Source of the DNA: Phycisphaeraceae bacterium
GTDB taxonomy: Bacteria > Planctomycetota > Phycisphaerae > Phycisphaerales > UBA1924
DNA: 42,315 nucleotides
Direction: 5' to 3'
Assembly: GCA_009827215.1 (NCBI GenBank)
Contig: WUAJ01000002.1
Coordinates: 1-42,315, forward strand
Shown: one piece after another, positions 1 through 42,315 of the stretch
Numbering within the stretch: the first letter of the stretch is position 1
Layout: each line of letters opens with the position of its first letter
Notes under the pieces: model-generated
Seen by the model: only the letters and a program-made list of their open reading frames with translations
Databases searched by the model: none
Told to the model about the DNA's origin: nothing
Program-made: the position numbers and the translations under genes

Positions 1-160
1 TGGAGCCGAGCATGGCCCAGAGCAGAACGAGGATGAGTACGGCGAGGTATCCGGAGCGCGCGTAGTTGTGCTTTGAACGGCGCGAGGCGTTTTGAACGAG
101 TCGAACTGCGATTGGGTTTGCGGGTCCTAACCGAAGGAGCCAGCGGAGAAATATGGGCAT
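1..160 (-). CDS. N-terminus of a membrane protein (3' part outside window), possibly an ABC-2-like permease
   Basis: Reverse-strand reading from ATG at 160 is open to the window edge: MPIFLRWLLRLGPANPIAVRLVQNASRRSKHNYARSGYLAVLILVLLWAMLGS, with a basic stretch then a hydrophobic helix. Not in the ORF track because it is short and truncated. No clear Shine-Dalgarno. Confidence 0.5.
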   Translation of the reverse strand, partial: MPIFLRWLLRLGPANPIAVRLVQNASRRSKHNYARSGYLAVLILVLLWAMLGS

Positions 161-434
161 GTATGGAGTGTATCGCTTGTTATGAGCAGCGTTGCGGGTT
201 TTTCTCGGGCGTAGAGCTTGTTCGTACAGTCATGACCCACTGTTGTTTGGATTCATAATTATTTGTGTTGCAATCGTTTATGTGTTTCTGTTAGACTGAG
301 ACCGCGAGGCCGGGACGCTGGTCTCTGAGAGAAAAGAGAGGACCAATAGACAATCTGTATTCCAACTGTGTTGTTGGAATCTTGCATCTTTGTGTTTCTC
401 TCGTGGGCAAAAACCTTAGAGAAAGGGGTTTCAC

Positions 435-938
435 ATGAAGAAGGCAATCACAATTCTTGCTGCATTGGGCGCCGCATCGACTGCGAACGCTGGGCTGACA
501 CTTGACGATCTTTCGATCGGCACCTTGATGGGTGGCGACAGCGTCATGGGCGACACAGCGCTCTCGACTGATGACATGAACGCGGACACCATCGGTACCG
601 GCGGCTCATGGAGCGGTGGCGATGATGTCTACACACTCGTCTGGGGCGGCGGTGACCTTACCCTCGACCTGCTGTTCACTGATGATCTTGGGGATCTTGA
701 TCTGTTCCTCTTTGACAACAACAACCCTGCGGGCGAGCTCGCTCAGGGAATCTCTGTTGATGACAATGAAACAGTCGAGGTTTTAGGACTCGCTGCAGGC
801 ACTTACTGGGTGAGTGTTGACGGCTGGTTGGGTGCTTCCAACAGCTACACACTGAATGTTTCGCAGGACATTCCTGCACCAGCTGGCTTGGCCGTGATCG
901 GTCTTGGTGGTTTGGTCGCTGGACGCCGTCGTCGCTGA
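435..938 (+). CDS. Secreted PPC-like domain protein with PEP-CTERM-like C-terminal sorting tail
   Basis: Signal peptide MKKAITILAALGAASTANA; PPC-like DLDLFLFDNN...AAGTYWVSVDGW; C-terminus PAPAGLAVIGLGGLVAGRRRR (Pro-rich motif, TM helix, Arg cluster). Confidence 0.8.
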   Translation: MKKAITILAALGAASTANAGLTLDDLSIGTLMGGDSVMGDTALSTDDMNADTIGTGGSWSGGDDVYTLVWGGGDLTLDLLFTDDLGDLDLFLFDNNNPAGELAQGISVDDNETVEVLGLAAGTYWVSVDGWLGASNSYTLNVSQDIPAPAGLAVIGLGGLVAGRRRR

Positions 939-985
939 TTTAACTCTCCAAGTTTTTCATCTGACGACAGACTGCTGAGCAGGTT

Positions 986-1017
986 CCGCCGCACACTTTC
1001 GGGTGTGCGGCGGTTTT
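986..1017 (+). terminator. Rho-independent terminator
   Basis: CCGCCGCACAC-TTTCGG-GTGTGCGGCGG followed by TTTT; 11-bp perfect stem. Confidence 0.85.
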
Positions 1018-1119
1018 ATTTATGTGTACTGGGTATCCGTGGTGGTGTTGCACATCCCGGTGCTGTGAATATGCTTTGGGTGGTCATTCAACCTATCTTT
1101 TTAGAGGAGATAGATCAGA

Positions 1120-1830
1120 TTGACAAAGAGAACGCCCAGACTGGACCACTATTCTGAATGTGTTGCAAAGTTTTGTGCTGGGCTTGCAACAATCATTTCA
1201 CGATTGCAGCGAGATGAGCCAGCGGTACAGCTTCTTACATCTGCTCCTACAGATATTGAGACATCCAACAAGATTGAACGGGCACTTCATTCGTTGCTGG
1301 TATTCGATAAAGCCACACAAAGTGGTGCTCAGAGTAAAGCACGGTCATTTATGCCCCCACCACAGAGTGATGTGGTTGAAGGCATGATGGAAACTGTCGC
1401 TCATCTTGTTCGTGGATCATGTTGGGAATCCGAGTTTTGGTTGTATGTGCTGCCGTGCTGTCCGTGTGTAATCCCATCGAGACTAATCGAGGATTTGATT
1501 GCACGCGATGTTGAAGTTGTGATGCTTGCGCATCTCTGTTTGCGAGACAAAGATTTATGGAAGCTTTTTGAAATTGACGAGGCTGCACTTACGCTGGCAA
1601 TCCGTCGGTACATTCACACAGAATATAATAGTGATGAGTTTGAAGAGGTTGTTTCAAACTGCGTGAAACGGAGTTGGGTGACACAGACTCTTGCGTCCTA
1701 TCAAGCGAGTGGTCATGAAAAACTGATTGTGTTGGCCAACACAATATACAAATCCACGGATAGTGAACTACTGCTTGATCGCGCTGATCCGGATTTACTA
1801 CATGAGGTAATGAGACTGAGATCGCCTTGA
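1120..1830 (+). CDS. Hypothetical protein, 236 aa (TTG start)
   Basis: Open frame between two terminators, preceded by a GAGGAGA-like RBS; no family recognised. Confidence 0.6.
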   Translation: MTKRTPRLDHYSECVAKFCAGLATIISRLQRDEPAVQLLTSAPTDIETSNKIERALHSLLVFDKATQSGAQSKARSFMPPPQSDVVEGMMETVAHLVRGSCWESEFWLYVLPCCPCVIPSRLIEDLIARDVEVVMLAHLCLRDKDLWKLFEIDEAALTLAIRRYIHTEYNSDEFEEVVSNCVKRSWVTQTLASYQASGHEKLIVLANTIYKSTDSELLLDRADPDLLHEVMRLRSP

Positions 1831-1847
1831 ATTTGGTAACCCAGATA

Positions 1848-1880
1848 CAAAAGCCGCCCGCGGGTGTGCGGGCGGTTTTG
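1848..1880. terminator. Bidirectional terminator between convergent genes
   Basis: CCGCCCGC-GGGTGT-GCGGGCGG with A-rich left flank and TTTT right flank. Confidence 0.75.
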
Positions 1881-1902
1881 AGGGTGTGATTGTCAGAATC
1901 GA

Positions 1903-4485
1903 TCAGGTGGATTGGGTTCCAGCGGACTCCGGCGGGGTGGACTCTGATGCGGCTTGCGCATCGATGTCTTCCTGACGCGAGTCTGGTTCCGCGGCGTTCT
2001 CCGGCTCGACCCACGAGGTGTTGAACTTGAGGGTCTCGTCGGTGCCGATACGGGTCGCGTCGAGGACATTCTTCTCGTGGAGGTCTCCGGAGAGGAGCAG
2101 TTCGGAGAGTGGGTCCTCGATGTAGGTCCCGATCGCTCTGCGGAGCGGGCGGGCGCCAAAGTCGGGGTTGTATCCCTTCTCGATGAGGAAGTCCTTAGCG
2201 GACTGATCGAGGTTGAGGGTGAAGCCTTGCATCTGGAGGCGCTCGGCGACCTTCGAGACTTCGAACTCGACGATGTGGATGAGGTCTTCCTTGGTGAGTG
2301 GTTTGAAGACCACGACATCATCGAGGCGGTTGATGAACTCGGGGCGGAAGAACCGCTCGATTTCTTTCATCAGCACGGACTTCATGGACTCGAACTTGTT
2401 TTCGGGTGCGTGCTTGCCGAACCCGAATCCGCCGCCGCCCTTGATGAGGTCGGCGCCGATGTTGGAGGTCATGATGATGATGGTGTTGCGGAAGTCCACA
2501 TGGCGTCCGAAGGAGTCTGTTAGTCGGCCTTCTTCCATGATCTGGAGAAGCATGTTGAAGACGTCTGGGTGCGCCTTCTCGACTTCGTCGAGGAGGACGA
2601 CGGAGTACGGGCGTCGGCGGATGGCTTCGGTGAGCTGGCCGCCTTCTTCGTAACCGACGTAGCCTGGAGGGGCGCCGACGAGGCGCGAGACGGTGTGCTT
2701 CTCCATGTACTCGGACATGTCGAGGTGGATGAGTGAATCCGGATTCCCGAACATGAACTCGGCGAGCGACTTGGAGAGCAGGGTCTTACCGACACCTGAT
2801 GGGCCGACGAAGATGAAGGAGCCCATTGGGCGCTTCGGATCTTTGAGGCCTGCTCTTGCGCGGCGGATTGCTTTGGAGATCGCTTTGATCGCGTCGTCCT
2901 GGGAGATGACGGACTTGTGGAGCTCTTCTTCGAGGCGGAGGAGGCGCTTGGCTTCTTCTTTCTCGAGTTTCTGGAGCGGGACGCCGGTCATCTTGGAGAC
3001 GACTTCTGCGATGATCGCTTCGTCCACGAGTCCGGCGGACTCTTGCTGCTTGGCGCGCCATTCCGCTTGGATGTCGTCCTTCTTCTTGCGGAGTTGCTCT
3101 GCTTGATCGCGGAGTTCTGCGGCGGCTTCGTAATCAGCGTTCTTGACCGCGTCGTCCTTGGCGACTGAGAGCTTCTCGATGTCTGCTTCGATGTCCGCGA
3201 GGTTTGGCGGCTTGTTCATCGACTTGATGCGGACGCGAGCGCCGGCTTCGTCGAGCACATCGATGGACTTGTCTGGTTGGACGCGTCCAGAGATGTAACG
3301 ACCAGAGAGCTCAACGGCGGCACGGATCGCGCCGTCGGTGATCTTGACGCGGTGGTGCTCTTCGTACTTGTCGCGGACGCCTTTGAGGATCTCGACGGCT
3401 TGGTCGTCGCTTGGAGGGTCCACAGGGATGGACTGGAATCGGCGATCGAGCGCAGCGTCCTTCTCGATGTACTTGCGGTACTCGTCGAAGGTGGTTGCGC
3501 CGACGCACTGGATCTCTCCACGCGCCATCGCTGGCTTGAGGACGTTTGATGCGTCGATGGCGCCTTCGGCACCGCCGGCGCCGACGAGGGTGTGGAGCTC
3601 GTCGATGAAGAGGATGATGTTGCCTGCTCGGCGGACCTCGTTCATGACGGCTTTGATGCGTTCTTCGAACTGACCGCGGTACTTGGTTCCCGCGACCATC
3701 ATCGCGAGGTCGAGGACGACGACGCGCTTGTCGTGGAGGATGTCTGGGACTTCCTGCGAGACGATGCGTTGTGCGAGGCCTTCGACGATCGCGGTTTTAC
3801 CGACGCCTGCTTCACCTAGGAGGACTGGGTTGTTTTTGGTGCGGCGGCAGAGGATCTGGGTGAGTCGTTCGATCTCGTGGGCGCGGCCGATGACTGGATC
3901 GAGCTGTCCGGTCTGCGCGAGCTCGATGAGATCGCGTCCGAAGGAATCGAGCGCTGGGGTTTTGGATTTGCCTTTGCCCTTTGCGGATGGTCCGGATGGG
4001 GCGTCGGGATCGGAGGAGCTGCTGATCGGTTCGGAGCTTGATTCAGCGCCGGCGCCGAGGAGGTTGAGGACCTCTTCGCGGACTTCTTCGAGTTTGAGCG
4101 ACAGATTCATGAGGACCTGCGCGGCGACGCCGTCGTGCTCGCGGAGGAGTCCGAGGAGGAGGTGCTCGGTCCCGACATAGTTGTGGTTGAGGTTTCGTGC
4201 TTCTTCGATCGCGTACTCGATGACCTTTTTGGCACGAGGTGTTTGCGGGAGTTTGCCCATGGTGACCATTTCTGGTCCGGCGCGGACGAGTCGCTCGACT
4301 TCGAGGCGGACCTTACGGAGGTCTACTTCGAGGTTTTTGAGGACATTGGCGCCGACGCCGCTGCCTTCTTTGACGAGTCCGAGGAGGACGTGTTCGGTCC
4401 CGATGTACTCGTGGTTGAAGCGTTGTGCTTCTTGGTTGGCGAGTGCCATGACTTTGCGGGCACGATCTGTGAATCGTTCAAACAT
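1903..4485 (-). CDS. clpC: ATP-dependent Clp protease ATP-binding subunit ClpC
   Basis: Starts [32 protein letters not shown]; two Clp N repeats, Walker [17 protein letters not shown] and [15 protein letters not shown]-like segment. Start moved from ORF start 4578 to 4485. Confidence 0.97.
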
Positions 4486-4995
4486 GCCTAATTCTCCCGC
4501 CCCCGGTGTGTTGCCGGGTGCTTGTTGGCGATTGTGGTCGCCTGGTTTCCTGTGTCCCTGCTGTTCAAGTGAACGCATTGACCTATGGGACTATTCACTC
4601 ATCGATGGGGTGCGGATGCACAAGAGTGTCCATGCGCTGCGAGAACGGTCCTCTTTCGTATGTATCGGTTGCATGAGGCGTGCCAGTTGGGCGGGACCTG
4701 AAAATCGAGTGCAGATCGTGGTTTTGGGCGTAAAGGTATGAATTTGCATCGGTTTATGGGGGAGATTGACTGTTTTTTGGATCCGATGCTTTGTGAATTA
4801 TGGTGCTGAATCGGCGCGGTGGTGCCAAGTTGGCATGTTGAGCGCGGCTGTCAGAGGGGTGTCGATGTGTTTGATATCGGGAACAGAATTGTGCGCGTGT
4901 GGGTTGGGGATGGTGTAGGCGTACCTATAGTGGACATGGACGATTGAAACTGACTCTCATGCTCGATTCTGAGCGTTTTGAAGAAGGACTTTGGC

Positions 4996-6537
4996 GTGGC
5001 AAACAAGCACTTTGATGTTGTGGTGATCGGTGGCGGGCCTGGTGGATATGTGGGTGCGATTCGGGCGGCGCAGCTCGGGTACAAAACAGCGATCATCGAG
5101 CGTGCTCGCTTGGGTGGTGTGTGTCTGAACTGGGGGTGCATCCCATCGAAGGCGCTCATCGCGAACGCGGAGCTCATGGAAAAGCTCGCGGAGCAGGAAG
5201 AATGGGGCATCAGCACGGGCGAGGTCAAGTTTGACTGGAATAAGGTCATCGGACGCTCGCGAGATGTCGCGGACAAGCTCAACAAGGGTGTTGAGTTCCT
5301 GATGAAGAAGAACAAGATCGAGTTCTTCAACAAGCACGCGAAGATCGTGAAAGCCGGGCCGAAGGTCGAGATCGAGATTCGTGACTGCACGCTCAACGAG
5401 GAGTTCACGCCTTCGCCTGTCGAGGTTGGGAAGGCAGCGGAGACGATCACGGCGGACAAGGTGATTGTCGCGACCGGCGCGGTTGCTCGGGATCTGCCGT
5501 TTGCGAAGTTTGATGGGGACAAGATCTGGGGTGCTCGTGAGGCGATGCACAACAAGGAGAAGCCGGACCATTTGATCGTGGTGGGTGCGGGCGCGATCGG
5601 GATGGAGTTCGGATATGTGTACAAGAACTTCGGATCGAAGGTGACGATCATCGAGATGCTCGATCGCTTGGTCCCTGTCGAGGACGAGCAGGTCGGCAAG
5701 GAGATGACGAAGGTCTACAAGAAGCACGGCTTTGATGTGAAGGTCAAGACGGGCGTGATGGACATCGACACCAAGGGCAAGGGCGTCAAGGTCACCTGTG
5801 CTCCGATCGGCAAGGACGGCAAGCCTGACGCTTCGAAGAAGGAAGTGATCGAGGGCGACAAGGTCTTGCTCGCGATTGGGGTGGTTGGTCGCTTTGATGG
5901 GTTGTTTGATGAGTCGCTCGGTCTTGAGACGGTCAATGGTCACATCAAGACGGACTATGTGCCTTTGAGTAGTGACTCTCCGAGTGATCCCAAGGCGCTG
6001 GATTACAAGACGAACCTGCCTGGGATTTACGCGATCGGCGATGTGATCGGTCCGCCTTGGCTGGCGCACGTTGCTGGTGAAGAGGCGGTGCTGTGTGTCG
6101 AGCGGTTCGCGTTCAAAGAAGGCAAGGCGAAGCACGATCCGATCCCGATGGATTACACGGTGATCCCTGGGTGTACATACTGTCATCCGCAGGTCGGGTC
6201 GGTCGGGTACACGGAGCAGGCGCTCAAGGCGCAGGGTCTGAAGAAGGGCGAGGACTACGAGGTCGGCGTCTTCCAGAACCAAGCGCTCGGCAAGGCGATC
6301 GCGACGCGCCACACCGATGGGTTTGTCAAGATCATCCGCGGGCTCCCTCGCGGCGAGATCCTGGGTGCGCACATCATGGGTGATCAAGCGACGGAACTCA
6401 TCGCGGAACTCACACTCGGGCGTCGTCTCGAAGCGACGACGGAAGAGATCATCGCGACGGTCCACGCGCATCCGACGATGCACGAGGCGGTGCATGAAGC
6501 GGCGCTGGCGTCTGAGGGGCGTGTGATCAACTCGTAA
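4996..6537 (+). CDS. lpdA: Dihydrolipoyl dehydrogenase
   Basis: GGGPGGYVGAIRAAQLG, GGVCLNWGCIPSKAL redox-active disulfide, C-terminal HAHPTMHEAVHEAAL. GTG start at 4996 after AAGGA preferred over TTG 4978. Confidence 0.96.
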   Translation: MANKHFDVVVIGGGPGGYVGAIRAAQLGYKTAIIERARLGGVCLNWGCIPSKALIANAELMEKLAEQEEWGISTGEVKFDWNKVIGRSRDVADKLNKGVEFLMKKNKIEFFNKHAKIVKAGPKVEIEIRDCTLNEEFTPSPVEVGKAAETITADKVIVATGAVARDLPFAKFDGDKIWGAREAMHNKEKPDHLIVVGAGAIGMEFGYVYKNFGSKVTIIEMLDRLVPVEDEQVGKEMTKVYKKHGFDVKVKTGVMDIDTKGKGVKVTCAPIGKDGKPDASKKEVIEGDKVLLAIGVVGRFDGLFDESLGLETVNGHIKTDYVPLSSDSPSDPKALDYKTNLPGIYAIGDVIGPPWLAHVAGEEAVLCVERFAFKEGKAKHDPIPMDYTVIPGCTYCHPQVGSVGYTEQALKAQGLKKGEDYEVGVFQNQALGKAIATRHTDGFVKIIRGLPRGEILGAHIMGDQATELIAELTLGRRLEATTEEIIATVHAHPTMHEAVHEAALASEGRVINS

Positions 6538-6559
6538 GCGCACGATCGAATCGTTCTTG

Positions 6560-6586
6560 AACCCGCTCTTTGAGCGGGTTTTTTGT
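6560..6586 (+). terminator. Rho-independent terminator after lpdA
   Basis: AACCCGCTC-TTT-GAGCGGGTT + T-run. Confidence 0.85.
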
Positions 6587-6752
6587 TTTGTAAGTCAGCG
6601 CGGCTCTGGTTGTGCGTCATGCAATCGAAGTGTTTCTGCACAAACCGGTGCGGGAATTTCGGCGTACATTGAAAGAACACGCGTTTCTCGCTCCGCGTTC
6701 TCGTGGATCATTCCGGCGCGCTTGGGACACGCACAGTGCATAGGAGGCATAT

Positions 6753-7370
6753 ATGTCGAAGGTTATCAATATCGCTAAGTTCACATTCGCCTTTGTGGTG
6801 ATCGCGGGCGGGTTCTCGATCATCATTGGTTCGCTCATGGGTGGTGGCGCTTCGCGGAGCTACGACAAGATCCGCGGGATTAACTCTGATCCGCGATCCA
6901 TTCTTGTTCAGGCGGTGCTGATCGAATCGGACGCGGGGGTTGGCGGGGATCTTGAGATGCCCTCGGCTGGGTCGCGGCTTTCGGATTCGGGGTTTCAGGA
7001 GTTGTTGTCTGATGCGGACGAGCTGCGTGAGTCGGGCGCGGCTCGGGTGCGTACGCCTGCGATTCTTGTGCAACACGGCGAGTCGGGAGGGATCACGGTC
7101 AGGATCGGGGATCGTGTGTTTGACACGGATGTGTCTCCGAGCGTGATTGATACCAAGCATGGGCCGGTGCTGCGCGTGGCGCTGCAGATTCATCGCACGG
7201 ATACAGATTCTTCGGCGGCGCCGAGCGAGCTTTCATTTACGACCGCGTTCACCTCGGCGCCGGGCGGCGCAGTAGTGCTGGATCTTGCCGGGCTTGGGGT
7301 GGAGGAGTCCCGGGCGGTGCTCGCGCTGCGTACCTCGCTGAGTGATCCGACGCCGACGCAGAACAACTGA
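6753..7370 (+). CDS. Membrane-anchored hypothetical protein with secretin-like segment
   Basis: RBS TAGGAGG; N-terminal TM; ILVQAVLIE...VRTPAILVQHGESGGITVRIG...GPVLRVALQIH resembles the strand pattern of secretin domains. Confidence 0.6.
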   Translation: MSKVINIAKFTFAFVVIAGGFSIIIGSLMGGGASRSYDKIRGINSDPRSILVQAVLIESDAGVGGDLEMPSAGSRLSDSGFQELLSDADELRESGAARVRTPAILVQHGESGGITVRIGDRVFDTDVSPSVIDTKHGPVLRVALQIHRTDTDSSAAPSELSFTTAFTSAPGGAVVLDLAGLGVEESRAVLALRTSLSDPTPTQNN

Positions 7371-7402
7371 GAATGATTGGGATTTGTTGATTGTTTGATA
7401 AG

Positions 7403-7425
7403 CCCGCTTCCTGAGCGGGTTTTTT
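7403..7425 (+). terminator. Rho-independent terminator
   Basis: CCCGCT-TCCTG-AGCGGG + TTTTTT. Confidence 0.8.
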
Positions 7426-7496
7426 CTTGTGATTGGGGAAAGTACCTATTAGGATAGCGTGGTCTGATAACTTTGAATGAAAGGACGCTCGTGGTG

Positions 7497-8357
7497 ATGA
7501 ATAGAGAAAATAGAGGGACGCTATTGGCGCTTGGGGCACTTGCATTTGGTTCGTTTCACGGCTCGGCGCTTGGCGCTGAGATTCTTCCTGAATCGCGGGA
7601 CTCGATGCTGATGGTTACGTTTGCGAATCTTGGATACACAGCGGGGTACGAGGGCGACGGTGCGGACCCGATCTTGCTCAGCAGTGATGCGCTGGATTCG
7701 GAAGACGACTTCCTTGTGTTCGATGACATGTTCTATGGGCCGGATGGGTTTGATCGGATCAACACGGGGAGTTTCACGGCTGAGCAGGATGTGACCTTTG
7801 AGCCGGGGTTGATGGGGTTCGACTTCTCGGCGTTTGCGACGGTTTCGGGGGATGCGAATCCGCTGATCACGATCGACAACGACATGTTCGTCTACTTCGC
7901 GGTCAGCGAGGACACGAGCGCGACGCTGACGGTTGAGTACGACGGCGATACCAATGTTGGTGATGACGCGGTGGGGTGTCGATTGCGTGAGGTTGGGCCT
8001 GGGAGTGATCCGGTTGTTCTGGACACGCTGTTTAATCTCGGCGCGTTCCCCGATGGGCCGGGCATGATTGAGATGGAAGTGGACTTGATCGCGGGCAAGC
8101 GGTACCGCTTCTATGTCGACAGTCACGCGCGGAGCTTGGTCACGGTTGGCGCAAACGAGAGCTCGATCAATGTGACGCTGGCGCTGCCTTGTCCGGCGGA
8201 CTTTACTGGAGAGGGCGACCTGAACTTTCTTGATGTCAGCGCGTTTCTTGAAGCGTACGGCAATATGGATCCGAGCGCGGACTTTGAGGAGGACGGAAAC
8301 TTCAATTTCCTCGATGTGAGCGCGTTCCTCGCGGCGTACGCGGATGGATGCCCATAA
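7497..8357 (+). CDS. Secreted protein with C-terminal dockerin-like (GC-type) domain
   Basis: Signal peptide-like N-terminus; ends CPADFTGEGDLNFLDVSAFLEAYGNMDPSADFEEDGNFNFLDVSAFLAAYADGCP. Confidence 0.8.
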   Translation: MNRENRGTLLALGALAFGSFHGSALGAEILPESRDSMLMVTFANLGYTAGYEGDGADPILLSSDALDSEDDFLVFDDMFYGPDGFDRINTGSFTAEQDVTFEPGLMGFDFSAFATVSGDANPLITIDNDMFVYFAVSEDTSATLTVEYDGDTNVGDDAVGCRLREVGPGSDPVVLDTLFNLGAFPDGPGMIEMEVDLIAGKRYRFYVDSHARSLVTVGANESSINVTLALPCPADFTGEGDLNFLDVSAFLEAYGNMDPSADFEEDGNFNFLDVSAFLAAYADGCP

Positions 8358-8414
8358 CTGATCGGCAGTGCGCTGAGTCTGCGCGCATGAATGAATACAT
8401 GCAAGGAGATACGA

Positions 8415-9710
8415 ATGCAGACTCAGATGGTGTTGTTCAGCGCTTTGCTTTCATCCTTCATGGCTGGCTCGGTGGCATACGGACAAGCGTGTGATCCGAT
8501 GGGTGTGTTCCTTCCTGAGGTTCGGACGCAGATGGGGAGTGCGCCGGAGGATATCGCGGCGGCGGACTTTGATGAGGATGGGGATCTGGATCTGGTGATT
8601 GCTGGGGTCACGCTCGGGACTCGATTCTTCCAGGTGATGCTCAACAACGGGGACGGGAGCTTCGCGGCTCCGATAGAGTTTCCGCTCATGAGCAATCCGT
8701 TCTGTGTGGTGGTCGCAGATATGAACAACGACTCGCACATGGATGTCATTGTCGGGCACGGATCAAACCCTGATGTGTCGATCGCGCTGGGGGACGGCAT
8801 GGGAGGGTTCGCGCCAGCGGTGCAGCACAGCGCTGGAGGGTTCGCGACGATCAGTGATCTGGTAGTCGGCGACTGGGACGGCGATGGGTTCAATGATGTC
8901 GCGGTGGTGGTCAACGGTAATCACATCCGCACGCTGCAGGGTGACGGCGCTGGTGGGCTTGGGCCTCAGACATCCAAGCTGACCTTTGGGGTGACGATCG
9001 CGCTGGCGGTTGCGGACCTCAACGCGGACGGCGATCCGGATCTAGTGCTTGGTGATCAGAACGGCGAGGTCAAAGTGCTGTACGGGATCGCGGGTGATGA
9101 CTTCGCGGTCCAGACTGGTGTGGATGTTGATGTGCTTGTGCAGCATCTTGATCTTGCGGACATGGATAACGATGGGGATCTCGATGTGGTGGTGTCGGGG
9201 TTGCTGCCATCTGAGATAGTGGTAGTCGAGAACACGGGCGGAGGCGTGATGACGCTTGGTCCGCGTCAGAGCATCGCGATTGTTCCGCAAGGAGTCGCGA
9301 CGGCAGATTTCGATGCGGACGGGAACAACGATGTGATCGTGGCGTTGTCGAATACCAATGCGCTGGCGCTGATGCGCGGGAATGGTGATCTGACGCTCAA
9401 TGCACAGGTCAACTACGGCGCTGGATTCGACAACCTGAGGGTCGTCGCGGGTGATCTGGACGGCAACGGATCAGCGGATGTTGCGTGCGCTTCGGGGAAT
9501 GGTTTGTCCGTGTCGGTGCTGCTCAATGCGTGCTCGGCGGGATGTCCGGCAGATCTGACTGGGGAGGGTGATCTGAACTTCCTCGATGTCAGCGCGTTCC
9601 TTGCGGCGTACGCGAGCATGGATCCGAGCGCGGACTTTGAACCTGATGGGATGTTCAACTTCCTGGATGTAAGCGCATTCCTCGCGGCGTTCGCGGCGGG
9701 GTGTCCATGA
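8415..9710 (+). CDS. FG-GAP/VCBS-repeat secreted protein with C-terminal dockerin-like domain
   Basis: About seven FG-GAP-type repeats (e.g. AADFDEDGDLDLVIAG, VADMNNDSHMDVIVGHG, VGDWDGDGFNDVAVVV, LADMDNDGDLDVVVSG); RBS AAGGAG; tail CPADLTGEGDLNFLDVSAFLAAYASMDPSADFEPDGMFNFLDVSAFLAAFAAGCP. Confidence 0.85.
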   Translation: MQTQMVLFSALLSSFMAGSVAYGQACDPMGVFLPEVRTQMGSAPEDIAAADFDEDGDLDLVIAGVTLGTRFFQVMLNNGDGSFAAPIEFPLMSNPFCVVVADMNNDSHMDVIVGHGSNPDVSIALGDGMGGFAPAVQHSAGGFATISDLVVGDWDGDGFNDVAVVVNGNHIRTLQGDGAGGLGPQTSKLTFGVTIALAVADLNADGDPDLVLGDQNGEVKVLYGIAGDDFAVQTGVDVDVLVQHLDLADMDNDGDLDVVVSGLLPSEIVVVENTGGGVMTLGPRQSIAIVPQGVATADFDADGNNDVIVALSNTNALALMRGNGDLTLNAQVNYGAGFDNLRVVAGDLDGNGSADVACASGNGLSVSVLLNACSAGCPADLTGEGDLNFLDVSAFLAAYASMDPSADFEPDGMFNFLDVSAFLAAFAAGCP

Positions 9711-9740
9711 ACTTGTAAGTCTACATGAATCTCAGGAAAG

Positions 9741-9762
9741 CCCGCTTCTGAGCGGGTTTTTG
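9741..9762 (+). terminator. Rho-independent terminator
   Basis: CCCGCT-TCTG-AGCGGG + TTTTT. Confidence 0.8.
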
Positions 9763-9838
9763 CTTGGTGTGCTTGGATCGCTGTGGTAGGATGAGTGCCG
9801 CTTGAGGGGGTCGGGTGTGGGGAGATGGAGATTTGTGT

Positions 9839-10882
9839 ATGTTACGAGATGTAGTTGGACCCGCTGTGGGTGTCTTTATTGGACTCGCTTCTGGCGCGGT
9901 GTCGGCGCAGGATGTGTTGCTGATCCCTGATTCGTCGGCGGACTCGGTGTGGGTGTTTGATGCGTTTGATGGTTCGCTCATCGATAACGCGTTCATCACC
10001 GATCCCGGAAGCGACAACGGCGTGGATGTATTTGATCGTCCATTGGAGGTGTTGATTGCATCGGACGGGACGCTGCTGATCACGGATCAGTTTGCCAATG
10101 TCGTGTCTCGCTTTGCCATCGATGGGACCTTCATCGAGATCATGTCGCTCGGCGGGGTGGAAGACACAAACATCATGAACAACATCCGCGGCGGTCATGT
10201 GCTCACCAGTGGTCCCGACGCGGGGGATGTGCTCGTGACGAACTCCGGCGCGTTCAATGATCTGGTGGTTTCACAGAAGAATGTGAAGCGACTGGATCCG
10301 AGTGATGGTTCTGAGCTGACTGACTTCGCGTTCAATCGCTACGGCGGGATCCGCGGGCCGTTTGATGCGTTGGAGTACAACGGCGAGGTCCTTGTCGCGG
10401 ATGAGGGACAGGACAAGATCGTGCGTTACACGCTCGAGGGAAAGTTCAACGAGCGGTTTACGAGTGCACTCGCTGTGCCTCAGCTTGATTTCCCTCAGCA
10501 GATGGCGATCGCGAGTAACGGAAATCTGCTTGTATGTGCGTTCAGCAGCGGATTCATTCTGGAGTTTGATTCCAGCGGATCGCTCGTGGGTCAGTACGAT
10601 CCCGGCACGCTTGAGTTGTATCGCGGGATTGTGGAGCTCGGGAATGGGAACCTGCTTGTCACCACAACAAGCGGTGTGTTTGAGGTCACTCGGACGGGAT
10701 TGGTCGTCGAGACTGAAGCGGCGGGCGATGGATTCCGCTACATCACGAAAGTCGGATCCGTGATTCTCCCTCGGCGTGCGCCAGAGGAGTCAACAGACGA
10801 TGTCGTCGCGAAACCCGATCTGCGGGATCGGGATGAGATCATGCGTGATGAGCGCGGACTTTCGAAGGGAGGCTCGCGATGA
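9839..10882 (+). CDS. Secreted NHL/beta-propeller-like protein without dockerin tail
   Basis: Signal-like N-terminus ...GLASGAVSAQ; repeated DxxGxxV/L beta-propeller-type segments (GTLLITDQFANVVSRFAIDGTFIE, GEVLVADEGQDKIVRYTLEGKF); ATGA overlap with next gene. Confidence 0.65.
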   Translation: MLRDVVGPAVGVFIGLASGAVSAQDVLLIPDSSADSVWVFDAFDGSLIDNAFITDPGSDNGVDVFDRPLEVLIASDGTLLITDQFANVVSRFAIDGTFIEIMSLGGVEDTNIMNNIRGGHVLTSGPDAGDVLVTNSGAFNDLVVSQKNVKRLDPSDGSELTDFAFNRYGGIRGPFDALEYNGEVLVADEGQDKIVRYTLEGKFNERFTSALAVPQLDFPQQMAIASNGNLLVCAFSSGFILEFDSSGSLVGQYDPGTLELYRGIVELGNGNLLVTTTSGVFEVTRTGLVVETEAAGDGFRYITKVGSVILPRRAPEESTDDVVAKPDLRDRDEIMRDERGLSKGGSR

Positions 10883-11904
10883 AGCTTGCAGAGATTGGTT
10901 TGATCGGATTGTCTGCTGGATTGGTTTCGGGATCGGCTCACGCTGGGACGGCGACGCACGCGTACATCATCGAGGGTTCCGGATTCTTCGGTGCGCCGGG
11001 GATTGAGCTAGCGCAGGTGGGTCGCGTGAATCTGTCAGATCCCAGCGATGTGGTGCGGACTCCGATGGCTGGGGATCTGCTCCGCTTTGGCGGAGGGGAC
11101 ATGAACGCTTCGGGTGAGGTCATCGGGTTTGAGAATACGACCAACGCACTGCGCACTGTCGATGTCATGAGCGGCGGGAACACGCTGATCGACTCGATCG
11201 GGTTTATGGACTCTGGAGTCGCCGGGATGACACTGACCAACGATGGATCGACAGCCATCGTGGTTGGGACTGTGGGCGCGTTCTCGCGCTTCGTGCTCGC
11301 GGACGCGGCGACTGGTGCCGTGCAGAGCGTGCACAACATTCTCAACTTCGATGCGATCGGTTCGATCGCTGTGGTTCCTGAGGGGCACCCTTCGTTGATG
11401 CCTGGTGATTTGTACGGCTTGGCGCTGACCTCCGGCGGGAGCGTGCGCTTGGTGCAGATTGATCTGAGCGCCAACACAATCACCACGGTGCATACCTTGT
11501 TCGGTGTTGGGTTCAGCGCCCAGTTTGAGACGGGCTTGGACTTTGCGAGTGACGGCACGCTCTATGGGATGATCCAGGGATTTGACGAGATCGCGCCGGA
11601 TCAGTTCGTGGAGATCTCCAGTCACTTGTACACGATCGATACCACGACCGGAGCGCTCAACCTCCTCGGCGTGGTCGAAGCGGATGGCACATGGGACGCG
11701 GTCACGCTCGTGATTGACGAAGCGCCGGATACTTCGTGTCCCGCGGATCTCACTGGTGAGGGCGACCTGAACTTCCTCGATGTCTCCGCGTTCCTCGCGG
11801 CGTACGGGAACATGGATCCCATCGCGGACTTTGAAGCGGATGGGAGCTTCAACTTCCTTGATGTGAGTGCATACCTCTCGGCGTACAGCGCTGGGTGTCC
11901 TTGA
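10879..11904 (+). CDS. Secreted propeller-like protein with C-terminal dockerin-like domain
   Basis: RBS GGAGG; signal peptide; tail CPADLTGEGDLNFLDVSAFLAAYGNMDPIADFEADGSFNFLDVSAYLSAYSAGCP. Confidence 0.8.
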   Translation: MKLAEIGLIGLSAGLVSGSAHAGTATHAYIIEGSGFFGAPGIELAQVGRVNLSDPSDVVRTPMAGDLLRFGGGDMNASGEVIGFENTTNALRTVDVMSGGNTLIDSIGFMDSGVAGMTLTNDGSTAIVVGTVGAFSRFVLADAATGAVQSVHNILNFDAIGSIAVVPEGHPSLMPGDLYGLALTSGGSVRLVQIDLSANTITTVHTLFGVGFSAQFETGLDFASDGTLYGMIQGFDEIAPDQFVEISSHLYTIDTTTGALNLLGVVEADGTWDAVTLVIDEAPDTSCPADLTGEGDLNFLDVSAFLAAYGNMDPIADFEADGSFNFLDVSAYLSAYSAGCP

Positions 11905-11927
11905 TTGGGAATACATCAGTTTTTGAG

Positions 11928-11955
11928 CCTCGCATCAATGATGCGGGGTTTTTTT
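11928..11955 (+). terminator. Rho-independent terminator
   Basis: CCTCGCATC-AAT-GATGCGGGG + T7. Confidence 0.8.
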
Positions 11956-12034
11956 CATGCCTCTGATACCGTGGACACGGCACATGCAACGCGGTTGGGT
12001 TCGATGCACCTGATTGGATAGAAAGGACATCACT

Positions 12035-13603
12035 ATGAACAGTCGGCAACGGATCATTGAGGGTTTAAATCAAGGGATTGGTGCGGCTTTGTGCGTTGTT
12101 GTGTGTTTGAGCTGTTTCGTGAACGGAGCGAGCGCGGATTGGCCGAGCGGGGTAGGGACTTCGGTTGAGGCGGGGCCGATCAATAACTTTATTGGCGGCG
12201 AGCACGCGATGGTTTCGGGTCATGACGGTTCTGTGTGGGTTTCATGGCAGGACAGTTTCTGTGTCGGACAACTGCGCGTGCAGCGTGTTGGGTTTGGGGG
12301 TGATCTGCTGGTCCCGATGGGGATCGCGGCGCAGGATGATCCGACTTGTGGTTTCTTTCTGCCTCCGAGCATGACTGTTGTTGGGGATGAGCTTGTGGTG
12401 AGTAGGGCGCTGGCGTCGGTTCCTGATTCTCCTGTGCTGCGATTCGATGAGATCGGCGCGGCTGTTTGGGGTGATGGGTACGCGGGTGAAGAGGGCGTGG
12501 TCCAAGGATTGGGTCAGCTGGTCACGCTGTCCAATGGCGATGTGCTTGTGGTCACAAGCAGCGGCGGATCGATCCTGGCGCAGCGCGTTGGCGCTGATGG
12601 GAAGTCGGTCTGGGATGAGCAGGCGGTGGTGGTCGATGGGATCACCTCGAACCATCGCGTGTTCTCCGTCGTCGCGGATCAGAGCGGTGGCGCGATCGTG
12701 TTCTGGGATATCCATCTCGCGTACACCAAGCTGATCTTTGCGATGCGGATCAACGCGCAGGGTGAGCGGGTCTGGGACGAGACGCTGCGGATCGTTGAAG
12801 CGCCTCCGGGCGTAGCAAGCTCGCGGCACAGCGATCCGGTCGCGGTCAGTGACGGCGCGGACGGCGCGGTGGTGGTCTTTGCGAAGGGGTTCGAGACCGG
12901 GACGACTCCCGCCCCGCTGCTGATGCAGCGGGTGAACAGCGACGGGACGCTGGCGTTTGATATTGGGGGCGTTCGTGTTTCGGACAGTCTGGATCGTCAG
13001 TTCTTCCCAGAGATTGTGGTTGATCCAGCGACGCGGGATGTGTTTGTGGTGTGGTACGAGGGTCTGATCAATGCGAGCGTTCGCGCTCAGCGGATGGATC
13101 TGCTCGGACAACAACTGTGGGGGAGCGAGGGGGTCGAGGTTCGGGCGCTCTCGCAGGACCTTGCGCGATTTGATGCGGATGTTGTTGATGACGAGCTTTG
13201 GGTCGTGAGCGCGGACCTCGATGAGATCGCGGTGCACGCGTTTGGTGCTGATGGAACCGCGAAGAGCGGCTCGGGATGGAATGTCACGGAAGAAGGTTCG
13301 CAGGGACGCGTCCAGTGCGTCGCGAGTGGCGACGGGGCCGTGGTCGGATGGATCGGCACCAACGAGAACGGCATCGGATCGGTCTTTGTGCAGCGCGTGA
13401 ATGATGGTGGACGCGTCGGGCATCCGGCGTGCAGTGAGGCGGATCTTGTTGAGCCGTTTGGTTCGTTGAACTTCCTGGATGTGAGTGCGTTCTTGAGTGC
13501 GTTTGCGGCTCAGGATTTGTCTGTTGACTTTGAATCCGATGGATCGCTGAACTTCTTGGATGTCTCCGCGTTCTTGTCGATCTTCGGCGCGGGATGTCCG
13601 TGA
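12035..13603 (+). CDS. Secreted propeller-like protein with partially degenerate dockerin-like tail
   Basis: RBS AAAGGA before ATG 12035; repeated blocks with VWDE/FVVWYEG-like strands; tail CSEADLVEPFGSLNFLDVSAFLSAFAAQDLSVDFESDGSLNFLDVSAFLSIFGAGCP. Confidence 0.78.
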   Translation: MNSRQRIIEGLNQGIGAALCVVVCLSCFVNGASADWPSGVGTSVEAGPINNFIGGEHAMVSGHDGSVWVSWQDSFCVGQLRVQRVGFGGDLLVPMGIAAQDDPTCGFFLPPSMTVVGDELVVSRALASVPDSPVLRFDEIGAAVWGDGYAGEEGVVQGLGQLVTLSNGDVLVVTSSGGSILAQRVGADGKSVWDEQAVVVDGITSNHRVFSVVADQSGGAIVFWDIHLAYTKLIFAMRINAQGERVWDETLRIVEAPPGVASSRHSDPVAVSDGADGAVVVFAKGFETGTTPAPLLMQRVNSDGTLAFDIGGVRVSDSLDRQFFPEIVVDPATRDVFVVWYEGLINASVRAQRMDLLGQQLWGSEGVEVRALSQDLARFDADVVDDELWVVSADLDEIAVHAFGADGTAKSGSGWNVTEEGSQGRVQCVASGDGAVVGWIGTNENGIGSVFVQRVNDGGRVGHPACSEADLVEPFGSLNFLDVSAFLSAFAAQDLSVDFESDGSLNFLDVSAFLSIFGAGCP

Positions 13604-13631
13604 GCATCTGCTGAGTAATTAAATCAAAGAA

Positions 13632-13662
13632 AAAGAGCCCCGAATGTGCGTCGGGGCTCTTT
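13632..13662. terminator. Bidirectional terminator
   Basis: AAAGAGCCCCGA-ATGTGCG-TCGGGGCTCTTT, 12-bp perfect stem between convergent genes. Confidence 0.85.
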
Positions 13663-13686
13663 GTGGTTTTTAATGTTGAGTGTCGT

Positions 13687-15657
13687 TTAGACAGGGACTC
13701 CGAGGAGCGCCATGACTTTGTTGACGATGTCCTGAGCGGTCAGGCCGCACATCTGGAGCATTTCGTCTGGGGTGCGGGCGCTCTTGGGGATGCGCTCGAC
13801 ATACATCTGCGCGAGCTCGAAGCCGTCTCCGGATTCCATGAGTGCGTCAGCGATTGCGGAACCGAGTCCTCCGCCGTAGTTGTCTTCGAGGGAGACGACG
13901 AATCCGCCGTTGGCGGCGACGATGTCCAGGAGCTTGTCGGTGTCGAACGGGATCGAGTACATATCGAGGAGGGTCGCGGAGACGCCTGCTTTATCGAGCA
14001 GTTCGACGGCTTTGTTTCCTTCGTGGACCATGATCCCTGAAGCGGCGAGGACAATGTCGCGTCCTTGCGCGAGGGTTTCGAATCCTCCCAGGTTGAACAC
14101 GTGGTCGTCGGAGTAGAGCAGCTCGGTGTCGGCGCGAAGGGTTCGCATGTAGCACATGCCTTCGTATTCCGCCATGGTCGCGGTGAGCGAGTACGCGGCG
14201 TACGCGTCGGCGGGCTGAAGAATGTAGCATCCTGGATTGCCGCGGTGATCGGTCGTCAGTGAGAGCGAGCGGAACCACGCGACATCGGGGAGTGACATCT
14301 GTGATGGTCCATCAGCGGCGAGGGTGATCCCGGAGTGTGAACCAACGATCTTGAGGTTCGCGCCGGAGTTCATTCCCATCTCGATCTGGTCGTAGGCACG
14401 CGTGAGGAATTTCGCGAAGCTGGAGCAGAACGGGACTTTCCCGGCGGCGCTCATGCCCGCACCGACGGAGATCATGTTCTGTTCTGCGATCTTGCATTCG
14501 ATGAAGCGGTCCGCGTTGTCTTTGTTCTTCGCGAAAGTCTCGGAGAAGGTTGAGTTGGAGACATCCGCATCGAGGACGACGACATCGGGGTTGGTCGCAC
14601 CCAGGGCGCGGAGTGCGACGCCGTATGCTTTACGGGTCGCGAACTTCCCTGTGTGGAGGACATTCTCCATGTCGAGCTCGCGCATTGCTTCGGAGAGGGT
14701 GAGCAGGTCGTCGCTTGGGAGCTGACGATCTGGTGCTTGCGCGGGCGGTTCGATCGTGAACTGATCGGTCCCTGCGAGCGAGGAGGTGAGCTCGATGCGT
14801 GCTTCGTTGAGCTCGGCGAGTGCTTTTTCGAGCGCTTCGCCGGTCGCTGGTTTGCCGTGCCATCCGCCGCCTTGGAGTGAGGGGCATCCCCATCCCTTGA
14901 TGGTGGTCGCGATCACAGCGATTGGCTTGGCAGTTGGATCCGCGGAGACGGCTGTGAAGCGGTCGAACGCATCTTTGATTTGGTCTGGTGCGTGTCCATC
15001 GATGCTGATGACCTCGAAGCCGTAAGCAGCGAACTTCGCGGCGAGGACTTCTGGGGATTGTTGTCCTGAGACGCGATCGGCTTGGCCGTACTCGTTGCAG
15101 TTGACGATGGTGCAGACATTGGAGAGTTGGTGATCGATGATGAAGTCCATCGCTTCAGCGATTTGTCCTTCGCGGACTTCGCCGTCACCACAGAGGCAGT
15201 AGACGCGTCGGTCGGTGCCGTCGAGACGCGCGGCTTTCGCGACACCTGCTGCAACAGAGAGACCCTGTCCGAGCGATCCGGTCGCGGCGTCGAAGAAGTC
15301 CACGCCTTCCATTGGGTTCGGGTGACCATCGAGGACAGACTTCCACTCGCGGAGTGTGGAGAGGTCATCGACAGTGAGTTTGCGGCGATTGTCGGCGTCT
15401 CCGACCATGACGCCGAGGGTTGCCATCGCGGCGTAGACAGCTGGGACGGCGTGGCCTTCGGAAAGGACGAGTCGGTCAGAGGTTGGGTAGTTGGGGTAGT
15501 CAGGGGACCAACGCATCGAGGAGAACATGAGGGTCGTGACGATGTGTCCGATGCTCATGGCGCTGGTGGGGTGACCTGTGCCTGAGGCGGCGGTCATTTC
15601 GAGCGAGAGGCGGTCGAGTTCGATGGCTTGTGCGTGGACGGCGGCTTCAAATGACAT
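13687..15657 (-). CDS. tkt: Transketolase
   Basis: ASGTGHPTSAMSIGHIVTTLMF, CGDGEVREGQIAEAMDF (TPP motif), C-terminal GLTAQDIVNKVMALL; RBS GGAGG. Confidence 0.95.
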   Translation of the reverse strand: MSFEAAVHAQAIELDRLSLEMTAASGTGHPTSAMSIGHIVTTLMFSSMRWSPDYPNYPTSDRLVLSEGHAVPAVYAAMATLGVMVGDADNRRKLTVDDLSTLREWKSVLDGHPNPMEGVDFFDAATGSLGQGLSVAAGVAKAARLDGTDRRVYCLCGDGEVREGQIAEAMDFIIDHQLSNVCTIVNCNEYGQADRVSGQQSPEVLAAKFAAYGFEVISIDGHAPDQIKDAFDRFTAVSADPTAKPIAVIATTIKGWGCPSLQGGGWHGKPATGEALEKALAELNEARIELTSSLAGTDQFTIEPPAQAPDRQLPSDDLLTLSEAMRELDMENVLHTGKFATRKAYGVALRALGATNPDVVVLDADVSNSTFSETFAKNKDNADRFIECKIAEQNMISVGAGMSAAGKVPFCSSFAKFLTRAYDQIEMGMNSGANLKIVGSHSGITLAADGPSQMSLPDVAWFRSLSLTTDHRGNPGCYILQPADAYAAYSLTATMAEYEGMCYMRTLRADTELLYSDDHVFNLGGFETLAQGRDIVLAASGIMVHEGNKAVELLDKAGVSATLLDMYSIPFDTDKLLDIVAANGGFVVSLEDNYGGGLGSAIADALMESGDGFELAQMYVERIPKSARTPDEMLQMCGLTAQDIVNKVMALLGVPV

Positions 15658-15927
15658 GAGGGGACCTCCAAAAACGACGAAGCCGCCCTTCCTGGACCCC
15701 TGTCACCGGCCTCAACACGAGGAAAATAGGGGTCCGGAGCGCGGCGGTCGCGGGTAAGTTGTTGTACTGAGGGGGAGTCTAGCGCAGGTACAGGGGTCCA
15801 TCATGGGATGGGTGTGCGGTGGCACTGAAATTGTTGGGATTGGGTCGAAATCTTGCGTCGATTCATTCCGAATCTGGACTGAATCTGGGACGGATTGGGT
15901 CAGTGAGATGCCGAGGATCGGAGGGTT

Positions 15928-15966
15928 TGCTAGAATACAGGACACAAATCCCACCCTGAAGGTGGG
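15928..15966 (+). promoter_or_regulatory. dnaN upstream element: extended -10 plus leader hairpin
   Basis: TGC-TAGAAT (extended -10 like) then CCCACC-CTGAA-GGTGGG just 5' of GGAG. Confidence 0.4.
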
Positions 15967-15980
15967 CTTGGAGTCTACTT

Positions 15981-17150
15981 ATGAAAGTTATCTGCGAACG
16001 AGCGGCATTGCTCGAAGCGGTCAATCAGGTTTCCGGGGTGGTGGCATCGAGATCCCCTCGCCCGCAGTTGACCTGTATCAAGCTCACGGCGACCAACGAC
16101 GCGCAAGGCGCGGAGCTGGTTCTTTCTGGCACAGACGCGGAAATCGCGCTCTCTGTGCGGATCGGACGCGTTGAGGTTGAGCAGGAAGGCACGGCTCTCG
16201 TCCCTGCGGACAAGCTGCGCCAGATCGTCTCGGCGGAGGACAATGAACCAACGCTGACGATCGAGTCATCTGGAGAGACCACGCACATCCGCGGCGCGGA
16301 TGCACACTTCCAGCTCCACGGCTTTGACTCCAAGGATTTCCCGCAACTCGCTGACTTCAAAGGGGTTTCGGAAGGATCATCGGCGACAGCGCCGGCGAAA
16401 TCGATCTTCTCGCTCGATGCCGGGACGCTCGACATGCTCATTGCTCGCACGCTCTTCGCGGCGGCTCGCGAGAACTCGCGATACGCGATCAACGGCGTGC
16501 TGCTGGTTCGTGAGGGCAAGAAGCTCGATCTGATCGCGACTGACGGACGCCGGCTCGCGAAGAGTGGCGCTTCGATCGATTCCAAGGGTGAATCGGCGCA
16601 GTGCATCCTCCCTTCCAAAGCGCTCTCGATGATCCAGAAGATGGTCGCAGATGAGAACGAAGCGGTCCACATCGCCGTGACGGACAATCAAGCGGTCATC
16701 GCGTTTGGTGATGATCCGACGGACGCTCGTGCGACACTCTCGACAAATCTTGTCGAGGGGACCTTCCCGCCGTATGAGGATGTGATCCCGAAGGATCAGG
16801 ACATCAAGGTGACCTTCAATCGCGATGTGCTCAACTCAGCGGTCAAGCGTGCAGCGCTGCTGACCAACGAAGAATCACGCGGCGTGCGTCTTGCGTTCAA
16901 CGGCGGTGAGAAATCGCTGGAACTCTCGTCCCGTGCTCCGGAGATGGGTGAAGCGACGATCAATGTGGGTCTGGACGCCTATGAGGGTGATGATATCGAG
17001 ATCGGATTCAATCCGGCGTTTATCACCGATGCGCTCAAGGTGATCCACGACAACGAGGTCATGATCGAGCTCAAGTCTGGGAACAAGCCTGGATTGTTCA
17101 AGGCTGGGAACGACTTCGTGTATGTCGTAATGCCGGTGAATCTGAGTTAA
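15981..17150 (+). CDS. dnaN: DNA polymerase III beta subunit (sliding clamp)
   Basis: MKVICERAALLEAVNQVSGVVASRSPRPQL...; C-terminus YVVMPVNLS; full-length clamp pattern. Confidence 0.96.
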   Translation: MKVICERAALLEAVNQVSGVVASRSPRPQLTCIKLTATNDAQGAELVLSGTDAEIALSVRIGRVEVEQEGTALVPADKLRQIVSAEDNEPTLTIESSGETTHIRGADAHFQLHGFDSKDFPQLADFKGVSEGSSATAPAKSIFSLDAGTLDMLIARTLFAAARENSRYAINGVLLVREGKKLDLIATDGRRLAKSGASIDSKGESAQCILPSKALSMIQKMVADENEAVHIAVTDNQAVIAFGDDPTDARATLSTNLVEGTFPPYEDVIPKDQDIKVTFNRDVLNSAVKRAALLTNEESRGVRLAFNGGEKSLELSSRAPEMGEATINVGLDAYEGDDIEIGFNPAFITDALKVIHDNEVMIELKSGNKPGLFKAGNDFVYVVMPVNLS

Positions 17151-17173
17151 CTCTCGGCTGAAACTGATCTGAA

Positions 17174-17566
17174 CTACGAAGCTGATTTGGAGTATTCAGT
17201 CGATCGCGTGCTCGGACGCTCTTGGAGCGTGCGATGGTGACGCTGCGCTGATTCTGTGCTCTGGTGTGCACTGTGATGCGAGGAATGGAATACGGACTCG
17301 CGCTGAGCGGGTTCTTGCGGGATCGCGTGCGCACGGCGTCGGGCGGCTTTGCGGTCGCTGCGTTCGAGCAGCAGGACAGGGGCCGGGACACAGAGCAAGA
17401 TCAGCACGCATACGAGCGCGATGGTTGGAGCTGTGCGGATCGTCTCAGGATTCATCAGCGCGATGAGGATACCGATTCCTGTGAGAACAGTGAGCGTCCC
17501 CACGCTGAGCAGCGCGCCCCAGAAGAGCTTGTGTTGTGGATGAGAAACAGATTCACGCATCATCAA
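17174..17566 (-). CDS. Small membrane protein
   Basis: Two predicted TM helices (FWGALLSVGTLTVLTGIGILIAL; TIALVCVLILLCVPAPVLLL); divergent from bamA. Confidence 0.5.
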   Translation of the reverse strand: MMMRESVSHPQHKLFWGALLSVGTLTVLTGIGILIALMNPETIRTAPTIALVCVLILLCVPAPVLLLERSDRKAARRRAHAIPQEPAQRESVFHSSHHSAHQSTESAQRHHRTLQERPSTRSTEYSKSAS

Positions 17567-17724
17567 TGGGGTTGCTCATTCTCTGAGGTACGGATGATTG
17601 GTCGCATCCTTGCGGCCGGGCAGAGGATATGGGGCAAACTCGCCTTGGACAGGGCACGGATCCGTTTTCCAAGCAAGTTTCGGGTGGTGCAGAGCGAGTC
17701 AGCGGTGTATCGTCCACATCGACA

Positions 17725-20325
17725 ATGACCATTGAATCCCTCCCCATCCTGAATCTGTCGCGTTGGTGCTCATGCAGAGCGCTCAAGCGGTGTGCGATGG
17801 TGGTGATGATCGCGGGCGGCGTGCTCTCGATGACCCCCACTGTTGCGACGGCGCAGGATGCCGGGACGATCTCCGATGCGGAAGTCTACGAGAATCGACC
17901 AATCGCGGCGGTGCTCGTGCGCGGATCAATCACTGCGGAAGGTACGCGGACTCCGTTGAGTCCTGAAGCGTATCAGCAGGCGCTCAATGTGCTTGTGTCC
18001 AAATCCGGCGGGATCTTCGATGCGCAGGTTGTCCGCGATGATGTGCGTCAACTCAATCGATTGGGACTGTTCCAGCGCGTCGAGATCTATGCAGGGCTGA
18101 CTGAGAATGGGGAAGTCGAGCTCGCGTTTGATCTGCTCGAGCGGATGCAGGTGATCGATGTCCAGGTGACTGGGAACACGGAAATCAGCGACGCGGAGAT
18201 CCGCAGCGTGATCGATGTCATCCCTGGGACACCGATCGATCGATTCCAGATCGATCGATCGGCGCGTCGCGTCGAGGAGTTGTATCGCGCCAAGGGCTAC
18301 TACTTCGTTCGTGTGAATCTCGATGAGGAGGAGCTCGCGGATACCGGTTTGGTCATCTTCCGCGTGCTTGAAGGGAATCGGCTCAAGGTCACAGCGATCC
18401 GTTTCTCTGGGAATGAAGCGTTTGAGAACAAAAAGCTCCGACGCGAAGTGGACACCAAACAAGCGAACATCTTCCGGCGTGGTCAGCTCGATGACTCGGT
18501 GCTGGATGTGGATATCGCGAACTTGATCGAGTTCTATCGTGATCGTGGGTATCTGGATGTGCGAGCGGATCGTCTGATCCAGCCTGCTCCCAATGGTCGC
18601 GAAGCGATCGTGACCTACCTGATCGAAGAGGGTCCGTTGTACACGATGCGTGAGGTCCAAGTGGACATTGTGAGTCCCGACGGGGCGGATCAGGTGTTTA
18701 CGCGTGAGCAGATCGCGGGATTGATGTCGATCAAGCCGGGTGATGTGTACTCAGTGCGTGATCTCGATGAATCTTTAAAAACGATCCGCGAAGCGTACGG
18801 GCAGATGGGGTACATCGACGCGGTCGCTGAGCGTTTGGAGCGTCGCGACGAGAACGAGCCTTTGGTGGACCTCGTTGTCGCGATCTCGGAGGGGAGTCGT
18901 TCGCGTGTCGGTGAAGTGATTATCCAGGGGAATGACCTGACAAGACAAGAGGTCATCCGCCGGCAGATCGAACTCAAACCCACGCGTCCGCTGGACTCCA
19001 ATGCGATGGAGCGGAGCAAGACTCGTTTGCGTCTGCTGCGATTGTTCAATGAGCGTTCTGGCGCCAAGGTGACGCCTCAGGAATCTGGTGTGGAGTTCTT
19101 CGCGGAAGTCTGGGACGACGAGTTTGTCCCCAGAGCACGACGAGAGCAACAGCCGAGCGAGAGCGCGGACGGAATCGAGCAAGAGCAGACTGATCCGATC
19201 ACGCTGACGCTGTCGCCTCCGGATAACACAACATTTCGAGATGTGCTGATCGAGATCGAAGAAACCAATACAGGGAGTTTCGATCTTGGTGGTGCGGTGT
19301 CCTCGGACTCCGGCGTAATCGGTCGCATCGCGATCACGCAACGGAACTTTGATCTGAGCGACACTCCTGACTCGTTTGGTGAGTTCATCTCAGGAAGAGC
19401 GTTCCGTGGCGGAGGTCAAACTTTCCAGATCGAGGCGCTCCCTGGTAACGAGGTTCAAACCTATCGGATCTCGCTTTCAGAGCCGTATCTGCTTGAATCG
19501 AACTACTCAGGTTCGGTAAGCGCGTTCTTCCGGAAGCGTGACTTTGATGAGTTCGATGAAGAACGCTACGGCGGCACGCTCGGATTAGGGCGCCGATTCG
19601 GGACTCGATGGATCGGTAACCTGAACTTCCGATACAACGAGATCGAGCTGAGCGACATTGATCCGGCGCGTCCTGTTGATGTGTTCCGCGATGCGATGCC
19701 GACAACGCTCGTTGGTCTCTCGGCTTCACTCTCGCGGACCACGCTCGATTCGCGCACTCGACCCACCAAGGGTTCACGCAGTTCGATCAGTGTTGAACAG
19801 GTTGTGGGTGACTATCAGTTCACGCCGATCAACTTGAGGCACAACACCTTCATCCCGATCCGTGAGGACTATCTGGGACGATCAACGATCCTGAAACTCA
19901 GCACGCAGGTTGGGTATATACCGCAAGGCCGCGACGATACGCCGACTTATGAGCGCTACTACTCCGGCGGACAGCAGTTCCGTGGATTTGAGTTCCGTAC
20001 GATCTCACCAAAGGGCATCCGCAACGATAATGGATTGCCTTCGGACGATCCTGTTGGTGGTACCTATCAGTTCTTCTTTGGCGCTGAGATTCAGCAGCCG
20101 ATCTATGAGGACTTCTTGTCCCTTGTCGCGTTTGTTGATTCAGGTACGGTGACCTTTGATCCAGGATTCGACGATTACCGCGTTGCGGTGGGTTTCGGGT
20201 TCCGTATTTTCATGCCTGCGTTATCTCCGGCACCGCTCGCGTTTGACTTCGGTTTCCCGGTCGTGAAGGAAGACGGCGACAAAGAGCGGCTGTTTACCTT
20301 CTCGGTGGACCTGCCCTTTAACTAA
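17725..20325 (+). CDS. bamA: Outer membrane protein assembly factor BamA (POTRA + beta-barrel)
   Basis: Tandem POTRA-like repeats (VQVTGNTEISDAEIRSVI, IRFSGNEAFENKKLRREV, VIIQGNDLTRQEVIRRQI) and C-terminal barrel with TLDSRTRPTKGSRSSISVE. Start approximate. Confidence 0.93.
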   Translation: MTIESLPILNLSRWCSCRALKRCAMVVMIAGGVLSMTPTVATAQDAGTISDAEVYENRPIAAVLVRGSITAEGTRTPLSPEAYQQALNVLVSKSGGIFDAQVVRDDVRQLNRLGLFQRVEIYAGLTENGEVELAFDLLERMQVIDVQVTGNTEISDAEIRSVIDVIPGTPIDRFQIDRSARRVEELYRAKGYYFVRVNLDEEELADTGLVIFRVLEGNRLKVTAIRFSGNEAFENKKLRREVDTKQANIFRRGQLDDSVLDVDIANLIEFYRDRGYLDVRADRLIQPAPNGREAIVTYLIEEGPLYTMREVQVDIVSPDGADQVFTREQIAGLMSIKPGDVYSVRDLDESLKTIREAYGQMGYIDAVAERLERRDENEPLVDLVVAISEGSRSRVGEVIIQGNDLTRQEVIRRQIELKPTRPLDSNAMERSKTRLRLLRLFNERSGAKVTPQESGVEFFAEVWDDEFVPRARREQQPSESADGIEQEQTDPITLTLSPPDNTTFRDVLIEIEETNTGSFDLGGAVSSDSGVIGRIAITQRNFDLSDTPDSFGEFISGRAFRGGGQTFQIEALPGNEVQTYRISLSEPYLLESNYSGSVSAFFRKRDFDEFDEERYGGTLGLGRRFGTRWIGNLNFRYNEIELSDIDPARPVDVFRDAMPTTLVGLSASLSRTTLDSRTRPTKGSRSSISVEQVVGDYQFTPINLRHNTFIPIREDYLGRSTILKLSTQVGYIPQGRDDTPTYERYYSGGQQFRGFEFRTISPKGIRNDNGLPSDDPVGGTYQFFFGAEIQQPIYEDFLSLVAFVDSGTVTFDPGFDDYRVAVGFGFRIFMPALSPAPLAFDFGFPVVKEDGDKERLFTFSVDLPFN

Positions 20326-20413
20326 AATCACTGATTTTTTGTGGTCAACCTTTGTTCTGTCGCGCGGTATATGATTGCGGGACGAACTGTTTCTGATTAG
20401 GAGATTGCACCAG

Positions 20414-21028
20414 ATGCACAAGACACAGAAAGCTTTTTTCACGATCGCAGGAATCGCGATGCTGCTCAGCGCGGTGTTCGCTGTCCGCGCTGGAGCCACT
20501 GCTTCGCGTCCTCCCGCACAGCCTACAGCGATCGCGGTCGTTGACATCGTGGACATCATCGCGGGACTCAACGAACGCGAGGTGCTGGAGAATCAGCTCA
20601 ACGAGCGTATGGATGCTCGTCAGGCGCAGCTCAATGAGGTCGTTGAAGAGATCAAGGTGTTGGAAGCGGATGTCCAGATGCTGACCAAGGGGACCGACGA
20701 GCATCGCGAGAAGCTCCGTGAGTACCTCGAGAAGCAAGCGGTCGCGAAGGCGCGTCGCGAAGCGCTGTCCCAGATCGTCTCGATCGATATGGGTAATGTG
20801 ATGGCTGGTCTCTACGGCAAGGTTGAAGCCGCGATCACCAGCATTGCCGAGCGTGAGGGATACGACATTGTGCTCATGGACGATTCTGAGTTCCCGCTCC
20901 CTGAGAACGCTCCGGATCCGGATGTGTATCGCGCGATCATCACCAAGAGTGTGGTCTATCGTCACGATTCGATCGACATCACGCAGCAAGTCATCACACT
21001 GATGAACAACGAGTTCAGCGCCCCGTGA
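20414..21028 (+). CDS. skp: OmpH/Skp-family periplasmic chaperone
   Basis: Position between bamA and lpxD; signal peptide; coiled-coil LNERMDARQAQLNEVVEEIKVLEADVQML; RBS AGGAGA. Confidence 0.85.
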   Translation: MHKTQKAFFTIAGIAMLLSAVFAVRAGATASRPPAQPTAIAVVDIVDIIAGLNEREVLENQLNERMDARQAQLNEVVEEIKVLEADVQMLTKGTDEHREKLREYLEKQAVAKARREALSQIVSIDMGNVMAGLYGKVEAAITSIAEREGYDIVLMDDSEFPLPENAPDPDVYRAIITKSVVYRHDSIDITQQVITLMNNEFSAP

Positions 21029-21062
21029 GCTGTGGATCACACGGAAAGCAGAACTTTGTATA

Positions 21063-22196
21063 ATGAGCATCATGACCTCATCCGAGACTGATTCTGTGCA
21101 GCCAGCTTCTGAGCGATCGGGGGCGAGTGGTCTGGATCTGCCCATCAGCTCTGGGATGCTCGCGGGATTGCTCGATGCGAAGCTCGTCGGAAACTCGGAT
21201 GTCGCGCTCGATGATCTTGGATCAATCGAAAGCGGTGGCGCAAGCACGCTGACTTTCATCCGATCCAAAAACTACGCGAAACTGTGGGCGGATTCCAACT
21301 GCGGCTGTGCCTTAGTCAGTGAGGGAATCGAGGTCCCGGATCACGATCTTGAGAGTAGAGCGCTGATCATTGTTCCCGATGCGGACGAGGCGCTCGTTCG
21401 TATCCTTGACGCGATGAATCCGGGTCGTGAGCGCCCCAAAGCGGGTGTGCATCCGACGGCGGTGATCGATGAGTCGGCATCTATTGATCCATCCGCCGCG
21501 ATCGGGCCGTGTTGTGTGATCGGCGCTGGATCAACTGTTGGTCCCGGCACAGTGCTCATGGCAAACATCACGATCGGAGTCGATGTCCAGATCGGCAAAG
21601 ACACGATTCTTGATCCCGGTGTGGTGATCGAAGATCGTTGCGTTATTGGTGCACGATGCATCATCGGCGCCAACAGCGTGCTCGGCAGTGATGGGTTCGG
21701 ATACCTACCACCGACGAAGAATCGCAAAGCGATCAAGGTCCCTCAGATCGGGACTGTCAAGATCGGCGACGATGTCGAGCTCGGCGCATGCGTGACCATT
21801 GATCGCGCGAAGTTCGGCGCCACGACTGTTGGGGATCGCACCAAAATCGATAACCAAGTGCACATCGCGCACAACTGTGTCGTCGGATCCGATGCGCTCA
21901 TCTGCGGGCGAACAACCCTTGGTGGCTCGGCAAGCGTTGGCGAAAACGCGATGGTCGGCGGCACTGTCGTCATCAACGATCACGCACGCATCGGAAACGA
22001 CACGCGCGTCGCTGGGAGCTCGGTTGTCTTGGACGAGGTTCCCGATGGCGAGACTTATGCCGGAGTTCCCGCAATGCCGGCGCGTCAAGCGATGCAGAAC
22101 TACGGCGCCGCGCGAGAGCTCGGATCATTCGTGCGATCTGTCGAGAAGCGACTCAATAAGCTCGAAGCAGACCAATCTGATTCTTCAAGCTCCTAA
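21063..22196 (+). CDS. lpxD: UDP-3-O-acylglucosamine N-acyltransferase LpxD
   Basis: Left-handed beta-helix hexapeptide repeats; GSDGFGYLPP, IDNQVHIAHNCVVGSDALICGRTTLGGS. Confidence 0.95.
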   Translation: MSIMTSSETDSVQPASERSGASGLDLPISSGMLAGLLDAKLVGNSDVALDDLGSIESGGASTLTFIRSKNYAKLWADSNCGCALVSEGIEVPDHDLESRALIIVPDADEALVRILDAMNPGRERPKAGVHPTAVIDESASIDPSAAIGPCCVIGAGSTVGPGTVLMANITIGVDVQIGKDTILDPGVVIEDRCVIGARCIIGANSVLGSDGFGYLPPTKNRKAIKVPQIGTVKIGDDVELGACVTIDRAKFGATTVGDRTKIDNQVHIAHNCVVGSDALICGRTTLGGSASVGENAMVGGTVVINDHARIGNDTRVAGSSVVLDEVPDGETYAGVPAMPARQAMQNYGAARELGSFVRSVEKRLNKLEADQSDSSSS

Positions 22197-23041
22197 TGCT
22201 ACAACGCACACTCCAATCACAAACGATCATCGAAGGAATCGGCTTATTCAGCGGCGAGGATGCTCGTTGTGTGCTGTGTCCTGCTGAGACTCATCATGGG
22301 ATCTCGTTCGAGTTTAACGGCAAATCAGTTCCAGTCTGTGCGTCGTCGATCAATAGCGAGCCTGTGCATGCTGTGTTTGCGCAGCTACCGCCCCGATGTA
22401 GTGCTGTCGGATCCGGTGACTCAATCGTGTGGACTGTCGAGCATGTGCTCTCGGCACTGAGGGGGCTGGGTATCAACAACGCGCGGATTGAGATGAGTGC
22501 ACGCGAACTCCCGATCATGGATGGCTCGGCGCAAGCGTTTGTCGATGCAATCCACTCCGTTGGAATACAAGAGCAGGAACACCAAGTTGATCCGATCGTG
22601 ATCAAGGACACTATTCGTGTGGAGCGCGGAGATGCGTGGATCGAAGCAGCTCCATCAGACCAACTGTTGTATGAGTACACGCTCGACTACGGCGAGGATT
22701 CACCAGTTGCAGCAGCAACAGTGCAATGGGACGGCGAGCGATCAAGCTACGAGCAGCTCATCGCCCCGGCGCGGACATTCAGTCTTAAGCACGAGGCTGA
22801 CATGATGCATCAAGCGGGATTGTTCACACGATTCACTCCTAAGGAACTGCTGGTGCTCGATGCGAATGGACCGATCGATAATGCGCTTCGCCATGAGCAC
22901 GAGTGCGCGTATCACAAGCTGCTCGATCTGATTGGGGATGTAGCGCTGCTTGGAAAGCCTGCGATGGGCACGATCCGTGCGCACAAATCCGGTCATTCAC
23001 TCGCGCACGAGCTTGTCCGCGCGATCGATCAGCAGAAGTGA
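22196..23041 (+). CDS. lpxC: UDP-3-O-acyl-N-acetylglucosamine deacetylase LpxC
   Basis: IIEGIGLFSGE, VEHVLSALRGLGINNARIE, HKLLDLIGDVALLGKPAMGTIRAHKSGH; 1-nt TAATG overlap with lpxD. Confidence 0.95.
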   Translation: MLQRTLQSQTIIEGIGLFSGEDARCVLCPAETHHGISFEFNGKSVPVCASSINSEPVHAVFAQLPPRCSAVGSGDSIVWTVEHVLSALRGLGINNARIEMSARELPIMDGSAQAFVDAIHSVGIQEQEHQVDPIVIKDTIRVERGDAWIEAAPSDQLLYEYTLDYGEDSPVAAATVQWDGERSSYEQLIAPARTFSLKHEADMMHQAGLFTRFTPKELLVLDANGPIDNALRHEHECAYHKLLDLIGDVALLGKPAMGTIRAHKSGHSLAHELVRAIDQQK

Positions 23042-23198
23042 CACGATCTGTGCGCCTTTCTTGATGACGACGAATTCCTAGCACTCTAAATGTTGATCTG
23101 TGCTGATACAATTGACTCCCCCACTCTTTCTGATCCCGCAGCGCGCGAGTGCGAACGCTCCGCCTTGTGCGCGTTGAGTTGAGCGTGGGAGATGTGTG

Positions 23199-23765
23199 AT
23201 GTTCAAACGAGTGGTGTGTGTGGTTGTTGTGTGTCTGATGTGCGTGCAGATCGGCGCGTGCGCTCCAGTGGGTCAGTCCATCGATCGGCTGAGCACGATG
23301 CGCGAACAGGCGAGCGAGATTCGAGCGGATCTGCATTCGCAGATCGATGAGCTGGAGTTGATGCGCGAGTCGTTTCCGGATGGATCGGATCAGCGGATCG
23401 GGATCGAGAGTCTGATGGCGCAGGTGCACGCGAAGCTCGCGATCGTTGATGCGGCGATTGTGCACGCGGATCAGGTTATCGAGAGCGCAAGCAATCCGAG
23501 TGATCCGCTCACGATCGCAGCGGACTCGATCTCGCCGTATGTTCCGGCGCCGATACAAGCGCCGTTGGTGCTGGGAGCGGCTCTGGTCGCGACGATCATG
23601 CGATCGAGGTCGCTGAAGGTCGGGACGCAATCGATTGTTGAATCGATCGATCACGTGCTCCGCAAGGACGAGTCGTTCAAGCAAGCATTCGCGGCGAACG
23701 CGGACACGATCCGCACGATCCAGACTCCGAGTGCTCGCAAGATGGTCGAGAAGTGGAAGAAGTGA
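23199..23765 (+). CDS. Putative lipoprotein
   Basis: MFKRVVCVVVVCLMCVQIGAC lipobox; helical remainder. Confidence 0.65.
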   Translation: MFKRVVCVVVVCLMCVQIGACAPVGQSIDRLSTMREQASEIRADLHSQIDELELMRESFPDGSDQRIGIESLMAQVHAKLAIVDAAIVHADQVIESASNPSDPLTIAADSISPYVPAPIQAPLVLGAALVATIMRSRSLKVGTQSIVESIDHVLRKDESFKQAFAANADTIRTIQTPSARKMVEKWKK

Positions 23766-23768
23766 TAC

Positions 23769-24434
23769 TTACTCGCTGATCTGTGTGCTCAGCGCCAGTT
23801 CGAGTCGATGATCTCCGGTGCGGATCGCGCGGATGTTGACGACGCGTCCATCGCCGAGATCGACGCGAGCTTTGCCGAGTCGATCGCTTGTGAGGTATCT
23901 GGACGCGAGCGTTGTTGGGATGCGCGAAGTCCCGGCGAAGGCGCGTTTGGTGTTGATGGTGAATCGCCCCTGGCCATCGGTGCCCGGCTCGATGACGGCC
24001 CAGACGATCGTGGATCCTCTGTCGTGGTTGAGCTTGGTGCCGATGGTTAATCCGGATTGGTCGATGTCGATGCGGACCTCTCCGATGGAATCCGCGGCGT
24101 CGTTCTGGAAGGACTCGAGCGTTTCACGCAAGCGGTGTGCGAGCCAAGCGTTGAGGTGATCTTGATCGATCGCGGCGGTCCAGTCTTCTTCGCCGACTGG
24201 TCGCACGCGCGTCAGCGCGCTGGTGATCCGGTTCTCAAGCTCGATGCCGGATTGCTCGGTGATGTTGGGGTTGTTGTCGAGCTGCGACCACCAGTTTGGG
24301 GTGTTGTTGAGTTTGCTGAGCTGGATGAGCGTCAGCACGCAAAGCAGGACCACAGCGATCATGGCGCACACGATCGTGATCACGAATCGGTCGCGTGATC
24401 CGCTTTGGGGTCGGGATGTGCGGTGCTTGCTCAC
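23769..24434 (-). CDS. Single-TM hypothetical protein
   Basis: N-terminal TM FVITIVCAMIAVVLLCVLTLIQL; conserved-looking extracytoplasmic region. Confidence 0.65.
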   Translation of the reverse strand: MSKHRTSRPQSGSRDRFVITIVCAMIAVVLLCVLTLIQLSKLNNTPNWWSQLDNNPNITEQSGIELENRITSALTRVRPVGEEDWTAAIDQDHLNAWLAHRLRETLESFQNDAADSIGEVRIDIDQSGLTIGTKLNHDRGSTIVWAVIEPGTDGQGRFTINTKRAFAGTSRIPTTLASRYLTSDRLGKARVDLGDGRVVNIRAIRTGDHRLELALSTQISE

Positions 24435-24445
24435 AGAACCATCAT

Positions 24446-24473
24446 AGAAAAACAGCCCGTGTTTGCCGGGCTG
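24446..24473 (-). terminator. Terminator of rplM-rpsI operon
   Basis: On minus strand CAGCCCG-GCAAACA-CGGGCTG followed by TTTTTC. Confidence 0.75.
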
Positions 24474-24509
24474 CTGTTGATATTCGGATCGAATATTTGA
24501 GTTCGCGGA

Positions 24510-25040
24510 TTAACGCTTGGAGAACTGGAAGCGGCGGCGAGCACCAGGCTGGCCGTACTTCTTGCGTTCGACCTTACGAGCGTCGCGGGTGAGGTATCCA
24601 GCGTCGCGGAGAGCGGGCTCGAAGTTCGGATCGTATCCGACGAGTGCACGAGCGATTCCGAGGCGGACGGCTTGTGCTTGTCCCATGTATCCGCCGCCGT
24701 GGCAGCGGACGAAGACGTCGAGCTTGCCTTCGGTGTCGGTCAGCTTGAGCGGAGCAACGGCGTCGGCGCGATCACGCATCTCGGAGAAGTACTCGTCGAC
24801 GGTTTTGAACTTCTTGTTGTTGATCTGGATTTTGACTTCGCCCTTGCCTGCGTCTTGTGCGGGACGGAAGCGGACGCGAGCGACGGCGCGCTTGCGGCGT
24901 CCGGTTCCCCACCACCAGCCGTGCTTGTCAGCGGGCTTCGGGTCTGGGAGGACGCGTTCTTGGGTTTCGACAGGTCCGGTGTCGGCGACGGTCTCGCCGG
25001 CGAGGTCTGGGTTGGTGATGGTGGTTTCGTATCCAGCCAT
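24510..25040 (-). CDS. rpsI: 30S ribosomal protein S9 with N-terminal extension
   Basis: [14 protein letters not shown] ... [29 protein letters not shown]; start at 25040 with AAGGA RBS. Confidence 0.96.
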
Positions 25041-25121
25041 GTGTTCACTATCCTTTTCGTATCCGTCCGCATCCACGCATCTTGGTACACCCAAGACCGC
25101 TTTGGACGGTTTGGTGGTTCG

Positions 25122-25577
25122 TTAGAGCGCGATCGGATTCACGCCTGCGTGTGGGTGCTCGGCGCCGTCGTAGACCTTGAGCTTCTTGAGCATCTGGCGT
25201 CCGAGACGGTTCTTGGGGAGCATGCGGCGGACAGCTTCGGAGACGAGGATGTCCGAGCGGCGTTCGCGGAGGTTGCCGAGGGTTTCTGCTTTCTGACCGC
25301 CGGGGTATCCGGAGTAGGTCAGGCGCATGCTCTGATCGGCTTTGTTTCCTGAGAGTCCGACCTTGCCGGCATTGACGACAATGACGAAATCACCACAGTC
25401 GACATGCGGGGTGTACTCTGGACGGTGCTTGCCCATGAGGACGGTCGCGATGTCCGATGCGAGACGGCCGAGCGATTGGTCTGTTGCGTCAACGATGCGC
25501 CATTGCTTCGCGACTTCGCCGTTCTTAGCCATGTAAGTCTCGCGGCGGAGGTGGTGGCGTGTTGGTTTGCTTCCCAT
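25122..25577 (-). CDS. rplM: 50S ribosomal protein L13
   Basis: WRIVDATDQSLGRLASDIATVLMGKHRPEYTPHVDCGDFVIVVNA; RBS AGGAGAT upstream of 25577. Confidence 0.96.
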   Translation of the reverse strand: MGSKPTRHHLRRETYMAKNGEVAKQWRIVDATDQSLGRLASDIATVLMGKHRPEYTPHVDCGDFVIVVNAGKVGLSGNKADQSMRLTYSGYPGGQKAETLGNLRERRSDILVSEAVRRMLPKNRLGRQMLKKLKVYDGAEHPHAGVNPIAL

Positions 25578-25842
25578 GGGGATCTCCTAACCTTGATGAC
25601 TCGTTGGATCTGGACATGTTCAATCGAGACGATGAACGATGCAGCCCGAATCCGCTGAGGGGGGTGCTTGGTACGCTGCCTACCGGGCAGGGCGGGCGGA
25701 TCGTTTGAGCGAGCCGCAGGTTTGTGAAATATGCTCAGCGGGCAAGCCGCTGGGAACACAGAAATTAGGCGTTGAAATGGATCGGGTCAAATTCATGGCT
25801 CAAACAGAGCATGCAATGGAGCAAATTGCCCGATGAATAGGC

Positions 25843-27447
25843 ATGGATGATGCGAACCAAACGCCGCAGAGCGAAGCGATAGAACACCAATCAAAATCCG
25901 ATCATGCTCCCACGCAGGATCAGCGGATGACTGATCCCGGCACGCCGATGTCGGGGTTGATCGCGCTCGTCTTCGCGATCATCGTCGCGGCGGGAACGAT
26001 CTTCTGGCAGAACCTCCCAGAATCGACCCATTACGCAGTGATCGGTGAGGACATGCCTGAGATGGTGATCTCTGCAGAAGCCTCAGCGCCTGGACGATTC
26101 GGACAGGTCGATCTCGCGGCTCGGATGTTCATCCGAGGTCGGACAATGCTCGCGGGCAATGAAGCGAGCATCATGTCGCAGTTTGTCGCCGCGTACACGC
26201 CTGAAGATCAAGTCCGCACGATCATCATGAGTGGTGAGTTCGAGGACGCGGACGCGGCGCTGAATCGGATCGAATCCGCACGGCTGGAACTCGCGAGCAG
26301 GCTCGATGACATTGAGGGCGCCGAGAACGCGGAGATCATCGAAGGTGATGGGTTCGTGCTCGAAGAACTTGATGATGCTGGAAAGACTGAGATCTCACGC
26401 TACGGCATTGTGTTCGAGGAGCTCGACGCGCTTCAATCGATCTATACCAATGGCCCGGACTCGATTGATGATCCGATGCGTGATCAGCTCATCGCTCGTT
26501 ATGGTGTGCTCGGACAAGCGGCGCTCGCGTATGGACTCGATGACAACGATCCGATGCGCGAGCCGATTGTGAATGGATTTGTGGGGATTGCGCTGCTGTT
26601 GTTCTTTGCGATGATGGTTGTGGTGCTCGCAACGATCGCAGGGTTTGTGCTGCTGATCTTTGGGGTCGTGCAGTTCTCCGTCGGGAAGATGAAGTTCCGA
26701 TTCCAATCTCCGGCGCCTGGTGGATCGGTATTTCTCGAAACCTATGGCTTGTTCGTCGCGGGATTCGCGGTGCTCTCGATCGGTTTGTTTGTGGTCAGCA
26801 CAAAGTTCAATCCGGCGCTCGGAGCATTGGCGCTCCCGCTCCAGTGGGTGCTGCTACTGGTGCCATTATGGGCGATTGTGCGTGGGATGAAGGTGCACGA
26901 TTGGAAGGATGCGATCGGATTCCATCGCGGCGAAGGACTCTTTAAAGAAATCGGCTGCGGATTTATCGCGTACCTCGCGAGCATCCCGGTATTCTTGATC
27001 GGTATCGTGATCACGCTGTTGATTGTAATCGCGCAGGGCATGATGGCGCAAGCACAAGGACAACCTCCTGAGTTGGTTGAGAATCCTGTCTTCAAGCTGC
27101 TTAGTGACTCAAGTCCGATCGCGATTTTCTTGGTCTTTACGCTCGCGACGGTCTGGGCGCCGCTCACAGAAGAACTGATCTTCCGCGGCGCGTTACATCG
27201 TCACATGTGCGGTCGTTTGCACTGGGTGCTCGCGGCTTTCCTGACGGCGATCTTGTTCGCGTACATGCACTCGTACGGGCCGTTGATGGTTGCGCCGCTG
27301 ATCGCGCTGGGATTCATGTTCGCTATTATGCGTCAGTGGCGCGGATCACTCATCGCGCCGATCACGGCGCACTTCATCCACAACGCGAGCTTGGTCGGTT
27401 TCATGATCGTGTTTATTTCGCTCTTGAAAGATCCGATCCTCAGCTGA
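25843..27447 (+). CDS. CPBP-family intramembrane metalloprotease
   Basis: Multi-TM; C-terminal EELIFRGALHRHM ... AYMHSYGPLMVAP ... ITAHFIHNA motifs. Confidence 0.88.
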   Translation: MDDANQTPQSEAIEHQSKSDHAPTQDQRMTDPGTPMSGLIALVFAIIVAAGTIFWQNLPESTHYAVIGEDMPEMVISAEASAPGRFGQVDLAARMFIRGRTMLAGNEASIMSQFVAAYTPEDQVRTIIMSGEFEDADAALNRIESARLELASRLDDIEGAENAEIIEGDGFVLEELDDAGKTEISRYGIVFEELDALQSIYTNGPDSIDDPMRDQLIARYGVLGQAALAYGLDDNDPMREPIVNGFVGIALLLFFAMMVVVLATIAGFVLLIFGVVQFSVGKMKFRFQSPAPGGSVFLETYGLFVAGFAVLSIGLFVVSTKFNPALGALALPLQWVLLLVPLWAIVRGMKVHDWKDAIGFHRGEGLFKEIGCGFIAYLASIPVFLIGIVITLLIVIAQGMMAQAQGQPPELVENPVFKLLSDSSPIAIFLVFTLATVWAPLTEELIFRGALHRHMCGRLHWVLAAFLTAILFAYMHSYGPLMVAPLIALGFMFAIMRQWRGSLIAPITAHFIHNASLVGFMIVFISLLKDPILS

Positions 27448-28627
27448 CCGCCTGCGGGATCGCTTGAGCAGATTGATCGTTGGCGTTTGATACTTTGAGC
27501 AGCGCCGAAGCCGCGACCTTGGAGATGACGATCAGCGCCATGATGGTCGCGACGATTCCAGCGACAATCACCCAGCGTGGTTGGTCGAATCCGCCGTTCC
27601 ATCCAGTGAAGGACACACCAATGAGAACCGCCGCGAGTGTGCGTGGGGTCATCCCGATGACAGTGCCGAGCACGAAGACCCCACGAGAGACTCCCAGGCA
27701 TCCAAGGAAGAGGTTGGTGAGCGCGAACGGAGCGCTTGGAGATGCACGCAGGAGCGAGACGATCAGCACGGCACGCTTGGGACTCGCAGTCAGTAATGCA
27801 TCGCGTACCATCACGGCACGCGGAGATTTGTTGAGTTCATGCTCGACGCGATGACGAGCGACGCGGCGCACGAGTTCGTAACCGATCAATGACGCGCCAC
27901 CAAATCCGATGAGCGCCGCAGGGAGACCAAACGCGACCCCAAAGGTGTATCCCGCAAGGATCGCTTGTGAGACTGTCGGGAGGCATCCGAGTCCGGCGAG
28001 GATGATGAACGCGGCGGTGTAGATGCTGAGTCCAAGAATCAGTTGTGTGGTTGATCCCGCGCTTCCGACGAGTGCGGCGCTGATGGGTTCCATATTGAGT
28101 ACGAGCATGACACCCGCGAAGCTTGGTAGCGTTGCCCACGCAACGCCGAGGATCATCGCGGGACCGAGTCTGCGGAGCATGGCGCAGCCGCCTTTGAGTC
28201 GATCGCGTCCCATCTTGTGGACGAATCCGATCGCGAAGATCGTCGCGAGTGCTGCGGCAATGAATGGTGCGCGCTGCGGCGAGAGAAGCTGCGCGCTGAT
28301 CCATTCGCGCCAAGCGATCGGCATGATCTCGATCAGTGTCGGCATCGAGATCACCGCCGCGATGAGCGTGATGCTCCAGTAGAAACCCTGCATGATCAGG
28401 CGAGATCGGAGAGGTTTGGGTTGATCGGATCTGGTTGAAGCGCCGACCATCGCGCACGCCGCGGCACTCGCGAAAGAACTCGGACCACTGCACCCCTCGC
28501 AACGACACCCCTCGTCGCACCCGCTGTCTTCACTCGGAAGCACATGCAGATCGATCGCGACAGGTCGATCCGGCGCGGGAGCGATCCGCTCTTTCTCTAA
28601 TTGAGACTGTGTATCAACGACGGTCAT
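27440..28627 (-). CDS. VTT-domain (TVP38/TMEM64, DedA-like) membrane protein with Cys-rich N-terminus
   Basis: GCLPTVSQAILAGYTFGVAFGLPAALIGFGGASLIGY ... LLRASPSAPFALTNLFLG; paralog of next gene. Confidence 0.82.
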   Translation of the reverse strand: MTVVDTQSQLEKERIAPAPDRPVAIDLHVLPSEDSGCDEGCRCEGCSGPSSFASAAACAMVGASTRSDQPKPLRSRLIMQGFYWSITLIAAVISMPTLIEIMPIAWREWISAQLLSPQRAPFIAAALATIFAIGFVHKMGRDRLKGGCAMLRRLGPAMILGVAWATLPSFAGVMLVLNMEPISAALVGSAGSTTQLILGLSIYTAAFIILAGLGCLPTVSQAILAGYTFGVAFGLPAALIGFGGASLIGYELVRRVARHRVEHELNKSPRAVMVRDALLTASPKRAVLIVSLLRASPSAPFALTNLFLGCLGVSRGVFVLGTVIGMTPRTLAAVLIGVSFTGWNGGFDQPRWVIVAGIVATIMALIVISKVAASALLKVSNANDQSAQAIPQAVS

Positions 28628-28660
28628 CGGGGGATGGTAGACCCCTCAAGATGAGGTTTC

Positions 28661-29485
28661 TCAGTCGTTTGTGGATGGTTCTTCGTCGTGGCTCTCAGAA
28701 GCGGGATCCGCTGAATCGCTTGGCCCCATCGCTCTTTCGATCGCTTTGTTCGCCATGTTTCCCAAGAGCAGAAGCACGCCGATCATCAGAACGATGCCAG
28801 CGATAACGAGCCATTTGGGTTTGTCGTACTCGTCCCAGCTCTCGATCTGCGATCCGATCCAGACGGCCGCGAAGGTTCGCGGCGCCATCCCCACGATGGT
28901 CGCGATGACATAGGGGACGAGTTTCACTCCCGACACGGCCATGAAGCCGTTCATGAGCGAGAATGGAGACGCGGGCGAGACGCGCAGGAGCATGAGGATG
29001 CCTGTAGCGCGCCAGAAGCCGTGCTTGATAAACGCGTCGCGGACGATCTGTGCTTTGGGGTGACGATGGAGTTCTTTCTCGACGCGTTTGCGAGCGATGA
29101 GCAGCGCGATGCAGTATCCAATGATCGACGCGCCGGTGAATCCCGCGAGTGCGGCGGGGAATCCGAATCCGATCCCAAACGCGAATCCCGCGAGGATCGC
29201 TTGGGAGTAGGTCGGGAGGAATCCGACGCCTGCGGTGATGATGAAGATCCCGATGTACATCGCGAGACCGATCGCGAGTGATCCGCCGCCCTCTTGGTTG
29301 CGCTGGAGGAGGATGTCGGACGCTTTGGACATGTTGGCGAGCAGGAGGAACCCAGCAATCGCGGGCATCGCGGCCCAGAGGAATCCGAGGACCGCGGCGG
29401 GACCGAGACGGGAGACGATCGCGCCGAATGATTGGTTGGAGTCTTGTAATGACTCTGGAGCTTGGTTTGAAGGGGTTTCGGTCAT
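28661..29485 (-). CDS. VTT-domain (TVP38/TMEM64) membrane protein
   Basis: GFLPTYSQAILAGFAFGIGFGFPAALAGFTGASIIGY ... LLRVSPASPFSLMNGFMA; start MTETPSNQ at 29485. Confidence 0.85.
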   Translation of the reverse strand: MTETPSNQAPESLQDSNQSFGAIVSRLGPAAVLGFLWAAMPAIAGFLLLANMSKASDILLQRNQEGGGSLAIGLAMYIGIFIITAGVGFLPTYSQAILAGFAFGIGFGFPAALAGFTGASIIGYCIALLIARKRVEKELHRHPKAQIVRDAFIKHGFWRATGILMLLRVSPASPFSLMNGFMAVSGVKLVPYVIATIVGMAPRTFAAVWIGSQIESWDEYDKPKWLVIAGIVLMIGVLLLLGNMANKAIERAMGPSDSADPASESHDEEPSTND

Positions 29486-29542
29486 GGGGTGATGGTATGC
29501 GATGGATCTGAGTGAGAGATTGATGCGTATCTCTCCGATGGA

Positions 29543-30208
29543 ATGCATCGCGGATTGCTCATCGGAATGTATATTTTCGCCACAGTGATCGTACTGGGGT
29601 ATTTGGTTGACGCTCAGAATGTCCGAAGATGTTATGACATCGGGTTCCCAGCTTATTTTTTCGTAGAAATCGAAGACGGTGAGTACATCGTACAAAATGA
29701 GGATGAGTATTCCCTTGAACATGACTCAGACGCATGGTTCTCAGGAATCAACTTGTACGCTAGACCAAAGAGAACCCGAGGGCCTGTCAAGAACGGTTTC
29801 ACTTTCTACTACACATGCAGTTTCATGGAATCTCAATCAGATGTCCGGATATATGACTTAGGAGAGCATTCGGAAAAAGAACTCCAGCGCGTATACGAAG
29901 CATGTCTTGCATATGCGAAGGCCCATCCTGTGTACGCACCCTATCGCCCTGGTGAACCCGCAACGGTCATATTTGATTCTGCTCAGATGATCAAATGCGG
30001 CGCAGGGCTCGCCTCTTACTTGGGACTGCCAGCATTGGTCACTTGGATGATCTCGTATGTGGTTTCTGCTGAGAAGATGAGTTCAAGCTCATACAGACGA
30101 GAACACATGCTCTGTGTACATTGCGCCTACGAAATCGAAGGGCTCACCTCGCCTATCTGCCCTGAATGCGGCAAGGAGCATGGTTCAAAGATCGGAGAGC
30201 CCGCCTAA
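29543..30208 (+). CDS. Hypothetical membrane protein with C-terminal zinc ribbon
   Basis: CVHCAYEIEGLTSPICPECGKEHG; TM helices near both ends. Confidence 0.65.
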   Translation: MHRGLLIGMYIFATVIVLGYLVDAQNVRRCYDIGFPAYFFVEIEDGEYIVQNEDEYSLEHDSDAWFSGINLYARPKRTRGPVKNGFTFYYTCSFMESQSDVRIYDLGEHSEKELQRVYEACLAYAKAHPVYAPYRPGEPATVIFDSAQMIKCGAGLASYLGLPALVTWMISYVVSAEKMSSSSYRREHMLCVHCAYEIEGLTSPICPECGKEHGSKIGEPA

Positions 30209-30291
30209 ACTCTCGTATCGTTCGGAGGTTTCGGGCGATTGACACCCTGTTTCCCCCTGTGCCAACGCATGGGATTGAGGAGAGTTTCGGC

Positions 30292-31224
30292 ATGATCCCG
30301 CACCCGCCGCCCCGTGAGAGTTCTTTAGGTTTCTTGTACCTGCCGCCATTTCGCGTGCAGGGGTATTCCGTCGCGGGTGAAGCGACGGCGATCTCGATCC
30401 CTGAGATGGATGTCTGCTTCGATATGGGCAAAGCGTTCCGCGCGCATCTTGCTCCGAAGTACTGCGTACTCTCGCACGGGCACATGGACCACATCGGTGG
30501 TCTCGCCTACTGGTGCTCGCAGCGCAACTTCCAGGGGATGGGGCCGGGGACGATTATCTGTGACAAGCGCATCGAGGACGATGTCCGCGAGATGATGAAC
30601 GGCTTCCACAAGCTCGAACGGCAGCAGACCCCCTACGAACTCATCGCGATTGAAGAAGGTGAAGATTTCGAGATCAAGAACAACATCGTGCTGCGTCCGT
30701 TCCACACAGAACACACCTGTCCGAGCATGGGGTACTCGATCATCGAGAAACGCACAAAGCTCAAACCAGAGCTCGCGGGACTCCCTCAAGAGAAGATCAA
30801 AGAACTGCGACAGCGCGGCGAGGAGATCGTCAACCACTTCGAGGTCCCGCTCGTTGCCTACACAGGGGACACGCTCCCAGGGGCGCACCTGCTGACTCCA
30901 GAGGTGATGAACGCGCAGATCATCATCAGCGAGTGCACCTTCTTTGAACCCGATCACACCAAACGCGCGAAGGTCGGGATGCACATGCATGTCAACGACA
31001 TCGCGGAATGGCTCAAAGTCGCGCAGTGCGAGCACATGGTGCTCTGTCATGTCTCGCGCCGGACACACATGGGACAAGCACGCAAGGCGCTGATGTCCGT
31101 CGCCGGGAAAGAACTGTGCGAGCGTGTGCACTTCCTGATGGATCATCGCACCAATCGCGAGCGCTACGAGGTGCAAGCGGAAGAAGCGCGGAAGATGGAA
31201 GAAGAACTCGCGAATCGCGACTGA
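30292..31224 (+). CDS. MBL-fold metallohydrolase, RNase Z-like
   Basis: LSHGHMDHIGGLAYW metal motif, FHTEHTCPSMGYSI, AYTGDT; start at 30292 after GAGGAGAG. Confidence 0.82.
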   Translation: MIPHPPPRESSLGFLYLPPFRVQGYSVAGEATAISIPEMDVCFDMGKAFRAHLAPKYCVLSHGHMDHIGGLAYWCSQRNFQGMGPGTIICDKRIEDDVREMMNGFHKLERQQTPYELIAIEEGEDFEIKNNIVLRPFHTEHTCPSMGYSIIEKRTKLKPELAGLPQEKIKELRQRGEEIVNHFEVPLVAYTGDTLPGAHLLTPEVMNAQIIISECTFFEPDHTKRAKVGMHMHVNDIAEWLKVAQCEHMVLCHVSRRTHMGQARKALMSVAGKELCERVHFLMDHRTNRERYEVQAEEARKMEEELANRD

Positions 31225-31247
31225 TCCGGATCGGATCTATCCTCAAC

Positions 31248-31811
31248 TTACTCGTCGACGCCCAGATCCTGCTTGGTGAACAGCGCATGGAACTCGACTC
31301 CCGCGCCCTCGATGTTCTCGCGTGCGCCCTCTTGTCGATCGATCACGCTGATGATCGCGGGGACTTTCGCACCCAGCGACTTGAGCACTTCCACAGCTTC
31401 GAGTGCCTGACCTCCGGTCGTCGCGACATCTTCGACGAAGATCACAACATCGCCCTCGTTGACTTCCCCTTCGACCTGCTTCGCTGTGCCGTAGTCTTTC
31501 TTCGCGTTGCGGACGAAGATCGCGGGTTTCTTGGTATTCATCGATGCGATGGTCACAAGCGGGATCCCTCCGAGTTCGGCGCCAGCGAGGCGTGTGACTG
31601 AGCCGTGGGTTTGCTCGATCTGGGAGATGACCTGACCAAACAGGGGTCCGAGTTCTTCGAGGATCTCCGGCTTGGTGGAGAACTTGTACTTGTCGAGGTA
31701 ATACGAACTCGTGCGACCTGAGCGAAGGGTGAACTCTCCACGCAGGAGCGAAGCGTTGGCGATTCGTTGAGCGAGTGGGGAGATCGGTTTGGTCGAAGAC
31801 TCAGAACTCAT
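31248..31811 (-). CDS. pyrE: Orotate phosphoribosyltransferase
   Basis: FTLRSGRTSSYYLDKYKF, PRPP motif VVIFVEDVATTGGQALEAVEVL. Confidence 0.93.
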   Translation of the reverse strand: MSSESSTKPISPLAQRIANASLLRGEFTLRSGRTSSYYLDKYKFSTKPEILEELGPLFGQVISQIEQTHGSVTRLAGAELGGIPLVTIASMNTKKPAIFVRNAKKDYGTAKQVEGEVNEGDVVIFVEDVATTGGQALEAVEVLKSLGAKVPAIISVIDRQEGARENIEGAGVEFHALFTKQDLGVDE

Positions 31812-32103
31812 GAAGGTGCTCCGCTTTGATGGGGTGTTGATCGGTGGATGGTCCGGGAATTATGGGCGTAGGTGCATGAAAAACCTAGATTTGGACGGTT
31901 TTTTCTCGTGCAAGCGTCATAATTGCTTCCCCAGTGCGTTTGGGGTGTTGAGCCCCACTTGGGGATGAAGCATCCCCTCATGCACGCCGATATATGTTGT
32001 TCGGCCAGGGATGGTGAGGTCGATGGGTCGTGTGGCGGCATAGGTGCCGTGAACCCGTCAGGAACAAACATGAACGCTTGAAGGATTCGGGAGGATCTCC
32101 ACT

Positions 32104-33285
32104 ATGAAGTTGAATGCACGCCAAATCTGGTTGATCGCTGGTCTGTCCATGGGAATGCTCGGCTCGAGCACACTGGCGCAGGTCGCTCCGCCGCCGACAG
32201 AGTCGAAGAAGGAAGAGCCCGCGGCTCAACCTGAAGCTGGTGCAGCACAAAGCGAAGCAACTGAATCGACTCAACCACAGGCACAACCAGAGAAGCGTCC
32301 ATTGATGACGCATACACCTGGTGCGAACCAGACCGGTACAGAGAATCTCCCAACGAGCACGCCATATCCAAAGCTGCTCGCGAAGGACGAGAATGGGAAG
32401 ATCATCCGCCTGACCGAACTCCCTGACATTCTGGCGCTGCGCTCTAACCCAACGGTTGGTCAGCGTTCAGTGACCGCGATCATGCCCGTGCTCTACGGGC
32501 GACGCGCTCGCTTTGAGCGTCTGGTGATCGATAACCTCGACCTCTACTGGATGGTGACTGATGGCCGTCTGGAAACGATGGATCTCAACGACATCAAGAA
32601 GATGTCTGAGGTTGCTGAGATGATCAAGCCGCTCGTGGGTCGCACGACGCTCTCGCAAGAACTCCGCAACCGTGGAATCCTGACTCGTACGCAAGCAGGA
32701 ATGAACGAGTACATCGTCAACGAGTACAAGCAAGGGATCACGACTGAGATTCAGTTCGAGTCCGAAGAACCACTCAGCGAGATCATGCGATTCATCCTGC
32801 AAGACTCGATCCACGAGACCATCCAAGCCTATCGCGCGATGCTCGCGGAACTCTCCTTCCAGGTCGCCGATCTGGTGAAAGAGACACAACTCTCTTCATC
32901 CGCAGCAATCGCTCTTGCCGACTTGCAAGCACCACTCGCGGACAACAAGGAAGAGCAGCAAGCACACCTCGCGAAGCTCGATGAAGCGTTCCGCGCTCTG
33001 AGTCTCGAAGAAGGCATCGAGCTGCTGACCGCGATGCGCAATCAACGAAAGAACCCTGACATCTCACCTGCGATCCAAGAGATCAATGTCATGCACGATC
33101 GCAAGGTCGATATGAGCGAGAAAGAAGGATACTTCGAAGGCGAGATCCGCTATCAAGACGGTCGCGTGATCAAAACGAAAGAAACCAAAGCCGCTCATAA
33201 AGAGAAACTTGATCAGACAACAGAAGAGCTTGAAAAAGCGAAGGAAGGTAAGTCTGATGGCGCCGGAGTTCCGGTCGACGATTAA
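32104..33285 (+). CDS. Secreted hypothetical protein
   Basis: Signal peptide MKLNARQIWLIAGLSMGMLGSSTLAQ, low-complexity PEAQ linker, long helical domain. Confidence 0.7.
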   Translation: MKLNARQIWLIAGLSMGMLGSSTLAQVAPPPTESKKEEPAAQPEAGAAQSEATESTQPQAQPEKRPLMTHTPGANQTGTENLPTSTPYPKLLAKDENGKIIRLTELPDILALRSNPTVGQRSVTAIMPVLYGRRARFERLVIDNLDLYWMVTDGRLETMDLNDIKKMSEVAEMIKPLVGRTTLSQELRNRGILTRTQAGMNEYIVNEYKQGITTEIQFESEEPLSEIMRFILQDSIHETIQAYRAMLAELSFQVADLVKETQLSSSAAIALADLQAPLADNKEEQQAHLAKLDEAFRALSLEEGIELLTAMRNQRKNPDISPAIQEINVMHDRKVDMSEKEGYFEGEIRYQDGRVIKTKETKAAHKEKLDQTTEELEKAKEGKSDGAGVPVDD

Positions 33286-33315
33286 TCCAAATCACATCCT
33301 CTACTGTGAATCAGA

Positions 33316-33344
33316 AAACACCCGGCTTTCATCGCCGGGTGTTT
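33316..33344. terminator. Bidirectional terminator
   Basis: AAACACCCGGC-TTTCATC-GCCGGGTGTTT, 11-bp perfect stem between convergent genes. Confidence 0.85.
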
Positions 33345-33365
33345 CTACATAGAAACAGCTGTTGA

Positions 33366-35009
33366 TCAATCCGCGCGTGGACGCATCATCGGGAACGGGA
33401 GCACATCGCGGATCGTGCGCGAGTTGCTCAGCAGCATCACCAAACGATCGATCCCGAGTCCGAGACCTCCCGCTGGAGGCATCCCAACCTTCAGCGCGTT
33501 GATGAAGTCCTCGTCGAAGTTGCGGAATGTGGATTCCTCGTCATCCACTCCCGCGAGTTGCTCGCGGAACTTCGACTCTTGGATATCCGGATCGTTCAGC
33601 TCTGTGTACGCTGGACCGATCTCCATACCACCAATGAATAGGTCCCAACGCTCGGCGAGCGGGATCGTGTCATCCATCGTGTCCGCTTTGGGTCGTGTGA
33701 GTGGCGAGAGTGCCGCGGGGTAATCCAACACGAAGGTCGGCTTGCTCGGATCGATCGTCGCTTCCGCGACTTCCTCGAACAGTTCGTTGACCACGAAGAT
33801 GTCCGCGATCGGAGTACCGTCTTCGCTCTTGGTTTTGAATCCACGCTTGGTTGCTTCTTCGCGAGCACGATCGAGATCGTCGAACTCGAATCCCAGCGCA
33901 TTCTTGAAGAGTGCTTTGTAGGTGATACGCTCGAACGGTGCTTCGTAGTTGATGTTCAGATCACCAAACGGCATGGAGTCGACGCTGCTTCCGGTCGCTT
34001 GTGCCGCGGTCCGCGCCATCTCACGCACCAAACCCTCAGCGATCTCGCGCATTGTTTCGTAGTTCCCGAACGCTTGGTAGAGCTCGAGACTCGTGAACTC
34101 AGGATTGTGCGACTTGTCGAGCCCCTCGTTGCGAAAGTTTCGGCTGACCTCGAATACGCGAGGCATCCCGCCGACGAGCAGACGCTTGAGGTACAGCTCC
34201 GGCGCGATGCGGAGCGAGAGCGGGATATCCAGCGCATTCATGTGCGTGAAGAACGGACGCGCCGCGGCTCCTCCAGCTTGTGTCTGGAGCACAGGCGTAT
34301 CGACCTCGACAAATCCGAGTCGATCGAGGTTGCTGCGGAGCGCTTTCATCAGCTCGCCGCGGAGCATGAAGACGCGTGTGGTTTCTGGATTGACCCACAT
34401 ATCCAGATAGCGCTGTCGATAGCGCATCTCCGTATCAGTGAGTCCAGCGTGTTTTTCTGGAGGAGGGACGAGACACTTGCTCGCCGGGACGAGCGTATCG
34501 GCCCAGCAGGTGACCTCTCCGGTATTGGTCATCGTGAGTGGTCCCTCGGCGATAACGATGTCTCCGAGATCGAGCTTCTTCGCGAGTCCGAATCCTTGCT
34601 CGTCACAGTCACGCTTGGACACCGCGATCTGAAACGCGTCGCGCGAGTGATCACGGAGGTTGAGCCAAACGAGTTTGCCGTTGTCGCGCGCGAGCACGAC
34701 GCGTCCCGCGACTTTGACGCGTGGACGATCATCGACCAGTTCTGGGAGATCGCTCTCGCTGATATCGGGATTGTCGCGTTTCGCTTGCTTGCGCGCCTGG
34801 TTCGCGTCTTTGTTCGCTTGATCCGCGGCTTCGTCGTACGCGCTGTGCGCCTGCTCAAGATTGAGCAGATCATCGGTCCGCTGTCCATAGGGAAGCAGAC
34901 CGAGCGCGGCGATGTCGTCGCGATTGGCGCGGCGCTGGAGCTCAAGGCGGTGCAGATCCTGCGATTCGGATTGCACGGTATTCGGGGTTTCGGTCGTTTG
35001 GTCACTCAT
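33366..35009 (-). CDS. lysS: Lysyl-tRNA synthetase (class II)
   Basis: YRQRYLDMWVNPETTRVFMLR, FRNEGLDKSHNPEFTSLE, GLGLGIDRLVMLL motif 3. Confidence 0.96.
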   Translation of the reverse strand: MSDQTTETPNTVQSESQDLHRLELQRRANRDDIAALGLLPYGQRTDDLLNLEQAHSAYDEAADQANKDANQARKQAKRDNPDISESDLPELVDDRPRVKVAGRVVLARDNGKLVWLNLRDHSRDAFQIAVSKRDCDEQGFGLAKKLDLGDIVIAEGPLTMTNTGEVTCWADTLVPASKCLVPPPEKHAGLTDTEMRYRQRYLDMWVNPETTRVFMLRGELMKALRSNLDRLGFVEVDTPVLQTQAGGAAARPFFTHMNALDIPLSLRIAPELYLKRLLVGGMPRVFEVSRNFRNEGLDKSHNPEFTSLELYQAFGNYETMREIAEGLVREMARTAAQATGSSVDSMPFGDLNINYEAPFERITYKALFKNALGFEFDDLDRAREEATKRGFKTKSEDGTPIADIFVVNELFEEVAEATIDPSKPTFVLDYPAALSPLTRPKADTMDDTIPLAERWDLFIGGMEIGPAYTELNDPDIQESKFREQLAGVDDEESTFRNFDEDFINALKVGMPPAGGLGLGIDRLVMLLSNSRTIRDVLPFPMMRPRAD

Positions 35010-35074
35010 CGTTTCGATGGTATTCACGCAAGATCGAGTCGGGACGATCCGACGAGCGCGATGCTCGCTTCTGA

Positions 35075-35539
35075 TCAGCTTTTCTGTCCCAGAGTCAGCT
35101 CGACGACGGCGGTCATCTTCTCATCACAAAGCGGCATCGTCCCTCCCAGGTCGCTGATCAGATCCGCCATGGAAACACCGGAGAACTGCTTGATGAGTAT
35201 GTCGATCGCTTCATCGAGCTTGTGGTGCAGAGGACACAACGCCGAGGTGTGGTTCTTGAGATCGAGGGGACAGCACTTGATGCGTTGGATTGGATCAATT
35301 GCGTTGATCACATCGAGCATGCTGACCTCGCTCGCGGGACGCGAGAGCCGATATCCCCCACCAACGCCACGCCGGCCTGTGACGATTTCCGAGCGTGCAA
35401 GGAGCTGGAGCACCTTTGCGAGGTAGTTCATCGGAACCTTCGTCATCTCCGCGAGTTCCGATGTGGACACCAAACCATCAGGGCGATATGCCAAACAGAT
35501 GGTCGCACGCAATGCGTATTCAGTGGTTTGCGAGAGCAA
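35075..35539 (-). CDS. Rrf2-family transcriptional regulator with putative Fe-S cysteines
   Basis: MLSQTTEYALRATICLAY...GVGGGYRLSRP...CCPLDLKNHTSALCPLHHKLDEA. Confidence 0.93.
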   Translation of the reverse strand: MLSQTTEYALRATICLAYRPDGLVSTSELAEMTKVPMNYLAKVLQLLARSEIVTGRRGVGGGYRLSRPASEVSMLDVINAIDPIQRIKCCPLDLKNHTSALCPLHHKLDEAIDILIKQFSGVSMADLISDLGGTMPLCDEKMTAVVELTLGQKS

Positions 35540-35559
35540 TCGGACCTCCAGGTATCCAT

Positions 35560-35616
35560 TGACCTTACTGGGTCATCACCAAGACTACAAGTCTGCAACT
35601 ATATTGGAATGATTCC
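35560..35616. promoter_or_regulatory. Three inverted repeats upstream of the Rrf2 gene
   Basis: TGACC-TTACTG-GGTCA; AGACT-ACA-AGTCT; GGAAT-G-ATTCC. Confidence 0.45.
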
Positions 35617-35681
35617 GAGTTGCAGTGAAATTCTATCGAGATCCTTCAAAATTCTGACCAATCGGTCTGTTTTGGAATCGT

Positions 35682-36767
35682 TCAAGAACCTCCGACGACG
35701 CTCCGCAGCGCATCGCGGGAATGGTCATCAAGCCCGTCCGCTGGGACGAGTTGGAGCAGATTGTCGATCACATCCTCCGTCGAAACCTGATCCGCTTGTG
35801 CGTTGAAGTTGAGCACGATGCGATGACGCAGCACTGGATGCGCGATCGCGCGGATCGTCTCAACACTCACCAATCCATCCCCAACAAGCATCGCGTGCGC
35901 CTTGGCGGCATGGACCAACGCTTCGCTGGCGCGAGGACCGGCTCCCCACGACACATAGTCGCGGACCATGTCTGGGATTCCCGATGCGTCTGATTCATTG
36001 ACGCGCGTGGCGCGGACCAGTCGTAGTGCGTATTTACATACATGCTCTGGGACTGGGGTGTGCTTGATGATCTTCTGCGCTTCAAGAATCCGATCCGGAC
36101 CAACCACGGCATTCACTGGATCCTCGCCTTTGGTGGCGCTTCGTTTGATTACTTCCAGTTCTTCCGCTTCAGTCGGATAGCGCACGAGGATCTGGAACAT
36201 GAATCGGTCGAGCTGTGCTTCAGGGAGTGGATAGGTCCCTTCTTGCTCGAGTGGGTTCTGCGTCGCGAGCACGAAGAACGGATCTGGGAGCGCGTGGCGC
36301 TGACCACCAGCCGTGACTTGTCGCTCTTGCATCGCTTCGAGCAGCGCCGCTTGGGTCTTTGGAGGTGTTCTATTGATTTCGTCGGCGAGGATCACGCTCG
36401 AGAAGATCGGGCCGGGAACGAAACGGAGCGATCGCTGTCCCGTCGCTTTGTCTTCTTCGATCACTTCGGTTCCTGTGATGTCTGAAGGCATGAGATCAGG
36501 TGTGAACTGAATGCGATTGAAATCAAGCTCCATCGCTTGCGCGATCGTGGAGATAACGAGTGTCTTTGCGAGTCCTGGAACGCCGACGAGCATCGCGTGT
36601 CCTCTGGAGAAGACCGCCATGAGGATCTGATCGATGACCTCGTCTTGTCCGACGATGACCTTGCTGATCTCTGATTTGAGCAGGTCGTAGCTCTCGCGGA
36701 CCAGTGCGATCATCTCCTCGCCTGATCTGGAGCCTGATCTGGAGTTGGTTTCGTGGTTCTCGGACAT
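35682..36767 (-). CDS. MoxR-family AAA+ ATPase
   Basis: VGQDEVIDQILMAVFSRGHAMLVGVPGLAKTLVISTIAQAM; FVLATQNPLEQEGTYPLPEAQLDRF. Start moved to 36767 (AAGGAGGAACCGATATG). Confidence 0.94.
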   Translation of the reverse strand: MSENHETNSRSGSRSGEEMIALVRESYDLLKSEISKVIVGQDEVIDQILMAVFSRGHAMLVGVPGLAKTLVISTIAQAMELDFNRIQFTPDLMPSDITGTEVIEEDKATGQRSLRFVPGPIFSSVILADEINRTPPKTQAALLEAMQERQVTAGGQRHALPDPFFVLATQNPLEQEGTYPLPEAQLDRFMFQILVRYPTEAEELEVIKRSATKGEDPVNAVVGPDRILEAQKIIKHTPVPEHVCKYALRLVRATRVNESDASGIPDMVRDYVSWGAGPRASEALVHAAKAHAMLVGDGLVSVETIRAIAHPVLRHRIVLNFNAQADQVSTEDVIDNLLQLVPADGLDDHSRDALRSVVGGS

Positions 36768-36869
36768 ATCGGTTCCTCCTTGAATCGGATCCTGACTCAC
36801 ATCATACCGATCGGACGGACCATCGGTGCTTGGATTGCATCGTTGGTCGGATTGAAGCTCGAACAGTTC

Positions 36870-36939
36870 AAAAAAAGATGGCGGCTGCACGGGGTCTCGT
36901 CGCGCAGCCGCCGGGGAACGGTTCTGGAGTACAGAACCG
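36870..36939 (-). terminator. Tandem hairpins, second with T-run, ending the PDZ-protein transcript
   Basis: Minus strand: CGGTTCTG-TACTC-CAGAACCG, then GGCGGCTGC-N15-GCAGCCGCC-ATC-TTTTTTT. Confidence 0.75.
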
Positions 36940-37076
36940 GCGTCGTGGTCAAGTTGGTGAGCGTTCACATCTATATACGGACGCTCGATGTTGATGGTTG
37001 GGATTGTCCCTCCACCTCTTTCAACCGATCAGCAAAAAGCGGGTTGCAAAAATTTCCGCTCCTGATCCAGAAGAAA

Positions 37077-38423
37077 TTAGTCCTCTTCCAAACGCTCTAT
37101 GAGACGCTCCATGAGCGAGGTCAAGCTGTCCATACGCTCTTCCAGAGCACCTTCGAGCTCTTCGAGTCGGTCTTCAAGCTCCGCCATCCGATCATTAAGC
37201 TCTGTTTCAATCTCAGGCATCGAGGCGTGAAGCTTGTGCTCGAGCTCTTTGATGTGATTATGAAGTCCTTCCGCGTGACGCTTGAGCAGGAGCTGCCCGT
37301 CCTTGAATTCCATCGTCATACGCTCGGCATTCCGCATCGCTTCCTCGGCTTTCCGCTCCATCTGCTCAGCGAAGAACCGACGCTCAGCAAGCTCGGCTTG
37401 GTCTTCTGCTTGGACATGCAGCTCGATCATGCCGTCCATGTCACCTTCGTGGAATCGGGACCAGAGGTTTTCATGGAGTGATTCGCGGATCTGCTCTTCG
37501 ATCTCGCGAAGCTTGCTTTCTTCGATGCCCTCTGCGCGGAGCGCTTCGATGATCTTGTCGTGCGTCTTGCGTTGTGTTTCTTTGCTGAAGAACTCTGCAT
37601 TCCCTGGGAATGCGAATTTCCCTTGATCATCACGCGTGACCCAAGTACCACCGACTCGTGGAACTGAAGCATGCCCCAGCGCCTGTGCGTCGTAAGGGAG
37701 CAGCTTGGTATTAATCTTCATCTTCTCACCCTTGCGGAGCAAGACGATTTTGATTTCATCTCCTGGATCTTTCTTGGACAACAGCTTAGTCAATCCCGAT
37801 GGGGAGAGACCGTCGGAGCCGTTGATGGAGATGATGATGTCCTTGTCTTTGATCCCGGCTTTGTCGGCGCTGAGTCCCTTGATGACGCGCTCGACGAGGA
37901 TCGCATCACCTGTAATTCCGAGGTGCTCGCGGAGCGAGTCGCTCGGCTCATCGGTGTAGATCCCGAGCATGACCTTGGGGTGCTCTTTGACCTCAGCGAT
38001 GAACTGAGCGTTGCCCATGCCTTGTCCGACCCATTGCTGAATATTGCCGTGATCGTCTTTGGCCACGAAGATCGAGTGGTTCCCAGAATCATCGCCGAAC
38101 CACACATTGTGGTTGCGATCAAGATTGAACTCGTGGAGTACTTTGCCGTCTTCAGAGAGGATGATGACGACATTGTCTTTGTGTTTGAGTTGATTCTCAG
38201 GAACTTCTTTGCCGTCGAGTTTGATGATGAACTCGCCGTCTTCCATACGAAGTTCGTATAGATGATCGTTGTCGGAGACTTTCTGAACCCAAACAGAATG
38301 CTCTTTGTGTTCGATCTCTTCGTGCGGATGCTCGACGCTCTCGACGACAAAGCCGTCTGCCGATGCGATCGCCAGTCCCGAGAGTCCGGCGAGCAGTGCG
38401 ATGGTCAGTGGTGTTCGTTTCAT
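37077..38423 (-). CDS. Exported PDZ-domain protein with C-terminal coiled coil
   Basis: Signal peptide; PDZ-like VMLGIYTDEPSDSLREHLGITGDAILVERVIKGLSADKAGIKDKDIIISINGSDG; heptad-rich Glu/Leu C-terminus; no Ser-protease triad seen. Confidence 0.82.
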   Translation of the reverse strand: MKRTPLTIALLAGLSGLAIASADGFVVESVEHPHEEIEHKEHSVWVQKVSDNDHLYELRMEDGEFIIKLDGKEVPENQLKHKDNVVIILSEDGKVLHEFNLDRNHNVWFGDDSGNHSIFVAKDDHGNIQQWVGQGMGNAQFIAEVKEHPKVMLGIYTDEPSDSLREHLGITGDAILVERVIKGLSADKAGIKDKDIIISINGSDGLSPSGLTKLLSKKDPGDEIKIVLLRKGEKMKINTKLLPYDAQALGHASVPRVGGTWVTRDDQGKFAFPGNAEFFSKETQRKTHDKIIEALRAEGIEESKLREIEEQIRESLHENLWSRFHEGDMDGMIELHVQAEDQAELAERRFFAEQMERKAEEAMRNAERMTMEFKDGQLLLKRHAEGLHNHIKELEHKLHASMPEIETELNDRMAELEDRLEELEGALEERMDSLTSLMERLIERLEED

Positions 38424-38557
38424 TGGGATGCCTCCGTGATGGCCATATGCCGTGGTAAGTACTGGTTCTGGTTCATCCCAAGCAAGTGCGACTCGGGACG
38501 CTTACTCTGATGCGCGTGATTCACAAATCCGTCACGGCAACGAGGAAATTCATCGAT

Positions 38558-39250
38558 TTAGAACGCGCTGCCTCGCTTGAGGGTCTTGAGATCAACAGGG
38601 ACCACAACAGGGTTTCCGAACTCGTCCACCGCTTCGCGGAACGCTTGGTTCAGGACTCTCCGCTCGATGACCTGACGCAGATAGATGACCTCGACAGTCC
38701 CATCCACGAGCGGGCGTGTCTCGACCACCACATGGTCCGGCATCTCCCCTACCACCTTGCCGTCCGCTTGTCCGGCTTGCAGGTACTGATTGAATGCTTG
38801 CTCAGGATCTGCCGCATTGAGTGGGACCATGCTCCCTGTTTGTGGATTGGTTCCGAGCGGGTTGTTTGTTTGGTTCATCGAGAAGGTGCCTGTAAACCAG
38901 CCGAGCATCAGGACGGCGGCGACGGCCCAACCACCCCAACGAGCCGCGGCGTTGACGCGCGACTCGAACACGATCGGAGATCCCGATCCTCCAGGGAGAT
39001 CCACACCATCAGCGATGCTTGATGCCGCGTGCATGACCTCGCACAGCGCTTCATGCTCACGCTGCGCATCGCTCAGGTCGTTCCAGACCTCTGCATCGGT
39101 CGATGCGAGGATACGGAACGAGGACCAGTCCTCGGCGCTCGCGGAGCCGTCGATCACGCGTGAGATCAACAGATCACGAAGATGTGCGGAGTTCTCGCTC
39201 TTCCATTCGCTGGATGGGTTGTTGGTGTTGTCATTGTTCGTATCCATCAA
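38558..39250 (-). CDS. Putative anti-sigma factor, single TM
   Basis: Overlaps the sigma gene stop by 4 nt (39247-39250); N-terminal cytoplasmic helical region, TM AARWGGWAVAAVLMLGWFTGTF, extracytoplasmic tail. Confidence 0.75.
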   Translation of the reverse strand: MMDTNNDNTNNPSSEWKSENSAHLRDLLISRVIDGSASAEDWSSFRILASTDAEVWNDLSDAQREHEALCEVMHAASSIADGVDLPGGSGSPIVFESRVNAAARWGGWAVAAVLMLGWFTGTFSMNQTNNPLGTNPQTGSMVPLNAADPEQAFNQYLQAGQADGKVVGEMPDHVVVETRPLVDGTVEVIYLRQVIERRVLNQAFREAVDEFGNPVVVPVDLKTLKRGSAF

Positions 39251-39960
39251 GCACCTCCGACGCGCACAGCGCGTGTGTCTTGTTTCTGCTGTGCTTCGAG
39301 CTGCTTGGATTGGAGGTCCAGCGTTTCTCGGAGCATGCGTCTCCCACGCGCGATGCGCGTCTCAACGGTTGTTTCTGGGAGCGAGAGCACCTCAGCAATT
39401 TGTTTGTAACTCATCGACTGCTGACAGCGCATGAGCACGGGCTCCCTGTATTTCTCTGGAAGACTCAGCGCCGCGTCGAGCACGCGTCTCGCGTCTTCCG
39501 AGAGCTGCATCGATCCGATCGAGTCGGATTCGTTCTTTCCTCGACCGACGAGCCGGAGCATGCCGGCGCGTTTGCGTGTCGCCTTGCGTCCCTGCTCGCG
39601 AGCGATGTTGATCGTCACGGTTCTGAGCCAAGGCTTGAACAGCGCCGGATCACGCACCTCGTGCACCTTCCGGCAGACCTGGAGCGCGACGATCTGAAGC
39701 AAGTCCTCCAGATCCGCTTCGCGGGGTTTGTGCGCCATCAGGATCACCGCGACCCATCGGCGCACGCCGACCCAGACCTGGGACAGCGCCTCGGCGTGCC
39801 CCTCGATCGCTTGCTCGATCGGCAGTGTCTGTTCCCATCGTTCACTCAAGACCCGGATCCCCTGCTCATTCGTCTGGCTTGATTCCTTCAACTGCTTGTC
39901 CACAACACGGATGCGCCGCTTTGGTGCTCCTGTCACGATCTGGGAACATTGGGAGCACAA
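39247..39960 (-). CDS. ECF-family RNA polymerase sigma factor
   Basis: Region 2-like DLEDLLQIVALQVCRKVHEVRDPALFKPWLRTVTINIAREQGRK; region 4 LPEKYREPVLMRCQQSMSYKQIAEVLSLPETTVETRIARGRRMLRE. Exact start uncertain. Confidence 0.9.
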   Translation of the reverse strand: MCSQCSQIVTGAPKRRIRVVDKQLKESSQTNEQGIRVLSERWEQTLPIEQAIEGHAEALSQVWVGVRRWVAVILMAHKPREADLEDLLQIVALQVCRKVHEVRDPALFKPWLRTVTINIAREQGRKATRKRAGMLRLVGRGKNESDSIGSMQLSEDARRVLDAALSLPEKYREPVLMRCQQSMSYKQIAEVLSLPETTVETRIARGRRMLRETLDLQSKQLEAQQKQDTRAVRVGGA

Positions 39961-39968
39961 TTCGTCAG

Positions 39969-39985
39969 ATTTGCACTTCGCAAAT
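39969..39985. promoter_or_regulatory. Inverted repeat in sigma/tatC divergent intergenic region
   Basis: ATTTGC-ACTTC-GCAAAT perfect 6-bp arms. Confidence 0.35.
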
Positions 39986-40048
39986 GCTTGTGATGCGTGC
40001 AGTTCCCATAAGTATTACTGGTCAGATGCCCCCTAGAGTTGCAGGCTC

Positions 40049-41125
40049 ATGAGCGACGACGCATCACAATCCCGATTTCCGGCTCGAAACAGCGGTTCTC
40101 AAGCTTCTCAGCTGCCTGGGAGGATCGAGCACGATCCGCACACGATGTCGCTCGGAGATCACCTCGAGGACCTGCGGAAGCGGATTTTCTTCGCACTCAT
40201 CGGCATCATCCCAATCTTCGTCGTCGCGTTCGCTTCGGGACGCTTCCTGCTGGATCTCCTGATCCGTCCCGCACGGCGCAAACTCCTTGACGGCGGACAG
40301 GGCACCACGCTGCTCGCAACAGGACCATTCGAAACCTTCGGGACAGTCGTGCATCTCGCTGTGGTCGTGACGCTGCTTCTGGGATCTCCCTGGATTCTGT
40401 ATCACTTGTGGAAGTTTGTCTCGCCGGGACTGTACAAACACGAACGCCGAGTGGTGCATCTGCTGATCCCGTTCTCTGGACTGCTGACTGTACTCAGTAT
40501 TCTGTTTTTGTATTTTGTGATCCTGCCTGTGATACTCGCGTTCTTTATCGGATACGCGTCTCAGGTTTCTGGTCAGGATGTTGTCCCAACAGCGCCGCTT
40601 GCGGAGGGGATCGTGCTCCCAACGATTCCTGTACTCGAAGCGGATCCAGTCTCCCCGGCTCTAGGGAGCACATGGATCAATGAATCGATGATGCAGCAGC
40701 GCGTCGTCATCGGGATCGATCCGAGTGATCAATCCCCGATCATCCGCGCGATCCAGCTGACGACGGATATCGGGATCATCCAGCAGTATCGCATCAGCGA
40801 GTACATCAAGACGGTGCTCAACATGGGACTCGCGTTCGGGATCGCGTTCCAGACGCCGGTCGTCGTGGTGATGCTCGGATGGGTCGGGATTCTCGATCCA
40901 TACGCGATGGGACGCTTCCGCAAGCACGCGATCGCGATCTGTGCGATCCTTGGCGCTTTCCTGACGCCTGCGGATCCGCTCTCGATGATCCTGCTCGCGG
41001 GTCCGCTGTACGCGTTGTACGAGCTCGGCCTGTTCATTGTCAAGGTACTCCCCTTGTCGAAAGTCATCGGCGATGTCCGCGAGGATCAGGACCGAGACGC
41101 GATCACGCCTCCAGATGAGAGATAG
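40049..41125 (+). CDS. tatC: Sec-independent protein translocase TatC with enlarged loop
   Basis: MSLGDHLEDLRKRIFFALIGI; FVSPGLYKHERRVV; LNMGLAFGIAFQTPVVVVMLGWVGI. Confidence 0.93.
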   Translation: MSDDASQSRFPARNSGSQASQLPGRIEHDPHTMSLGDHLEDLRKRIFFALIGIIPIFVVAFASGRFLLDLLIRPARRKLLDGGQGTTLLATGPFETFGTVVHLAVVVTLLLGSPWILYHLWKFVSPGLYKHERRVVHLLIPFSGLLTVLSILFLYFVILPVILAFFIGYASQVSGQDVVPTAPLAEGIVLPTIPVLEADPVSPALGSTWINESMMQQRVVIGIDPSDQSPIIRAIQLTTDIGIIQQYRISEYIKTVLNMGLAFGIAFQTPVVVVMLGWVGILDPYAMGRFRKHAIAICAILGAFLTPADPLSMILLAGPLYALYELGLFIVKVLPLSKVIGDVREDQDRDAITPPDER

Positions 41126-41135
41126 ATCAGCAGAC

Positions 41136-41645
41136 ATGAGCACGACTGAATCGACTCCAACTGAACTGGATCTTCAGATGATGCGCCGAGCGTTGGAACT
41201 CGCGGATCAAGCGCAGCAGATTGGAGAGGTCCCAGTCGGAGCGGTGGTGTACGAAACAGACAGCGGCACCATCCTCGGCGAGGGATCCAACACACGCGAG
41301 TGCGACAAGAACCCCACAGGACACGCAGAGTTCACCGCGATCCTCAACGCGTGCAAATGGATCGACGACTGGCGCCTGAATCACTGCACCCTTGCGGTCA
41401 CGCTTGAGCCGTGTCCGATGTGTGCTGGATTGATCGTTAACGCGCGTGTGGGACGAGTGATCTACGGCGCGGATGATCCCAAAGCGGGAGCCGTGCGTTC
41501 GCTATACAACCTCTGCGATGACGAGCGTCTGAACCATCGTTCAGACATCATCCCAGGCGTCATGGCTCAGGAGTCGTCCGAAGTGCTCAAAGCGTTCTTC
41601 AAGCGTCTGAGGTCGGTTGGAGAGGACGCACGCGATCAAGACTGA
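41136..41645 (+). CDS. tadA: tRNA-specific adenosine deaminase-like protein
   Basis: MMRRALELADQAQQIGEVPVGAVV; HAE (GHAEFTAI) and PCPMCAG zinc/catalytic motifs. Confidence 0.88.
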   Translation: MSTTESTPTELDLQMMRRALELADQAQQIGEVPVGAVVYETDSGTILGEGSNTRECDKNPTGHAEFTAILNACKWIDDWRLNHCTLAVTLEPCPMCAGLIVNARVGRVIYGADDPKAGAVRSLYNLCDDERLNHRSDIIPGVMAQESSEVLKAFFKRLRSVGEDARDQD

Positions 41646-42063
41646 TCTATCTGGATCATCGAAGATACCTTCAGATTCCAGATGGATCACTCCATTGGGT
41701 TATCCCACAGTTGCCCACACTCATGTGGAGTGCTCACACGATCTTGACACTAATGCTTCTTGGAAGTCTCTTCTCTTCACCCTCGATTGAATAAGAATTC
41801 AGTGGTGGTGGTAATTAGAGCGCCTAAATGGTGAATAAACAATTTCAATAGTATCTAAACCTTTCTATGCCAGATACTTATAACCTCAATAAACACGCAC
41901 AGAACTTGTCGGTTGTCTGTCAACAATTGGACATAGCGCTCGATCAATCTGAGCCTGTTTGGAGTGGTGCTGTGACAATTGTGAAGATGACAGCGCGCAT
42001 CGGAGCGCAATTCCGCGCTTATCCACGGCTTATCCCCACAGTTGGTGACAATTGAAAGTGCGT
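41646..42063. other. Candidate replication origin (oriC) region
   Basis: AT-rich 418-bp gap next to dnaA; TTATCCACG (42019) and TTATCCCCA (42030), each one mismatch from TTATCCACA, same orientation, 11 bp apart; TTATCCCACAGTTG at 41700. Confidence 0.6.
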
Positions 42064-42315
42064 TTATGAGCCGGAACCGACACGCAGTCGTGACTCGATC
42101 GCGAGCACATCGCTGTGGAGTGATTCATCATCCTTGGATTTGGAAGTGATCGTGCGCACGGCATGCATGACTGTGGTGTGGTCGCGGCCCCCAAAGTGGG
42201 CGCCGACTTCTTCCAAGGAATGCCGCGTGTATTTGCGTGAGAGGTACATCCCGACTTGTCTTGGGAGCGCGATGGACTTGTGACGGCGCTTGCCGAGGAT
42301 CTCTGTGCGTTTGAC
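42064..42315 (-). CDS. dnaA: Chromosomal replication initiator DnaA, C-terminal domain IV (5' part outside window)
   Basis: Minus-strand translation VKRTEILGKRRHKSIALPRQVGMYLSRKYTRHSLEEVGAHFGGRDHTTVMHAVRTI. Confidence 0.95.
   Translation of the reverse strand, partial: VKRTEILGKRRHKSIALPRQVGMYLSRKYTRHSLEEVGAHFGGRDHTTVMHAVRTITSKSKDDESLHSDVLAIESRLRVGSGS

Follow-up and report, generated by a model that had tools for sequence, protein, structure and literature searches.

The locus described here raises the question of why exported proteins with different N-terminal parts should end in one and the same short module, and what that module serves to bind. In the window (the whole stretch analysed, 42,315 nucleotides, which is contig C2 of a 2.59-Mb draft genome of 356 contigs and 86% completeness), five ORFs follow one another on the plus strand between 7473 and 13603, flanked by lpd-like and transketolase-like genes (Table 1). 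Four of them, ORF1, ORF2, ORF4 and ORF5, end in a Cys-bracketed double loop-helix of about 55 residues with the form C-x(~52)-GCP, which is absent from the third. No Rfam family was found in the window.

Table 1. Features of the five-gene cluster in the window
Feature	Position	Strand	Evidence
Terminator-like hairpin upstream of ORF1	7400..7422	+	consensus only
ORF1, 286 aa, exported, with GC-dockerin tail; no Pfam match for the cargo	7497..8357	+	
ORF1 GC-dockerin tail, CPADFTGEGDLNFLDVSAFL...GCP	8190..8354	+	NF041540 41.2 bits (cutoff 29)
ORF2, exported, with tail; FG-GAP beta-propeller	8415..9710	+	Pfam FG-GAP_3 7e-41; NF041540
ORF2 GC-dockerin tail; sequence used for structure prediction	9543..9707	+	NF041540 49.2 bits; AlphaFold pLDDT 90.9
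Terminator-like hairpin, ORF2/ORF3 gap	9731..9760	+	consensus only
ORF3, exported NHL/SGL-like protein without tail; cluster member, non-carrier	9815..10882	+	
ORF4, exported, with tail; start overlaps ORF3 stop	10879..11904	+	
ORF4 GC-dockerin tail	11737..11901	+	NF041540 44.1 bits
Terminator-like hairpin, ORF4/ORF5 gap	11925..11951	+	consensus only
ORF5, exported, with tail; beta-propeller predicted; reading frame opens at TTG 12014	12035..13603	+	
ORF5 GC-dockerin tail, 13-residue EPFG-type first loop	13430..13600	+	NF041540 39.7 bits
Bidirectional terminator-like hairpin downstream of ORF5	13632..13662	.	consensus only

An earlier sequence-only reading had assigned the shared tail to four of the five exported proteins and had pointed to a family of 'GC-type dockerins'. 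Both statements were borne out: the family exists as NCBIfam NF041540 (dockerin_GC), all four tails exceeded its curated cutoff in the genome search (41, 49, 44 and 40 bits), and ORF3 had no tail. At least 65 domains in this genome lay above the same cutoff, 14 control genomes gave no match to NF041540, and the Pfam dockerin model did not match the window proteins at E values up to 1. The motif written down in that reading was right overall, except that T or N predominates at loop position 3 and that ORF5 has a variant first loop of 13 residues (DLVEPFGSLNFLD). A full-text search found no paper using the GC-type dockerin name, and the few papers that mention both dockerin and Phycisphaerae do not describe the domain. 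The window proteins are thus ordinary members of a catalogued domain family that is unpublished as far as could be found; what was available was a name and a profile, to which N-terminal, double, half and loop-insert versions and genus codes are added here. The clasp, the portability, the lineage code and the lack of a cohesin are new relative to the literature searched.

The tail of ORF2, modelled by AlphaFold with 65 natural tails, was predicted with a pLDDT of 90.9 as two loop-helix units, in keeping with the paired EF-hand loops anticipated from the sequence. The closest structures by Foldseek TM score were the type II dockerin 2y3n_B (0.66/0.67) and then 2ozn_B (0.59), with calmodulins at about 0.3; the corresponding E-values were weak and not significant, as is common for a domain this small (61 residues). 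A profile search of solved structures returned the dockerins 2y3n_B (6e-5) and 1ohz_B (1e-3) together with EF-hand calcium-binding proteins. These predictions support a dockerin fold for the GC tail. With 2y3n, the type II dockerin of Pseudobacteroides (Bacteroides) cellulosolvens Cel48, the module shares the predicted fold, two near-identical loop-helix repeats and the specificity positions 10 and 11, whereas the 2y3n family as described has no Cys bracket, the GC module is shorter, and the present genomes have no recognisable cohesin. Loop positions 1 and 12 are invariant and position 5 is mostly D or E, a set of ligands from which both loops would be expected to bind Ca2+.

The two bracketing cysteines sit at the domain start and in the terminal Gly-Cys of all four window tails; in alignment rows of full length (Cys1 and Cys54) they vary as little as the Ca ligands do. 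Among 340 domains drawn from six sources, 315 had both cysteines, 9 had neither and 16 had one, counts that are not independent because the sequences are related. Five of the 16 'one-Cys' domains do possess the second Cys, displaced by a long loop insert. Optional cysteines in the complete genome G034 occurred at columns 5 and 18 together (9/9) and at columns 32 and 45 together (21/21), never alone. Such pairs, kept or lost together, behave as expected of disulfides, and the first and last Cys probably form a head-to-tail disulfide as well. Classical dockerins have a non-covalent head-to-tail clasp, Tyr5–Pro66 (PMC4728124), of which the Cys pair of the GC module could be a natural covalent counterpart.

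Genome-wide, the carriers were found in an exported context, with a signal peptide-like N-terminus in nearly all full-length members. Their N-terminal modules differ, as had been noted for the window: 60 carriers contained 49 Pfam families, including FG-GAP (the propeller of ORF2), subtilase, M14, reprolysin, M43, GH16, alpha-amylase, MauG, DHOR, GSDH, endonuclease I and lamin-tail, and the cargo of ORF5 is predicted with moderate confidence to be a beta-propeller. Judged by these sequence families, the carrier set is a general envelope or surface repertoire and not a cellulosome, from which it differs in that its cargo is mixed and not mainly plant cell-wall hydrolases, and in that no cohesin scaffoldin was found.

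The description of the module as a shared tail holds for most copies but not strictly, since N-terminal, internal and half copies exist. In G034, 117 of the 123 carriers have the module within 8 residues of the C-terminus; six proteins carry it at the N-terminus directly behind the signal peptide, and one protein holds two copies. Five of these six N-terminal-module proteins are mutually related and look alpha/beta-hydrolase-like by eye. Six proteins from two genera end in a half-module, one repeat alone, with the initial C and the final GC retained. The prevalence of C-terminal copies would suit a secretion or sorting signal read by an outer-membrane export machine and then removed, like the type IX CTD or PEP-CTERM. 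However, the obligatory C-terminal position typical of those signals is not kept by the GC module, whose N-terminal copies point to a binding module instead; moreover, it finishes in GC(P) and has neither a transmembrane segment nor a basic terminus, and PEP-CTERM-like ends are seemingly used on other proteins of the genome. We therefore consider a sorting signal highly improbable.

The scale of the repertoire also had to be established, and the sequence-only reading had proposed counting members across the genome. A profile search identified 73 GC-dockerin domains in this 2.6-Mb draft, and a tail pattern search gave 13 exact matches against none in the reversed control, so that the tail is not a chance resemblance. 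The sister MAG BWSM_120 had 97 domains, and in a different genus of the family four members had 128 to at least 150 each (first-look candidates, about 223). G034 encoded 123 carrier proteins in 2.0 Mb (60%) of its complete genome, and its exported proteome as used here is this readable 60% (with contig C1 taken up to 400 kb). Of 201 genomes sampled in the order, 124 were positive for dockerin_GC, comprising 63 of 68 in the family of the window (f1), most in the related family f4 and almost none in f2, f3 and f94; a search with the motif of this genome found three Phycisphaerales MAGs. Ruminococcus flavefaciens FD-1, with 222 dockerin proteins, has been called unprecedented for its dockerin number (PMC2930009). 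The number per genome is comparable here (at least 150 in three relatives). The dockerins of FD-1 fall into several groups and cohesin scaffoldins accompany them (PMC2930009), whereas the present genomes have one dominant code each and no cohesin seen.

This dominant code is specific to the genus. Both repeats read N-F-L-D-V-S-A-F-L in the genome of the window and T-I-F-D-F-L-A-F-Q in G034; the tails of the two differ most at positions 3, 9, 10, 11, 13, 14, 17 and 18, in parallel in repeats 1 and 2, with D1, G6, D12 and F16 unchanged. Further codes were NFADLN-VL in G270 and NA/DA-DLA-LL-AW in G278 and G251, and different codes were found in five genera. Positions 17 and 18 presumably belong to the same dockerin specificity set as positions 10 and 11. 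The latter two are established specificity determinants, and near-identical repeats in cellulosomal dockerins are taken as a mark of dual-mode binding (PMC8063739). None of the 212 tails of the own type carried the G034 motif, and none of the 121 G034 tails carried the own-type motif. Likewise, when cargo was paired across the lineages by reciprocal best match (19 pairs, 24–71% identical), no tail had the motif of the other lineage; the motif proper to the lineage stood in both repeats of 16 own-type tails and 17 G034 tails. The best pair was 71% identical in its cargo and only 39% in its tail, and both tails had the rare EPFG-type first loop; since this loop is common to both despite the differing code, the ancestral tail was recoded and not replaced.

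These pairs bear on the idea that the module is a passive stabilising cap without a partner, its genus signatures being founder effects of a recent amplification of tails. A disulfide and Ca2+ would protect chain ends, and tails are more alike within a genome than between genomes; nevertheless, homologous cargo was tailed already in both lineages, one pair has the rare EPFG loop in common but differs in code, and the specificity positions are nearly fixed while the remaining positions vary freely. In addition, fourfold-degenerate sites were close to random (0.39 vs. 0.35 at random and 0.56 vs. 0.51 at random), which indicates that the likeness within a genome stems from selection and not from a recent burst of copying. 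We regard a passive cap as quite improbable. The genome-wide lockstep of the code is better explained by a receptor common to all carriers or by pairing of the tails themselves. In the case of such pairing, modules would bind each other, joining the exported proteins in an extracellular matrix that depends on Ca, and the lockstep code would follow too. An exposed, hydrophobic, twofold-repeated face, half-modules that could pair into a whole and the failure of the searches described below to find a cohesin or other receptor all agree with self-association; dockerins, however, function mainly by binding cohesins and not one another, and the matrix seems to us improbable.

The remark in the sequence-only reading that no cohesin was in view extended well beyond the window: PF00963 detected none in this genome or in most genomes of f1. 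Across the order, PF00963 matched 16 of 201 genomes and 12 of the 124 dockerin_GC-positive ones, leaving 112, including nearly all of f1, with no detectable cohesin; the two f1 genomes matched were G278 (subthreshold) and G426 (a training row), and apart from these and the G435 match described below the cohesin searches turned up nothing in f1. In f4, by contrast, cohesin-HYR-dockerin-like proteins stand beside dockerin_GC domains. They resemble those of the 'Planctosome', a cohesin/dockerin system proposed for freshwater Nemodlikiaceae (PMC6461901), which is likewise planctomycetal and has its dockerins on lamin-tail proteins and peptidases, with no breakdown of cellulose. That model depends on cohesins, of which nearly all of f1 has none detectable.

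Classical cohesin–dockerin pairing, in which the receptor is an ordinary cohesin diverged past profile detection, would be favoured by the f4 proteins and also by the nearest solved structure, where the dockerin is in complex with a type II cohesin. Against this, the f4-trained profile, which recovered 12–13 cohesins in each of two f4 genomes, returned nothing in nine genomes of the window's own genus, in g2 or in g3 except one marginal match in G435. This match lies in a MauG-like dockerin carrier and was rejected as a receptor. Furthermore, the f4 genome G251 is rich in dockerins and had no cohesin, and in the readable 60% of G034 a profile of planctomycete cohesins found none, nor did hhalign against 604 of its proteins, where nothing exceeded 3% probability. 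A diverged cohesin, which would be a special case of the common-receptor explanation set out below, thus appears rather unlikely. A BLAST search of 2.0 Mb of G034 reported no scaffoldin-type internal repeats, but this test is weak, as it also missed the known FG-GAP repeats. In G034, the large exported proteins that lack the tail proved to be tricorn-like peptidases, an LptD-like protein and M14, S9 and M1 enzymes. The most conserved untailed exported protein, g0827 (L072:10553-11206), was rejected as a partner because it is missing from three dockerin-rich congeners of G034.

Taken together, we favour, with a probability of about 0.6, the explanation that a portable Ca2+-binding, disulfide-clasped module of dockerin type docks diverse exported proteins on a single receptor that co-evolves with it and is not recognisable as a cohesin. 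Each carrier would be exported by Sec, as the signal peptides support, after which its two loop-helix repeats would fold around Ca2+, given the predicted fold and the loop ligands, and the first and last Cys would, in view of their co-retention, close the module head to tail. The twofold-repeated face formed by positions 9–11, 13–14 and 17–18 would then bind one receptor common to all carriers in the cell, diverse proteins could thereby be held at the envelope, and a genus-specific code would result because the receptor co-evolves with the whole repertoire. The receptor may be a cohesin fold beyond the reach of profiles, or something else. The few members without one or both cysteines speak against this explanation, as do the single-repeat half-modules, which misfit a strict requirement for paired EF-hands. 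The bolder version, in which docking is independent of cohesin and up to about 200 exported proteins per genome share one receptor through a halvable clasped dockerin whose code is rewritten genome-wide in each genus, is more tentative, and we would put it at somewhat below even odds. If it is true, an undescribed kind of receptor is in use in bacteria whose dockerin repertoire ranks among the largest on record. The search for that receptor is now well posed, as it should be common within a genus, co-vary with code positions 9–18, and occur in f1 and f4 but be largely absent from f2 and f3. Genus-specific clasped modules of 55 (or 28) residues could also serve as orthogonal plug-and-socket tags.

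As for the organisation of the cluster, the five genes probably form three transcription units rather than one operon, since terminator-like hairpins lie in the ORF2/ORF3 and ORF4/ORF5 gaps as well as at both ends. An alternative start of ORF2 at an upstream ATG (8391) is possible. The gene order of ORF2–ORF5 is kept at the sister MAG locus L187, where the ortholog of ORF2 is 90% identical, and that of ORF3–ORF5 at L193.

Four of the five exported proteins in the cluster end in dockerin_GC, the Cys-bracketed double loop-helix, and ORF3 is the only one without this tail. ORF3 shows partial similarity to ScyF, an NHL-type PEP-CTERM protein, yet has no PEP-CTERM itself; its stop overlaps the start of ORF4. 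No cargo homolog of ORF1 was found among the fetched loci, including the sister-MAG locus L187, where ORF2-5 are syntenic, and ORF1 looks like a recent gain.

The tail itself varied. A 13-residue first loop, DLAEPFGxLNFLD, was recurrent and occurred across genera, and may have altered Ca binding or none. A longer insert, AGNPDGSPDG, likewise recurred (L009-L011). Half-modules also occurred: six proteins from two genera had just one loop-helix at the C-terminus, still bracketed by Cys (C..DFTGDGNLNFLDVSAFLTLFSAGCP).

Locations of tail variants and other features
Feature	Location
ORF1	window 7497-8357
ORF3	window 9815-10882
DLAEPFGxLNFLD first loop	window 13430-13600 (ORF5 tail); L029, L043, L054, L062, L064; g0571 of G034 (complete genome, same family)
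Single loop-helix at end	L048:1987-2724
Single loop-helix at end	L071:1706-2464
Single loop-helix at end	G034 g0514, g0825, g0326, g0246
PEP-CTERM-like end, first	L072:4510-5112
PEP-CTERM-like end, second	L072:10553-11209
Internal module lacking both Cys	L065, ORF residues 282-330

Two other exported proteins carried short PEP-CTERM-like C-termini (VPTPGSAMVLGAAGLLAARRRR); therefore, a second anchoring route seems to be present beside dockerin_GC. The second of these proteins, with a patchy distribution, shared 75% identity with one G034 protein.

Genomes of the related family f4 encoded cohesin-HYR-dockerin-like proteins (L295-L323) similar to the proposed planctosome adaptors (PMC6461901). 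Two f4 genomes each contained 12-13 cohesins, and none was found in their dockerin-rich congener G251. An RHS-repeat protein contained an internal dockerin_GC-like module lacking both Cys residues.
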